Of a stretch of 40,053 bases of DNA, positions 1-40,053 are shown piece after piece. The stretch comes from Desulfuromonas sp. TF. Its GTDB lineage: Bacteria; Desulfobacterota; Desulfuromonadia; Desulfuromonadales; ATBO01. A program made the position numbers and the translations under genes. The stretch covers positions 1 through 40,053 of the forward strand of contig NZ_KI421428.1 of assembly GCF_000472285.1 (NCBI RefSeq), given 5' to 3'. The notes below the pieces were generated by a model that saw nothing but the letters and a program-made list of their open reading frames with translations, did not search any database and was not told the origin of the DNA. Within the stretch, counting starts at the first letter, position 1. Every line of letters starts with the position of its first letter.

Positions 1-1083
1 AATCGCCCCGACCACGATGGCGACTTCGACCAGGGAGGGGGTGTACTGCAGCAATCCGCTCACCAGGTCTCCGGCCCCTTCGCGCATGGAGACGAGCTGA
101 CCGGCGATGACCAGGTCGAAGCGCATGAAGAAGATGCCGAAGGTGGAGAGGAGGCCGGCGTACATGACCCCCAGCGGGGTACGGGTGCGGCGGTTCAGCA
201 GGAGAATGACCGGGATGAGCATGCCGATCAGCACCTCGAAGAACCAGAAGTTGAAAGAGAGAGGTCCGCTGAGCACGGCCATGGTCGCCTCGTATTTCTC
301 CGGCGGACGGCCGTAGACGCCGGGAATGATCTTCCAGACGACGAAGAAGATCAGGATGGTCAGAAAAAGCGCCTGCAGTTTACCCAGGGTCCCCATGAAC
401 TCGCTGTAGCGCTGGGGCATGCGAGTGCCGCTCTCCTTGTGATTGAAGTAGACGATCATGCTGACGATCGCCCCGCCGGAGACCAGGGCCGACAGGATGA
501 AGTAAATGGGGAGAAATGAGCCGTGCCAGTAAGGACGGGCTTCGAGAAGTCCGAAAACGGCCCCGAGGTTGGAGTGGGCGGTGACGGCGGCGATGAAGCC
601 GAGCATCCCCATGGTGAAGGCCCCCCTGTGCATCCCCTTCATAAGGAAGTAGAACTCGCCGCACAGCAGGACGAGGTACAGTCCGTAGAGTGTCCCCATC
701 CACCAGATGGCGGAGGTGAAATTGGGGCTGATGACGGCATAGAGGGCCATGCGGATCGGGTGGTTGAGTTCCATGGCAATGGTTCCGAATCCGCACAGCA
801 GGGTAAGGATGGCCAGGAGGATGGCCCGCTTGCCGATGAACTCGAAATGTTTGATGCCGAAGACGTGCCCCAGGCTCGACACCAGGCACAGGCCGGTGCT
901 GGAAACGACGAGAAAAACGTAGGTGGAGATGAGGATTCCCCAGGGGATCTCCCGTGTCACGTTGTAGACCTCGGCGTGTCCGTGAAGCAGGACCGCTCCG
1001 ACTCCGAGAAGACCCGCGAGCATCCCGGCGCCGAGAACGGCGAACCACAGCGGCAGGGGCGGGCGATGTTTAAAAAAGGACAT
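1..1083 (-). CDS. NrfD/PsrC-like membrane subunit of a molybdopterin oxidoreductase (3' end outside window)
   Basis: The frame opens at an ATG at 1083 and stays open for 361 codons to the window edge, so the C-terminus is missing. An AAAGGAG ribosome site lies just upstream and overlaps the stop codon of the ferredoxin gene. The product is a chain of hydrophobic helices with short charged loops, beginning MSFFKHRPPLPLW. NrfD/PsrC proteins are integral membrane subunits that pass quinol electrons to the iron-sulfur partner. The gene is third in the PsrA-PsrB-PsrC order read on this strand, which fits a quinone-linked respiratory reductase. The natural substrate cannot be told from the sequence. 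Confidence 0.88.
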   Translation of the reverse strand, partial: MSFFKHRPPLPLWFAVLGAGMLAGLLGVGAVLLHGHAEVYNVTREIPWGILISTYVFLVVSSTGLCLVSSLGHVFGIKHFEFIGKRAILLAILTLLCGFGTIAMELNHPIRMALYAVISPNFTSAIWWMGTLYGLYLVLLCGEFYFLMKGMHRGAFTMGMLGFIAAVTAHSNLGAVFGLLEARPYWHGSFLPIYFILSALVSGGAIVSMIVYFNHKESGTRMPQRYSEFMGTLGKLQALFLTILIFFVVWKIIPGVYGRPPEKYEATMAVLSGPLSFNFWFFEVLIGMLIPVILLLNRRTRTPLGVMYAGLLSTFGIFFMRFDLVIAGQLVSMREGAGDLVSGLLQYTPSLVEVAIVVGAI

Positions 1084-1094
1084 GGCTTTCTCCT

Positions 1095-1652
1095 TTAGAT
1101 CAGATAGAACAGGAAGGGTTTGCTCCCCTGCGATTTTTTAAGCACCCGTGAAGGATTCCTGGCCAGCAGCCGGGAAACTTCGCTGTGCGGATCATTGATA
1201 TCTCCGAAGGTCCTGACCTTGGTCGGGCAGGTCTCGACGCAGGCCGGGACGCGCCCGTTGTAGACTCGATGGGCGCAGAAGGTGCACTTGTCCACCGCCC
1301 CGATCTCCTCGTTGTAGTAGCGGGCGTTGTAGGGGCAGGCGGTCTGGCAATACTTGCAGCCGATGCATTTTTTGGCGACCACGTGAACGATACCGTCCTC
1401 GCTGACCTCGGTGGCCCTGGTGGGGCAGACATGGGCGCAGGGCGGATTGCCACAGTGCTGGCACTGACTGGGGGTGAAGCTCTGGCCAAGAGTGGGATAA
1501 GCCCCCCGCAGTTCGCCGTCATCGACCCAGTTGCGGTAGTTGTTCCGTCCCAGCGGCACGTCGTTCTCGGCTTTGCAGGCTACCGTGCAGGCCTTGCAGT
1601 CGATACACTTTCTGGTATCGAGCACGATGGCGTAGCGCTTGTTCTTCTTCAT
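1095..1652 (-). CDS. PsrB/NrfC-like four-cluster ferredoxin subunit
   Basis: This 185-residue protein carries sixteen cysteines in four groups: C16/C19/C22/C26, C64/C67/C72/C76, C96/C99/C102/C106 and C123/C126/C138/C142. That is the signature of the electron-transfer subunits holding four [4Fe-4S] clusters in the DMSO reductase superfamily. It has no signal peptide; such subunits usually cross the membrane with their Tat-carrying catalytic partner. It sits between the catalytic subunit gene and the membrane subunit gene, 11 bases from the latter. The C-terminal tail of about 20 residues after the last cluster is ordinary for the family. Confidence 0.93.
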   Translation of the reverse strand: MKKNKRYAIVLDTRKCIDCKACTVACKAENDVPLGRNNYRNWVDDGELRGAYPTLGQSFTPSQCQHCGNPPCAHVCPTRATEVSEDGIVHVVAKKCIGCKYCQTACPYNARYYNEEIGAVDKCTFCAHRVYNGRVPACVETCPTKVRTFGDINDPHSEVSRLLARNPSRVLKKSQGSKPFLFYLI

Positions 1653-1681
1653 GATAAAGACTCCTTGAACATCCAGGCCGA

Positions 1682-3883
1682 TCAGGCCGGGAGGATTTCC
1701 ACAAACGTCTCGTGCATGGCGACATTGCCGGAGATGGGGCAGACCTTCTCCTCGATCAGGGCGGCGTCACAGCCTCCCTTGCCGTGGAGCTTGGTCAGGC
1801 CTTTGGAGAGTACGCCGAAGCCGTGCGCCATATAGACGCTGTCGGGTCGGATCTTCTCCGTGACTTCCAGCTTCAGGGTTTCCAGTCCTACGGCGCTCTT
1901 CACTCGCACCATCTGTCCGTTTCTGAGCCCCCTTTTGCGGGCCTCCTCAACATTCAGCCACAGCGTGTTCTCCGGCATCAGGTCGTGAAGGTACGGGTTG
2001 TTGTTCGTCGTACCATGCGTGAAGTAGGCGCTGCGGCCGACCAGCAGACGGTATCTGCGGGTGGGGACTGCCTCCGGCGCCTTGTAGACCGGAAGGGGAT
2101 CGAGGTCGTTTTCGGCATACTTATCCGAGTAGATCTCGATCTTGCCGCTCTTGGTCTTGAGGCGTTTGCCCAGGGTCTTGCCGTAGGTCGGCTCGGTCTT
2201 TTCGTAATAAACTCCGGTCGTTTTGAGATCCTCGAGGATTTTGGGATTGTGCTTCACCTGATGGTGGATATGCTCCTCGATGGTGAAGTCGAACTGCTCG
2301 TAAACCTCTTCGCCGAGTCGTTTGGCGATCTGCTGCATGATCCACAGGTTCGGTTTGCTCTCGAACATCGCCTCGATGCAGGGCTGGCGGAAGGCGACGA
2401 CGGGGAGAATGCCGCCGAGCGATTCAAGGGGGTCCTGACGCTCCAGGTAGGTGGCTTCCGGCAAAACGACGTCCGAGTACCAGGCGGTGTCGCTCATGGT
2501 GATGTCGATGGTGCAGATGAAATCCATCTGCTCGATCATCCTGAGGGTCTTGGCCCGGTTGGGGACCGAAGAGACGACATTCTGCTTGTAGATCATCATT
2601 CCCTTGACCGGATAGGGCCTCCCTTCCAGCACCCGGTCGCGGAAGGTCACCCAGGAGCCGTCCTTTTCCGAGAGATAGGTGGCGCTGTCCTTATCCAGCC
2701 GGCCGGGGACATCGTCGTACCAGGGAGCGAGGTAATCGTGGCTGGTCAGCTTGATTGAGCTGTTGGGAACCATCCCCCCCTTGACGTCCCAGTTGCCGAC
2801 CACGGCGTTGAGGATGGCCATGGCCCGGCGCATCTGGGTGTCGTTGGCGAAAAAGGAGGAGCGGCGTCCCTGGTAGTAGACCGCCTTCGGTGCGGCGGCG
2901 GCGAACTCGCGGGCGATGCGGCGGATGTCGGCGGCGGGGATCTCGCACTCGTCCGCCGCCCATTCGGGGGTATAGGGCTCGACATGCGGTGCAAGGTTGT
3001 CGAAGCCGACCGTCATCTCCTCGACGAAGCCCTTGGCATAAAGCTCTTCCTTGACGATCACGTGGGTCATGGCCAGGATGAAGGCCATGTCGGTTCCGGG
3101 CTTGATCGGGAACCACTCGTCGGCCTTGGCGGCGGTCTTGGTGAAGCGCGGATCGAGATAAACCAGCTTGCGCCGACCGCCTTCGCCCTTGAGCATGTCG
3201 ACGGAGTCGGGGGTGATGAGGGCTTCGCTGCGGTTCGCGCCGCTCATGATGATGTAGTCGGCGTTGAAGACATCCGGAGTGGGGCTGGTGCCGAAGGTCG
3301 CCCCGAACCCCTGGATGTTGGAAGCCAGGCACAGCGAAGGGTGGCGCACCGTGTTCGGCGAGCCGTAGCACTCGGCCAGCTGCAGGAAGAAGTGTTCGGA
3401 AAAGGTTCCCTCGGTGGAAGCGAACATGGTGCCGGCGCGGGTGTATTTCTCCGCCAGTTCGTTCAGGTTCTTGCCCACCAGATCCAGCGCCTCGTCCCAG
3501 GAGGCGCGCCGCCATTTGCCTTCGCCCCGTTTGCCGACCCGGATCAGGGGGTACTTGAGACGGTCCGGATCGTAGACCACCTTGACTCCGGCGTTGCCCC
3601 GGGCGCAGAGCATTCCGCGGCTCTTGATGAAGTTGGGATTGGGGTCGAGCTTGTGGATGACCCCGTTGCGCACCCGGGCGATCACCCCGCACTTGTTCAC
3701 GCACATGCCGCAGCTCGTAAAGACGTCCTGACCGGGCCCGGCGGTGAGTTCATCCACATCGCCCGTCCTGGCCAGCGCCTTCAGCACCTTGACCTGCGAG
3801 CCGACGGTCGCCGCGGCCAGGGCGCAGGAAGAGAGCCCGAGAAAGCGGCGGCGGCTCAGTTTTTTTTCGCTCAGACGTGACAC
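1682..3883 (-). CDS. Tat-exported molybdopterin oxidoreductase, PsrA/PhsA-like catalytic subunit
   Basis: The 733-residue product starts at a GTG preceded by AAAGGAG. It opens with a twin-arginine signal (LSRRRFLGLSS, residues 9-19), so it is exported folded. C58, C61, C65 and C93 form the N-terminal [4Fe-4S] motif. C185, in HPSLCLASN, sits where PsrA/PhsA enzymes carry their cysteine molybdenum ligand. The C-terminal part contains the dinucleotide-binding fold of this superfamily. Together with the next two genes it forms a PsrABC-type complex. Polysulfide, thiosulfate or tetrathionate are plausible substrates. Arsenate or another oxyanion cannot be excluded, because paralogues with different substrates look alike at this level. 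Confidence 0.88.
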   Translation of the reverse strand: MSRLSEKKLSRRRFLGLSSCALAAATVGSQVKVLKALARTGDVDELTAGPGQDVFTSCGMCVNKCGVIARVRNGVIHKLDPNPNFIKSRGMLCARGNAGVKVVYDPDRLKYPLIRVGKRGEGKWRRASWDEALDLVGKNLNELAEKYTRAGTMFASTEGTFSEHFFLQLAECYGSPNTVRHPSLCLASNIQGFGATFGTSPTPDVFNADYIIMSGANRSEALITPDSVDMLKGEGGRRKLVYLDPRFTKTAAKADEWFPIKPGTDMAFILAMTHVIVKEELYAKGFVEEMTVGFDNLAPHVEPYTPEWAADECEIPAADIRRIAREFAAAAPKAVYYQGRRSSFFANDTQMRRAMAILNAVVGNWDVKGGMVPNSSIKLTSHDYLAPWYDDVPGRLDKDSATYLSEKDGSWVTFRDRVLEGRPYPVKGMMIYKQNVVSSVPNRAKTLRMIEQMDFICTIDITMSDTAWYSDVVLPEATYLERQDPLESLGGILPVVAFRQPCIEAMFESKPNLWIMQQIAKRLGEEVYEQFDFTIEEHIHHQVKHNPKILEDLKTTGVYYEKTEPTYGKTLGKRLKTKSGKIEIYSDKYAENDLDPLPVYKAPEAVPTRRYRLLVGRSAYFTHGTTNNNPYLHDLMPENTLWLNVEEARKRGLRNGQMVRVKSAVGLETLKLEVTEKIRPDSVYMAHGFGVLSKGLTKLHGKGGCDAALIEEKVCPISGNVAMHETFVEILPA

Positions 3884-3980
3884 GTCAGTCTCCTTTGAAA
3901 ATCGTTCTAATAATCTGAATTATCATATGTGTTTCTGCTTGAAGGGGGGAGAGGCGGAATGCCTCTCCCCGGGTGGAATT

Positions 3981-5693
3981 TTAAAACTTGACGGTCAGAG
4001 AGGCATAGCCGTCCCAGACCTCGTCGACCGCCGGCAGGATGGAAGCCGCCGTGCCGTCCTGGACGTCCTCGATCTTGACCGGAGCGCCGACGGGAGAGCC
4101 GCTGCCGGTGTACTTGTAGTCGTAGTAGATTGCGCCGACCTTGATGAACATGTTCGGATTGATGTCGAAGATGTAATAGGCCTCGCCTGCATGGCCGCGG
4201 GTGGCCAGCTTGCTGCCGACCACGTCGTCCTGAGCCTGGGTGAAGGGGGTCCAGTACCTGGAGCCGTAGTTGTATTCCAGGCCGAACTTGCCCAGCGGCG
4301 CCGGCACCTGGACGCCCACGTAGACCGAGTAGCCGTCCTCTTCGTCGTTGCTCGAAGGGGTGGCGGTCACCATCGGCATGATCATCTCGCCTCCGGCGGG
4401 ATCGGGGACCAGGGCCGCCTGGTAGACGGGATCGGAGAGGAGGCCTCCGAACATGCCGGCCTTGCCGTTGGGATCGGTGCGGGTCCAGCCGAGGGAGGCG
4501 AACCAGTTGACGCCGTTCATCTCCTCGCGGGTGAAGCCGACGCCGCCCAGCATGATGTCGCCGATGTTCGTGCTCGGCTGGACGCGGGTGACGAAGTTGA
4601 AGTTGGGGAAGTTCTGCAGATCCTGCCACATGGTCGGGGCCAGCTGCTGGGCGAACTGGCTGGGGAAGGCGATGACCCCCTTGAAGCCGTCCGTCACGTC
4701 CTCGGCCCGGAAGAGGGTGAACTGCAGGAAGTTGGTGCCGTCATTGATGGCGTCGATATTGAATCCGCCCAGATGGACGTCGTCGGTGTCGATCTCGTTG
4801 AAGAGTTCGCCGTTCCCCCACTCGGACTCGAAGCCCTGGCCGTAGCAGAAGCGCACCACCTGCCCCTCGACTCCGGTGTGCTTGCCGAGCTTGTAGCCGA
4901 TGGTGATGCCGTCGAAATTGAAGTGCACCAGGTGGCCGGAGGGGGTGCCGCCGCGCATCTCATTTTCGCGGTACTGGCTGGGAGGGCCGTAGGTGGAAGG
5001 GCGGCGTCCGATGGAGAGATAGAAGTTGCTGCCGCCGATATCCTTCCAGTCGAAGTAGGCCCGCTCGACCCGCACCCAGTCGCCGGTGGTGTTGCCGCCG
5101 TTGGTGCCGTCCATGGTGAAGGAGTTCCAGGAGTCGAAGACCTTGGAGCCGGTGGAGTCACCCCAGTTCTTGTACATGGAGAGGCGGCCTGAGAAATTCA
5201 CATTCTCCCATACTTTGGCTTTCATGCCCAGGCGCAGCCGGGTGGTATACAGAATGTCGTTGTTGATGTCGGATTTTTCAGGGGCGGCGATGATGAAAAA
5301 GTCCTGGGGGGCATAGCCTCCCGTGAAGAACGTGTTCGCCTGCTGCGGGAAGGCGGTCACGAATTTTGCGATGGGGGAGGCCGGGTCGCCGGGGTCGCCG
5401 AATTCCCCACCCATGGCCCGGGCGCCGAAGTCGGCGAAGTCGAAGAAGACACCCTGGGATCGGGTGACGTCCTTGTAATGAAGAGTGTCGGCCTTCACCC
5501 GCAGATCGCCGTACCAGCTGATGCGGTCGAGGGCTGTGTGCCGCTCCGTCTTGTCGACGCGCTTGCTGAGTTCGTTGAGTTCCAGGGTCATCTCCTGGAT
5601 TTTCCTCTGCAGCTCATCGACGCTCTCGGCCGCCATGGCGACGGAGGGGACGGCGAGCAGAGCCGCAATCAGAAGAATAAGTAATTTACGCAT
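3981..5693 (-). CDS. DUF3373-type outer-membrane beta-barrel protein
   Basis: This 570-residue protein has a cleavable signal peptide (about residues 1-21, ending AMA). A short coiled coil rich in Leu and Glu follows (about residues 24-50). After it comes a long stretch of alternating aromatic and polar strands with Gly/Asn/Asp turns, ending in phenylalanine as outer-membrane barrels do. The architecture matches the DUF3373 porin-like proteins found mainly in deltaproteobacteria. An AGGAGG ribosome site precedes the ATG. Lying between a cytochrome c gene and the reductase genes, it probably supplies a channel or scaffold for the respiratory substrate or for electron transfer at the outer membrane; this role is inferred from context. 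Confidence 0.8.
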   Translation of the reverse strand: MRKLLILLIAALLAVPSVAMAAESVDELQRKIQEMTLELNELSKRVDKTERHTALDRISWYGDLRVKADTLHYKDVTRSQGVFFDFADFGARAMGGEFGDPGDPASPIAKFVTAFPQQANTFFTGGYAPQDFFIIAAPEKSDINNDILYTTRLRLGMKAKVWENVNFSGRLSMYKNWGDSTGSKVFDSWNSFTMDGTNGGNTTGDWVRVERAYFDWKDIGGSNFYLSIGRRPSTYGPPSQYRENEMRGGTPSGHLVHFNFDGITIGYKLGKHTGVEGQVVRFCYGQGFESEWGNGELFNEIDTDDVHLGGFNIDAINDGTNFLQFTLFRAEDVTDGFKGVIAFPSQFAQQLAPTMWQDLQNFPNFNFVTRVQPSTNIGDIMLGGVGFTREEMNGVNWFASLGWTRTDPNGKAGMFGGLLSDPVYQAALVPDPAGGEMIMPMVTATPSSNDEEDGYSVYVGVQVPAPLGKFGLEYNYGSRYWTPFTQAQDDVVGSKLATRGHAGEAYYIFDINPNMFIKVGAIYYDYKYTGSGSPVGAPVKIEDVQDGTAASILPAVDEVWDGYASLTVKF

Positions 5694-5723
5694 GAATTCT
5701 GCCTCCTGAGAAAATGTTATAAG

Positions 5724-5753
5724 CCGGCCCGCCCCGGCGTCGGGGCGGGCCGG
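5724..5753 (-). terminator. GC-rich hairpin between cytochrome c and porin genes
   Basis: Two perfect 13-base arms (5724-5736 and 5741-5753) enclose a 4-base loop. On the minus strand it follows the cytochrome stop codon and is succeeded by TTATAACATTTT, a weak T tract. It may act as a partial terminator or as an mRNA-stabilising stem that sets the ratio of cytochrome to downstream proteins. Confidence 0.6.
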
Positions 5754-5771
5754 CCAGCGAAACCGGTGCCT

Positions 5772-6092
5772 TTAACCGCAGGTTTCCGGCTGATCGGAAT
5801 CGGCGGCGTGATCGAAAAGAAACTGCTGAACATCCTTTACGTCCTTTTCGGAAATTTTTGCGTGCCCCTGGCAAGCCTGGCCCTTTTTTTCGAAAAAACG
5901 ATCCCATTGGGCCTGGGTCTTGGAGAGAGGAGTCAATTCACCCCCTTCGGCGCCGGCGGCGTGGCAGGACTTGCAATTTTTTTTGTACAGGTACTTTCCT
6001 TTCTTGGGATTGCCGCCTTCTGCCGCCAGGGCAAAGCTGGTGCAGAGTGCGAGCAGGATCAGGGTGAGGATGATTCCGGTCATACGTTTCAT
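5772..6092 (-). CDS. Small periplasmic monohaem cytochrome c without a methionine ligand
   Basis: The 106-residue precursor has a signal peptide (about residues 1-23) and one haem motif, CKSCH at residues 40-44, which fixes it as a c-type cytochrome. The mature part has no methionine, so the usual Met distal ligand is absent; H77 or H95 are the visible alternatives. C74 and C105 are extra cysteines that could form a disulfide. A GGAGG site precedes the ATG. It is the first gene of the operon that also encodes the porin and the PsrABC-like complex, so it probably shuttles electrons in the periplasm for that system. Confidence 0.85.
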   Translation of the reverse strand: MKRMTGIILTLILLALCTSFALAAEGGNPKKGKYLYKKNCKSCHAAGAEGGELTPLSKTQAQWDRFFEKKGQACQGHAKISEKDVKDVQQFLFDHAADSDQPETCG

Positions 6093-6481
6093 GGTGCTAC
6101 CTCCATAATCGAGTTGACGTTACGGCGCAGTGTGCGCTCCGATTTTTTGCCCTTGATATGCCTTTAAGCCGATAGACGACTATGTAAATAGTCAACGATA
6201 TGGATATTCATATTACGAAATCTATGCCAAAAGGGATGACCCGAGGTGGAGTGGTTTAGAAATCAGGATGTTGGAAATTTCATTAGAAGAAAATTGATCT
6301 CAAAATAGATGTAATTAAATATCAGAAATAGTCTATACACTGAAGGGGCTCGGCGAAATGACGCAAAATAAAACAAATCAAGGGTTTTCTGGGGGTTTCG
6401 GGCGAAGGCTGATACGCCAATGAGGTGGGATTTGAGGCAAAATACCAGATCGGATGCAGTTATTTCACGGAAGTGGTCATT
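6093..6481. other. AT-rich intergenic region upstream of the respiratory operon
   Basis: This stretch of almost 390 bases is much richer in A+T than its surroundings and holds no credible gene. It separates the stop codon of the radical SAM gene from the start of the cytochrome operon, so it must carry the latter's promoter. The only clear structures are the two palindromes listed separately. No convincing terminator for the radical SAM gene was found. Confidence 0.5.
6178..6213. promoter_or_regulatory. Pair of short palindromes, possible operator
   Basis: GACTAT-GTAA-ATAGTC (6178-6193) and ATATG-GATATT-CATAT (6198-6213) are two adjacent hyphenated palindromes of 16 bases each, separated by 4 bases. 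They lie about 85-120 bases upstream of the cytochrome gene that opens the respiratory operon. Their size and spacing suit binding sites for dimeric regulators. The cognate regulator is not in the window and the role is inferred. Confidence 0.4.
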
Positions 6482-7528
6482 TCAGGCCTGTTCGATAAAA
6501 CACTGGGGGTCGGAGGCCAGGCAGCCTTCACCTCCACGGGCCCGAGTCCAGGCCCACGCAATGGCGCGGCACCCGCGGCAGCCGGACCATCGGTCGCAGG
6601 CGCCGCATCGGTCCTGATACAGGCTCTGATCTCTCAGGGAGGCCAGAACCTCGGAGGTGGCCCACACCTCCCGCAGCGAATCGGAGCGGATGTTGCCCAG
6701 GGGGATTTCCAGGCGGCGGCAGGGGAGAATGGTACCATCCGGGAGGAGAGTCAGACCGGAGACGCCTGCGGCGCAGCCTCCCAGGGGAGTCTCACCCCTC
6801 CTCGCCGGTGAAGGGGCATGCATCTGTGTGGCCACAGGATCGCCGGTCACGATTTCCAGGCCGGGAATGTCGACGGCAAGAAGCTCTGCATAGAGATTTC
6901 GGACTTCGTCCGGGGTCAGCATTGCCTCGGCCAGTTCCAATCCCCGGCCGACAGGGACGAGTCTGGAAAAGCCTAGCCGCTGCGCTCCGAGTTCCGCCGC
7001 CAGTGAAACCATCTCCGCCATCCTGCCGGCATTGAGGCGCGACAGGGTGACATTCAGGGTGACGGGAATGCCCCCATCGATCAGATTTTCCACGCCGGAA
7101 CGGGCGGCAAGCCAGCTACCCGCCCCTCGGATGACATCGTGAATGTCCTGCGGTCCCTCGAAGCTGACCTGCACTCCCTTTACTCCGAGGGCGGCCATAC
7201 GCTGAGCCCGCCCCCTGTCGATCAGAGTGCCGTTGCTGAGAATATAAATGGAGGCCCCCGTCTCGCCGATGAGTTCGACAATCGGATCCAGATCGCTTCG
7301 CAGCAGCGGTTCACCCCCGGTGAGATTAAAGGCGGGCGAAAAGCTTACGCCGTAGGCTTTGCTCCAGGCCTCCAGCATATCGGCGAATTCGTCGACGACG
7401 GCTCTGATCTCGGGCAGGGTCGGTTCGCTCCGGTTCCCACCGGACTGATAGCAGTGCCGGCAGGCGAGATTGCAGCGTTCGGTGAGGTGCCACTGGATAA
7501 AGAAATCGAAATTGTTGCTTATGGACAT
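6482..7528 (-). CDS. Radical SAM/SPASM-domain enzyme, probable peptide maturase
   Basis: The 348-residue protein has the radical SAM cluster motif CNLACRHC (C19, C23, C26) followed by the NLTGGEPLL strand typical of the fold. Its C-terminal third contains a SPASM-type cysteine set (GGCAAG, ILPCRRLE, then RCGACDRWSGCRGC and a late C) that would bind auxiliary [4Fe-4S] clusters. SPASM enzymes commonly modify ribosomal peptides. A 34-codon gene with an excellent ribosome site lies directly upstream on the same strand, separated by a terminator-like hairpin, the usual arrangement of precursor and maturase. Other SPASM roles, such as cofactor maturation or an anaerobic sulfatase-like activator, remain possible. 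Confidence 0.8.
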   Translation of the reverse strand: MSISNNFDFFIQWHLTERCNLACRHCYQSGGNRSEPTLPEIRAVVDEFADMLEAWSKAYGVSFSPAFNLTGGEPLLRSDLDPIVELIGETGASIYILSNGTLIDRGRAQRMAALGVKGVQVSFEGPQDIHDVIRGAGSWLAARSGVENLIDGGIPVTLNVTLSRLNAGRMAEMVSLAAELGAQRLGFSRLVPVGRGLELAEAMLTPDEVRNLYAELLAVDIPGLEIVTGDPVATQMHAPSPARRGETPLGGCAAGVSGLTLLPDGTILPCRRLEIPLGNIRSDSLREVWATSEVLASLRDQSLYQDRCGACDRWSGCRGCRAIAWAWTRARGGEGCLASDPQCFIEQA

Positions 7529-7554
7529 GCAATTTCCCGCTTAGCTCGTAAAAA

Positions 7555-7596
7555 CAGACAGGGATCCGCACCGCGACCGATACTTTTCCCTGTCTG
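7555..7596 (-). terminator. Hairpin with T tract between small peptide gene and radical SAM gene
   Basis: Perfect 10-base arms CAGACAGGGA and TCCCTGTCTG enclose a 22-base loop. On the minus strand the stem is followed by TTTTT, and on the plus strand there is a run of seven T after a short gap, so it could act in both directions. It would let the peptide gene be transcribed more than the enzyme gene. Confidence 0.65.
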
Positions 7597-7649
7597 CCTG
7601 TTTTTTTGGCCGCCGACCGGCAGCTTCAGCTTCCGCTTTTTCAGCTGTT

Positions 7650-7754
7650 TCACTTGCGGCAGGATTTCCCGGTATTTTCCTTGGCGGCCTTCTTCAGGGC
7701 GTCCCAGAAGGCGGCCTCCTGCTGCAGCGCCTTTTCGCTCAACGTCTTCTTCAT
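7650..7754 (-). CDS. 34-residue small protein, candidate precursor of a radical SAM-modified peptide
   Basis: An ATG at 7754 is preceded by GGGAGGTGAG, the strongest ribosome site in this part of the window. It opens a 34-codon frame ending in TGA at 7650. The peptide starts MKKTLSEKALQQEAAFW, continues as a Lys/Ala-rich amphipathic helix and ends GKSCRK with a single cysteine. A helical charged leader and a short Ser/Cys tail suit a RiPP precursor. The radical SAM/SPASM gene follows about 120 bases downstream after an attenuator-like hairpin. I do not recognise the family, and the role is inferred from size, start signal and neighbour. Confidence 0.6.
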   Translation of the reverse strand: MKKTLSEKALQQEAAFWDALKKAAKENTGKSCRK

Positions 7755-7964
7755 CCCTTCTCACCTCCCTTCGTGCACATTAGAGATGCCGATACCAGAA
7801 TGAAAAATGATCGACATCGTCTATGGTCGAGTGTATAGCCGGCCGGAATGATGTCAAGGAGAGGGCGCCGTTTTCACTGGCGGTAGAGGCTGAAAAACGC
7901 TAGTATAACCGTCTGATGGGACACAGGATGTTCCCCAAAAAAGAACAGGAGGTCGCAGTAAGCG

Positions 7965-9638
<1,674 letters not shown>

Positions 9639-9639
9639 T

Positions 9640-9667
9640 GTTTCCGACCCGGGAACGGGTCGGAAAC
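9640..9667 (+). terminator. Perfect 12-bp hairpin just after ettA
   Basis: GTTTCCGACCCG and its exact complement flank a GGAA tetraloop immediately after the ettA stop codon. No T run follows, so it is more likely an mRNA 3'-end stabilising stem placed before the true terminator at 9683-9722. Confidence 0.6.
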
Positions 9668-9682
9668 TTACCTTCCTGCAAT

Positions 9683-9722
9683 AAAAAAAGAGCCCCATCC
9701 AGGCGGATGGGGCTCTTTTTTT
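9683..9722. terminator. Bidirectional rho-independent terminator
   Basis: An 11-base stem (AGAGCCCCATCC against GGATGGGGCTCT, loop AGGC) is flanked by a run of A on the left and seven T on the right. It therefore works for ettA on the plus strand and for the candidate RNA read from the right on the minus strand. Confidence 0.92.
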
Positions 9723-10101
9723 CAAAATGAATGAAGTGTTGGCGTTACCACGGCCCGCTTTTCTCCAATCCGTCGGTTCAGATCCTACTGGGCTGTACCA
9801 CACCAGCTCCTTGCCGGACCTGATTGGTATTGAACCTTTCAGACCATCGCCTTTTTCCCGGGGTATTACGCCCTGGCGGATGGGATGACACGGCTTCAGT
9901 CGTGAGGCCGCGTAATCACCAACACTCATTTTTCAGAGATACGGCCTTTCCTTGGGCGATCACCCTCCTCCCTCCGCTTTTCCGGATGGCAGCAGGATCT
10001 CTGTGATCAGCTCCTGACGATCTTTGCCGGCTTTCACTCGACTTTTCACGTCTTAGAAAGTTCCGCATCTCCTAAATTGTCAAAGAACCAACCCTTCTTT
10101 C
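9683..10101 (-). ncRNA. Candidate structured non-coding RNA of about 420 nt
   Basis: On the minus strand a sigma70-like promoter (10108-10136) and a strong terminator (9683-9722) bound a transcript with no credible protein. Two long-range stems are visible. In domain A, CAGAGAT (9997-10003) pairs with ATCTCTG (9934-9940). In domain B, the arms 9906-9925 and 9736-9755 pair over about 18 base pairs with one bulge and a wobble, closing a 150-nt interior with several small hairpins (for example around GGGCGTAATACCCC). The 5' leader also folds as CTTTC...GAAAG around GAC...GTC. It does not match tmRNA, RNase P, SRP or 6S RNA as I know them. A degraded group II intron or another mobile-element RNA is an alternative. 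Confidence 0.5.
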
Positions 10102-10119
10102 AATTTCATAATAGCACAG
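10080..10119 (-). repeat. Leader repeat, copy 1
   Basis: On the minus strand this copy reads GCTATTATGAAATTGAAG, then AAAGGGTTGGTTCTTTGA. It is repeated with small changes at 10328-10363. The repeat covers the -10 region and the first transcribed bases of the candidate RNA. Confidence 0.7.
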
Positions 10120-10136
10120 GTCGCTTCGTGGTGAAA
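10108..10136 (-). promoter_or_regulatory. Predicted promoter of the minus-strand RNA
   Basis: Read on the minus strand, TTTCAC (10131-10136) and TATTAT (10108-10113) are separated by exactly 17 bases, close to the sigma70 consensus. Transcription would start near 10101 and run into the structured region. Confidence 0.5.
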
Positions 10137-10202
10137 GGGGTGCAACTCCGGGATGCCGACTCGCCCATTGATTACTCGTCCTGAGGTATAAATCCGTCCC
10201 CT

Positions 10203-10363
10203 AAAAAGCCTCTTCAGGCCTCCCGCTCAGCGGCGGGCTCGCACAACGGCGGCTTCGCCGAGGGCAATATATCGATCGTAAAGCGCTGGCGAACGTAACG
10301 CCGAGCGACATCGTGCAACCCAGAATCTCAAAGAACTCTTTCTTCAATTTCATTTTAGCATAG
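10203..10363 (-). ncRNA. Possible second, shorter RNA unit with the same leader
   Basis: Copy 2 of the leader (10328-10363) contains TAAAAT where copy 1 has TATTAT. About 110 bases further, on the minus strand, a small stem GCCT-GAAG-AGGC followed by TTTTT (10203-10218) could end transcription. Between them are GC hairpins such as CGGCGAAGCCG. The -35 match is poor. Just beyond it lies AGGGGACGGATTTAT, a sequence of the short-repeat type, so a decayed mobile fragment is also possible. Confidence 0.3.
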
Positions 10364-10452
10364 TCCCCGGATTCAGTTTATGCCGTCCGGTTGCAAATCG
10401 TCAAGGTGTTGGGTTGCCCACCGGTGGATTAGGACAACTCTGGTTTAAAACA

Positions 10453-10474
10453 GGGGCGGCCAATCGACCGCCCC
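10453..10474 (-). terminator. Terminator of the ferritin gene
   Basis: A 7-base GC stem (GGGGCGG and CCGCCCC) with an 8-base loop lies about 30 bases after the ferritin stop. On the minus strand it is followed by TGTTTTAAA, and on the plus strand by TCGTTTTTT. Confidence 0.75.
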
Positions 10475-10506
10475 TCGTTTTTTATCACCTCGTATATGCG
10501 CCTGAG

Positions 10507-11022
10507 TCAGGCTCCCCCCGGTGCCGGAGGCACGAAAGTGCGTTGCCCCAGTTCCTGGTCGACCATCAGCAGCCCGCGGCCGTCTCCCTCGACCCTCTTC
10601 AGTTTTCGGATGATCAGTGAAAAGCTGGATTCTTCCTCAACCTGCTCGGTCACGAACCAGTTCAGCATGACTTCCGCCGCATGGTTTCGCTCTTCCCGGG
10701 CCAGGTCCATGAGCTGTCCGATGCGGCTGGTGACGAATTTTTCGTGCTCCAGCCCGAACTCGAAAACCTCAAGGGGCGAGCTGAACGCGTTTTTTGGGCC
10801 CTCTATGGGGCGCAGTTCTGTCCTGCCGGCGGCATCGCATAGAAAATTGAAGAATCGTTCGCCGTGGATCATTTCCTCGAGGGCCTGAATCCTCATCCAG
10901 CTTGCCATCCCGGGCAAATCCTCGGACTGAAAATAGCCGGCCATGGCCATGTACAGATAGGCCGAGAAAAATTCGTTTTTCATCTGTTCGTTAAGCGCGT
11001 CCTGGAGTTTCCCGCTGAGCAT
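10507..11022 (-). CDS. ftn: Ferritin (FtnA-like iron storage protein)
   Basis: The ATG at 11022 is chosen over an upstream in-frame start because AAGGAGGA stands right before it and MLSGKLQDALNEQ is the normal ferritin beginning. The 171-residue four-helix protein keeps the ferroxidase residues at the same numbers as E. coli FtnA: E17, E50, H53, E94 and Q127, with E130 nearby. It should form a 24-subunit shell that oxidises and stores ferrous iron. The C-terminus is short and proline-rich. It is a single-gene unit facing away from engB, with its own terminator downstream. Confidence 0.95.
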   Translation of the reverse strand: MLSGKLQDALNEQMKNEFFSAYLYMAMAGYFQSEDLPGMASWMRIQALEEMIHGERFFNFLCDAAGRTELRPIEGPKNAFSSPLEVFEFGLEHEKFVTSRIGQLMDLAREERNHAAEVMLNWFVTEQVEEESSFSLIIRKLKRVEGDGRGLLMVDQELGQRTFVPPAPGGA

Positions 11023-11194
11023 GTGTCCTCCTTGTGGTTCCAGCAATAATGATGAATGATACAACTTTTAATATACTACTACATTGGTCACAGATGTCCA
11101 GTTTTCCCAGCCGGCATTGCAATCGATAGCCAGGGTGGGTTAAGCTGTCGCTCGCCGCACCTTGCGCCCTTTTTTCCTCACATCGGAGTCTGAC

Positions 11195-11803
11195 GTGATC
11201 ATCCATTCGGCCGTATTTGACAAGAGCGCCACCCGGCCCGCCAATTATCCCCCGGCCGAACTGCCCGAAGTGGCTTTTGCCGGGCGCAGCAACGTGGGAA
11301 AGAGCTCGCTGATCAACGTGCTGGTGAACCGCAGAGGCCTGGTGCGGACATCGTCCACGCCCGGACGCACCCAGCTTCTCAACTTCTTCATTATCAACGA
11401 CGCCTTTTCCCTGGTCGATCTCCCCGGCTACGGGTTCGCCAAAGTGCCCCTGGCGGTAAAAAAAGAATGGGGGCCGATGGTCCGCACCTTTCTGGAGAGC
11501 CGGACCAGTCTGCGCGCGGTGGTCCTTCTCTTCGACATCCGCCGGGTTCCCCGCGAGGAGGATCTGCAGCTGCTCGACTGGCTGGAAGAGTTCGAGATCC
11601 CCACCATCCCGGTCATCACCAAGGCGGACAAGATCGGCAGAGGTCATCGGGAGAAGCAGATCAAACCGATCCTGGAAGCTACCGGTCTGCCCCGCGACGC
11701 CTTCACGCTTTTTTCCGCCACCACGCGGGAGGGAAAGGATGAGATATGGGAGCGGATTGAGGAGGGGCTGCGGTTCGGGCAAGGTGAGGGCATGCTGGAG
11801 TAG
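11195..11803 (+). CDS. engB: EngB (YihA/YsxC) ribosome-assembly GTPase
   Basis: GTG at 11195 with CGGAG upstream gives a 202-residue protein. It has G1 GRSNVGKSS (residues 30-38), the G2 threonine within TSSTPGRTQ, G3 DLPGYG, G4 TKAD and G5 SATT. The order and the PGRTQ-LNFF and GYGFAKV stretches are characteristic of EngB, which acts late in assembly of the large ribosomal subunit. A TTG 33 bases upstream in frame is less likely because it lacks a ribosome site. The ligase gene follows after about 50 bases. Confidence 0.95.
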   Translation: MIIHSAVFDKSATRPANYPPAELPEVAFAGRSNVGKSSLINVLVNRRGLVRTSSTPGRTQLLNFFIINDAFSLVDLPGYGFAKVPLAVKKEWGPMVRTFLESRTSLRAVVLLFDIRRVPREEDLQLLDWLEEFEIPTIPVITKADKIGRGHREKQIKPILEATGLPRDAFTLFSATTREGKDEIWERIEEGLRFGQGEGMLE

Positions 11804-11851
11804 GCCTGCGGATTGCAAAGTCCGCATCGAGAGTATTGTCGGAGGGGATGC

Positions 11852-12733
11852 ATGTCATCTACCGGTTGGGGAGGGCGAACGGGGTCACCGCCCATAAGTC
11901 TGCTCATCATCACTCTGCTGTTGAGCAGCGGACTGATGCTGCCGGCCGTTCATGCCGCTGCAGCGGAGCTGATGCTGCCGCAGGTTTATGCGAGGCAGGT
12001 TCCTGTTTCCGGCTGGTTGATGAGCGAAAAGCTTGACGGGGTGCGCGGTACCTGGGACGGCAGGCAATTGCTGTCCAAAAACGGCCGCGTCTTTAATCCG
12101 CCGGCTGCATTTATTCGAGATCTGCCGCCATTTCCACTGGAGGGGGAGCTCTGGGGCGGGCGAGGCAGTTTTGAGCAGACCGTTGCGATCGTCAATACGA
12201 GGCAGCCTCATGACGGCTGGCTGCAGCTCAGGTTCGCCATCTTCGATGTTCCGCAGGCCCCCGGCGGCTTTACCGGACGACTGGCCCAAGCCAGCGACTG
12301 GTTTGCAGCCCACCCATCCCCTTACGCTTTCGTCATCCCGCAGATCCCGGTCCTGGATCAGGCCCGGTTGCAACAGGAGTTGCAGAGGATCGAAAATCTC
12401 GGCGGTGAAGGGTTGATCGTTCGCAAGCCGGATGCCCTCTACGCCGGCGGGCGCAGCTCGGAGATTCTGAAGGTGAAAAACTATCAGGACGCCGAGGCGA
12501 CGGTGGTGGCGCATCTGCCGGGCAGAGGGAGGAACCGGGGACGACTCGGCTCCCTTCTGGTGGAACTGGACGATGGCACTCAATTCAGGATCGGTGGTGG
12601 TTTCAGTGACGCCGAACGGGAATCGCCCCCGCCGGTCGGCGCCGTCGTGACCTTCAAGTTCTACGGGAAATACCAGTCCGGGATTCCCAAATTTCCATCC
12701 TACATGCGCATCCGGCGGGACCGTGAACTCTGA
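11852..12733 (+). CDS. Exported ATP-dependent DNA ligase, LigE-type minimal ligase
   Basis: The ATG at 11852 follows GGAGGGG and gives 293 residues. A hydrophobic segment (about residues 15-36, ending VHA/AAA) is a signal peptide. The catalytic core begins with SEKLDGVRG, where K60 is the lysine that is adenylated. Other ligase motifs are the LEGELWGG segment, EGLIVRKP and LKVKNY, followed by an OB-fold domain ending FKFYGKYQSG. There is no extra DNA-binding domain, as in the small Lig E group of proteobacteria. An exported ligase would act on DNA in the periplasm, for example incoming or biofilm DNA. This location is inferred from the signal peptide. Confidence 0.88.
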   Translation: MSSTGWGGRTGSPPISLLIITLLLSSGLMLPAVHAAAAELMLPQVYARQVPVSGWLMSEKLDGVRGTWDGRQLLSKNGRVFNPPAAFIRDLPPFPLEGELWGGRGSFEQTVAIVNTRQPHDGWLQLRFAIFDVPQAPGGFTGRLAQASDWFAAHPSPYAFVIPQIPVLDQARLQQELQRIENLGGEGLIVRKPDALYAGGRSSEILKVKNYQDAEATVVAHLPGRGRNRGRLGSLLVELDDGTQFRIGGGFSDAERESPPPVGAVVTFKFYGKYQSGIPKFPSYMRIRRDREL

Positions 12734-12797
12734 CCCGAACACTTCGCGTCGGGGAAACACCGACCTCCTCCGGCTTTGTTCCTGCCGGCTTATTCCA

Positions 12798-12826
12798 TTG
12801 ACACCTCTTTCTCCCTCTGCTACAAA
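12798..12826 (+). promoter_or_regulatory. Predicted sigma70 promoter of cobalamin operon I
   Basis: A perfect -35 box TTGACA (12798-12803) and a TACAAA -10 box (12821-12826) are separated by exactly 17 bases. The start site would fall near 12833, about 13 bases ahead of the riboswitch. Confidence 0.7.
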
Positions 12827-12845
12827 GATCGAACAATAAAACATC

Positions 12846-13018
12846 CAGGTGCCCGCCCTAGCCATGAGGCGAAGGAGGGAGAATAGGGAAGAGGGTGAGA
12901 ATCCCTCGCTGCCCCGCAACTGTGTGTGGTGACGAAAACCGGACATGATGCCACTGTCTCATCGAGACGGGAAGGCCCGGTGAATAGGATGAACCACAAG
13001 CCAGGAGACCTGCCCGGA
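12846..13018 (+). ncRNA. Cobalamin riboswitch I
   Basis: The region shows the conserved blocks of the cobalamin riboswitch in order: GGTGCCCGCC, AATAGGGAA, GGTGAGAATCCC, GCTGCCCCGCAACTGT, GATGCCACTG and AAGCCAGGAGACCTGCC. It lies between a strong promoter and a terminator placed before cobO. That arrangement suggests premature termination when adenosylcobalamin is bound. Confidence 0.96.
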
Positions 13019-13069
13019 TGGAATGAGGAGCCTTTCGCGGGAGAGGTTTCGGCAGACTCATTATCTACC

Positions 13070-13101
13070 GCCCCGAATCCCGCCGGATCTCGGGGCTTTT
13101 T
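13070..13101 (+). terminator. Riboswitch-controlled terminator before cobO
   Basis: GCCCCGA-A-TCC and GGA-TC-TCGGGGC pair around a small loop with a bulge, and CTTTTTC follows. It sits about 50 bases after the riboswitch and 17 bases before the cobO start codon. Confidence 0.85.
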
Positions 13102-13117
13102 CGTTGCAGGAGCACAG

Positions 13118-13639
13118 ATGGCGCAGGGGCTCATTCAGGTCTATACGGGAAACGGCAAGGGGAAGACCACCGCCGCGGTCGGCCTGGCGGTCCGCGCCCT
13201 GGGACAAGGACTGCGGGTTCTTCTTGTCCGCTTTCTCAAGCCTGCCGAGCCGCCCAGCGGTGAGATCTCTTTTCTCGAGGGCACCCGGGGGCTGGAGATC
13301 CTGACCTCCGGAGTCGGCATCATCGGGTCCTCTCCGGACCGGGAGAAGGTGGCGGCGAGCGTCGCGACGACCTTCCATCTGGCCCGATCGAAGGCTGCCG
13401 GCGGTGAGTATGACCTGGTCATCCTTGATGAAATCAACAACGTCCTGCACCGGGAGTATCTTCCCCTGGCGGAGGTTTTCGGCCTGATGGAAGAGCGTCC
13501 CGACGGCGTCGAACTGGTTTTCACCGGTCGCAATGCACCGGACGCCCTCCTGGCGCGGGCCGATCTGGTGACCGTCATGGCGGCGGTGAAGCATCCGATG
13601 CAGACGGGAATCCCCGCGCGCAAAGGAATAGATTATTAG
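13118..13639 (+). CDS. cobO: Cob(I)yrinic acid a,c-diamide adenosyltransferase
   Basis: The ATG at 13118 after AGGAG gives a 173-residue protein starting MAQGLIQVYTGNGKGKTTAA. The P-loop GNGKGKTT (residues 11-18) and the later VILDEINNVLH and VELVFTGRNAP segments identify the CobA/CobO/BtuR family. It transfers the 5'-deoxyadenosyl group of ATP to cobalt(I) of the corrin in the cytoplasm. The frame is open further upstream into the riboswitch, but the RNA elements and ribosome site fix this start. It is the first gene after riboswitch I and ends exactly where cobU begins. Confidence 0.95.
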   Translation: MAQGLIQVYTGNGKGKTTAAVGLAVRALGQGLRVLLVRFLKPAEPPSGEISFLEGTRGLEILTSGVGIIGSSPDREKVAASVATTFHLARSKAAGGEYDLVILDEINNVLHREYLPLAEVFGLMEERPDGVELVFTGRNAPDALLARADLVTVMAAVKHPMQTGIPARKGIDY

Positions 13640-14161
13640 ATGGCGCATCTGACCTACATCACCGGCGGCGCCCGTTCGGGGAAGAGCGGCTTTGCCCAGT
13701 CTCTCGCGGAGCGGTGCCCGGGAGAGCTCCTGTACGTCGCCACCGCCGGTATCCATGACGCCGAGATGGCGCAGCGGGTGGAAATGCACCGCCGGGTCCG
13801 CGGGGAGCGCTGGCGCACCCTTGAAGAGCCCCTGGAGTTGTCCGAGCGGCTGCCGGCGGCGACGGAGGGGGTGGGTGGGGTTCTTCTCGACTGCATGACG
13901 CTGTGGCTGACCAACCTTCTCTTCCATCACGAGGAGAGCAGGGAGCGGGTGCTGGCGGAGGTGGAACGGTTCATCGCCCGACTGCCGGAGATCGAGGCGC
14001 CCCTGTTCATAGTCTCCAACGAACTCGGCTTGGGGATCGTTCCGGAAAACCGGCTGGCCCGTCTTTTTCGCGATCTCGCGGGGGAGGTCAATCAGCGCCT
14101 GGCCGCGGCTGCCGACGAGGCGTGGCTGGTTGTTTCCGGCCTGCCGGTGAAGCTCAAATAG
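13640..14161 (+). CDS. cobU: Adenosylcobinamide kinase / adenosylcobinamide-phosphate guanylyltransferase
   Basis: The 173-residue protein begins with the kinase P-loop GGARSGKS, and VEMHRRVRGERW contains the histidine that carries GMP in CobU. LLDCMTLWLTNLL and VSNELGLGIVPEN are further CobU blocks. It phosphorylates adenosylcobinamide and then forms adenosylcobinamide-GDP for nucleotide-loop assembly. The start codon directly follows the cobO stop with no spacer, so translation is probably coupled. Confidence 0.95.
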   Translation: MAHLTYITGGARSGKSGFAQSLAERCPGELLYVATAGIHDAEMAQRVEMHRRVRGERWRTLEEPLELSERLPAATEGVGGVLLDCMTLWLTNLLFHHEESRERVLAEVERFIARLPEIEAPLFIVSNELGLGIVPENRLARLFRDLAGEVNQRLAAAADEAWLVVSGLPVKLK

Positions 14162-14183
14162 GGAAACCGAATTTGTTGAATTT

Positions 14184-14249
14184 TCACGCGAAGCCGCGAA
14201 GAACGCGAAGATTCAAAAATGGAATAGATTTCTTCGCGCCTTCGCGTGA
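14184..14249. repeat. Intergenic palindromic repeat between cobU and cobT
   Basis: TCACGCGAAG at the left and CTTCGCGTGA at the right are exact complements, with internal CGCGAAG repeats between them. It has the form of an extragenic palindromic element and is unlikely to be a terminator because no T run follows. Confidence 0.6.
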
Positions 14250-14300
14250 GTAACGATTTTTCTTGTGCCCTTACCTTTATATTAATTGCAAGAGGTTCCC

Positions 14301-15362
14301 ATGACTCCCATCGATCTGCAGAGTGCACTCGACCGTATCAAAGCCGTAAATCCGGAGAGGATGGCGGAGATCCAGGCTCGCATCGACCGGCAGGCCAAGC
14401 CGAAGGGTTCGCTGGGGAGGCTGGAGGAGTTCGCGCGGCGCTATGTGGCCATAACCGGTCGCGAGGAGGTGGGGAAAAAGGTGGTCCTCACCTTTGCCGG
14501 CGATCATGGCGTGGTGGAAGAGGGAGTGAGCGCATTCCCGAAAGAGGTCACTCCCCAGATGGTTCTCAACTTCATTGAAGGAGGGGCGGCGATCAACGCT
14601 CTCGCCCGCCATGCGGGGGCCGATGTGATCGTGGTCGATATGGGGGTCGATTACGACTTCCAGCCGATGGACGGGCTGCTCCTCAAAAAGGTCGGCAGGG
14701 GAACAGCCAATTTTACCCGGGGGCCCGCCATGAGCCGCGAGGACGCCATCCGCTGCCTCGAGACCGGGATCGATCTGGCGGTCTCCTGCCGGGAGGCCGG
14801 AGTCGAACTGGTGGCCACCGGCGACATGGGGATCGGCAACACCACACCCTCCTCGGCAATCGCCGCCGTGTTCACCGGTCTTACCGCCGCCCAGGTGACC
14901 CATCGGGGGACGGGGATCGATGACGCCACGCTGGCCCACAAGATCCGGGTGATCGAGCAGGGGCTGCAGGTGAACACGCCCGATCCGGGAGATCCGGTGG
15001 ACGTGCTCGCCAAGGTGGGAGGATTCGAAATCGGCGGGATTGCCGGACTGGTCATCGGCTGTGCCGCCATGGGCATCCCGGTCATCGTGGACGGCTTCAT
15101 CTCCACCGCCGGGGCCCTGATCGCCTCGGAACTCCATGGCCACGTCCGCGACTACATCTTTGCCGCGCACCAGTCCGTAGAGATCGGCCACCGCCACATG
15201 CTCGAGCGAATCGGGCAGCGCCCCATGCTCGATCTGGACATGCGGCTCGGGGAAGGAACCGGCGGCGCCCTGGCCATGGGGCTTGTCGAGGCTTCATTGC
15301 GGGCTCTGCGCGAGGTGAAGACGTTCTACGAGGCGGGAGTCGCCAAGGGGAGTGAAAAATGA
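14301..15362 (+). CDS. cobT: Nicotinate-nucleotide-dimethylbenzimidazole phosphoribosyltransferase
   Basis: The ATG at 14301 with AGAGG upstream gives 353 residues. The conserved [13 protein letters not shown] block, [27 protein letters not shown] and the C-terminal [10 protein letters not shown] with its catalytic glutamate define CobT. It makes alpha-ribazole phosphate from the lower-ligand base and nicotinate mononucleotide. The base is presumably supplied by the BzaF-like product later in the operon. The stop codon overlaps the cobS start (ATGA). Confidence 0.96.
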
Positions 15363-16108
15363 GACAGGAGTGGGAAGATTTCCGTATCGCCGGCGCCTTT
15401 CTCACCGTTCTGCCGGTCGCCCGGGAACTCTCCATGGAGCCGCCGCGGCTGGGCCGGAGCATGGCTTTTTTCCCGGCGGTGGGACTGGTCCTGGGTCTCG
15501 CCCTGGTGGTTCTGAACTGGGTTCTGACCCCCCTCATTCCCCGGGCGGTTCTCGACTGCCTCCTGATTCTGATCCTCATCGCTCTCACCGGCGCCCTCCA
15601 TCTGGACGGCATCGCCGATCTCATCGACGGGCTCGCCGGCGGCAAGGATAAGGCATCTGTTCTCCGCATCATGAAGGACAGCCGGGTCGGAGCCATGGGG
15701 GTGGTGGGATTGGTAATGGTCCTGCTTCTCAAATATCTTTCACTCTACAACACTCCGCTGGACATGAAGTCGGGGGCGCTCATCTTCGCACCCGCCGCCG
15801 GACGCTGGGTGCAGGTGGTGCTGGCCTCCTTCTGCCGCTATGTCAGAAGCGAGGGAGGGACCGGCAGCGCCTTCGTCGAACATGTAGGGGAGCGTGAAGC
15901 CCTCATCGCCACCGGGACGCTGCTGCTGGCCGCCATCGTGCTCTTCGGGATGAAGGGCTTTTTCCTGATTTTTCTTCTGGGATTGGCGGTCATGGCTCTG
16001 ATCCGCTATTTCGAAATCCGCCTCGGCGGGGTGACGGGGGACGTGCTGGGGGCGTCCACGGAGCTGATCGAAGTGTTTACGCTGTTACTGGTGCTGGCGA
16101 TCTACTGA
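15359..16108 (+). CDS. cobS: Adenosylcobinamide-GDP ribazoletransferase (cobalamin 5'-phosphate synthase)
   Basis: The 249-residue protein is very hydrophobic, with about six membrane helices. It carries [14 protein letters not shown] and [21 protein letters not shown], the acidic and basic loop blocks of CobS. It joins adenosylcobinamide-GDP and alpha-ribazole phosphate at the inner membrane. Its start codon overlaps the cobT stop, as expected for coupled translation. Confidence 0.95.
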
Positions 16109-16110
16109 GG

Positions 16111-16232
16111 AGGCTGATGAAAAACGCCCATCTGCTGCGCTGTCCTCATCCTTCGTCAACGACGTACCTTCCAGGTACGCCTTTTTCCGAAGTATTTCGT
16201 CCGCCTTGCATCTGGACATTTTTGATCAGCCT
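16111..16232. repeat. 122-bp fold-back repeat element (MITE/REP-like) between cobS and cobC
   Basis: The ends AGGCTGATGAAAAA and TTTTTGATCAGCCT are near-perfect inverted repeats, and CATCTGCTGCG / CGCCTTGCATCTG extend the pairing. The middle holds a second palindrome, GTACCTTCCAGGTAC. There is no reading frame. The form suggests a non-autonomous mobile or extragenic palindromic element. Confidence 0.6.
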
Positions 16233-16270
16233 GGGACCATTTGTCTAATGCGAGCCGGAAAGGAGTTTAT

Positions 16271-16870
16271 ATGACCCGGACCCGGATCTACCTCGTCCGT
16301 CACGGCCAGGTGGCCGGACACGATGAAAAACGCTACAACGGCCAGGGCGATGTCCCTCTGACTTCCGAGGGCCATGCCCAGTACGGTCTGCTGCAGCTTC
16401 GCCTCAAGAGCAAGAATTTAAAGGCCGTGTACAGCAGCGACCTCTCCCGCTGTGCGGAGGGGGCCCGGATGCTGGCCGTTCCGCACGAGCTGGATCCGGT
16501 CTTGCGGAAGGAGTTGCGCGAGCTGCATATCGGCGACTGGGAGGGAAGGACCTGGAAGGAGCTCCAGGCGATCTATCCCGAGGAGTGGCAGGCCCGGCTC
16601 GACGACATCGTGCATTACCGGGTTCCCGGAGGCGAGACCCTTCTCGAGATGGCCGAACGGGTGCGCGGGGCGATAGGGGAGATCGTGGCCGCACATCCGG
16701 GGGAGGACGTCCTGGTCGTGGGACATGGCGGAGTCAACCGGACCATCCTCCTCGGGGCCATCGGCGCGCCCCTGGACAGGCTCTTTCACATCGAACAGGA
16801 TTTCGGCTGCCTCAACATCATCGACTGCTACCCCGACGGCATCGCCGTGGTGAAGCTGTTGAATGGGTGA
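16271..16870 (+). CDS. cobC: Alpha-ribazole phosphatase, histidine phosphatase family
   Basis: The ATG at 16271 follows AAGGAG and gives 199 residues. LVRHGQ (with H11 as the phosphorylated histidine), the LSRCAEGARML block and VVGHGGVNR near the C-terminus are the phosphatase signatures. In a cobalamin operon beside cobS and cobT, the likely substrate is alpha-ribazole 5'-phosphate or adenosylcobalamin 5'-phosphate. Family members also include phosphoglycerate mutase-like enzymes, so the assignment rests partly on context. Confidence 0.87.
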   Translation: MTRTRIYLVRHGQVAGHDEKRYNGQGDVPLTSEGHAQYGLLQLRLKSKNLKAVYSSDLSRCAEGARMLAVPHELDPVLRKELRELHIGDWEGRTWKELQAIYPEEWQARLDDIVHYRVPGGETLLEMAERVRGAIGEIVAAHPGEDVLVVGHGGVNRTILLGAIGAPLDRLFHIEQDFGCLNIIDCYPDGIAVVKLLNG

Positions 16871-16874
16871 ATCC

Positions 16875-16889
16875 GGGACGAGGGACGCG
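16875..16889. repeat. Short repeat GGGACGAGGGACGCG in the cobC-cbiA spacer
   Basis: This 15-mer is identical to part of the linker that joins CbiH and CobQ at 38514-38528, where its 14-base core is duplicated. Here it is in a non-coding spacer, which shows that the sequence is a dispersed repeat rather than a protein motif. Confidence 0.75.
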
Positions 16890-16929
16890 TGACCAAAACA
16901 GCAATTTTGACATCTCTGAGAGATGATTC

Positions 16930-18306
16930 ATGACCTTTTCTCGTCCCGCGCCTTTAATCATCGCTGCTCCCGCCAGCGGCTGCGGCAAGACCACCGTCAC
17001 CCTGGGGCTGCTCGCGGCCCTGAGGCGCCGGGGCCTTTCCGTGGCCCCGTTCAAGGTCGGTCCGGATTTCATCGATCCCGGCCACCATGCCGCCGTGTGC
17101 GGGAGGCCGTCGCGCAATCTGGACGGATGGATGTGCGGCGAAGCTTTTGTCCGGGAGGCCTTTGACCGGGGCCGGGCCGAGGCCGATCTGGCAGTAATCG
17201 AAGGAGTGATGGGGCTCTTCGACGGCGCCGCCGGCGACTCCGACGAGGGGAGCACCGCCGAGATTGCCAGCTGCCTGGGGGGCAGGATCCTGCTGGTGGT
17301 CGACGCCCGTTCCCAGGCCCGCAGCGCCGCCGCCCTTCTGAAGGGGTTTTGCACCTTCAACCCGAAACTCGAATTTGCCGGGGCGCTCTTCAACCGGGTT
17401 GCCAGCGATCGGCACGAACAGCTCCTGCGCGAAGCCGTCGCCTCCGTCCCGGGCCTCCCTCCGGTTCTCGGCTGCCTGCGGCGGGAGGAGGAGCTGACCC
17501 TGCAGGAGCGCCACCTGGGACTGGTGACCGCGGGGGAGACGACTCTGGACGAATCCTTCATCGCACGTCTGGCCGATTGGATGGAGAGGCACGTCGATAT
17601 CGAGCGGCTTCTTGCCGGAAGAAGGGGTCAGGTCTTGACATTTGACAAAGAAGCTCTTGTCAAATGTCAAGACCTGACCCCCAGAGTCCGGATTGCCGTG
17701 GCGCGGGACGAGGCTTTCTGCTTCTGCTATCGGGAGAACCTGGAGCTGCTGGAAGCGGCGGGGGCCGAGATCGTTCCCTTTTCACCGCTGGCCGACGCGA
17801 CCCTGCCGGAGCGGATCGACGGCATCTATCTTCCCGGAGGCTATCCCGAACTGCATGCCGGAAGGCTGGCCAAAAACGGAACTCTGCTGCGCGATCTGCG
17901 CGAGGCGGCCGATGCCGGAGTTCCCATCTACGCCGAGTGCGGCGGGTTCATGCTTCTCGCCGGGGCCATCGATGACATGGCAATGGCCGGGATCTTCCCG
18001 GGGCATGCGCGGATGCTGAAGAAACGCAAGGCCCTGGGCTACAGGGAGGTGACCTTCACCGCCGATAATCCCTTGGGCCCACAGGGAACGACGGCCCGGG
18101 GGCACGAGTTCCACTACTCGGAAATGGATCTCCCCGGCACGGTGCAGACCTGCTACGGCCTGAGCCGGCGGGGCAGCGAGAAACTCGGTGTCGAAGGGTA
18201 CCGCACCGGCAACGTGCTGGGCTCCTACATCCACCTGCATTTCGGCAGCAACCCGCAGCTGGCGACGAATTTTGTGGCGTTCTGTCAGAAAAGGAGCCTC
18301 TTGTGA
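16930..18306 (+). CDS. cbiA: Cobyrinic acid a,c-diamide synthase with a palindrome-encoded insert
   Basis: The 458-residue glutamine amidotransferase begins with the ATP-binding fold (APASGCGKTTVT, then FKVGPDFIDPGHH and VIEGVMGLFDG). It ends with a type-1 amidotransferase domain whose nucleophile is C337 in YAECGGFML. It amidates the a and c side chains of cobyrinic acid. Residues 232-251, in the linker between the domains, are encoded by a perfect inverted repeat described separately. The frame is intact and both domains look complete, so the enzyme is probably functional. No strong ribosome site is seen before the ATG. Confidence 0.95.
   Translation: MTFSRPAPLIIAAPASGCGKTTVTLGLLAALRRRGLSVAPFKVGPDFIDPGHHAAVCGRPSRNLDGWMCGEAFVREAFDRGRAEADLAVIEGVMGLFDGAAGDSDEGSTAEIASCLGGRILLVVDARSQARSAAALLKGFCTFNPKLEFAGALFNRVASDRHEQLLREAVASVPGLPPVLGCLRREEELTLQERHLGLVTAGETTLDESFIARLADWMERHVDIERLLAGRRGQVLTFDKEALVKCQDLTPRVRIAVARDEAFCFCYRENLELLEAAGAEIVPFSPLADATLPERIDGIYLPGGYPELHAGRLAKNGTLLRDLREAADAGVPIYAECGGFMLLAGAIDDMAMAGIFPGHARMLKKRKALGYREVTFTADNPLGPQGTTARGHEFHYSEMDLPGTVQTCYGLSRRGSEKLGVEGYRTGNVLGSYIHLHFGSNPQLATNFVAFCQKRSLL
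17624..17681. repeat. Perfect 25-bp inverted repeat inside the cbiA reading frame
   Basis: Arms 17624-17648 and 17657-17681 are exact complements around an 8-base loop (AGAAGCTC). The arm begins GGGGTCAGGTCTTGACA, the type of sequence found as dispersed palindromes in related genomes. It is read in frame as RGQVLTFDKE-ALVKCQDLTP in the linker between the two CbiA domains. Confidence 0.93.
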
Positions 18307-18339
18307 CCTGATCGACAAGGGCCCAGGAAAAAAAATATC

Positions 18340-18440
18340 GCACACGGATCAATCTGATAACTGCGGATTAAAAAGCAAAATCCGAACGGCTCCAAGTTTA
18401 ATCCGATTTTATCCGATTGGATCAGATGTTATCCGCGTGC
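18340..18440. repeat. Inverted-repeat element upstream of the thiC-like gene
   Basis: GCACACGGATCAATCTGAT at the left and the complement of GCACGCGGATAACATCTGAT at the right are near-identical, enclosing about 60 AT-rich bases with further GGATAAAA-like pieces. It lies between cbiA and the next gene and looks like an extragenic palindromic element. Confidence 0.55.
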
Positions 18441-18467
18441 AGATTTTGATCTTTAAGGAGGTTCAAA

Positions 18468-19778
18468 GTGGCAACGCAGATCGAACTCGCCCGACAGGGC
18501 GTCATCACCGAACAGATGGAAGGCGTCGCCGCCGGGGAAGAGGTCGCGGCTGAATACGTGCGGAGGATGGTCGCCGAAGGGAAGATCGTCATCCCCTGGA
18601 ACCATAACCGCAAGCCTGCCCGCGTCGCCGGCATCGGCAAGGGGCTGCGCACCAAGGTCAACGCCTCTATCGGCACCTCCAGCGACATCGTCGACTACGA
18701 GGCCGAGATATGCAAGGCCCGGGCGGCCGAGAAGGCGGGGGCCGACACCCTGATGGAGCTTTCGGTGGGGGGCGACCTCGACCGGGTGCGCCGCGAGGTC
18801 ATCGGGGCCGTCGATCTGCCGGTGGGGAACGTCCCTCTCTACCAGGCTTTCTGCGAGGCGGCCCGCAAGTACGGGGACCCCAACAAGCTCGATGAGGAGA
18901 TGCTCTTCGACCTGATCGAAAAGCAGTGCGCCGACGGCATGGCCTTCATGGCGGTGCACTGCGGAATCAATCTCTACACGATCGAGCGGCTGCGGAAGCA
19001 GGGCTACCGTTACGGAGGCCTGGTGAGCAAGGGCGGAGTCTCCATGGTCGCCTGGATGCTGGCCAACGGAAGGGAAAACCCCCTCTACGAGAAGTTCGAC
19101 CGGGTGGTGGAGATCCTCAAGAAGTACGACACCGTCCTCTCCCTCGGCAACGGCCTGCGCGCCGGGGCGATCCACGACAGCTCCGACCGGGCGCAGATCC
19201 AGGAGCTGCTCATCAACTGCGAACTGGCCGAACTCGGCCGGGAGATGGGATGCCAGATGCTGGTCGAGGGACCCGGCCATGTTCCCCTCGACGAGATCGA
19301 GGGGAACATCCAGCTGCAGAAGCGCATGAGCGGCGGCGCCCCCTACTACATGCTCGGGCCTATCGCCACCGACGTCGCCCCCGGCTATGACCACATCACC
19401 GCCGCCATCGGCGCAGCCCAGTCCTCCCGGTACGGAGCCGACCTGATCTGCTACATCACCCCGGCCGAGCACCTGGCCCTGCCCACTGAGCAGGATGTTG
19501 TCGAGGGGGTGAAGGCGGCCAAGATCGCCGCCTATATCGGCGACATGAACAAGTATCCCGAAAAAGGGCGCGAGCGGGACAAGCAGATGAGCAAGGCCCG
19601 GCGCGACCTCGACTGGTCGAAGCAGTTCGATCTCGCTCTCTTCCCCGAGGATGCCCGGGCCATCCGGGCCAGCCGCACTCCCGAGGACGAGCAGACCTGC
19701 ACGATGTGCGGCGATTTCTGCGCCTCGCGGGGAGCCGGCAAACTTTTCGCGGGGGACTTGAAGGGGGATAAAATCTGA
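18468..19778 (+). CDS. bzaF: ThiC-family radical SAM enzyme, probable 5-hydroxybenzimidazole synthase BzaF
   Basis: The GTG at 18468 follows AAGGAGG and gives 436 residues. The sequence is ThiC-like throughout (WNHNRKP, NASIGTSSD, MELSVGGDL, VSKGGVSMVAWML, EGPGHVPLDEI). It ends with the cluster-binding motif C-TMC-GDF-C, spaced CX2CX3C. ThiC makes the thiamine pyrimidine from aminoimidazole ribotide. Its paralogue BzaF turns the same substrate into 5-hydroxybenzimidazole, the first step of anaerobic lower-ligand synthesis. The gene is last in the riboswitch-controlled cobalamin operon, with cobT upstream and no thiamine genes nearby, which favours BzaF. Sequence alone cannot fully exclude ThiC. 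Confidence 0.78.
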   Translation: MATQIELARQGVITEQMEGVAAGEEVAAEYVRRMVAEGKIVIPWNHNRKPARVAGIGKGLRTKVNASIGTSSDIVDYEAEICKARAAEKAGADTLMELSVGGDLDRVRREVIGAVDLPVGNVPLYQAFCEAARKYGDPNKLDEEMLFDLIEKQCADGMAFMAVHCGINLYTIERLRKQGYRYGGLVSKGGVSMVAWMLANGRENPLYEKFDRVVEILKKYDTVLSLGNGLRAGAIHDSSDRAQIQELLINCELAELGREMGCQMLVEGPGHVPLDEIEGNIQLQKRMSGGAPYYMLGPIATDVAPGYDHITAAIGAAQSSRYGADLICYITPAEHLALPTEQDVVEGVKAAKIAAYIGDMNKYPEKGRERDKQMSKARRDLDWSKQFDLALFPEDARAIRASRTPEDEQTCTMCGDFCASRGAGKLFAGDLKGDKI

Positions 19779-19782
19779 AAGG

Positions 19783-19848
19783 CCGTGACGCGTAACGCGT
19801 GACGGGTTCAAGATTTTACCTGTCACGCGTCACCGCCACGCATCACGG
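19783..19848. repeat. Palindromic repeat after bzaF
   Basis: CCGTGACGCGTAACGCGTGAC and GTCACGCGTCACCGCCACGC, followed by ATCACGG, fold back on each other around a short AT-rich loop. No T run follows, so this is an extragenic repeat rather than a clear terminator. Confidence 0.55.
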
Positions 19849-19860
19849 TATTTAACAATT

Positions 19861-20008
19861 TCCAGGTGCAGGAAAGGGAGTGGAATTCTCCCGCGGACCC
19901 GCCGCTGTAATGGGGGACCGAACTCTCGGCAAGCCCACTGTCCGGACATCGAGCCGAACGGGAAGGGGAGAGTGAGGGACGATCCCGGAGCCAGAAAGCC
20001 TGCCTGGA
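19861..20008 (+). ncRNA. Cobalamin riboswitch II
   Basis: TCCAGG at the left pairs with CCTGGA at the right as stem P1. Inside are GGGAGTGGAATTCTCCC, CGGACCCGCCGCTGTAATGG, GCAAGCCCACTG and GGAGCCAGAAAGCCTGCC, the conserved blocks of the cobalamin riboswitch. A terminator follows before cbiX. No good promoter is visible directly upstream, so it may act on read-through from operon I or on a weak local promoter. Confidence 0.95.
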
Positions 20009-20062
20009 AATTTAATGATTCAACCGCTGAAGGCAAAGGAGGTTGGAGGCTGAGTTTTATTC

Positions 20063-20092
20063 AGCCCCCGTCTTCCTGCCGGGGGCTTTTTT
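20063..20092 (+). terminator. Riboswitch-controlled terminator before cbiX
   Basis: AGCCCCCG and CGGGGGCT form an 8-base stem with a 9-base loop, and TTTTT follows. It lies 55 bases after riboswitch II and 31 bases before the cbiX start. Confidence 0.88.
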
Positions 20093-20122
20093 CGTTCAAC
20101 TAAGTGATAAGGAGCAGCAGCA

Positions 20123-20530
20123 ATGACGACAGCGATTCTGTTGATGGGACACGGATCCCGCATTCCCGAAGCCAACGACGCTCTCTATGCGATTGCCGAG
20201 ATGGTCAAAGCCCGGACCGGCTGCGAGATCGTGGAGGTCGCTTTTCGGGAACAGTACGCGCCCAACATTCAAAGCGGGATCGATGCCTGCGTCGTCCGGG
20301 GAGCGAGCCGGGTTCTCCTGTACCCTTACTTCCTTTTCGCCGGCGCCCACGTCCTGGAGGACCTGCCGGAGGAGATGGCGCAGGCGAAGGAGCGCTATCC
20401 CGGGCTCGAGATGATCCTCGGCCGGCCGCTGGAGGTGCATCCGAAGCTGGGCGAAATCGTCTGTGAGCGGATCTGGGAGTCGCTGTCGTGTGCGGGCTGG
20501 GATCTGGCTGCGGCGAAAGCCGTCTGCTGA
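20123..20530 (+). CDS. cbiX: Short sirohydrochlorin cobaltochelatase CbiX
   Basis: The 135-residue length is that of the single-domain CbiX form. H10 in LMGHGSR and H76 in LFAGAHVLEDLP are the metal-handling histidines of this chelatase family. It inserts cobalt into sirohydrochlorin, the first committed step of the anaerobic pathway, and as the small form would act as a dimer. It is the first gene after riboswitch II, with cbiC 11 bases downstream. Confidence 0.93.
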   Translation: MTTAILLMGHGSRIPEANDALYAIAEMVKARTGCEIVEVAFREQYAPNIQSGIDACVVRGASRVLLYPYFLFAGAHVLEDLPEEMAQAKERYPGLEMILGRPLEVHPKLGEIVCERIWESLSCAGWDLAAAKAVC

Positions 20531-20541
20531 AGGGAATTGAA

Positions 20542-21180
20542 ATGACCGATAGCGGTGTTATCATTAATCCCTTGGAGATTGAAGCTCGCAGCTTCGAAAT
20601 CATCGACGGTGAAGCCGGGAAGCACGGGTACGACGCGCTGCAGTGGCCGGTGGTCCGGCGGATCATCCATACAACGGCCGATTTCGACTTCGCCCGCACC
20701 ACCGTGTTCTCCCCCGAGGCCGTCGAGGCCGGAATCGCTGCTCTGCGGCGTGGGGAGGGGATCCTCTGCGACACCAACATGGTCGCGGCCGGCGTCAACA
20801 AGGCGCGGCTTAGCGCATTCGGCAGCGATCTGCGCTGTCACGTGGCCGATCCCGAGGTGGCCGAGACAGCCCGCGCCGGGGGCATCACCCGCTCTATCGT
20901 CGCCATGCGCAAGGGGATCGACGAGGGGTGCGGCGTCTTTCTCGTCGGCAACGCTCCCACCGCCCTGTTCGAACTCCTGCGCCAGGTGCGCGAGGGAAGA
21001 GCGAACCCCTCCCTCGTCGTCGGGGTGCCAGTCGGCTTTGTCGGGGCGGAGGAGTCCAAGGAGGTCCTGTTGGAAACCGAGCTGCCTTTCATCACCTGCC
21101 GGGGGCGCAAGGGGGGGTCGGCGATCGCCGCCGCCATCCTCAACGCCCTGATGATCCTCGCTGGAGAACCGATGAGATGA
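20542..21180 (+). CDS. cbiC: Cobalt-precorrin-8 methylmutase
   Basis: The ATG at 20542 with AGGGA upstream is chosen because MTDSGVIINPLEIEARSF is the normal CbiC/CobH beginning; the frame is open further upstream over cbiX. H43, in RRIIHTTADFDF, is the catalytic histidine. VGNAPTALFELL and VGVPVGFVGAEESK are further family blocks. It moves the methyl group from C-11 to C-12. The 212-residue length is normal. The stop overlaps the cbiM start. Confidence 0.95.
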   Translation: MTDSGVIINPLEIEARSFEIIDGEAGKHGYDALQWPVVRRIIHTTADFDFARTTVFSPEAVEAGIAALRRGEGILCDTNMVAAGVNKARLSAFGSDLRCHVADPEVAETARAGGITRSIVAMRKGIDEGCGVFLVGNAPTALFELLRQVREGRANPSLVVGVPVGFVGAEESKEVLLETELPFITCRGRKGGSAIAAAILNALMILAGEPMR

Positions 21181-21914
21181 GATTTTCCGCTCTATTGCCG
21201 ACGCTTCTGGGGCTGATGCTTCTGTCTCCGCGCCCCGCCCTCGCCATGCACATCTCCGAAGGGATTCTGCCACCGGGCTGGGCGGCGTTCTGGTTCGTTC
21301 TCGCCGCTCCCTTCGTTGCCTGGGGGGTGCGCCAGATCACCCGGCGCAAGAATGTTGATCCCGCCTATATCCCCCTCCTGGGAATTTTCGGCGCCGCGGT
21401 TTTCGTCTTCAGCTGCTTTCCCATTCCGGTGCCGGTGGCCGGAAGCACCGCCCATCCAGCGGGGACAGGGATGAGCGCCATCTTCCTCGGTCCCTTCGCC
21501 AGCGTCGTGGTGGCTTTCATCTCCCTGCTCCTCCAGGCCCTCTTTCTCGCCCACGGCGGACTCACGACCCTGGGGGGGAACACCTTCTCCATGGGGATCA
21601 TGGGTTCGTTTTCCGGGTATGGCGCCTTCCGGCTGGGCCGGATGCTGCGCCTCAACCTGTTCTGGAGCGGTTTCCTCGCCGGTGTGGCCGCCGATCTGGT
21701 CACCTATTTCGGCACCTCTTTCGAGATGGCCCTGGCCCTGCACGGCACCAGGCCGTTTTCATTGGTGCTGGGGCAGATCTACTTGGCCTTCATGCCGACC
21801 CAGGTCCCCCTGTCGCTGCTCGAAGGGGTGGTGACCGGGGGTATCATCGTTTACGTGCAGAAACATCGTCCGGATATTCTGCGCAAGCTCAAGGTGATGG
21901 GGGTGAAAGAATGA
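21177..21914 (+). CDS. cbiM: Cobalt ECF transporter substrate-specific subunit CbiM
   Basis: The 245-residue membrane protein has a cleavable signal peptide ending at about residue 23 (ALA). The mature chain would begin MHISEGILPPGW, the N-terminal Met-His loop that CbiM uses to bind the metal. Several helices follow, with VAGSTAHPAGTG and LTTLGGNTFSMG motifs. It captures Co(II) for the transporter completed by CbiN, CbiQ and CbiO. Start and stop overlap the neighbouring genes. Confidence 0.94.
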   Translation: MRFSALLPTLLGLMLLSPRPALAMHISEGILPPGWAAFWFVLAAPFVAWGVRQITRRKNVDPAYIPLLGIFGAAVFVFSCFPIPVPVAGSTAHPAGTGMSAIFLGPFASVVVAFISLLLQALFLAHGGLTTLGGNTFSMGIMGSFSGYGAFRLGRMLRLNLFWSGFLAGVAADLVTYFGTSFEMALALHGTRPFSLVLGQIYLAFMPTQVPLSLLEGVVTGGIIVYVQKHRPDILRKLKVMGVKE

Positions 21915-22198
21915 AACGGCTGGTTCTTGCGGGTTTGTTCGGTCTGCTCCTGTGCGCTTCGCCGGCCTTCGCCCAGGAAGAGGAAAAACCCAAGTGGCCC
22001 GGGGTGGATGAAACCGTGGTTGAAAAATACGCCAAGGATCTCGGCCGGGAAGCCCGAGACCCCTATATCAACACCGATCAGGGGGACCTGCTCCTCTTCC
22101 TCTTTGCCCTGGCGGGAGGGATCGGCGGGTTCATCATGGGCTACTGCTGGCACAAGGTCTTCGTCGCCGGCAAAAAGGATGCGGAGCGGCGGGACTGA
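21911..22198 (+). CDS. cbiN: CbiN-like small membrane subunit of the cobalt transporter
   Basis: The 95-residue protein has an N-terminal hydrophobic helix or signal (residues 1-21), a charged periplasmic loop and a second helix (LLLFLFALAGGIGGFIMGYCW). This two-helix plan and its place between cbiM and cbiQ match CbiN, which assists loading of CbiM. Sequence likeness to classical CbiN is modest. Overlapping start and stop codons with both neighbours show tight coupling. Confidence 0.78.
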   Translation: MKRLVLAGLFGLLLCASPAFAQEEEKPKWPGVDETVVEKYAKDLGREARDPYINTDQGDLLLFLFALAGGIGGFIMGYCWHKVFVAGKKDAERRD

Positions 22199-22968
22199 TG
22201 GGGGGAGCGCACCATTTCATCGACGCCCAGGGCGAAAGCCAGCGGCTGCTGGTGGCCCTGGACGGAAGGATCAAGCTGGTGCTGCTGACGGCGGCCCTGA
22301 TCCTCAATCTGACGGCGGGAGGGGTGCGGACCCCGCTCTTTCTGGCCGCGCTCGCGCTGGTCCTGGTCCGGTTTTCCGGCGTCCGAACCTCCGCCTTTCT
22401 CAAACGCATGGCGGTTCCCGCCGTTCTGGCGACGGTCGCCTTCATCACCCAGCTCTTCTGGTTTCAGGAAGGACCGCCGCTGCTTTCATTTCCTCTCCTC
22501 TCTTTTGAACTAACGGTCTATCAGGGCGGGGTATGGCGAGGGCTTGAGCTGGCCTCGCGCATTCTCGGCGGGATGGGAGTGCTGCTGTTCTTTTCCCTGA
22601 CCACCCCCCTTCCTGAGTTGATGCGGGCGGCCCGTTTCTTTCGCTGCCCGCCGGTGCTGGTGGAACTGGCCCTGATCATGTACCGCTATATCTTTCTTCT
22701 GCTGGAGGAGGGGGGGCGAATCCGCAATGCTCAAAAAGCACGCCTCGGCTTCGTCGACTTCAAGTCCGGCCTGCGCTCTTCGGGGATTCTGGGAGGCATG
22801 CTCGTGCTGCGCACCTACGATCGGGCCGAGCGCAGCTTCGCCGCCATGCGCTGCCGGGGCTATCGCGGCGCACTGACCGCGGTGACGCCGGGCCGGTTGC
22901 AGGGGCACGACTGGGCGGCGCTGGCGGTCGGACTGGCTCTGCTGGGGATTTTGTTTGCAATGCGGTAA
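22198..22968 (+). CDS. cbiQ: Cobalt ECF transporter coupling subunit CbiQ
   Basis: This 256-residue protein has an N-terminal cytoplasmic segment, about five membrane helices and the coupling region SFAAMRCRGYRG, the Ala-Arg-Gly motif through which CbiQ/EcfT proteins contact the ATPase. It overlaps the cbiN stop by one base. It transmits ATP hydrolysis by CbiO to CbiM/CbiN. Confidence 0.93.
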   Translation: MGGAHHFIDAQGESQRLLVALDGRIKLVLLTAALILNLTAGGVRTPLFLAALALVLVRFSGVRTSAFLKRMAVPAVLATVAFITQLFWFQEGPPLLSFPLLSFELTVYQGGVWRGLELASRILGGMGVLLFFSLTTPLPELMRAARFFRCPPVLVELALIMYRYIFLLLEEGGRIRNAQKARLGFVDFKSGLRSSGILGGMLVLRTYDRAERSFAAMRCRGYRGALTAVTPGRLQGHDWAALAVGLALLGILFAMR

Positions 22969-22976
22969 AAATCTTC

Positions 22977-23014
22977 ATAGGTCCGATGGGACCTATACGA
23001 CCCATGGGACCTAT
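22977..23014. repeat. Small palindromic repeat abutting the cbiO start
   Basis: ATAGGTCCGATGGGACCTAT and the following CCATGGGACCTAT contain two overlapping fold-backs based on GGTCC/GGGACC. It ends three bases before the cbiO start codon and occupies the place of its ribosome site. Confidence 0.55.
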
Positions 23015-23017
23015 TCA

Positions 23018-23866
23018 ATGCTCAAAATCGAGAATCTCCACTACACCTACGAAGACGGCACCCAGGCTCTGAACGGCATCGATCTGGAGATTGAACGGGG
23101 AGCATTCCTCGCCGTTCTGGGTTCCAACGGCAGCGGCAAGACGACCCTGATCAAGCATCTCAACGGACTGCTCCATCCCACTCTTGGGCGGGTGCTGCTG
23201 GACGGCAATCCGATCGAAAGAGTTGAAGACCGTGAAGTTTTCAGCCGCATCGGCATCGTCTTTCAGGACCCCAATGACCAGCTCTTCGCCTCCACGGTTG
23301 AGGAGGACGTGGCTTTCGGACCCACCAACATGGGACTGGCGCCGCAGGAGATCAAGGAACGGGTTCACAAGGCCCTGCATCAGGTGGGGATGCAGGATTA
23401 CGCCCGCAAGGGGATCCACGCCCTCTCCCATGGGCAGAAGAAACGGATCTGCATCGCCGGAATCCTGGCCATGGAGCCCCAGGTCATCATTCTCGACGAG
23501 CCGACCGCCGGCCTCGACCCGATGGGGGTGCACAACCTGATGCATCTGCTGGAGGATCTCAACAAGAAGGAGGGGATCACCATGATCATGGCCACTCACG
23601 TGGTCGACCTGGTCCCTCTCTTCATGAGCAAGATCGCCATCCTCAGCAAGGGGCAGGTGCTTCGCTGCGGCACCCCGGAGGAGGTGTTCGGGGACCCTGA
23701 GGCGATCGAGAAGGCCAAGCTGAACCTCCCCCTGGTGGCCGAACTGATGCATATCCTCAAGACCCGCGATCATGTGAAATTGCACCACATCCCCCTGACC
23801 GTCGGCGAAGCGCGCCGGGAGATCCTGCGCCTGCTGTCGGTGCAGGACGTGGTTTCGCGAGTCTGA
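23018..23866 (+). CDS. cbiO: Cobalt ECF transporter ATP-binding subunit CbiO
   Basis: The ATG at 23018 gives 282 residues and the usual beginning MLKIENLHYTYEDGT. Walker A is GSNGSGKTT, Walker B is VIILDEPTAGLDP, and the Q-loop is VFQDPNDQLFA. The signature loop reads LSHGQKKR instead of LSGGQ. The C-terminal extension of about 60 residues is usual for CbiO. No Shine-Dalgarno sequence precedes the start, which is bordered by a short repeat; translation may depend on cbiQ. cbiD begins one base after the stop. Confidence 0.94.
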   Translation: MLKIENLHYTYEDGTQALNGIDLEIERGAFLAVLGSNGSGKTTLIKHLNGLLHPTLGRVLLDGNPIERVEDREVFSRIGIVFQDPNDQLFASTVEEDVAFGPTNMGLAPQEIKERVHKALHQVGMQDYARKGIHALSHGQKKRICIAGILAMEPQVIILDEPTAGLDPMGVHNLMHLLEDLNKKEGITMIMATHVVDLVPLFMSKIAILSKGQVLRCGTPEEVFGDPEAIEKAKLNLPLVAELMHILKTRDHVKLHHIPLTVGEARREILRLLSVQDVVSRV

Positions 23867-23867
23867 C

Positions 23868-25028
23868 ATGGGCGGCGAACTGCGACATGGCTTTACCACC
23901 GGCGCCTGCGCCGCCGCCGCCAGCGCGGGGGCGGCCCTCATGCTCAAGGAGCAGCGGCTCGTCACCGAGGTTGAGATCCCACTGCCGGCGGGTTTCAACG
24001 CCCGCTTCACCCTGCACGGACAGACCTTCGACGAGCAGCGGGCCTGCTGCTTCGTGATCAAGGACGCCGGTGACGATCCCGACGTCACCCACGGGGTGGA
24101 GGTACACGCTGAGGTGACCTTGAATCTCCCCTCACTCCGACCCTCTCCCACGAGGGGAGAGGGAGATCAGAAATTCCCCCCTCCCTTGAAGGGGGAGAGT
24201 GAAACACAAGTCATCATCGAAGGCGGCCGGGGGATCGGCAAGATGACCAAGCCGGGGCTGGCGGTGCCGGTCGGCGAGTGGGCCATCAATCCGGTCCCGC
24301 GGCAGATGATCACCGAAGCCGTGCTGGACGTCTTTCCTCCTCACTCCTCACCCCATACTCCTCACGTGACCCTGAGCATTCCGGACGGCGAGGAACGGGC
24401 GAAGCGCACCCTCAATGCCCGGCTCGGCATCGTCGGCGGCCTCTCCCTTCTGGGGACGACCGGAGTGGTCCGGCCCATCTCCCACAAGGCCTGGACCGAC
24501 ACCCTGGAGGTGGCACTCGACGTGGCCGTGGCCGCTGGCTGCGAAATCGCCGTGCTCAGTACGGGGCGGACGAGCGAGGTGGCGGCGCAGCAGGAATTCG
24601 CTCTGCCGGAGGAGGCGTTCATCATGATGGGAGACCATGTCGGCTACGCCCTGGAGGCCTGCCATCGCAAGGGGGTTCCCCGCGTCCTTCTGGCGGTCCA
24701 GTTCGCGAAACTGTTCAAGATCGCCTGCGGTCACCCGCAGACCCACGTCGGATCGTCCCGTCTCGATCTCGACCGGCTGGCTGACTGGGCCCGCATCGAC
24801 GGCCTTGACGGGGGCCTGACGGAAGATATAGAGTGTGCCAACACGGCCCGGCAGGTGTATGAAAACCTCGGCGGCGACCACCCTCTGATCGGGATCGTGG
24901 CCGGTCGGGCCCTCGCCAGACTTCGACAGTGGGCGCCGGGGGCGAACGTAGCCGTTCTTCTGGTCGGATACGATGGCCTTACGCGGAGATTCGGCGACTT
25001 TAAGCCGTTTCTTAGAACCGCTCGATGA
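23868..25028 (+). CDS. cbiD: Cobalt-precorrin-5B (C1)-methyltransferase with repeat-derived inserts
   Basis: The 386-residue protein begins LRHGFTTGACAAAAS. It continues with VIIEGGRGIGKMTKPGLAVPVGEWAINPVPR and the LGIVGGLSLLGTTGVVRP block typical of CbiD, which methylates C-1 of the corrin ring. Residues about 85-115 and about 156-163 are unusual: they are rich in Pro, Ser, Arg and His and are encoded by repetitive DNA, described separately. Both lie where other CbiD proteins have short loops, so the fold may tolerate them. Downstream, cbiET follows after about 50 bases. Confidence 0.93.
   Translation: MGGELRHGFTTGACAAAASAGAALMLKEQRLVTEVEIPLPAGFNARFTLHGQTFDEQRACCFVIKDAGDDPDVTHGVEVHAEVTLNLPSLRPSPTRGEGDQKFPPPLKGESETQVIIEGGRGIGKMTKPGLAVPVGEWAINPVPRQMITEAVLDVFPPHSSPHTPHVTLSIPDGEERAKRTLNARLGIVGGLSLLGTTGVVRPISHKAWTDTLEVALDVAVAAGCEIAVLSTGRTSEVAAQQEFALPEEAFIMMGDHVGYALEACHRKGVPRVLLAVQFAKLFKIACGHPQTHVGSSRLDLDRLADWARIDGLDGGLTEDIECANTARQVYENLGGDHPLIGIVAGRALARLRQWAPGANVAVLLVGYDGLTRRFGDFKPFLRTAR
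24124..24202. repeat. Repeat-derived insert within cbiD
   Basis: CCCTCTCCC-ACGA-GGGAGAGGG (around 24141-24163) is a perfect hairpin, followed by a second C-rich/G-rich pair around CCCTTGAAGGGGG (24183-24195). Both are in frame and encode the Pro/Arg-rich residues 86-112 of CbiD. Such C-rich fold-backs are usually intergenic. Confidence 0.8.
24336..24366. repeat. Short ACTCCTCAC repeats within cbiD
   Basis: CTCACTCCTCACC and ACTCCTCACG repeat the unit ACTCCTCAC within about 30 bases and encode PPHSSPHTPH. Related proteins have a short loop here without His/Pro repeats. Confidence 0.55.
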
Positions 25029-25081
25029 ATAACCTGGACATCTTGCATCTGATCTTGCCCCTTAGCTAGGGAAGGAATGTC

Positions 25082-26293
25082 ATGAAGAAGATCTACGTCA
25101 TCGGAGCCGGAGTGGAAGGTCAGGAGGGCTTCAGCGGCCGGGCCCTGGAACTGGTCGGCAGGGCTGAAATTCTCTTTGGCGGGGAGCGCCTGCTGGCTCT
25201 TTTTCCGGACTTTGCTGGGGAGACGGTGGTGATCGGCAGCAACCTCGGGGAGATCGTGGAACGCTTGAGGAAGAACGAACGCCGCGCGGTGGTTCTCGCC
25301 TCCGGCGATCCGCTTTTCTTCGGCGTCGGTCGATACCTGCTGCGCAATCTGCCCGAGGAGGAGTTCGAGTTCGTTCCCAACGTCAGCTCGGTGCAGTACG
25401 CCTTTGCCAAGATCAAGGAGCCCTGGGACGACGCGGTCTTCATCTCCGCCCACGGACGCGGCCTCAAGGGGGCGGTGGACCGGATCGTTGCCAACGACAA
25501 GGCCGCGGTCCTGACGGACGAGGACAACACCCCGGCCGCCATTGCCGCCGAACTGATCGAGCGGGGGCGGGACGGTTACGCGGCCTGGGTCTGCGAAAAC
25601 CTGGGGACCGCCGAGGAAAAGATCATCGAGACCGACGTCAAGGGGCTTCTGGAGATCGAGGCGGCCCCCCTCAATGTCCTGATCCTGATCAAGGAGTACG
25701 AGGCCGGCGGCGACGAGTACGTTCCGACCCTTGGAATACCCGACGAGGAGTTTTCCACGATCAAGAAGCTGATCACCAAGGAGGAGATCAGGGTGGTGAC
25801 CCTGGCCAAACTCAAGCTGCGCCACGACATGACCCTCTGGGACCTCGGCGCCGGCTCGGGATCGGTGAGCATCGAGGCCGACCACCTGCTCCCCAACGGA
25901 CGCATCTTCGCCGTGGAGCGCAACCCGCAGTGCATCGAGTTCATCAAGGAAAACCTCAACAAGTTCAACGCCCGGCACGTCACCCTCATCGAAGGGGAAG
26001 CCCCGGCTTGCCTGGAAACCCTCCCGGACCCCGACAGGGTCTTCATCGGAGGCTCCGGGGGCAACCTCTGGGATATCCTCGAGGCGGTGGACGGCCGCCT
26101 GCCCGCCGGCGGGCGGGTGGTGCTTAATGCCGTCACCCTGGACACCCTGACCGCCGCCAACGAGTACTTCGACAACGCCGGCTACCAGGTCGAGGTCACC
26201 ACCATCAACATCGCCCGCACCCGTCCGCTGACCGATTACAAGATGTTCGAGGCCTATAACCCGGTCTACATCATCACCGGTCTCAAGGAATAG
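25082..26293 (+). CDS. cbiET: CbiE-CbiT fusion (CobL-like precorrin-6B methyltransferase/decarboxylase)
   Basis: The ATG at 25082 follows GGAAGGAATGTC and gives 403 residues. The first half (about 1-200) is a tetrapyrrole methylase, with VIGAGVEGQEGFSGRALEL and VLASGDPLFFGVGRYL. The second half (about 210-403) is a class I methyltransferase with the SAM site DLGAGSGSVSIEA and the IGGSGGNLWDIL loop of CbiT. Together they methylate C-5 and C-15 and decarboxylate the C-12 side chain. Such fusions are known as CobL or CbiET. Confidence 0.95.
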   Translation: MKKIYVIGAGVEGQEGFSGRALELVGRAEILFGGERLLALFPDFAGETVVIGSNLGEIVERLRKNERRAVVLASGDPLFFGVGRYLLRNLPEEEFEFVPNVSSVQYAFAKIKEPWDDAVFISAHGRGLKGAVDRIVANDKAAVLTDEDNTPAAIAAELIERGRDGYAAWVCENLGTAEEKIIETDVKGLLEIEAAPLNVLILIKEYEAGGDEYVPTLGIPDEEFSTIKKLITKEEIRVVTLAKLKLRHDMTLWDLGAGSGSVSIEADHLLPNGRIFAVERNPQCIEFIKENLNKFNARHVTLIEGEAPACLETLPDPDRVFIGGSGGNLWDILEAVDGRLPAGGRVVLNAVTLDTLTAANEYFDNAGYQVEVTTINIARTRPLTDYKMFEAYNPVYIITGLKE

Positions 26294-26299
26294 CGAAAA

Positions 26300-26400
26300 C
26301 CAGGTATCAGGAATCAGGTCTCAGGAATTAGGAAACCTGAATCTGAAACCTGAACCTGAAACCTGAACCTGAAACCTGAACCTGAAACCTGAAACCTGAG
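26300..26400. repeat. Tandem CCTGAAACCTGAA repeat before cbiL
   Basis: About 100 bases consist of inverted pieces (CAGGTATCAGGAATCAGG) followed by five or six repeats of the unit CCTGAAACCTGAA or close variants. The right part is complementary to the left and can fold back. It reaches to within seven bases of the cbiL start, which lacks a ribosome site. Confidence 0.8.
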
Positions 26401-26407
26401 CCCTCTT

Positions 26408-27115
26408 ATGTCTTCTCGTCTCTACGCCGTTGGCGTCGGTCCCGGTGACCCGGAACTTCTCACCCTCAAGGGGGCCCGCCTGATCCGCGAGGCGGACGTG
26501 GTGGTCACCCCTGTAGGCGACCGTTCCGACGCCTCCATCGCCGCCTCCATCGTCCAGGATCTCGTCGATCCCGTCCGCCAGAAGCTTCTCACCCAAGTCT
26601 ACCCCATGAAGCGGGACCAGGCGGGTCTGGAGGAGAGCTGGGCCCGGTGCGCCCGGGAAGTGGCGGAACTCGTACGCCGGGGGAAAACGGTGGCTTTCAT
26701 CACCCTCGGTGATCCTTTTCTCTACAGCACCTTCCTCTATCTCCACCATCAGCTCCGGGAGAACTTCCCCGATGTTCCCGTCGAGGTCGTCTCCGGCGTA
26801 TCGTCCATTCACGCCGCGGCAGCTCTGGCGGGAGTCCCCCTGGGGCTCTCCGACGAGCGTCTGGCGGTGCTCCCGGCCACCTATGAAGACGAAGAACTGA
26901 CCCGCACCCTCGAATCCTTCGACACGGTGGTGCTGATGAAGGTCTCCCGCGTTTTCGACAGGGTGCGTTCCCTGCTGAAGGAGTTGGGCGGGCGGCGGGC
27001 GGTCTACGTCAAGCGCGCCGGCCTTCCCGGGCAGGCGGTCTTCCACGATCTCGCCGCGGTCGGGGCGGAGGACCTAGATTATTTATCCCTGGTGATCGTG
27101 AAAAAAATGAACTGA
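26408..27115 (+). CDS. cbiL: Cobalt-factor II C20-methyltransferase
   Basis: The 235-residue protein starts with the tetrapyrrole methylase motif YAVGVGPGDPELLTLKGARL. VAFITLGDPFLYSTF and VVSGVSSIHAAAA complete the SAM site. The length and the YPMKRDQAGLEESWARCA segment point to the C20 methylase CbiL/CobI rather than CbiF or CbiH. No Shine-Dalgarno sequence precedes the ATG, because the tandem repeat runs up to it. The defence-type gene block begins 12 bases after its stop. Confidence 0.93.
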   Translation: MSSRLYAVGVGPGDPELLTLKGARLIREADVVVTPVGDRSDASIAASIVQDLVDPVRQKLLTQVYPMKRDQAGLEESWARCAREVAELVRRGKTVAFITLGDPFLYSTFLYLHHQLRENFPDVPVEVVSGVSSIHAAAALAGVPLGLSDERLAVLPATYEDEELTRTLESFDTVVLMKVSRVFDRVRSLLKELGGRRAVYVKRAGLPGQAVFHDLAAVGAEDLDYLSLVIVKKMN

Positions 27116-27127
27116 ATTGGAGGGGTA

Positions 27128-30100
27128 ATGCCGCGCATTTTTGACAACATAGATCAAAAACTTCTTCCCGCCCTTCAAGAGACTTTGAAGGTCGCTGACC
27201 ACGCAGATTTTTGCGTCGGTTATTTCAATCTGCGGGGTTGGAAGGACCTTGACTCGCAAATTGATGAATGGTCGGGGGGGGAGGGGCAGTGCTGTCGTTT
27301 GCTGGTCGGAATGCAGCGGCCGCCCCAAGAGGAGCTGAAGAGTCTCTTCTCAGTCATGGGTTCGGATGAAGGGTTGGACAATCAAACCGCTCTGCGTCTG
27401 AAAAAGAAACTGGCCGAAGAATTTCGTGACCAGCTCACCTATGGCACCCCGACCAATGAAGATGAAAACGGCTTGCGCTCTCTTGCCCGGCAGATCAGGG
27501 AAGGCAAGGTGGTCGTCAAGCTTTTCCTGCGGCATACGCTTCATGCCAAGCTCTATCTTCTCTTCCGCCCCGATCCGATCAATCCCGTTATCGGTTATCT
27601 CGGCAGCAGCAATCTCACTTTTTCGGGGCTCTCCGGTCAAGGGGAGCTTAACATCGATGTGCTCGATCATGATGCCGCGCTCAAGCTGGCCAAGTGGTTC
27701 GAGGATCGTTGGACTGATCGCTGGTGCCTCGATATTTCCAGTGAGCTGGTGCAGATTATCGAAGAGAGCTGGGCACGGGAAGACATCGTCCCACCCTATC
27801 ATATTTACCTCAAGATGGCCTATCACCTGGCTCATGAAGCCCGCGAAGGCTTACTCCAGTTCCGCATCCCCCGCGACTTTGGCGCAAGGCTCTTCGAGTT
27901 TCAGGAGGCAGCGGTGAAAATTGCCGCTCACCATCTCAACAAGCGCGGCGGGGTTCTGATTGGTGACGTGGTCGGGCTGGGAAAGACGCTGATGGCCACC
28001 GCGCTGGTGCGCATATTTGAGGATGACCATGGGCTGGAAACGCTGATCATCTGCCCCAAAAACCTCGTGCCGATGTGGGAGGATTATCGCGAGCAGTATC
28101 GGATGCGCGCCAAGATTCTCTCGATCAGCCAGGCAACTAAGGAACTCCCGCACTTGCGTCGCTACCGGCTGGTCCTGATCGACGAAAGCCACAACTTGCG
28201 TAATCGTGAAGGAAAGCGCTATCGGGCGATCCAGGAATACATCCAGGAAAACGAGAGCAAGTGTATCTTCCTCTCGGCCACTCCGTACAACAAAACCTAC
28301 CTCGATCTCTCTAATCAGTTGCGTCTATTCGTCCCCGAAGATAAAGACCTCAATGTTCGCCCTGAGCGTCTTCTGCGCGAGGTCGGCGAGCCGGAGTTTA
28401 TCCGGTGCCATCAGTGTCCGGTACGATCGTTGGCTGCCTTTGAAAAGAGCGAATACCCCGACGATTGGCGGGAATTGATGCGACTTTTTATGGTGAGGCG
28501 CACCCGAAGCTTTATCCAGAATAATTACGCTGAAACCGACTCTGTCACCGGCCGGAAGTATCTGACTTTTCAGGACGGCTCACGCTCCTATTTCCCTTTG
28601 CGGCAACCCAGCACAGTCAAATTCAAGCTTGATGACAAGGATGCCGCCGATCAATACGCGCGACTCTTTGCTCCCGACGTGGTGGAGACTATAAATGTCC
28701 TGAGCCTGCCACGCTACGGTCTAGGCAACTACATTGCACCCTCGTCGCACGAACCCCCGACACCGGTCGAGGCCAAGCTGCTGCACGATCTTTCGCGGGC
28801 GGGAAAGCGGCTGATGGGCTTCTGTCGCACCAACCTCTTCAAGCGGTTGGAGAGTAGCGGCCAGGCATTTATCCTGTCGCTGGAACGGCATGTCCTGCGC
28901 AACTATGTGTTTATCCACGCCATCGAAAACGGTCTGCCTTTGCCCCTCGGCACTCTCGATGCCGGTTCTCTCGACACTGCGGTTTATGATGAAGACAACG
29001 ATGACGTTTGCGTAACCGGGGAGCTGTTCGAGGACGACGACTCCGAAGCCTGCACCATTAAGCAACCATTTGCTCCCCGCACCGATGCCGAGTTTCGCCA
29101 GCGCGCCGCCGAGATCTATGGCGAGTATGCCGAGCACTACAAAAAGCGCTTCAAGTGGCTACGACCTTCGTTATTCGTCAAAACCCTGGCCAAGGATCTG
29201 GCCAACGATGCAACTGCCCTTTTGCTGGTGCTGAGTAAATGCGGGCTCTGGGACCCCGCTCGCGACGCCAAACTCGACGCCTTGCTGCAACTATTGGCGG
29301 ACCGGCATGGCAGCGAAAAGGTCCTGATCTTCACCCAGTTTGCCGATACCGTCCACTACCTTGAGCGCGAACTCAGAGCGCGAGGCGTGTCGAGCGTTGC
29401 CGGGGCCAGCGGTACAACGGTCGATCCTTCGCTGCTCGCCTGGCGGTTCAGTCCGGTGAGCAATCACAAGCGAGATCGAATCTCCTCCCGGGAAGAGTTG
29501 CGCGTGCTTATCGCCACCGACGTGCTAAGCGAGGGGCAAAATCTCCAGGACTGTTCGGTGATCGTCAACTATGATCTCCCCTGGGCCATCATTCGCCTGA
29601 TTCAGCGGGCGGGCCGTGTAGATCGTATTGGGCAGAAATCGGAAACCATCCTCTGCTATTCCTTTCTCCCGGCCGACGGCGTCGAACGCATCATCAAGCT
29701 GCGGTCCCGCGTCCGTCAGCGCCTCGAAGAAAACGCCGAAGTTGTCGGTACGGATGAAACCTTCTTTGAGGGAGATGGAGTAGACAAGACGGTCATCGAT
29801 CTTTATCACGAGAAATCCGGCATTCTCGATGGCGAGGCCGACACCGAGGTCGATCTCTCCTCCTACGCCTGGCAAATCTGGAAGAACGCTATCACGGCCG
29901 ACCCCTCGCTGCAGAAGATCGTTCCCGATTTGCCCGCTGTCGTCTATTCAACCAAGCAAACGAGTGCGGTCCAGAAGATATCTTCATCGCCGGAAGCTAC
30001 CGACGGAGTTCTCGTCTACCTGCGCACGGCCGAAGGGAACGATTCCCTGGCATGGATCGATCCCCAGGGGCAAAGCGTCACCGAATCGCAGTTCGCCATT

Positions 30101-30532
30101 CTCAAGATGGCCGAGTGCTCCCCTGAAACCCCGGCTCAACCCCGGCAGGAGAACCACCACCAGCTGGTACAAAGGGGGGTTGAACAGATCGTGGCCGAGG
30201 AGAAGAGTGTCGGCGGTCAGCTTGGAAGGCCGTCAGGGGCACGGTTTCGCACCTACGAACGGCTGAAGCGATACGCAGAAGAGGTGAAGGGGACCCTGTT
30301 CGATACGCCGGGGCTGCACAAAACCATCGACGAAATCTATCGCTATCCGCTGCGGCAGAATGCCACGGACACCCTGAACCGGCAGTTGCGCAGTGGCATC
30401 GCCAATCAGGCCCTGGCCGAGTTGGCCATGGCCCTGCGCGAGGAAGACCGGCTCTGCATCGTGCATGAAGAAGAGCAGAGCTTTGAGCCGCGCATTATCT
30501 GCTCGCTGGGCCTGGTGCGAGGGGAGGCATAG
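27128..30532 (+). CDS. PLD-family nuclease fused to a SNF2-type helicase
   Basis: The ATG follows TTGGAGGGGTA and gives 1134 residues. The N-terminal part has a phospholipase D-like site: H139-A-K141 and, after a strand, GSSN with N162. SNF2 helicase motifs follow: GDVVGLGKT (residues 279-287), DESH (352-355), SATP (383-386), then KVLIFTQF, IATDVLSEGQNLQ and QRAGRVDRIGQ (826-836). Such proteins accompany methyltransferases in restriction-like and DISARM-like systems, where they translocate on DNA and may cut it. The final 250 residues have no recognised domain. It is the first gene of a four-gene block inserted between cbiL and cbiF. The target and the need for partners are inferred. Confidence 0.85.
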   Translation: MPRIFDNIDQKLLPALQETLKVADHADFCVGYFNLRGWKDLDSQIDEWSGGEGQCCRLLVGMQRPPQEELKSLFSVMGSDEGLDNQTALRLKKKLAEEFRDQLTYGTPTNEDENGLRSLARQIREGKVVVKLFLRHTLHAKLYLLFRPDPINPVIGYLGSSNLTFSGLSGQGELNIDVLDHDAALKLAKWFEDRWTDRWCLDISSELVQIIEESWAREDIVPPYHIYLKMAYHLAHEAREGLLQFRIPRDFGARLFEFQEAAVKIAAHHLNKRGGVLIGDVVGLGKTLMATALVRIFEDDHGLETLIICPKNLVPMWEDYREQYRMRAKILSISQATKELPHLRRYRLVLIDESHNLRNREGKRYRAIQEYIQENESKCIFLSATPYNKTYLDLSNQLRLFVPEDKDLNVRPERLLREVGEPEFIRCHQCPVRSLAAFEKSEYPDDWRELMRLFMVRRTRSFIQNNYAETDSVTGRKYLTFQDGSRSYFPLRQPSTVKFKLDDKDAADQYARLFAPDVVETINVLSLPRYGLGNYIAPSSHEPPTPVEAKLLHDLSRAGKRLMGFCRTNLFKRLESSGQAFILSLERHVLRNYVFIHAIENGLPLPLGTLDAGSLDTAVYDEDNDDVCVTGELFEDDDSEACTIKQPFAPRTDAEFRQRAAEIYGEYAEHYKKRFKWLRPSLFVKTLAKDLANDATALLLVLSKCGLWDPARDAKLDALLQLLADRHGSEKVLIFTQFADTVHYLERELRARGVSSVAGASGTTVDPSLLAWRFSPVSNHKRDRISSREELRVLIATDVLSEGQNLQDCSVIVNYDLPWAIIRLIQRAGRVDRIGQKSETILCYSFLPADGVERIIKLRSRVRQRLEENAEVVGTDETFFEGDGVDKTVIDLYHEKSGILDGEADTEVDLSSYAWQIWKNAITADPSLQKIVPDLPAVVYSTKQTSAVQKISSSPEATDGVLVYLRTAEGNDSLAWIDPQGQSVTESQFAILKMAECSPETPAQPRQENHHQLVQRGVEQIVAEEKSVGGQLGRPSGARFRTYERLKRYAEEVKGTLFDTPGLHKTIDEIYRYPLRQNATDTLNRQLRSGIANQALAELAMALREEDRLCIVHEEEQSFEPRIICSLGLVRGEA

Positions 30533-30534
30533 GG

Positions 30535-33500
30535 ATGGGGGAAGTCATTAAAATAGGGCAGCTCGATATTCAGCGGACCCGGGACCTGCTGCAGCGTTTC
30601 GATTTTCCGACACTCTTCATCGAGGAGCTCGGCTGGTCCCAGCCGGCCAGTCGGCAACCGATAACGCTCAATGTTGACGGGGCGAGTTTCACCGCCCGGC
30701 AGATTGCCCAACTCTCCGGGGTGGTGGTATTCGAAATAGCTGCCGCCGATGGCCGGATGCCCCAGGCCAAGACCCGTGCCGCCCTGCATAAAGAGATAGC
30801 CCGGCATCATCACGAAAACCTGCTGATCTTCGTTGACCAGGAGCGCACCAACAGTCTCTGGTACTGGGTCAAGCGGGAAGGGAACAAAAACTTTCCCCGC
30901 GAGCATCTCTACATCAAGGGGCAACCCGGCGATCTTTTTCTCAGCAAGCTTGGCGCGATGGTTGTCGATATTTCCGAACTCGACGCCAGTGGCGCCCTGC
31001 CGGTTACCGAGGTCGCTTCGCGGCTGAAAAAGGCCCTCGATGTCGAGCGGGTGACCAAGAAGTTCTATCGGGAGTTCCAAGAGCAGCATCTTGCCTTCAT
31101 AGACCTGATCGAAGGGATCGCCGACGACCGGCAGCGCCGCTGGTATGCCTCGATCCTGCTCAACCGGCTGATGTTCATCTACTTCCTGCAAAAGAAGGGC
31201 TTCGTCGATCACGGCAATCTCGACTACCTGCAAGCCAGGCTCGCCCACAGCCGGCAGGTCTTCGGCCCGGATCGTTACTACCGCGCCTTCCTCTGGCCGC
31301 TCTTCTTCGAGGGATTCGCCAAGCCCGAGCAGGAGCGCAGCCCGGAGATTCGCCAACTTCTCGGCAATATCAAGTACCTCAATGGCGGCCTCTTCCTCCC
31401 GCATGCCGTCGAGCTGAAAAATCCCGATATCCGCATTTCGGACAAGGCTTTTGCCAACCTCCTTGGTCTCTTCGAACGATACTCGTGGAATCTCAACGAC
31501 ACTCCGGCCGGCAAGGACGACGAGATCAATCCCGATGTCCTCGGCTATATTTTCGAGAAGTACATCAATCAGAAAGCATTCGGCGCCTACTACACCCGGC
31601 CGGAGATTACCGAATATCTTTGCGAGCGTACCATCTATAAGCTGGTCCTCGATAAGATTAATTCTCCCGGTGTCCCCGGTGTTCTGGCGGCGCGGGAATA
31701 CGACTCGATGGCCGAGCTGTTGCTGGACCTGGATGCGGAACTCTGCCGCGAACTCCTCCATAGAGTCCTGCCGGAACTGAGCCTGCTTGACCCGGCTTGC
31801 GGTTCGGGAGCGTTTCTGGTTGCGGCGATGAAGACGCTGATCAACCTCTATGCCGCAATCATCGGCAAGATCGAGTTCCTGAACGATCGGAACCTGACCG
31901 AATGGCTGCGCAAGGAAAAAGCCAGCCACAAGTCGATCAACTACTTCATCAAAAAGCGCATCATCACCGACAACCTCTATGGCGTCGATATCATGGAGGA
32001 AGCGACCGAGATCGCCAAGTTGCGGCTCTTCCTCGCTCTGGTTGCGGCGGCGCAGTCTATCGACGAACTCGAACCCCTCCCCAACATCGATTTCAACATC
32101 CTTGCCGGCAACTCGCTGATCGGCCTGCTGCACGTCGATCCGGCCAAGTTCGACACCCTCACCGCCGGGACGGGGAGTAAGCCCGGCGCGAAATCGGCCG
32201 AACCCATGGTCGCGGAGCCGGGTGGTTTCGACTTTGGCACAACCTCGGCCGCGTCCCGCAAGGATCTGCAAAGGGAGTTGCTGAATCAGCGAACCGCGGA
32301 AAAGTTCACCCGCCTGCTCGAAGAGAAGAACCGCCTCATCGACACCTTCCGCCACACCGCCGGTTATGTCGAAGACCTGCGCGCCATGCGCGATGCCATC
32401 GATGGGAAAAAACGGGAGGCGCTGGTAACCCTCAACAAACTATTGCTGGACGAGTTTGTCGCCTTGGATATCAAATTCGAGGAGGCGACCTGGGACCCGG
32501 CCAAAAACAAGGTAGGAAAGCCGAAGAAGCGGGCCTTGACGATTGCCGATATCGAAGCGCTCCACCCCTTTCACTGGGGTTACGAGTTCGACGAGATTCT
32601 CAATCGGCGCGGCGGCTTCGACGCCATCATCACCAACCCGCCGTGGGAGATTTTCAAGCCGCAGGCCAAAGAGTTCCTTGCCGAGCATTCCGATCTGGTC
32701 ACCAAGAACAAGATGACCATCAAGGAGTTCGAAAAAGAACAGGCCAAGCTGATGAAGGATGCCGACATCCTAGCCGCCTGGATCGAATACCAGAGCCGTT
32801 TCCCCCATGTCAGCCTCTACTATCGCGGCTCCCGGCAGTACAAGAACCAGATTTCGATCGTCAATGGCAAGAAGGCCGGATCTGACATCAACCTCTACAA
32901 GCTCTTTACCGAGCAATGTTTTAATCTGCTGCGTCCCGGCGGGGAGTGCGGCATCGTCATCCCCAGCGGCATCTATACCGATCTCGGCACCAAACAGTTG
33001 CGCGAGATGCTCTTTGCCGAAACCGGGATCACCGGGCTCTTCTGTTTCGAGAACCGCAAAGAGATTTTCGAAGGGGTCGACAGTCGCTTCAAATTCGTCG
33101 TGCTGACCTTCGTAAAGGGGGGCGGAACCGTCAGCTTCCCGACGGCCTTCATGCGCCATGAGGTGGCGGAGCTCGAGCGGTTTCCGAAGGGGGGGGCGCT
33201 TGAAATTTCGGTGGCGTTGATCAAGCGGTTGTCGCCGGAAAGCCTTGGAATAATAGAATTTGAGAGTGAAAATGATCTGGCGATTGCGCGCAAGTCTGGA
33301 TCTTTTCCCTTGTTGGGGGTGCATCTTGAAAAGGCTTGGAACGTGTCCCTCCAAAGTGAATTTCACATGACAAATGACAGTTATCTATTCCACGCAGAGT
33401 TTGAAAAGGGCATGATGCCGCTTTACGAGGGGAAAAACATTCATCAATATAATCACGAGTTCGAAAAGCCGCGATACTGGGTTTGGGAAAAGGAAGCGCG

Positions 33501-34116
33501 CAAAGCTGTTTTAGGCCGGTCAGCAGACATTGGGCAGCGACTCGATTACCAGGATTACCGACTTGGTTGCAGGAAGATTGCCAGGAATACTGATGAACGG
33601 ACTCTTATCTCTACAATTATTCCTCCAAACTTCCATGCTGAAAACTTCCAATCAGTCCATTCTTTTTCAAATGGTAGCAAACGATTCCTCTCCCACAAAA
33701 ATATGCTTTACCTGTGTGCCGTTTGGAACAGTTTTACACTGGACTATCAACTTCGATTACGAGTAACCGCGAATGTGAACTTTTTCTACATCTATCAACT
33801 CCCCGTCCCCCGCCTGACGGAAAAAGACCCGGCCTTCCGCCCCATCGTCGAACGCGCCGCCCATCTGATCTGCACCACGCCGGAATTCGACGATCTTGCC
33901 AGGGAGGCCGGCATCGGCAGCCACAAGCAAGGCGTCACCGACCCGGTCGAGCGCGCCCGCCTGCGGGCCGAGCTGGACGGCCTCGTCGCCCACCTCTACG
34001 GCCTGACCGAAGCCGAATTCGCCTACATCCTCACCACCTTCCCCCTGGTCAAGGACCCGGTGAAGATCGCCGCGCAGAATGCCTATCGCGATGTCGAGAG
34101 AGGGCTGATCCAATGA
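30535..34116 (+). CDS. Large N6-adenine DNA methyltransferase (Eco57I/PglX-like)
   Basis: The 1193-residue protein starts two bases after the helicase stop, within a GAGGGGAGG-rich site. Motif I is DPACGSGAFL (D419) and motif IV is NPPW (N701-W704), the order of gamma-type adenine methylases; an AIITNPPWEIFK block surrounds the latter. The N-terminal 180 residues, with the stretch VVVFEIAAADGRMP, HKEIARHHHENLL and SLWYWVKREG, could be a nuclease-like or regulatory domain but show no certain catalytic site. The C-terminal region should hold target recognition. Residues about 900-1085 are encoded by clearly AT-richer DNA. Likely role: marking host DNA for the neighbouring helicase-nuclease, or a single-chain type IIG-like enzyme. 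Confidence 0.85.
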   Translation: MGEVIKIGQLDIQRTRDLLQRFDFPTLFIEELGWSQPASRQPITLNVDGASFTARQIAQLSGVVVFEIAAADGRMPQAKTRAALHKEIARHHHENLLIFVDQERTNSLWYWVKREGNKNFPREHLYIKGQPGDLFLSKLGAMVVDISELDASGALPVTEVASRLKKALDVERVTKKFYREFQEQHLAFIDLIEGIADDRQRRWYASILLNRLMFIYFLQKKGFVDHGNLDYLQARLAHSRQVFGPDRYYRAFLWPLFFEGFAKPEQERSPEIRQLLGNIKYLNGGLFLPHAVELKNPDIRISDKAFANLLGLFERYSWNLNDTPAGKDDEINPDVLGYIFEKYINQKAFGAYYTRPEITEYLCERTIYKLVLDKINSPGVPGVLAAREYDSMAELLLDLDAELCRELLHRVLPELSLLDPACGSGAFLVAAMKTLINLYAAIIGKIEFLNDRNLTEWLRKEKASHKSINYFIKKRIITDNLYGVDIMEEATEIAKLRLFLALVAAAQSIDELEPLPNIDFNILAGNSLIGLLHVDPAKFDTLTAGTGSKPGAKSAEPMVAEPGGFDFGTTSAASRKDLQRELLNQRTAEKFTRLLEEKNRLIDTFRHTAGYVEDLRAMRDAIDGKKREALVTLNKLLLDEFVALDIKFEEATWDPAKNKVGKPKKRALTIADIEALHPFHWGYEFDEILNRRGGFDAIITNPPWEIFKPQAKEFLAEHSDLVTKNKMTIKEFEKEQAKLMKDADILAAWIEYQSRFPHVSLYYRGSRQYKNQISIVNGKKAGSDINLYKLFTEQCFNLLRPGGECGIVIPSGIYTDLGTKQLREMLFAETGITGLFCFENRKEIFEGVDSRFKFVVLTFVKGGGTVSFPTAFMRHEVAELERFPKGGALEISVALIKRLSPESLGIIEFESENDLAIARKSGSFPLLGVHLEKAWNVSLQSEFHMTNDSYLFHAEFEKGMMPLYEGKNIHQYNHEFEKPRYWVWEKEARKAVLGRSADIGQRLDYQDYRLGCRKIARNTDERTLISTIIPPNFHAENFQSVHSFSNGSKRFLSHKNMLYLCAVWNSFTLDYQLRLRVTANVNFFYIYQLPVPRLTEKDPAFRPIVERAAHLICTTPEFDDLAREAGIGSHKQGVTDPVERARLRAELDGLVAHLYGLTEAEFAYILTTFPLVKDPVKIAAQNAYRDVERGLIQ

Positions 34117-35240
34117 CCCAGACCATGCGTCTGCAGAGTGTTCGCCTCCGCAATTTCAAGGCCATTATCGACAGCAAGGTGGTCAAACTCGGCCCGCTCA
34201 CTGTCTTTATCGGCAACAACGGCGCCGGCAAGTCGAGCCTGATCGAAGGGCTGGAAACCTACCAGAGTATCGTCCGCGACGGGTTGGACGTGGCCATGCA
34301 ACGCTGGATGGGGATCGAGCATGCCCGCCACAAGGGGCAGGAGGCCAAGGAACGCGCCGGGAAACTGGTCAACCCCATTGCCTTCGACCTGGCGATTGGA
34401 GAGAGCCCGCGCAAGGCGCGTAAGGTCGAACTGGAGGCGAACAACGATCCGGCTGCGAACCGGATGTTCATCGGCAAGGAGATGATTGGTCAGGCTGGAG
34501 ATTTTATTGATCGCAATCTCAAAGATATTGCACAGACCTATGGCCCCGGCCGCTCGATTCTCTCTGCCCCCTTGGCGGAATTCGATGATTTGGCCCGCCA
34601 TATCAACGGCTGGCAATTTCTGACTCTGAGCCCTGAGCGGATGGGACTGCCGGTACCGCAGCAACGCACCGGCGGTGGAGTGCGACTGGCGCGGGACGGG
34701 TCGAACATCGCCGACTTCCTACTGGACCTGCGCCGCCTGGACCAGCTTGCCTTCGAGGGCATCGTCGAGACGATGGCCTACGTCCTCCCCTATGCGCGCG
34801 ACCTGCAACCGGCAGTGACCTCCGAGATCGAGCGCAAGGCGTGGCTGCAGCTGACCGAAGCCGATTTCAAAGTGCCTGGCTGGATGCTCTCCACAGGTAC
34901 TTTGCGACTGCTGGCCCTTCTCGCCTTGTTGCGCCACCCCAGCCCGCCGCCGCTCATTGCAGTGGAAGAGATTGAGAACGGCCTCGACCCGCGCAGTATT
35001 CATCTGGTCATCGACGAGATCCGCACCGCGGTTCAATCCGGACGAACACAAGTTGTTTTGACCACTCATTCGCCCTATTTTCTCAATCTTCTGCCCTTGC
35101 AGACGATTGTGCTGGTGGAGCGCAACGAAAGTGGCAGCCCGACTTTCTGGCGACCGGCCGACATTGAGGAGGTGCAGGAATGGGGGAAACGGTTTGCGCC
35201 GGGTGAGCTTTATACGACGGGCAGATTCAAGAAGGGGTAG
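34113..35240 (+). CDS. AAA (SMC/RecF-like) ATPase of the defence block
   Basis: The ATG overlaps the methylase stop (ATGA) and gives 375 residues. Walker A is GNNGAGKSS (about residues 34-42) after a typical LRNFKAI start. IAVEEIENGLDP is the Walker B and D-loop, and VVLTTHSPYFLNLL is the H-loop. There is only a short coiled insertion, so it belongs with the AAA15/AAA21-type ATPases found beside Toprim-like proteins. The next gene encodes such a small partner. The two probably form an ATP-regulated effector, similar in plan to OLD or RloA/RloB-type pairs; the plan is inferred from order and size. Confidence 0.8.
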   Translation: MTQTMRLQSVRLRNFKAIIDSKVVKLGPLTVFIGNNGAGKSSLIEGLETYQSIVRDGLDVAMQRWMGIEHARHKGQEAKERAGKLVNPIAFDLAIGESPRKARKVELEANNDPAANRMFIGKEMIGQAGDFIDRNLKDIAQTYGPGRSILSAPLAEFDDLARHINGWQFLTLSPERMGLPVPQQRTGGGVRLARDGSNIADFLLDLRRLDQLAFEGIVETMAYVLPYARDLQPAVTSEIERKAWLQLTEADFKVPGWMLSTGTLRLLALLALLRHPSPPPLIAVEEIENGLDPRSIHLVIDEIRTAVQSGRTQVVLTTHSPYFLNLLPLQTIVLVERNESGSPTFWRPADIEEVQEWGKRFAPGELYTTGRFKKG

Positions 35241-35242
35241 GG

Positions 35243-35845
35243 ATGAAAATTGGTTTCATAGTGGAATGCGGGCCGAAAGGGGCTGAGACGCAAGTCCTCC
35301 CTTTGCTGGCGGCATTGATCCGGCCGGAAATTATTCCGGATATCATTCCGTTAGACCGAAAACCGTTGCTCAAGGAACAGTGCGGACGCTATGCTGCGGA
35401 ACTTTTGGCAAGGGGCTGTGAAAAGGTCCTGATTGTCTGGGACCTGCTCCCGGACTGGGGGGAATACGAGGGCATCGGTTGTCTGCACGCTGATCGGGAA
35501 GAAATTTTTCAGTCGCTTCAGCATGCCGGCCTCAGACGGGATGACCCGCGAATTGCGGTTGTTTGTATCCATAAAATGCTGGAGGCGTGGTTGCGTGCCG
35601 ATGATCGGGCACTGGCAAGGGTGTTGTCGACGGATGCCCATCCCGTGAAAATTCCACGGGTGAAAACCTGTCAGTCGATACGGGACCCCAAAGCGGCTCT
35701 CGATTCTCTCTTCAGACAATCACCCAAATTTCGGCAATACACAGACTACGTCCATGCCGTCTTGATTGCGCGAAAAATTACCGACTTGACTCGCCTGAAC
35801 CGAGTTCCCTGTTTCAACCGGTTTCGCGAGGCAATCGAAGCATAG
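35243..35845 (+). CDS. Small Toprim/DUF4276-like protein
   Basis: This 200-residue protein starts two bases after the ATPase stop. The N-terminal strand IVECGPKGAE has glutamates at 8 and 15, resembling the EG..xE motif of Toprim folds. VLIVWDLLPDW (D67, D71) resembles the second acidic motif, and HKMLEAWLRADD (E114, D120) is close to the conserved helix of DUF4276 proteins. These accompany AAA ATPases in defence islands and may be metal-dependent nucleases. The family call is by motif only. cbiF starts 17 bases downstream. Confidence 0.6.
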   Translation: MKIGFIVECGPKGAETQVLPLLAALIRPEIIPDIIPLDRKPLLKEQCGRYAAELLARGCEKVLIVWDLLPDWGEYEGIGCLHADREEIFQSLQHAGLRRDDPRIAVVCIHKMLEAWLRADDRALARVLSTDAHPVKIPRVKTCQSIRDPKAALDSLFRQSPKFRQYTDYVHAVLIARKITDLTRLNRVPCFNRFREAIEA

Positions 35846-35862
35846 GGATAATTAGCCTGAGT

Positions 35863-36660
35863 ATGACAGAGTCAAAATTCAATAACTCTCCTCCCGTTCT
35901 CTTTGTCGGCGCCGGTCCTGGCGACCCGGAGCTGATCACCATTAAAGGTCTCAAGGCGCTGCAGGCGGCCGATGTGGTGGTCTACGCCGGTTCCCTGGTG
36001 AACCCCGCCCTTCTTTCCGAACTCAAGCCCGGCGCCGTGGCTCACGACAGCGCACCCCTCACGCTGGAGGAAGTTATCGCGATCATGAGCAGGGCGGTGG
36101 CCGCCGGCATGCGCGTGGTCCGGCTGCATACCGGCGACCCTTCGGTCTACGGGGCCATCCAGGAGCAGATGGAGGCCCTAGACGCCCTCGGCATCTCCTA
36201 TGCAGTCATCCCCGGCGTAACCGCCGCCTTTGCCGCCGCGGCCGGCCTCAGGCAGGAGCTGACCCTTCCCGAGGTTTCCCAGACGGTGATCCTCACCCGG
36301 GTCGAGGGGCGCACGCCGGTTCCTGAGAAGGAGCAGCTGCGGCGCATCGCCGCCCTCGGCGCCACCGTCTGCCTCTATCTCTCGGTCTCCATGATGGAGA
36401 AGGTGGTGGAAGAGCTCCTGGCCGGCGGCTCCTATACTCCGTCCACACCGGCGGCGGTTGTGAGCCGGGCCAGCTGGGAGGACGAGCGGATTGTCGAGGG
36501 GACCCTGGCGGACATCGCCGGAAAGGTGTCCGCCGCCGGAATCAGCCGGCAGGCGCTCATCATCGTCGGCGAGGTGCTCAAGGCCCGGAGTGAGGGAGTG
36601 GCGGAGAAGTCGAAGCTGTACGACAGGAATTTCGAGCACGGGTACAGGGGGCGCGGGTGA
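35863..36660 (+). CDS. cbiF: Cobalt-precorrin-4 C11-methyltransferase
   Basis: The 265-residue protein carries the tetrapyrrole methylase motif VGAGPGDPELITIKGLKAL, the CbiF-type VVVYAGSLVNPALL and LHTGDPSVYGAIQEQM. The segment VIPGVTAAFAAAAGL completes the SAM site. It methylates C-11 after ring contraction. It resumes the cobalamin operon directly after the four defence genes, with no promoter or terminator visible in the 17-base gap. Its end overlaps the cbiG start. Confidence 0.95.
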   Translation: MTESKFNNSPPVLFVGAGPGDPELITIKGLKALQAADVVVYAGSLVNPALLSELKPGAVAHDSAPLTLEEVIAIMSRAVAAGMRVVRLHTGDPSVYGAIQEQMEALDALGISYAVIPGVTAAFAAAAGLRQELTLPEVSQTVILTRVEGRTPVPEKEQLRRIAALGATVCLYLSVSMMEKVVEELLAGGSYTPSTPAAVVSRASWEDERIVEGTLADIAGKVSAAGISRQALIIVGEVLKARSEGVAEKSKLYDRNFEHGYRGRG

Positions 36661-37712
36661 ACCTCGCCATCATCGCCATAACTTCGGGAGGTGCCCGCCT
36701 CGGGACAGGGCTCCGGGAAAGACTGGATGGAGCGGACCTGTTCGTTCCCGCGAAACATGCCGGGGAGGCCGGTGAGGGCGCCATCGTCTTTTCGGTGGAA
36801 CTGAAGGAGCTGGTCCGGCAGCTCTGGCCCGATTGCCGGGGATTCGTCTTCATCATGGCGACCGGAATCGTGGTGCGGATCCTGGCCCCTCACCTGCGGG
36901 GGAAGGACCTCGACCCGGCGGTGGTGGTCATGGACGAGGCGGGCGCCTTTGCCGTCAGCCTCCTTTCGGGACATCTAGGCGGAGCCAACGAGCTGGCACG
37001 GAAGCTGGCCGAAGCCAGCGGCGGACAGGCGGTCATCACCACCGCCACCGATGTCAACGGACTCCCCGCCTGGGACGAAGTGGCCCGCCGGGAGGGGCTG
37101 CGGATCGAGCCCGTGAAGAACATCCGCCGCCTCAACAGCCTGCTCCTTCAGGGGGAAAGGATTGTCCTGGTCGATCGGCGCCGGCGCATTTCCCGTCATT
37201 TCGCCTCGGTTCCGGGAGTGGTTACCGTGGCCAACTTCGCCGCGGCCCAGCAGGTAGGAGCCGCGGGAAAAGTTTTCGTCACCCACCGGCACATCCCGCA
37301 CCTGGAGGCGCAGGACGATCTGCTGGTGCTGCGTCCCCGGGACCTCGTGGTGGGGATCGGCTGCAACCGTGGAACCCCGGCCGAGGAGATCGAAGAGGTG
37401 GTGGAGAGGGAGCTGCGCAGAGCCTTTCTCTCTCCGCACAGCATCGCCTGCCTCGCCACCATCGACGTGAAGGCCGACGAAGAGGGGCTGAATCTCTTCG
37501 CAAAAAACCGCGGCATTCCCGTCGAGCACTACTCGGCCGAGGCGCTCAACAGCGTCAGCGCCCCCGCGGAGCCCTCTCCTCACGCTCTTGCGGCGGTGGG
37601 GGCGAAGGGGGTCTGCGAGCCCGCCGCCCTTCTCTCCGCGGGGAGTGACACCCTGCTGATCAAGAAGAAAATATGCGGCAACGTCACCGTGGCGGTGGCT
37701 GAAAAGATCTAA
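36657..37712 (+). CDS. cbiG: Cobalt-precorrin-5A hydrolase
   Basis: The GTG start at 36657 overlaps the cbiF stop (GTGA). The 351-residue protein has the CbiG N-terminal block (FIMATGIVVRILAPHL, VVVMDEAGAFAVSLLSGHLGGANELA) and the C-terminal domain beginning VVGIGCNRGTPAEEIEE. It opens the delta-lactone and releases the C-20 fragment as acetaldehyde, the step special to the anaerobic route. Confidence 0.95.
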   Translation: MNLAIIAITSGGARLGTGLRERLDGADLFVPAKHAGEAGEGAIVFSVELKELVRQLWPDCRGFVFIMATGIVVRILAPHLRGKDLDPAVVVMDEAGAFAVSLLSGHLGGANELARKLAEASGGQAVITTATDVNGLPAWDEVARREGLRIEPVKNIRRLNSLLLQGERIVLVDRRRRISRHFASVPGVVTVANFAAAQQVGAAGKVFVTHRHIPHLEAQDDLLVLRPRDLVVGIGCNRGTPAEEIEEVVERELRRAFLSPHSIACLATIDVKADEEGLNLFAKNRGIPVEHYSAEALNSVSAPAEPSPHALAAVGAKGVCEPAALLSAGSDTLLIKKKICGNVTVAVAEKI

Positions 37713-37715
37713 ACC

Positions 37716-37780
37716 GTCATTGGTCACTTGTCATTGGTTCAAGGCCTTTACAGATGACGAATGACAAAGGACAAAGGACA
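37716..37780. repeat. Imperfect inverted repeat between cbiG and cbiH
   Basis: GTCATTGGTCACTTGTCATTGG at the left is partly complementary to GATGACGAATGACAAAGGA at the right. It resembles the spacer palindromes seen elsewhere in this operon. AAAGGACAG at its end may serve as a weak ribosome site. Confidence 0.45.
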
Positions 37781-37785
37781 GATTT

Positions 37786-40053
37786 ATGGGAAAACTCTAC
37801 GTCGTCGGCATCGGGCCCGGCGGCGCCGAACATATGACCCCCGCCGCCTGCACCGCCATCGGAAAGGCGCAGACGGTGGTGGGCTACAAGACCTATCTCG
37901 ACCTTATCCCGGGGCTGCTGGACGGCAAGGAAGTCCGCTCCTCGGGGATGATGAAGGAAGTCGAGCGCTGCCGAGCGGCACTGGCCGAAGCCGCCGCCGG
38001 TAAGACGGTGGCCCTCGTCTCCTCGGGGGATGCCGGGATCTACGGCATGGCGGGGTTGGCTCTGGAATTGGGGGAGGAGTCCTGCGTCGACATCGAGATC
38101 GTCCCCGGGGTGTCGGCGGTGCAGGCGGCCGCCGCCCGCCTGGGGGCGCCCCTGATGCACGACTTCGCCGTCGTCTCTCTCTCAGACCTGCTGACCCCCT
38201 GGCCGTTGATCCGCCGTCGCCTCACCGCCGCCGCCTCCGCGGATTTCGTGGTCGCCCTCTACAACCCCAGAAGCAAGGGGCGCACGACGCAGATCGGCGA
38301 GGCTCGGGAGACCCTTTTGCGGCACCGCTCCCCGGCAACCCCGGTGGGCATAGTGCGCAACGCCTGCCGCGATGGGGAGGAGGTGACGGTGACGGACCTC
38401 GGCGCCCTGCTCGATCACTCCATCGACATGCTCAGCATCGTCATCGTCGGCAACTCGCAGTCGCGGCTCGACGCGGCGGGGCGGATCGTTACTCCGCGCG
38501 GATATGCGGTTCAGGGACGAGGGACGCGGGACGAGGGACGCGGAAATCAGGGCAAGGACGTTCTCGTTTCGCCTCCGGCGTCCCGCGTCCCGGACGCGGC
38601 GAGAGCCCTCTTCGTTGGCGGGACGGGGAGCGATGTCGGTAAAAGTGTCCTGGCGGCGGGACTGTGCCGCATTCTGAAACGCCGCGGCTTTTCCGTCGCC
38701 CCCTTCAAAGCCCAGAACATGGCCCTCAACTCCGCCGTAACGCCCGAAGGCGGGGAGATCGGCCGGGCCCAGGCCCTGCAGGCGGCGGCCTGCGGGCTGA
38801 CGCCCCACACCGACATGAATCCCGTACTGCTCAAGCCCAATTCCGACACCGGCAGCCAGGTGATCCTCCGGGGACGCCCGGTGGGTAACATGACCGTGTC
38901 CGAATACCATGCCTTCAAGCCCGAAGCGTTCCGCACGGTGGAGGAGTCCTTCCGCCGGCTCGCCGCCGCCTACGATGTCGTGGTCATGGAGGGAGCGGGA
39001 AGCATCGCCGAAATCAACCTCAAGGCCCACGACATCACCAACCTGCGGGCCGCCGCCCTGGCCGCCGCGCCGGTGCTGCTGGTGGCCGACATCGACCGCG
39101 GCGGAGTCTTCGCCGCCATCGTCGGCACCCTGGAGCTGCTCGAACCGGCCGAGCGGGAGCGGATCGCCGGGGTGGTGATCAACAAGTTCCGGGGGGATCC
39201 GGACCTGCTGCGCCCGGGGATCGAGGCGGTGGAGGCCCGCACCGGAGTGCCGGTGCTGGGGGTGGTCCCCTGGCTCGATCTGCGGCTCCCCGAAGAGGAC
39301 TCGGTGCCCCTCTCCCGCAAGGGGACCGGGTCACGGAAAAACGCCGTGCTCATCGGGGTGGTGCGCCTTCCCCGGATCTCCAACTACACCGATTTCGACC
39401 CCCTGGAGCAGGACCCGGGAGCGGAGCTGATCTATCTGGACGACCCCGGGCAGGTGGCCGGGTGCGATCTGCTGATCCTCCCCGGAACCAAGAGCACCCT
39501 CTCCGACATGGAGTTCCTGCGCGCCCGGGGGTTCTTCGCCGCCATCCGCGAACACCACGAGGCCGGGGGATGCGTCGTGGGGATCTGCGGCGGCTACCAG
39601 ATGCTCGGAGGACGGGTCGCCGACCCCCTGGGGGTGGAGTCTTCCCCCAGCGAAGCCGAGGGCCTGGGGCTGCTGGATATCGCCACGGTGATGACCCCGG
39701 ACAAGCAGACCCATCAGGCCGAAGGAATTCCCTTGCCGGCGGCCGGGGAGACCCCCCTGGGGGGGCTGGAGAAGGTGGCAGGCTACGAGATCCACATGGG
39801 GGAGACCGTTCTCGGCCCGGCGGCGCGGCCCCTGCTGCGCCTGACTATCCGCTCGGGAAACCGCGTCGATCTGGAGGATGGGGCGGTTTCCCCGGACGGC
39901 CGAATATGGGGCACCTATCTGCACGGGCTCTTCGACGATCCGTCCGTCCGCCGCGCGCTCGTGGACGATCTGCGCCGCCGGCGCGGACTGCCGCCGGCCC
40001 CGCCAGCCTCGGCCTCCACCCTGGAGGAAGAGTTGGATCGGCTGGCCGACCAT
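37786..40053 (+). CDS. cbiH-cobQ: CbiH-CobQ fusion: C17-methyltransferase joined to cobyric acid synthase (3' end outside window)
   Basis: The frame stays open from ATG 37786 to the window edge, 756 codons. Residues 1-242 are a complete CbiH/CobJ (VVGIGPGGAEHMTPAA, LVSSGDAGIYGMAGL, LYNPRSKGRTTQ, ending GRIVTPRGYAV). Residues from about 272 are CobQ/CbiP, beginning ALFVGGTGSDVGKSVLAAG, with a C-terminal amidotransferase domain (nucleophile C601 in GICGGYQML, and YEIHMGET). The two are joined by about 29 residues encoded by repeat DNA, with no stop and no start codon between them in this frame. The enzyme would contract the ring and methylate C-17, and also amidate four side chains of the corrin. 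Confidence 0.9.
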   Translation, partial: MGKLYVVGIGPGGAEHMTPAACTAIGKAQTVVGYKTYLDLIPGLLDGKEVRSSGMMKEVERCRAALAEAAAGKTVALVSSGDAGIYGMAGLALELGEESCVDIEIVPGVSAVQAAAARLGAPLMHDFAVVSLSDLLTPWPLIRRRLTAAASADFVVALYNPRSKGRTTQIGEARETLLRHRSPATPVGIVRNACRDGEEVTVTDLGALLDHSIDMLSIVIVGNSQSRLDAAGRIVTPRGYAVQGRGTRDEGRGNQGKDVLVSPPASRVPDAARALFVGGTGSDVGKSVLAAGLCRILKRRGFSVAPFKAQNMALNSAVTPEGGEIGRAQALQAAACGLTPHTDMNPVLLKPNSDTGSQVILRGRPVGNMTVSEYHAFKPEAFRTVEESFRRLAAAYDVVVMEGAGSIAEINLKAHDITNLRAAALAAAPVLLVADIDRGGVFAAIVGTLELLEPAERERIAGVVINKFRGDPDLLRPGIEAVEARTGVPVLGVVPWLDLRLPEEDSVPLSRKGTGSRKNAVLIGVVRLPRISNYTDFDPLEQDPGAELIYLDDPGQVAGCDLLILPGTKSTLSDMEFLRARGFFAAIREHHEAGGCVVGICGGYQMLGGRVADPLGVESSPSEAEGLGLLDIATVMTPDKQTHQAEGIPLPAAGETPLGGLEKVAGYEIHMGETVLGPAARPLLRLTIRSGNRVDLEDGAVSPDGRIWGTYLHGLFDDPSVRRALVDDLRRRRGLPPAPPASASTLEEELDRLADH
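38514..38593. repeat. Direct and inverted repeats encoding the CbiH-CobQ linker
   Basis: The 14-mer GGACGAGGGACGCG occurs twice in tandem (38515-38542). The inverted form GCGTCCCGCGTCCCGG follows at 38578-38593, so the stretch can fold back (CGCGGGAC 38525-38532 with GTCCCGCG 38580-38587). The same 15-mer GGGACGAGGGACGCG is present at 16875-16889 in a spacer. Confidence 0.85.

Follow-up and report, generated by a model that had tools for sequence, protein, structure and literature searches.

A palindrome resembling Y1 transposon ends in the interdomain linker of CbiA, and recurrent occupation of this linker among Desulfuromonadia

The cbiA gene of Desulfuromonas sp. TF raises the question of how a perfect palindrome came to be read in frame within a conserved protein. 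The window analyzed here (the whole stretch of 40,053 nucleotides from this strain) contains cbiA at positions 16930–18306; the gene and all of its parts described below lie on the forward strand. Its product is a 458-aa cobyrinic acid a,c-diamide synthase that scores 527 bits against NCBIfam NF002204, above the equivalog cut-off of 254, and the catalytic motifs (G19, K20, T21, C337, and H435) are all invariant, as in members of the CbiA/CobB a,c-diamide synthases. It is the only CbiA gene in the whole genome and is part of a cobalamin cluster (cobT, cobS, cobC, cbiA, a thiC-like gene, cbiM, cbiQ, cbiO, cbiD, and cbiL). Two further kinds of repeats occur in the window. Repeats of the GGGACGAGGGACGCG type are found at 16872–16893 (shortly 5' of cbiA), 19782–19803, and 38511–38546 (in tandem at 38514–38543), and 13-bp GAAACCTGAACCT units form a tandem array directly ahead of cbiL (26332–26399).

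The palindrome consists of a left arm GGGGTCAGGTCTTGACATTTGACAA (17624–17648) that resembles the terminal inverted repeats of Y1-transposase elements, an 8-nt loop AGAAGCTC (17649–17656), and a right arm (17657–17681) that is the reverse complement of the left one (25 of 25 nt, 100% complementary). As an earlier, sequence-only reading of this DNA had claimed, it lies in frame in cbiA and the reading frame stays open; it extends from part of codon 232 to codon 251. Among its three frames, on either strand, a single one is free of stop codons, and that frame is used. The predicted RNA fold of 17600–17705 has an energy of -64.3 kcal/mol (shuffle mean -31.2; z -9.4). In the window and 400 kb of the same genome (masked runs of N ignored), this palindrome is the top-scoring inverted repeat, and no other strong one lies clearly within a conserved protein.

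The palindrome separates the ATPase domain (PF01656; residues 9–195, 16954–17514) from the GATase_3 glutamine amidotransferase domain (PF07685; residues 254–441, 17689–18252), and makes up nearly all of the interdomain linker, which was delimited by the alignment and linker lengths (residues 229–252, 17614–17685). An AlphaFold2 model (alignment A1, 42 sequences) has a mean pLDDT of 90.2. The sequence-only reading had proposed a look at the predicted structure of the linker, and codons 234–247 (17629–17670) are the sole segment with pLDDT <50, such that this part is predicted to be disordered. In a sequence search of solved structures, PdxT-type glutaminases were the sole matches, and no crystal structure provided a view of the CbiA linker.

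Arm sequences in the host genome and at Y1 transposase genes elsewhere

Within its own genome (4,402,753 bases, about 4.40 Mb), the palindrome is a single copy. A search for GGGGTCAGGTCTTGACA with up to two mismatches found no site outside it. A looser arm search gave 17 matches compared with nine for a reversed control; apart from two GGGGTCAAGTCTTT sites and the palindrome, these are mostly chance matches. One of the two sites adjoins a Y1 transposase gene of the strain. The genome has two Y1_Tnp genes, neither with ends matching the cbiA arm: one has GGGGACAGTATA ends and the other has a single GGGGTCAAGTCTTT end. The missing matching transposase concerns present mobility, not origin. The 58-bp element had no match among plasmids, and an exact search of IMG/VR with the 24-nt arm likewise found none. 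Two other palindromes were observed in this genome. One (AAGGGGTCGCGTCTCCAAA...TTTGGAGACGCGACCCCTT; positions 17240–17291 of L241, G000:C17:240001-260000) is like an inverted-repeat family of the GGGGTC type found in the same genome, and the other (positions 1862–1957 of L249, G000:C10:600001-620000) is a type-C palindromic element that is apparently intergenic.

In other genomes of the phylum, the arm core is repeated. With up to one mismatch, 25 matches were found in G292, four in G293, and nine in G212, and the reversed control pattern had zero matches in the same search. Thus, the description of the sequence as a dispersed type holds for these genomes and fails for the host genome. The sequence-only reading had also named uniqueness in the genome as grounds for refutation; the palindrome is indeed unique there, and its mobile origin is still supported by the other genomes. 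The association of the arm with Y1-type transposases, made in that reading, was borne out, since the same core or its variants flank Y1 genes. In G444 (L219), two inverted arm copies about 1 kb apart surround a gene for a 327-aa Y1 transposase (MGRPLRIEYPGALYHITSRGN), and each end has a full core match (20/20 bases). Sister variants of the arm flank Y1 transposases in G031 (25/25), G057 (24/24), G015, G119, and G292, and a variant close in sequence to the cbiA arm of G045 flanks one in G574; the Y1 loci with sister variants include L271, L275, and L324. The exact 24-nt arm also occurs in short gene-free, non-autonomous pairs in G292 and G293.

Di Nocera et al. (2013; PMC3733652) describe as TIRYT the tyrosine transposases located between inverted repeats that share GGGGWSAS; dimers of some of these repeats are found as well. 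The cbiA palindrome has GGGG and CCCC at its outer ends, with GGGGTCAG at both, which fits this motif. The motif and the flanking transposases in other genomes support an assignment of the cbiA arm to TIRYT-type Y1/HUH elements. The sequence-only reading had called it REP-like, which is not accurate in the strict sense because the GTAG tag is absent and the GGGGWSAS motif is present instead. Different cbiA genes carry arms of different dispersed families. The arm of Desulfuromonas sp. TF belongs to the G292/G293 family, that of G119 is close to G068/G003, and that of G009 equals a dispersed arm in G026, of another family. An arm comparison for G009 gave 23 of 24.

For type-A arms (the type found here), 99 distinct sites were collected from the fetched loci, which are a non-random sample, and the interior of a recognizable protein was found only for cbiA. 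Among the other sites, no open frame across the arms resembled the interior of a real protein, as judged by eye; copies outside cbiA are intergenic and have varied flanks. In comparison, type B (an unrelated type, described below) enters other proteins now and then, with one clear case in 20 sampled stretches: an in-frame pair at positions 1454–1514 of L289 (G062:C15:8400-11400), within a 790-aa DNA methyltransferase-like frame (LDPCCGSGHFLVAAF).

Occupation of the linker across Desulfuromonadia

The linker was read in 91 cbiA genes from the named genomes and the order, and types B to F and decayed copies were assigned by eye from sequence. Type A was found in G000, G045, G119, G009, and G015, in decayed form in G019, G012, G008, and G120, and also in Geobacteraceae or unplaced relatives (L059, L061, L062, and L064). 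Its carriers belong to families f1, f5, f8, f10, and f16 as well as Geobacteraceae, with decayed copies in f20. Other linkers contain type B (CCCCCTTTGNNAAAGGGGG) or type C (CTCTCCC/GGGAGAGG), which are unrelated to type A, and type D was seen once (L081) and type F, made of short repeats, twice (L088 and L097). Type-B motifs are multicopy in the five carriers checked (G001, 7; G034, 17 to 19; G062, about 70; G002, 7 or 8; G022, 3 to 5). No recognized element is present in the linkers of the remaining 52 genes. This series of hits at the same site across the class had escaped the sequence-only reading.

Mapping of these labels on a quick tree of the CbiA core (linker left out; 27 of 88 inner branches weak) required at least 20 changes; type A alone required eight. 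The cleanest switch is within one genus with very similar cores, in which L171 and L172 have type B and L175 has type C. Furthermore, type A comes after a type-B remnant in the linker of L135, and type C comes after half of a type-A element in that of L089. These remnants of two elements indicate that occupation can be serial. Inverted repeats scoring at least 14 were found 14 times in the linkers of the 91 genes and zero times elsewhere in cbiA, although the linkers account for only 6% of the bases (7.7 of 127 kb). Insertion points within the linker differ by several codons between elements, and decayed copies are found in apparently intact cbiA genes. Neither an empty allele from the same species nor a target-site signature could be identified, the linker being rearranged. 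Y1 elements are not expected to produce target-site duplications.

A second loop, in the glutaminase domain, is also used. It corresponds to residues 345–351 approximately (17962–17982) and is empty in Desulfuromonas sp. TF, whereas relatives have palindromic elements there, among them type A (L062), type B (L174), and type D (L081). Insertions near these residues were observed in L062, L064, L066, L070, L174, L058, L068, L076, L081, L084, and L093, and several of these belong to palindromic types A to D or to a PPPIPLLNQEG type.

The sequence-only reading had further described the palindrome as 20 residues added to the protein and had suggested an alignment of CbiA homologs. The element is absent in many relatives, yet the linkers of these relatives are as long and have unrelated sequences. 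At query residues 229–252, the median linker length is 23 in the 52 element-free genes, 24 in nine with type A, and 28.5 in the others. These lengths indicate that the element replaced the linker rather than lengthened it. The length of 58 bp is not divisible by three, and the element fills nearly the whole linker; its insertion was therefore very probably accompanied by loss of the old linker.

Origin and persistence of the linker palindromes

We consider it likely that the CbiA linker is a permissive landing pad, in which mobile palindromes were captured one after another and then became the linker. The palindrome would be a minimal non-autonomous element, namely a pair of Y1/HUH (TIRYT-type) terminal inverted repeats with 8 nt between them. 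It may have been transposed in trans by a transposase that has since been lost, and may have entered the linker between the two domains, which is predicted to be disordered, in the correct frame. The protein would tolerate such a landing, given that the element can be read through in one frame and supplies roughly the length required, and the original linker could be lost because length and flexibility alone would matter. Surplus sequence would then be deleted, followed by slow decay, such that the element became the linker and its hairpin would have no function.

One old type-A insertion that predates the diversification of the class, with vertical descent, arms kept matched by template-switch correction, and decay in other lineages, may explain why type A occupies the same site in both Desulfuromonadales and Geobacteraceae. 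Moreover, the sister species G119 (L147) and G120 (L154) have the element at the identical nucleotide position (38 of 52 nt identical), with a high divergence of 0.447 at four-fold sites of the core, and recent shared descent does hold for this pair. However, separate cbiA copies match the separate dispersed families described above, and close relatives carry types B and C in the same place. Inheritance of a single insertion was therefore weighed and not preferred, and appears unlikely as a general account.

The same pair bears on possible selection for the hairpin itself, which could, for instance, slow ribosomes between the domains when folded in the mRNA or serve as a DNA/RNA binding site. 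The arms of G119 are intact (24/24), whereas those of G120 have nine broken pairs (15/24 paired). Equal neutral decay would leave broken pairs in G119 as well as in G120, and the chance that all 14 differences fall on one named lineage is 2^-14. In addition to this asymmetry, the high stability of the hairpin, its placement exactly at the domain boundary, and the perfect arms of three single-copy cases are consistent with selection. In contrast, more than half of the relatives (52/91) lack a recognized element, the palindromes differ in sequence and shape, and decayed copies occur in apparently intact genes. We thus regard selection of the hairpin as improbable.

Targeted insertion, in which transposases recognize a sequence or structure in this region of cbiA, would account for a paired-arm search of 136 genomes of the order, in which G000, G045, and G119 have one copy each, all in cbiA. 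Three such copies were seen, compared with about 0.005 expected if 22 copies were placed at random; this figure assumes a mean genome size of 3.15 Mb and is generous given selection against intragenic insertion. However, the linker is used by unrelated element types, insertion points vary by several codons, the second loop is used too, and type-A copies elsewhere are intergenic with varied flanks, which makes targeting quite improbable. Finally, a chance palindrome or assembly artefact, which would fit the single-copy status with nothing else found, is refuted by independent genomes, in which this arm type recurs both at the ends of transposons and in the cbiA genes of several other families, and has next to no probability.

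The neutral landing pad alone does not explain the perfect palindromes in single copies, nor why the sole genomic copies that the paired-arm search found in G000, G045, and G119 are in cbiA. Any one of three processes, namely correction between the arms, re-insertion, or selection, would produce the asymmetry between G119 and G120. Tentatively, single-copy cbiA palindromes may be kept perfect over species divergence, either because one arm serves to correct the other during replication or because a hairpin between the domains is selected. If so, a domesticated transposon end inside a protein would be maintained as a palindrome across species divergence.

Comparison with known systems

Among known elements, there is a close likeness to TIRYT/TIRtron elements. 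Their GGGGWSAS motif fits GGGGTCAG, and their repeats are found on both sides of Y1 tyrosine transposase genes and, as dimers, dispersed in genomes (PMC3733652). The cbiA palindrome differs in that it is single-copy, lies within a coding gene, and is found in a genome without a matching transposase. GTAG-type REPs have high copy numbers and are mostly intergenic, whereas the cbiA palindrome is one copy in a gene and lacks the GTAG tetranucleotide at its GGGG and CCCC ends. Bacterial MITEs are short, non-autonomous, and have inverted ends, and in-frame fusions are known (review, PMC10969869); the Chunjie MITE is longer (178–235 bp) and mostly intergenic (PMC10969869).

The parallel with Rickettsia palindromic elements (RPEs) drawn in the sequence-only reading is apt, in that a palindrome is read in frame within a conserved and intact-looking protein. 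However, the cbiA palindrome is unrelated in sequence and lacks the CGTC end reported for RPEs. Furthermore, RPEs are inserted into numerous unrelated genes within a genome, whereas here one copy is found in one gene, and several element families share one site at the CbiA linker. Intragenic REPs, some suggested to be in flexible linkers, are listed by Di Nocera et al. (2013; PMC3733652), including REPs that two Xanthomonas species have at approximately one position of recB. As far as the accessible text of that study goes, these are GTAG or CGTC elements, unlike the cbiA palindrome, and a single linker hit by unrelated types throughout a class is not reported there.

In-frame Rickettsia palindromes, intragenic REPs, the idea of linker tolerance, and the shared Xanthomonas recB site are therefore already published. 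In the searchable literature, which includes few subscription journals, we found no account of one linker colonized class-wide by unrelated families or of an element replacing a linker. Because occupied, decayed, and double-occupied states coexist, the steps from insertion to neutral linker are directly testable, as is whether hairpins of this kind are retained or simply tolerated, and the CbiA linker is a natural laboratory for mobile DNA turning into protein. It is also a caution for users of protein databases, in which what reads as a linker can be a transposon end. Palindromes read in frame within proteins are known mostly as scattered single events, whereas here the linker of one enzyme has been hit many times by unrelated families.
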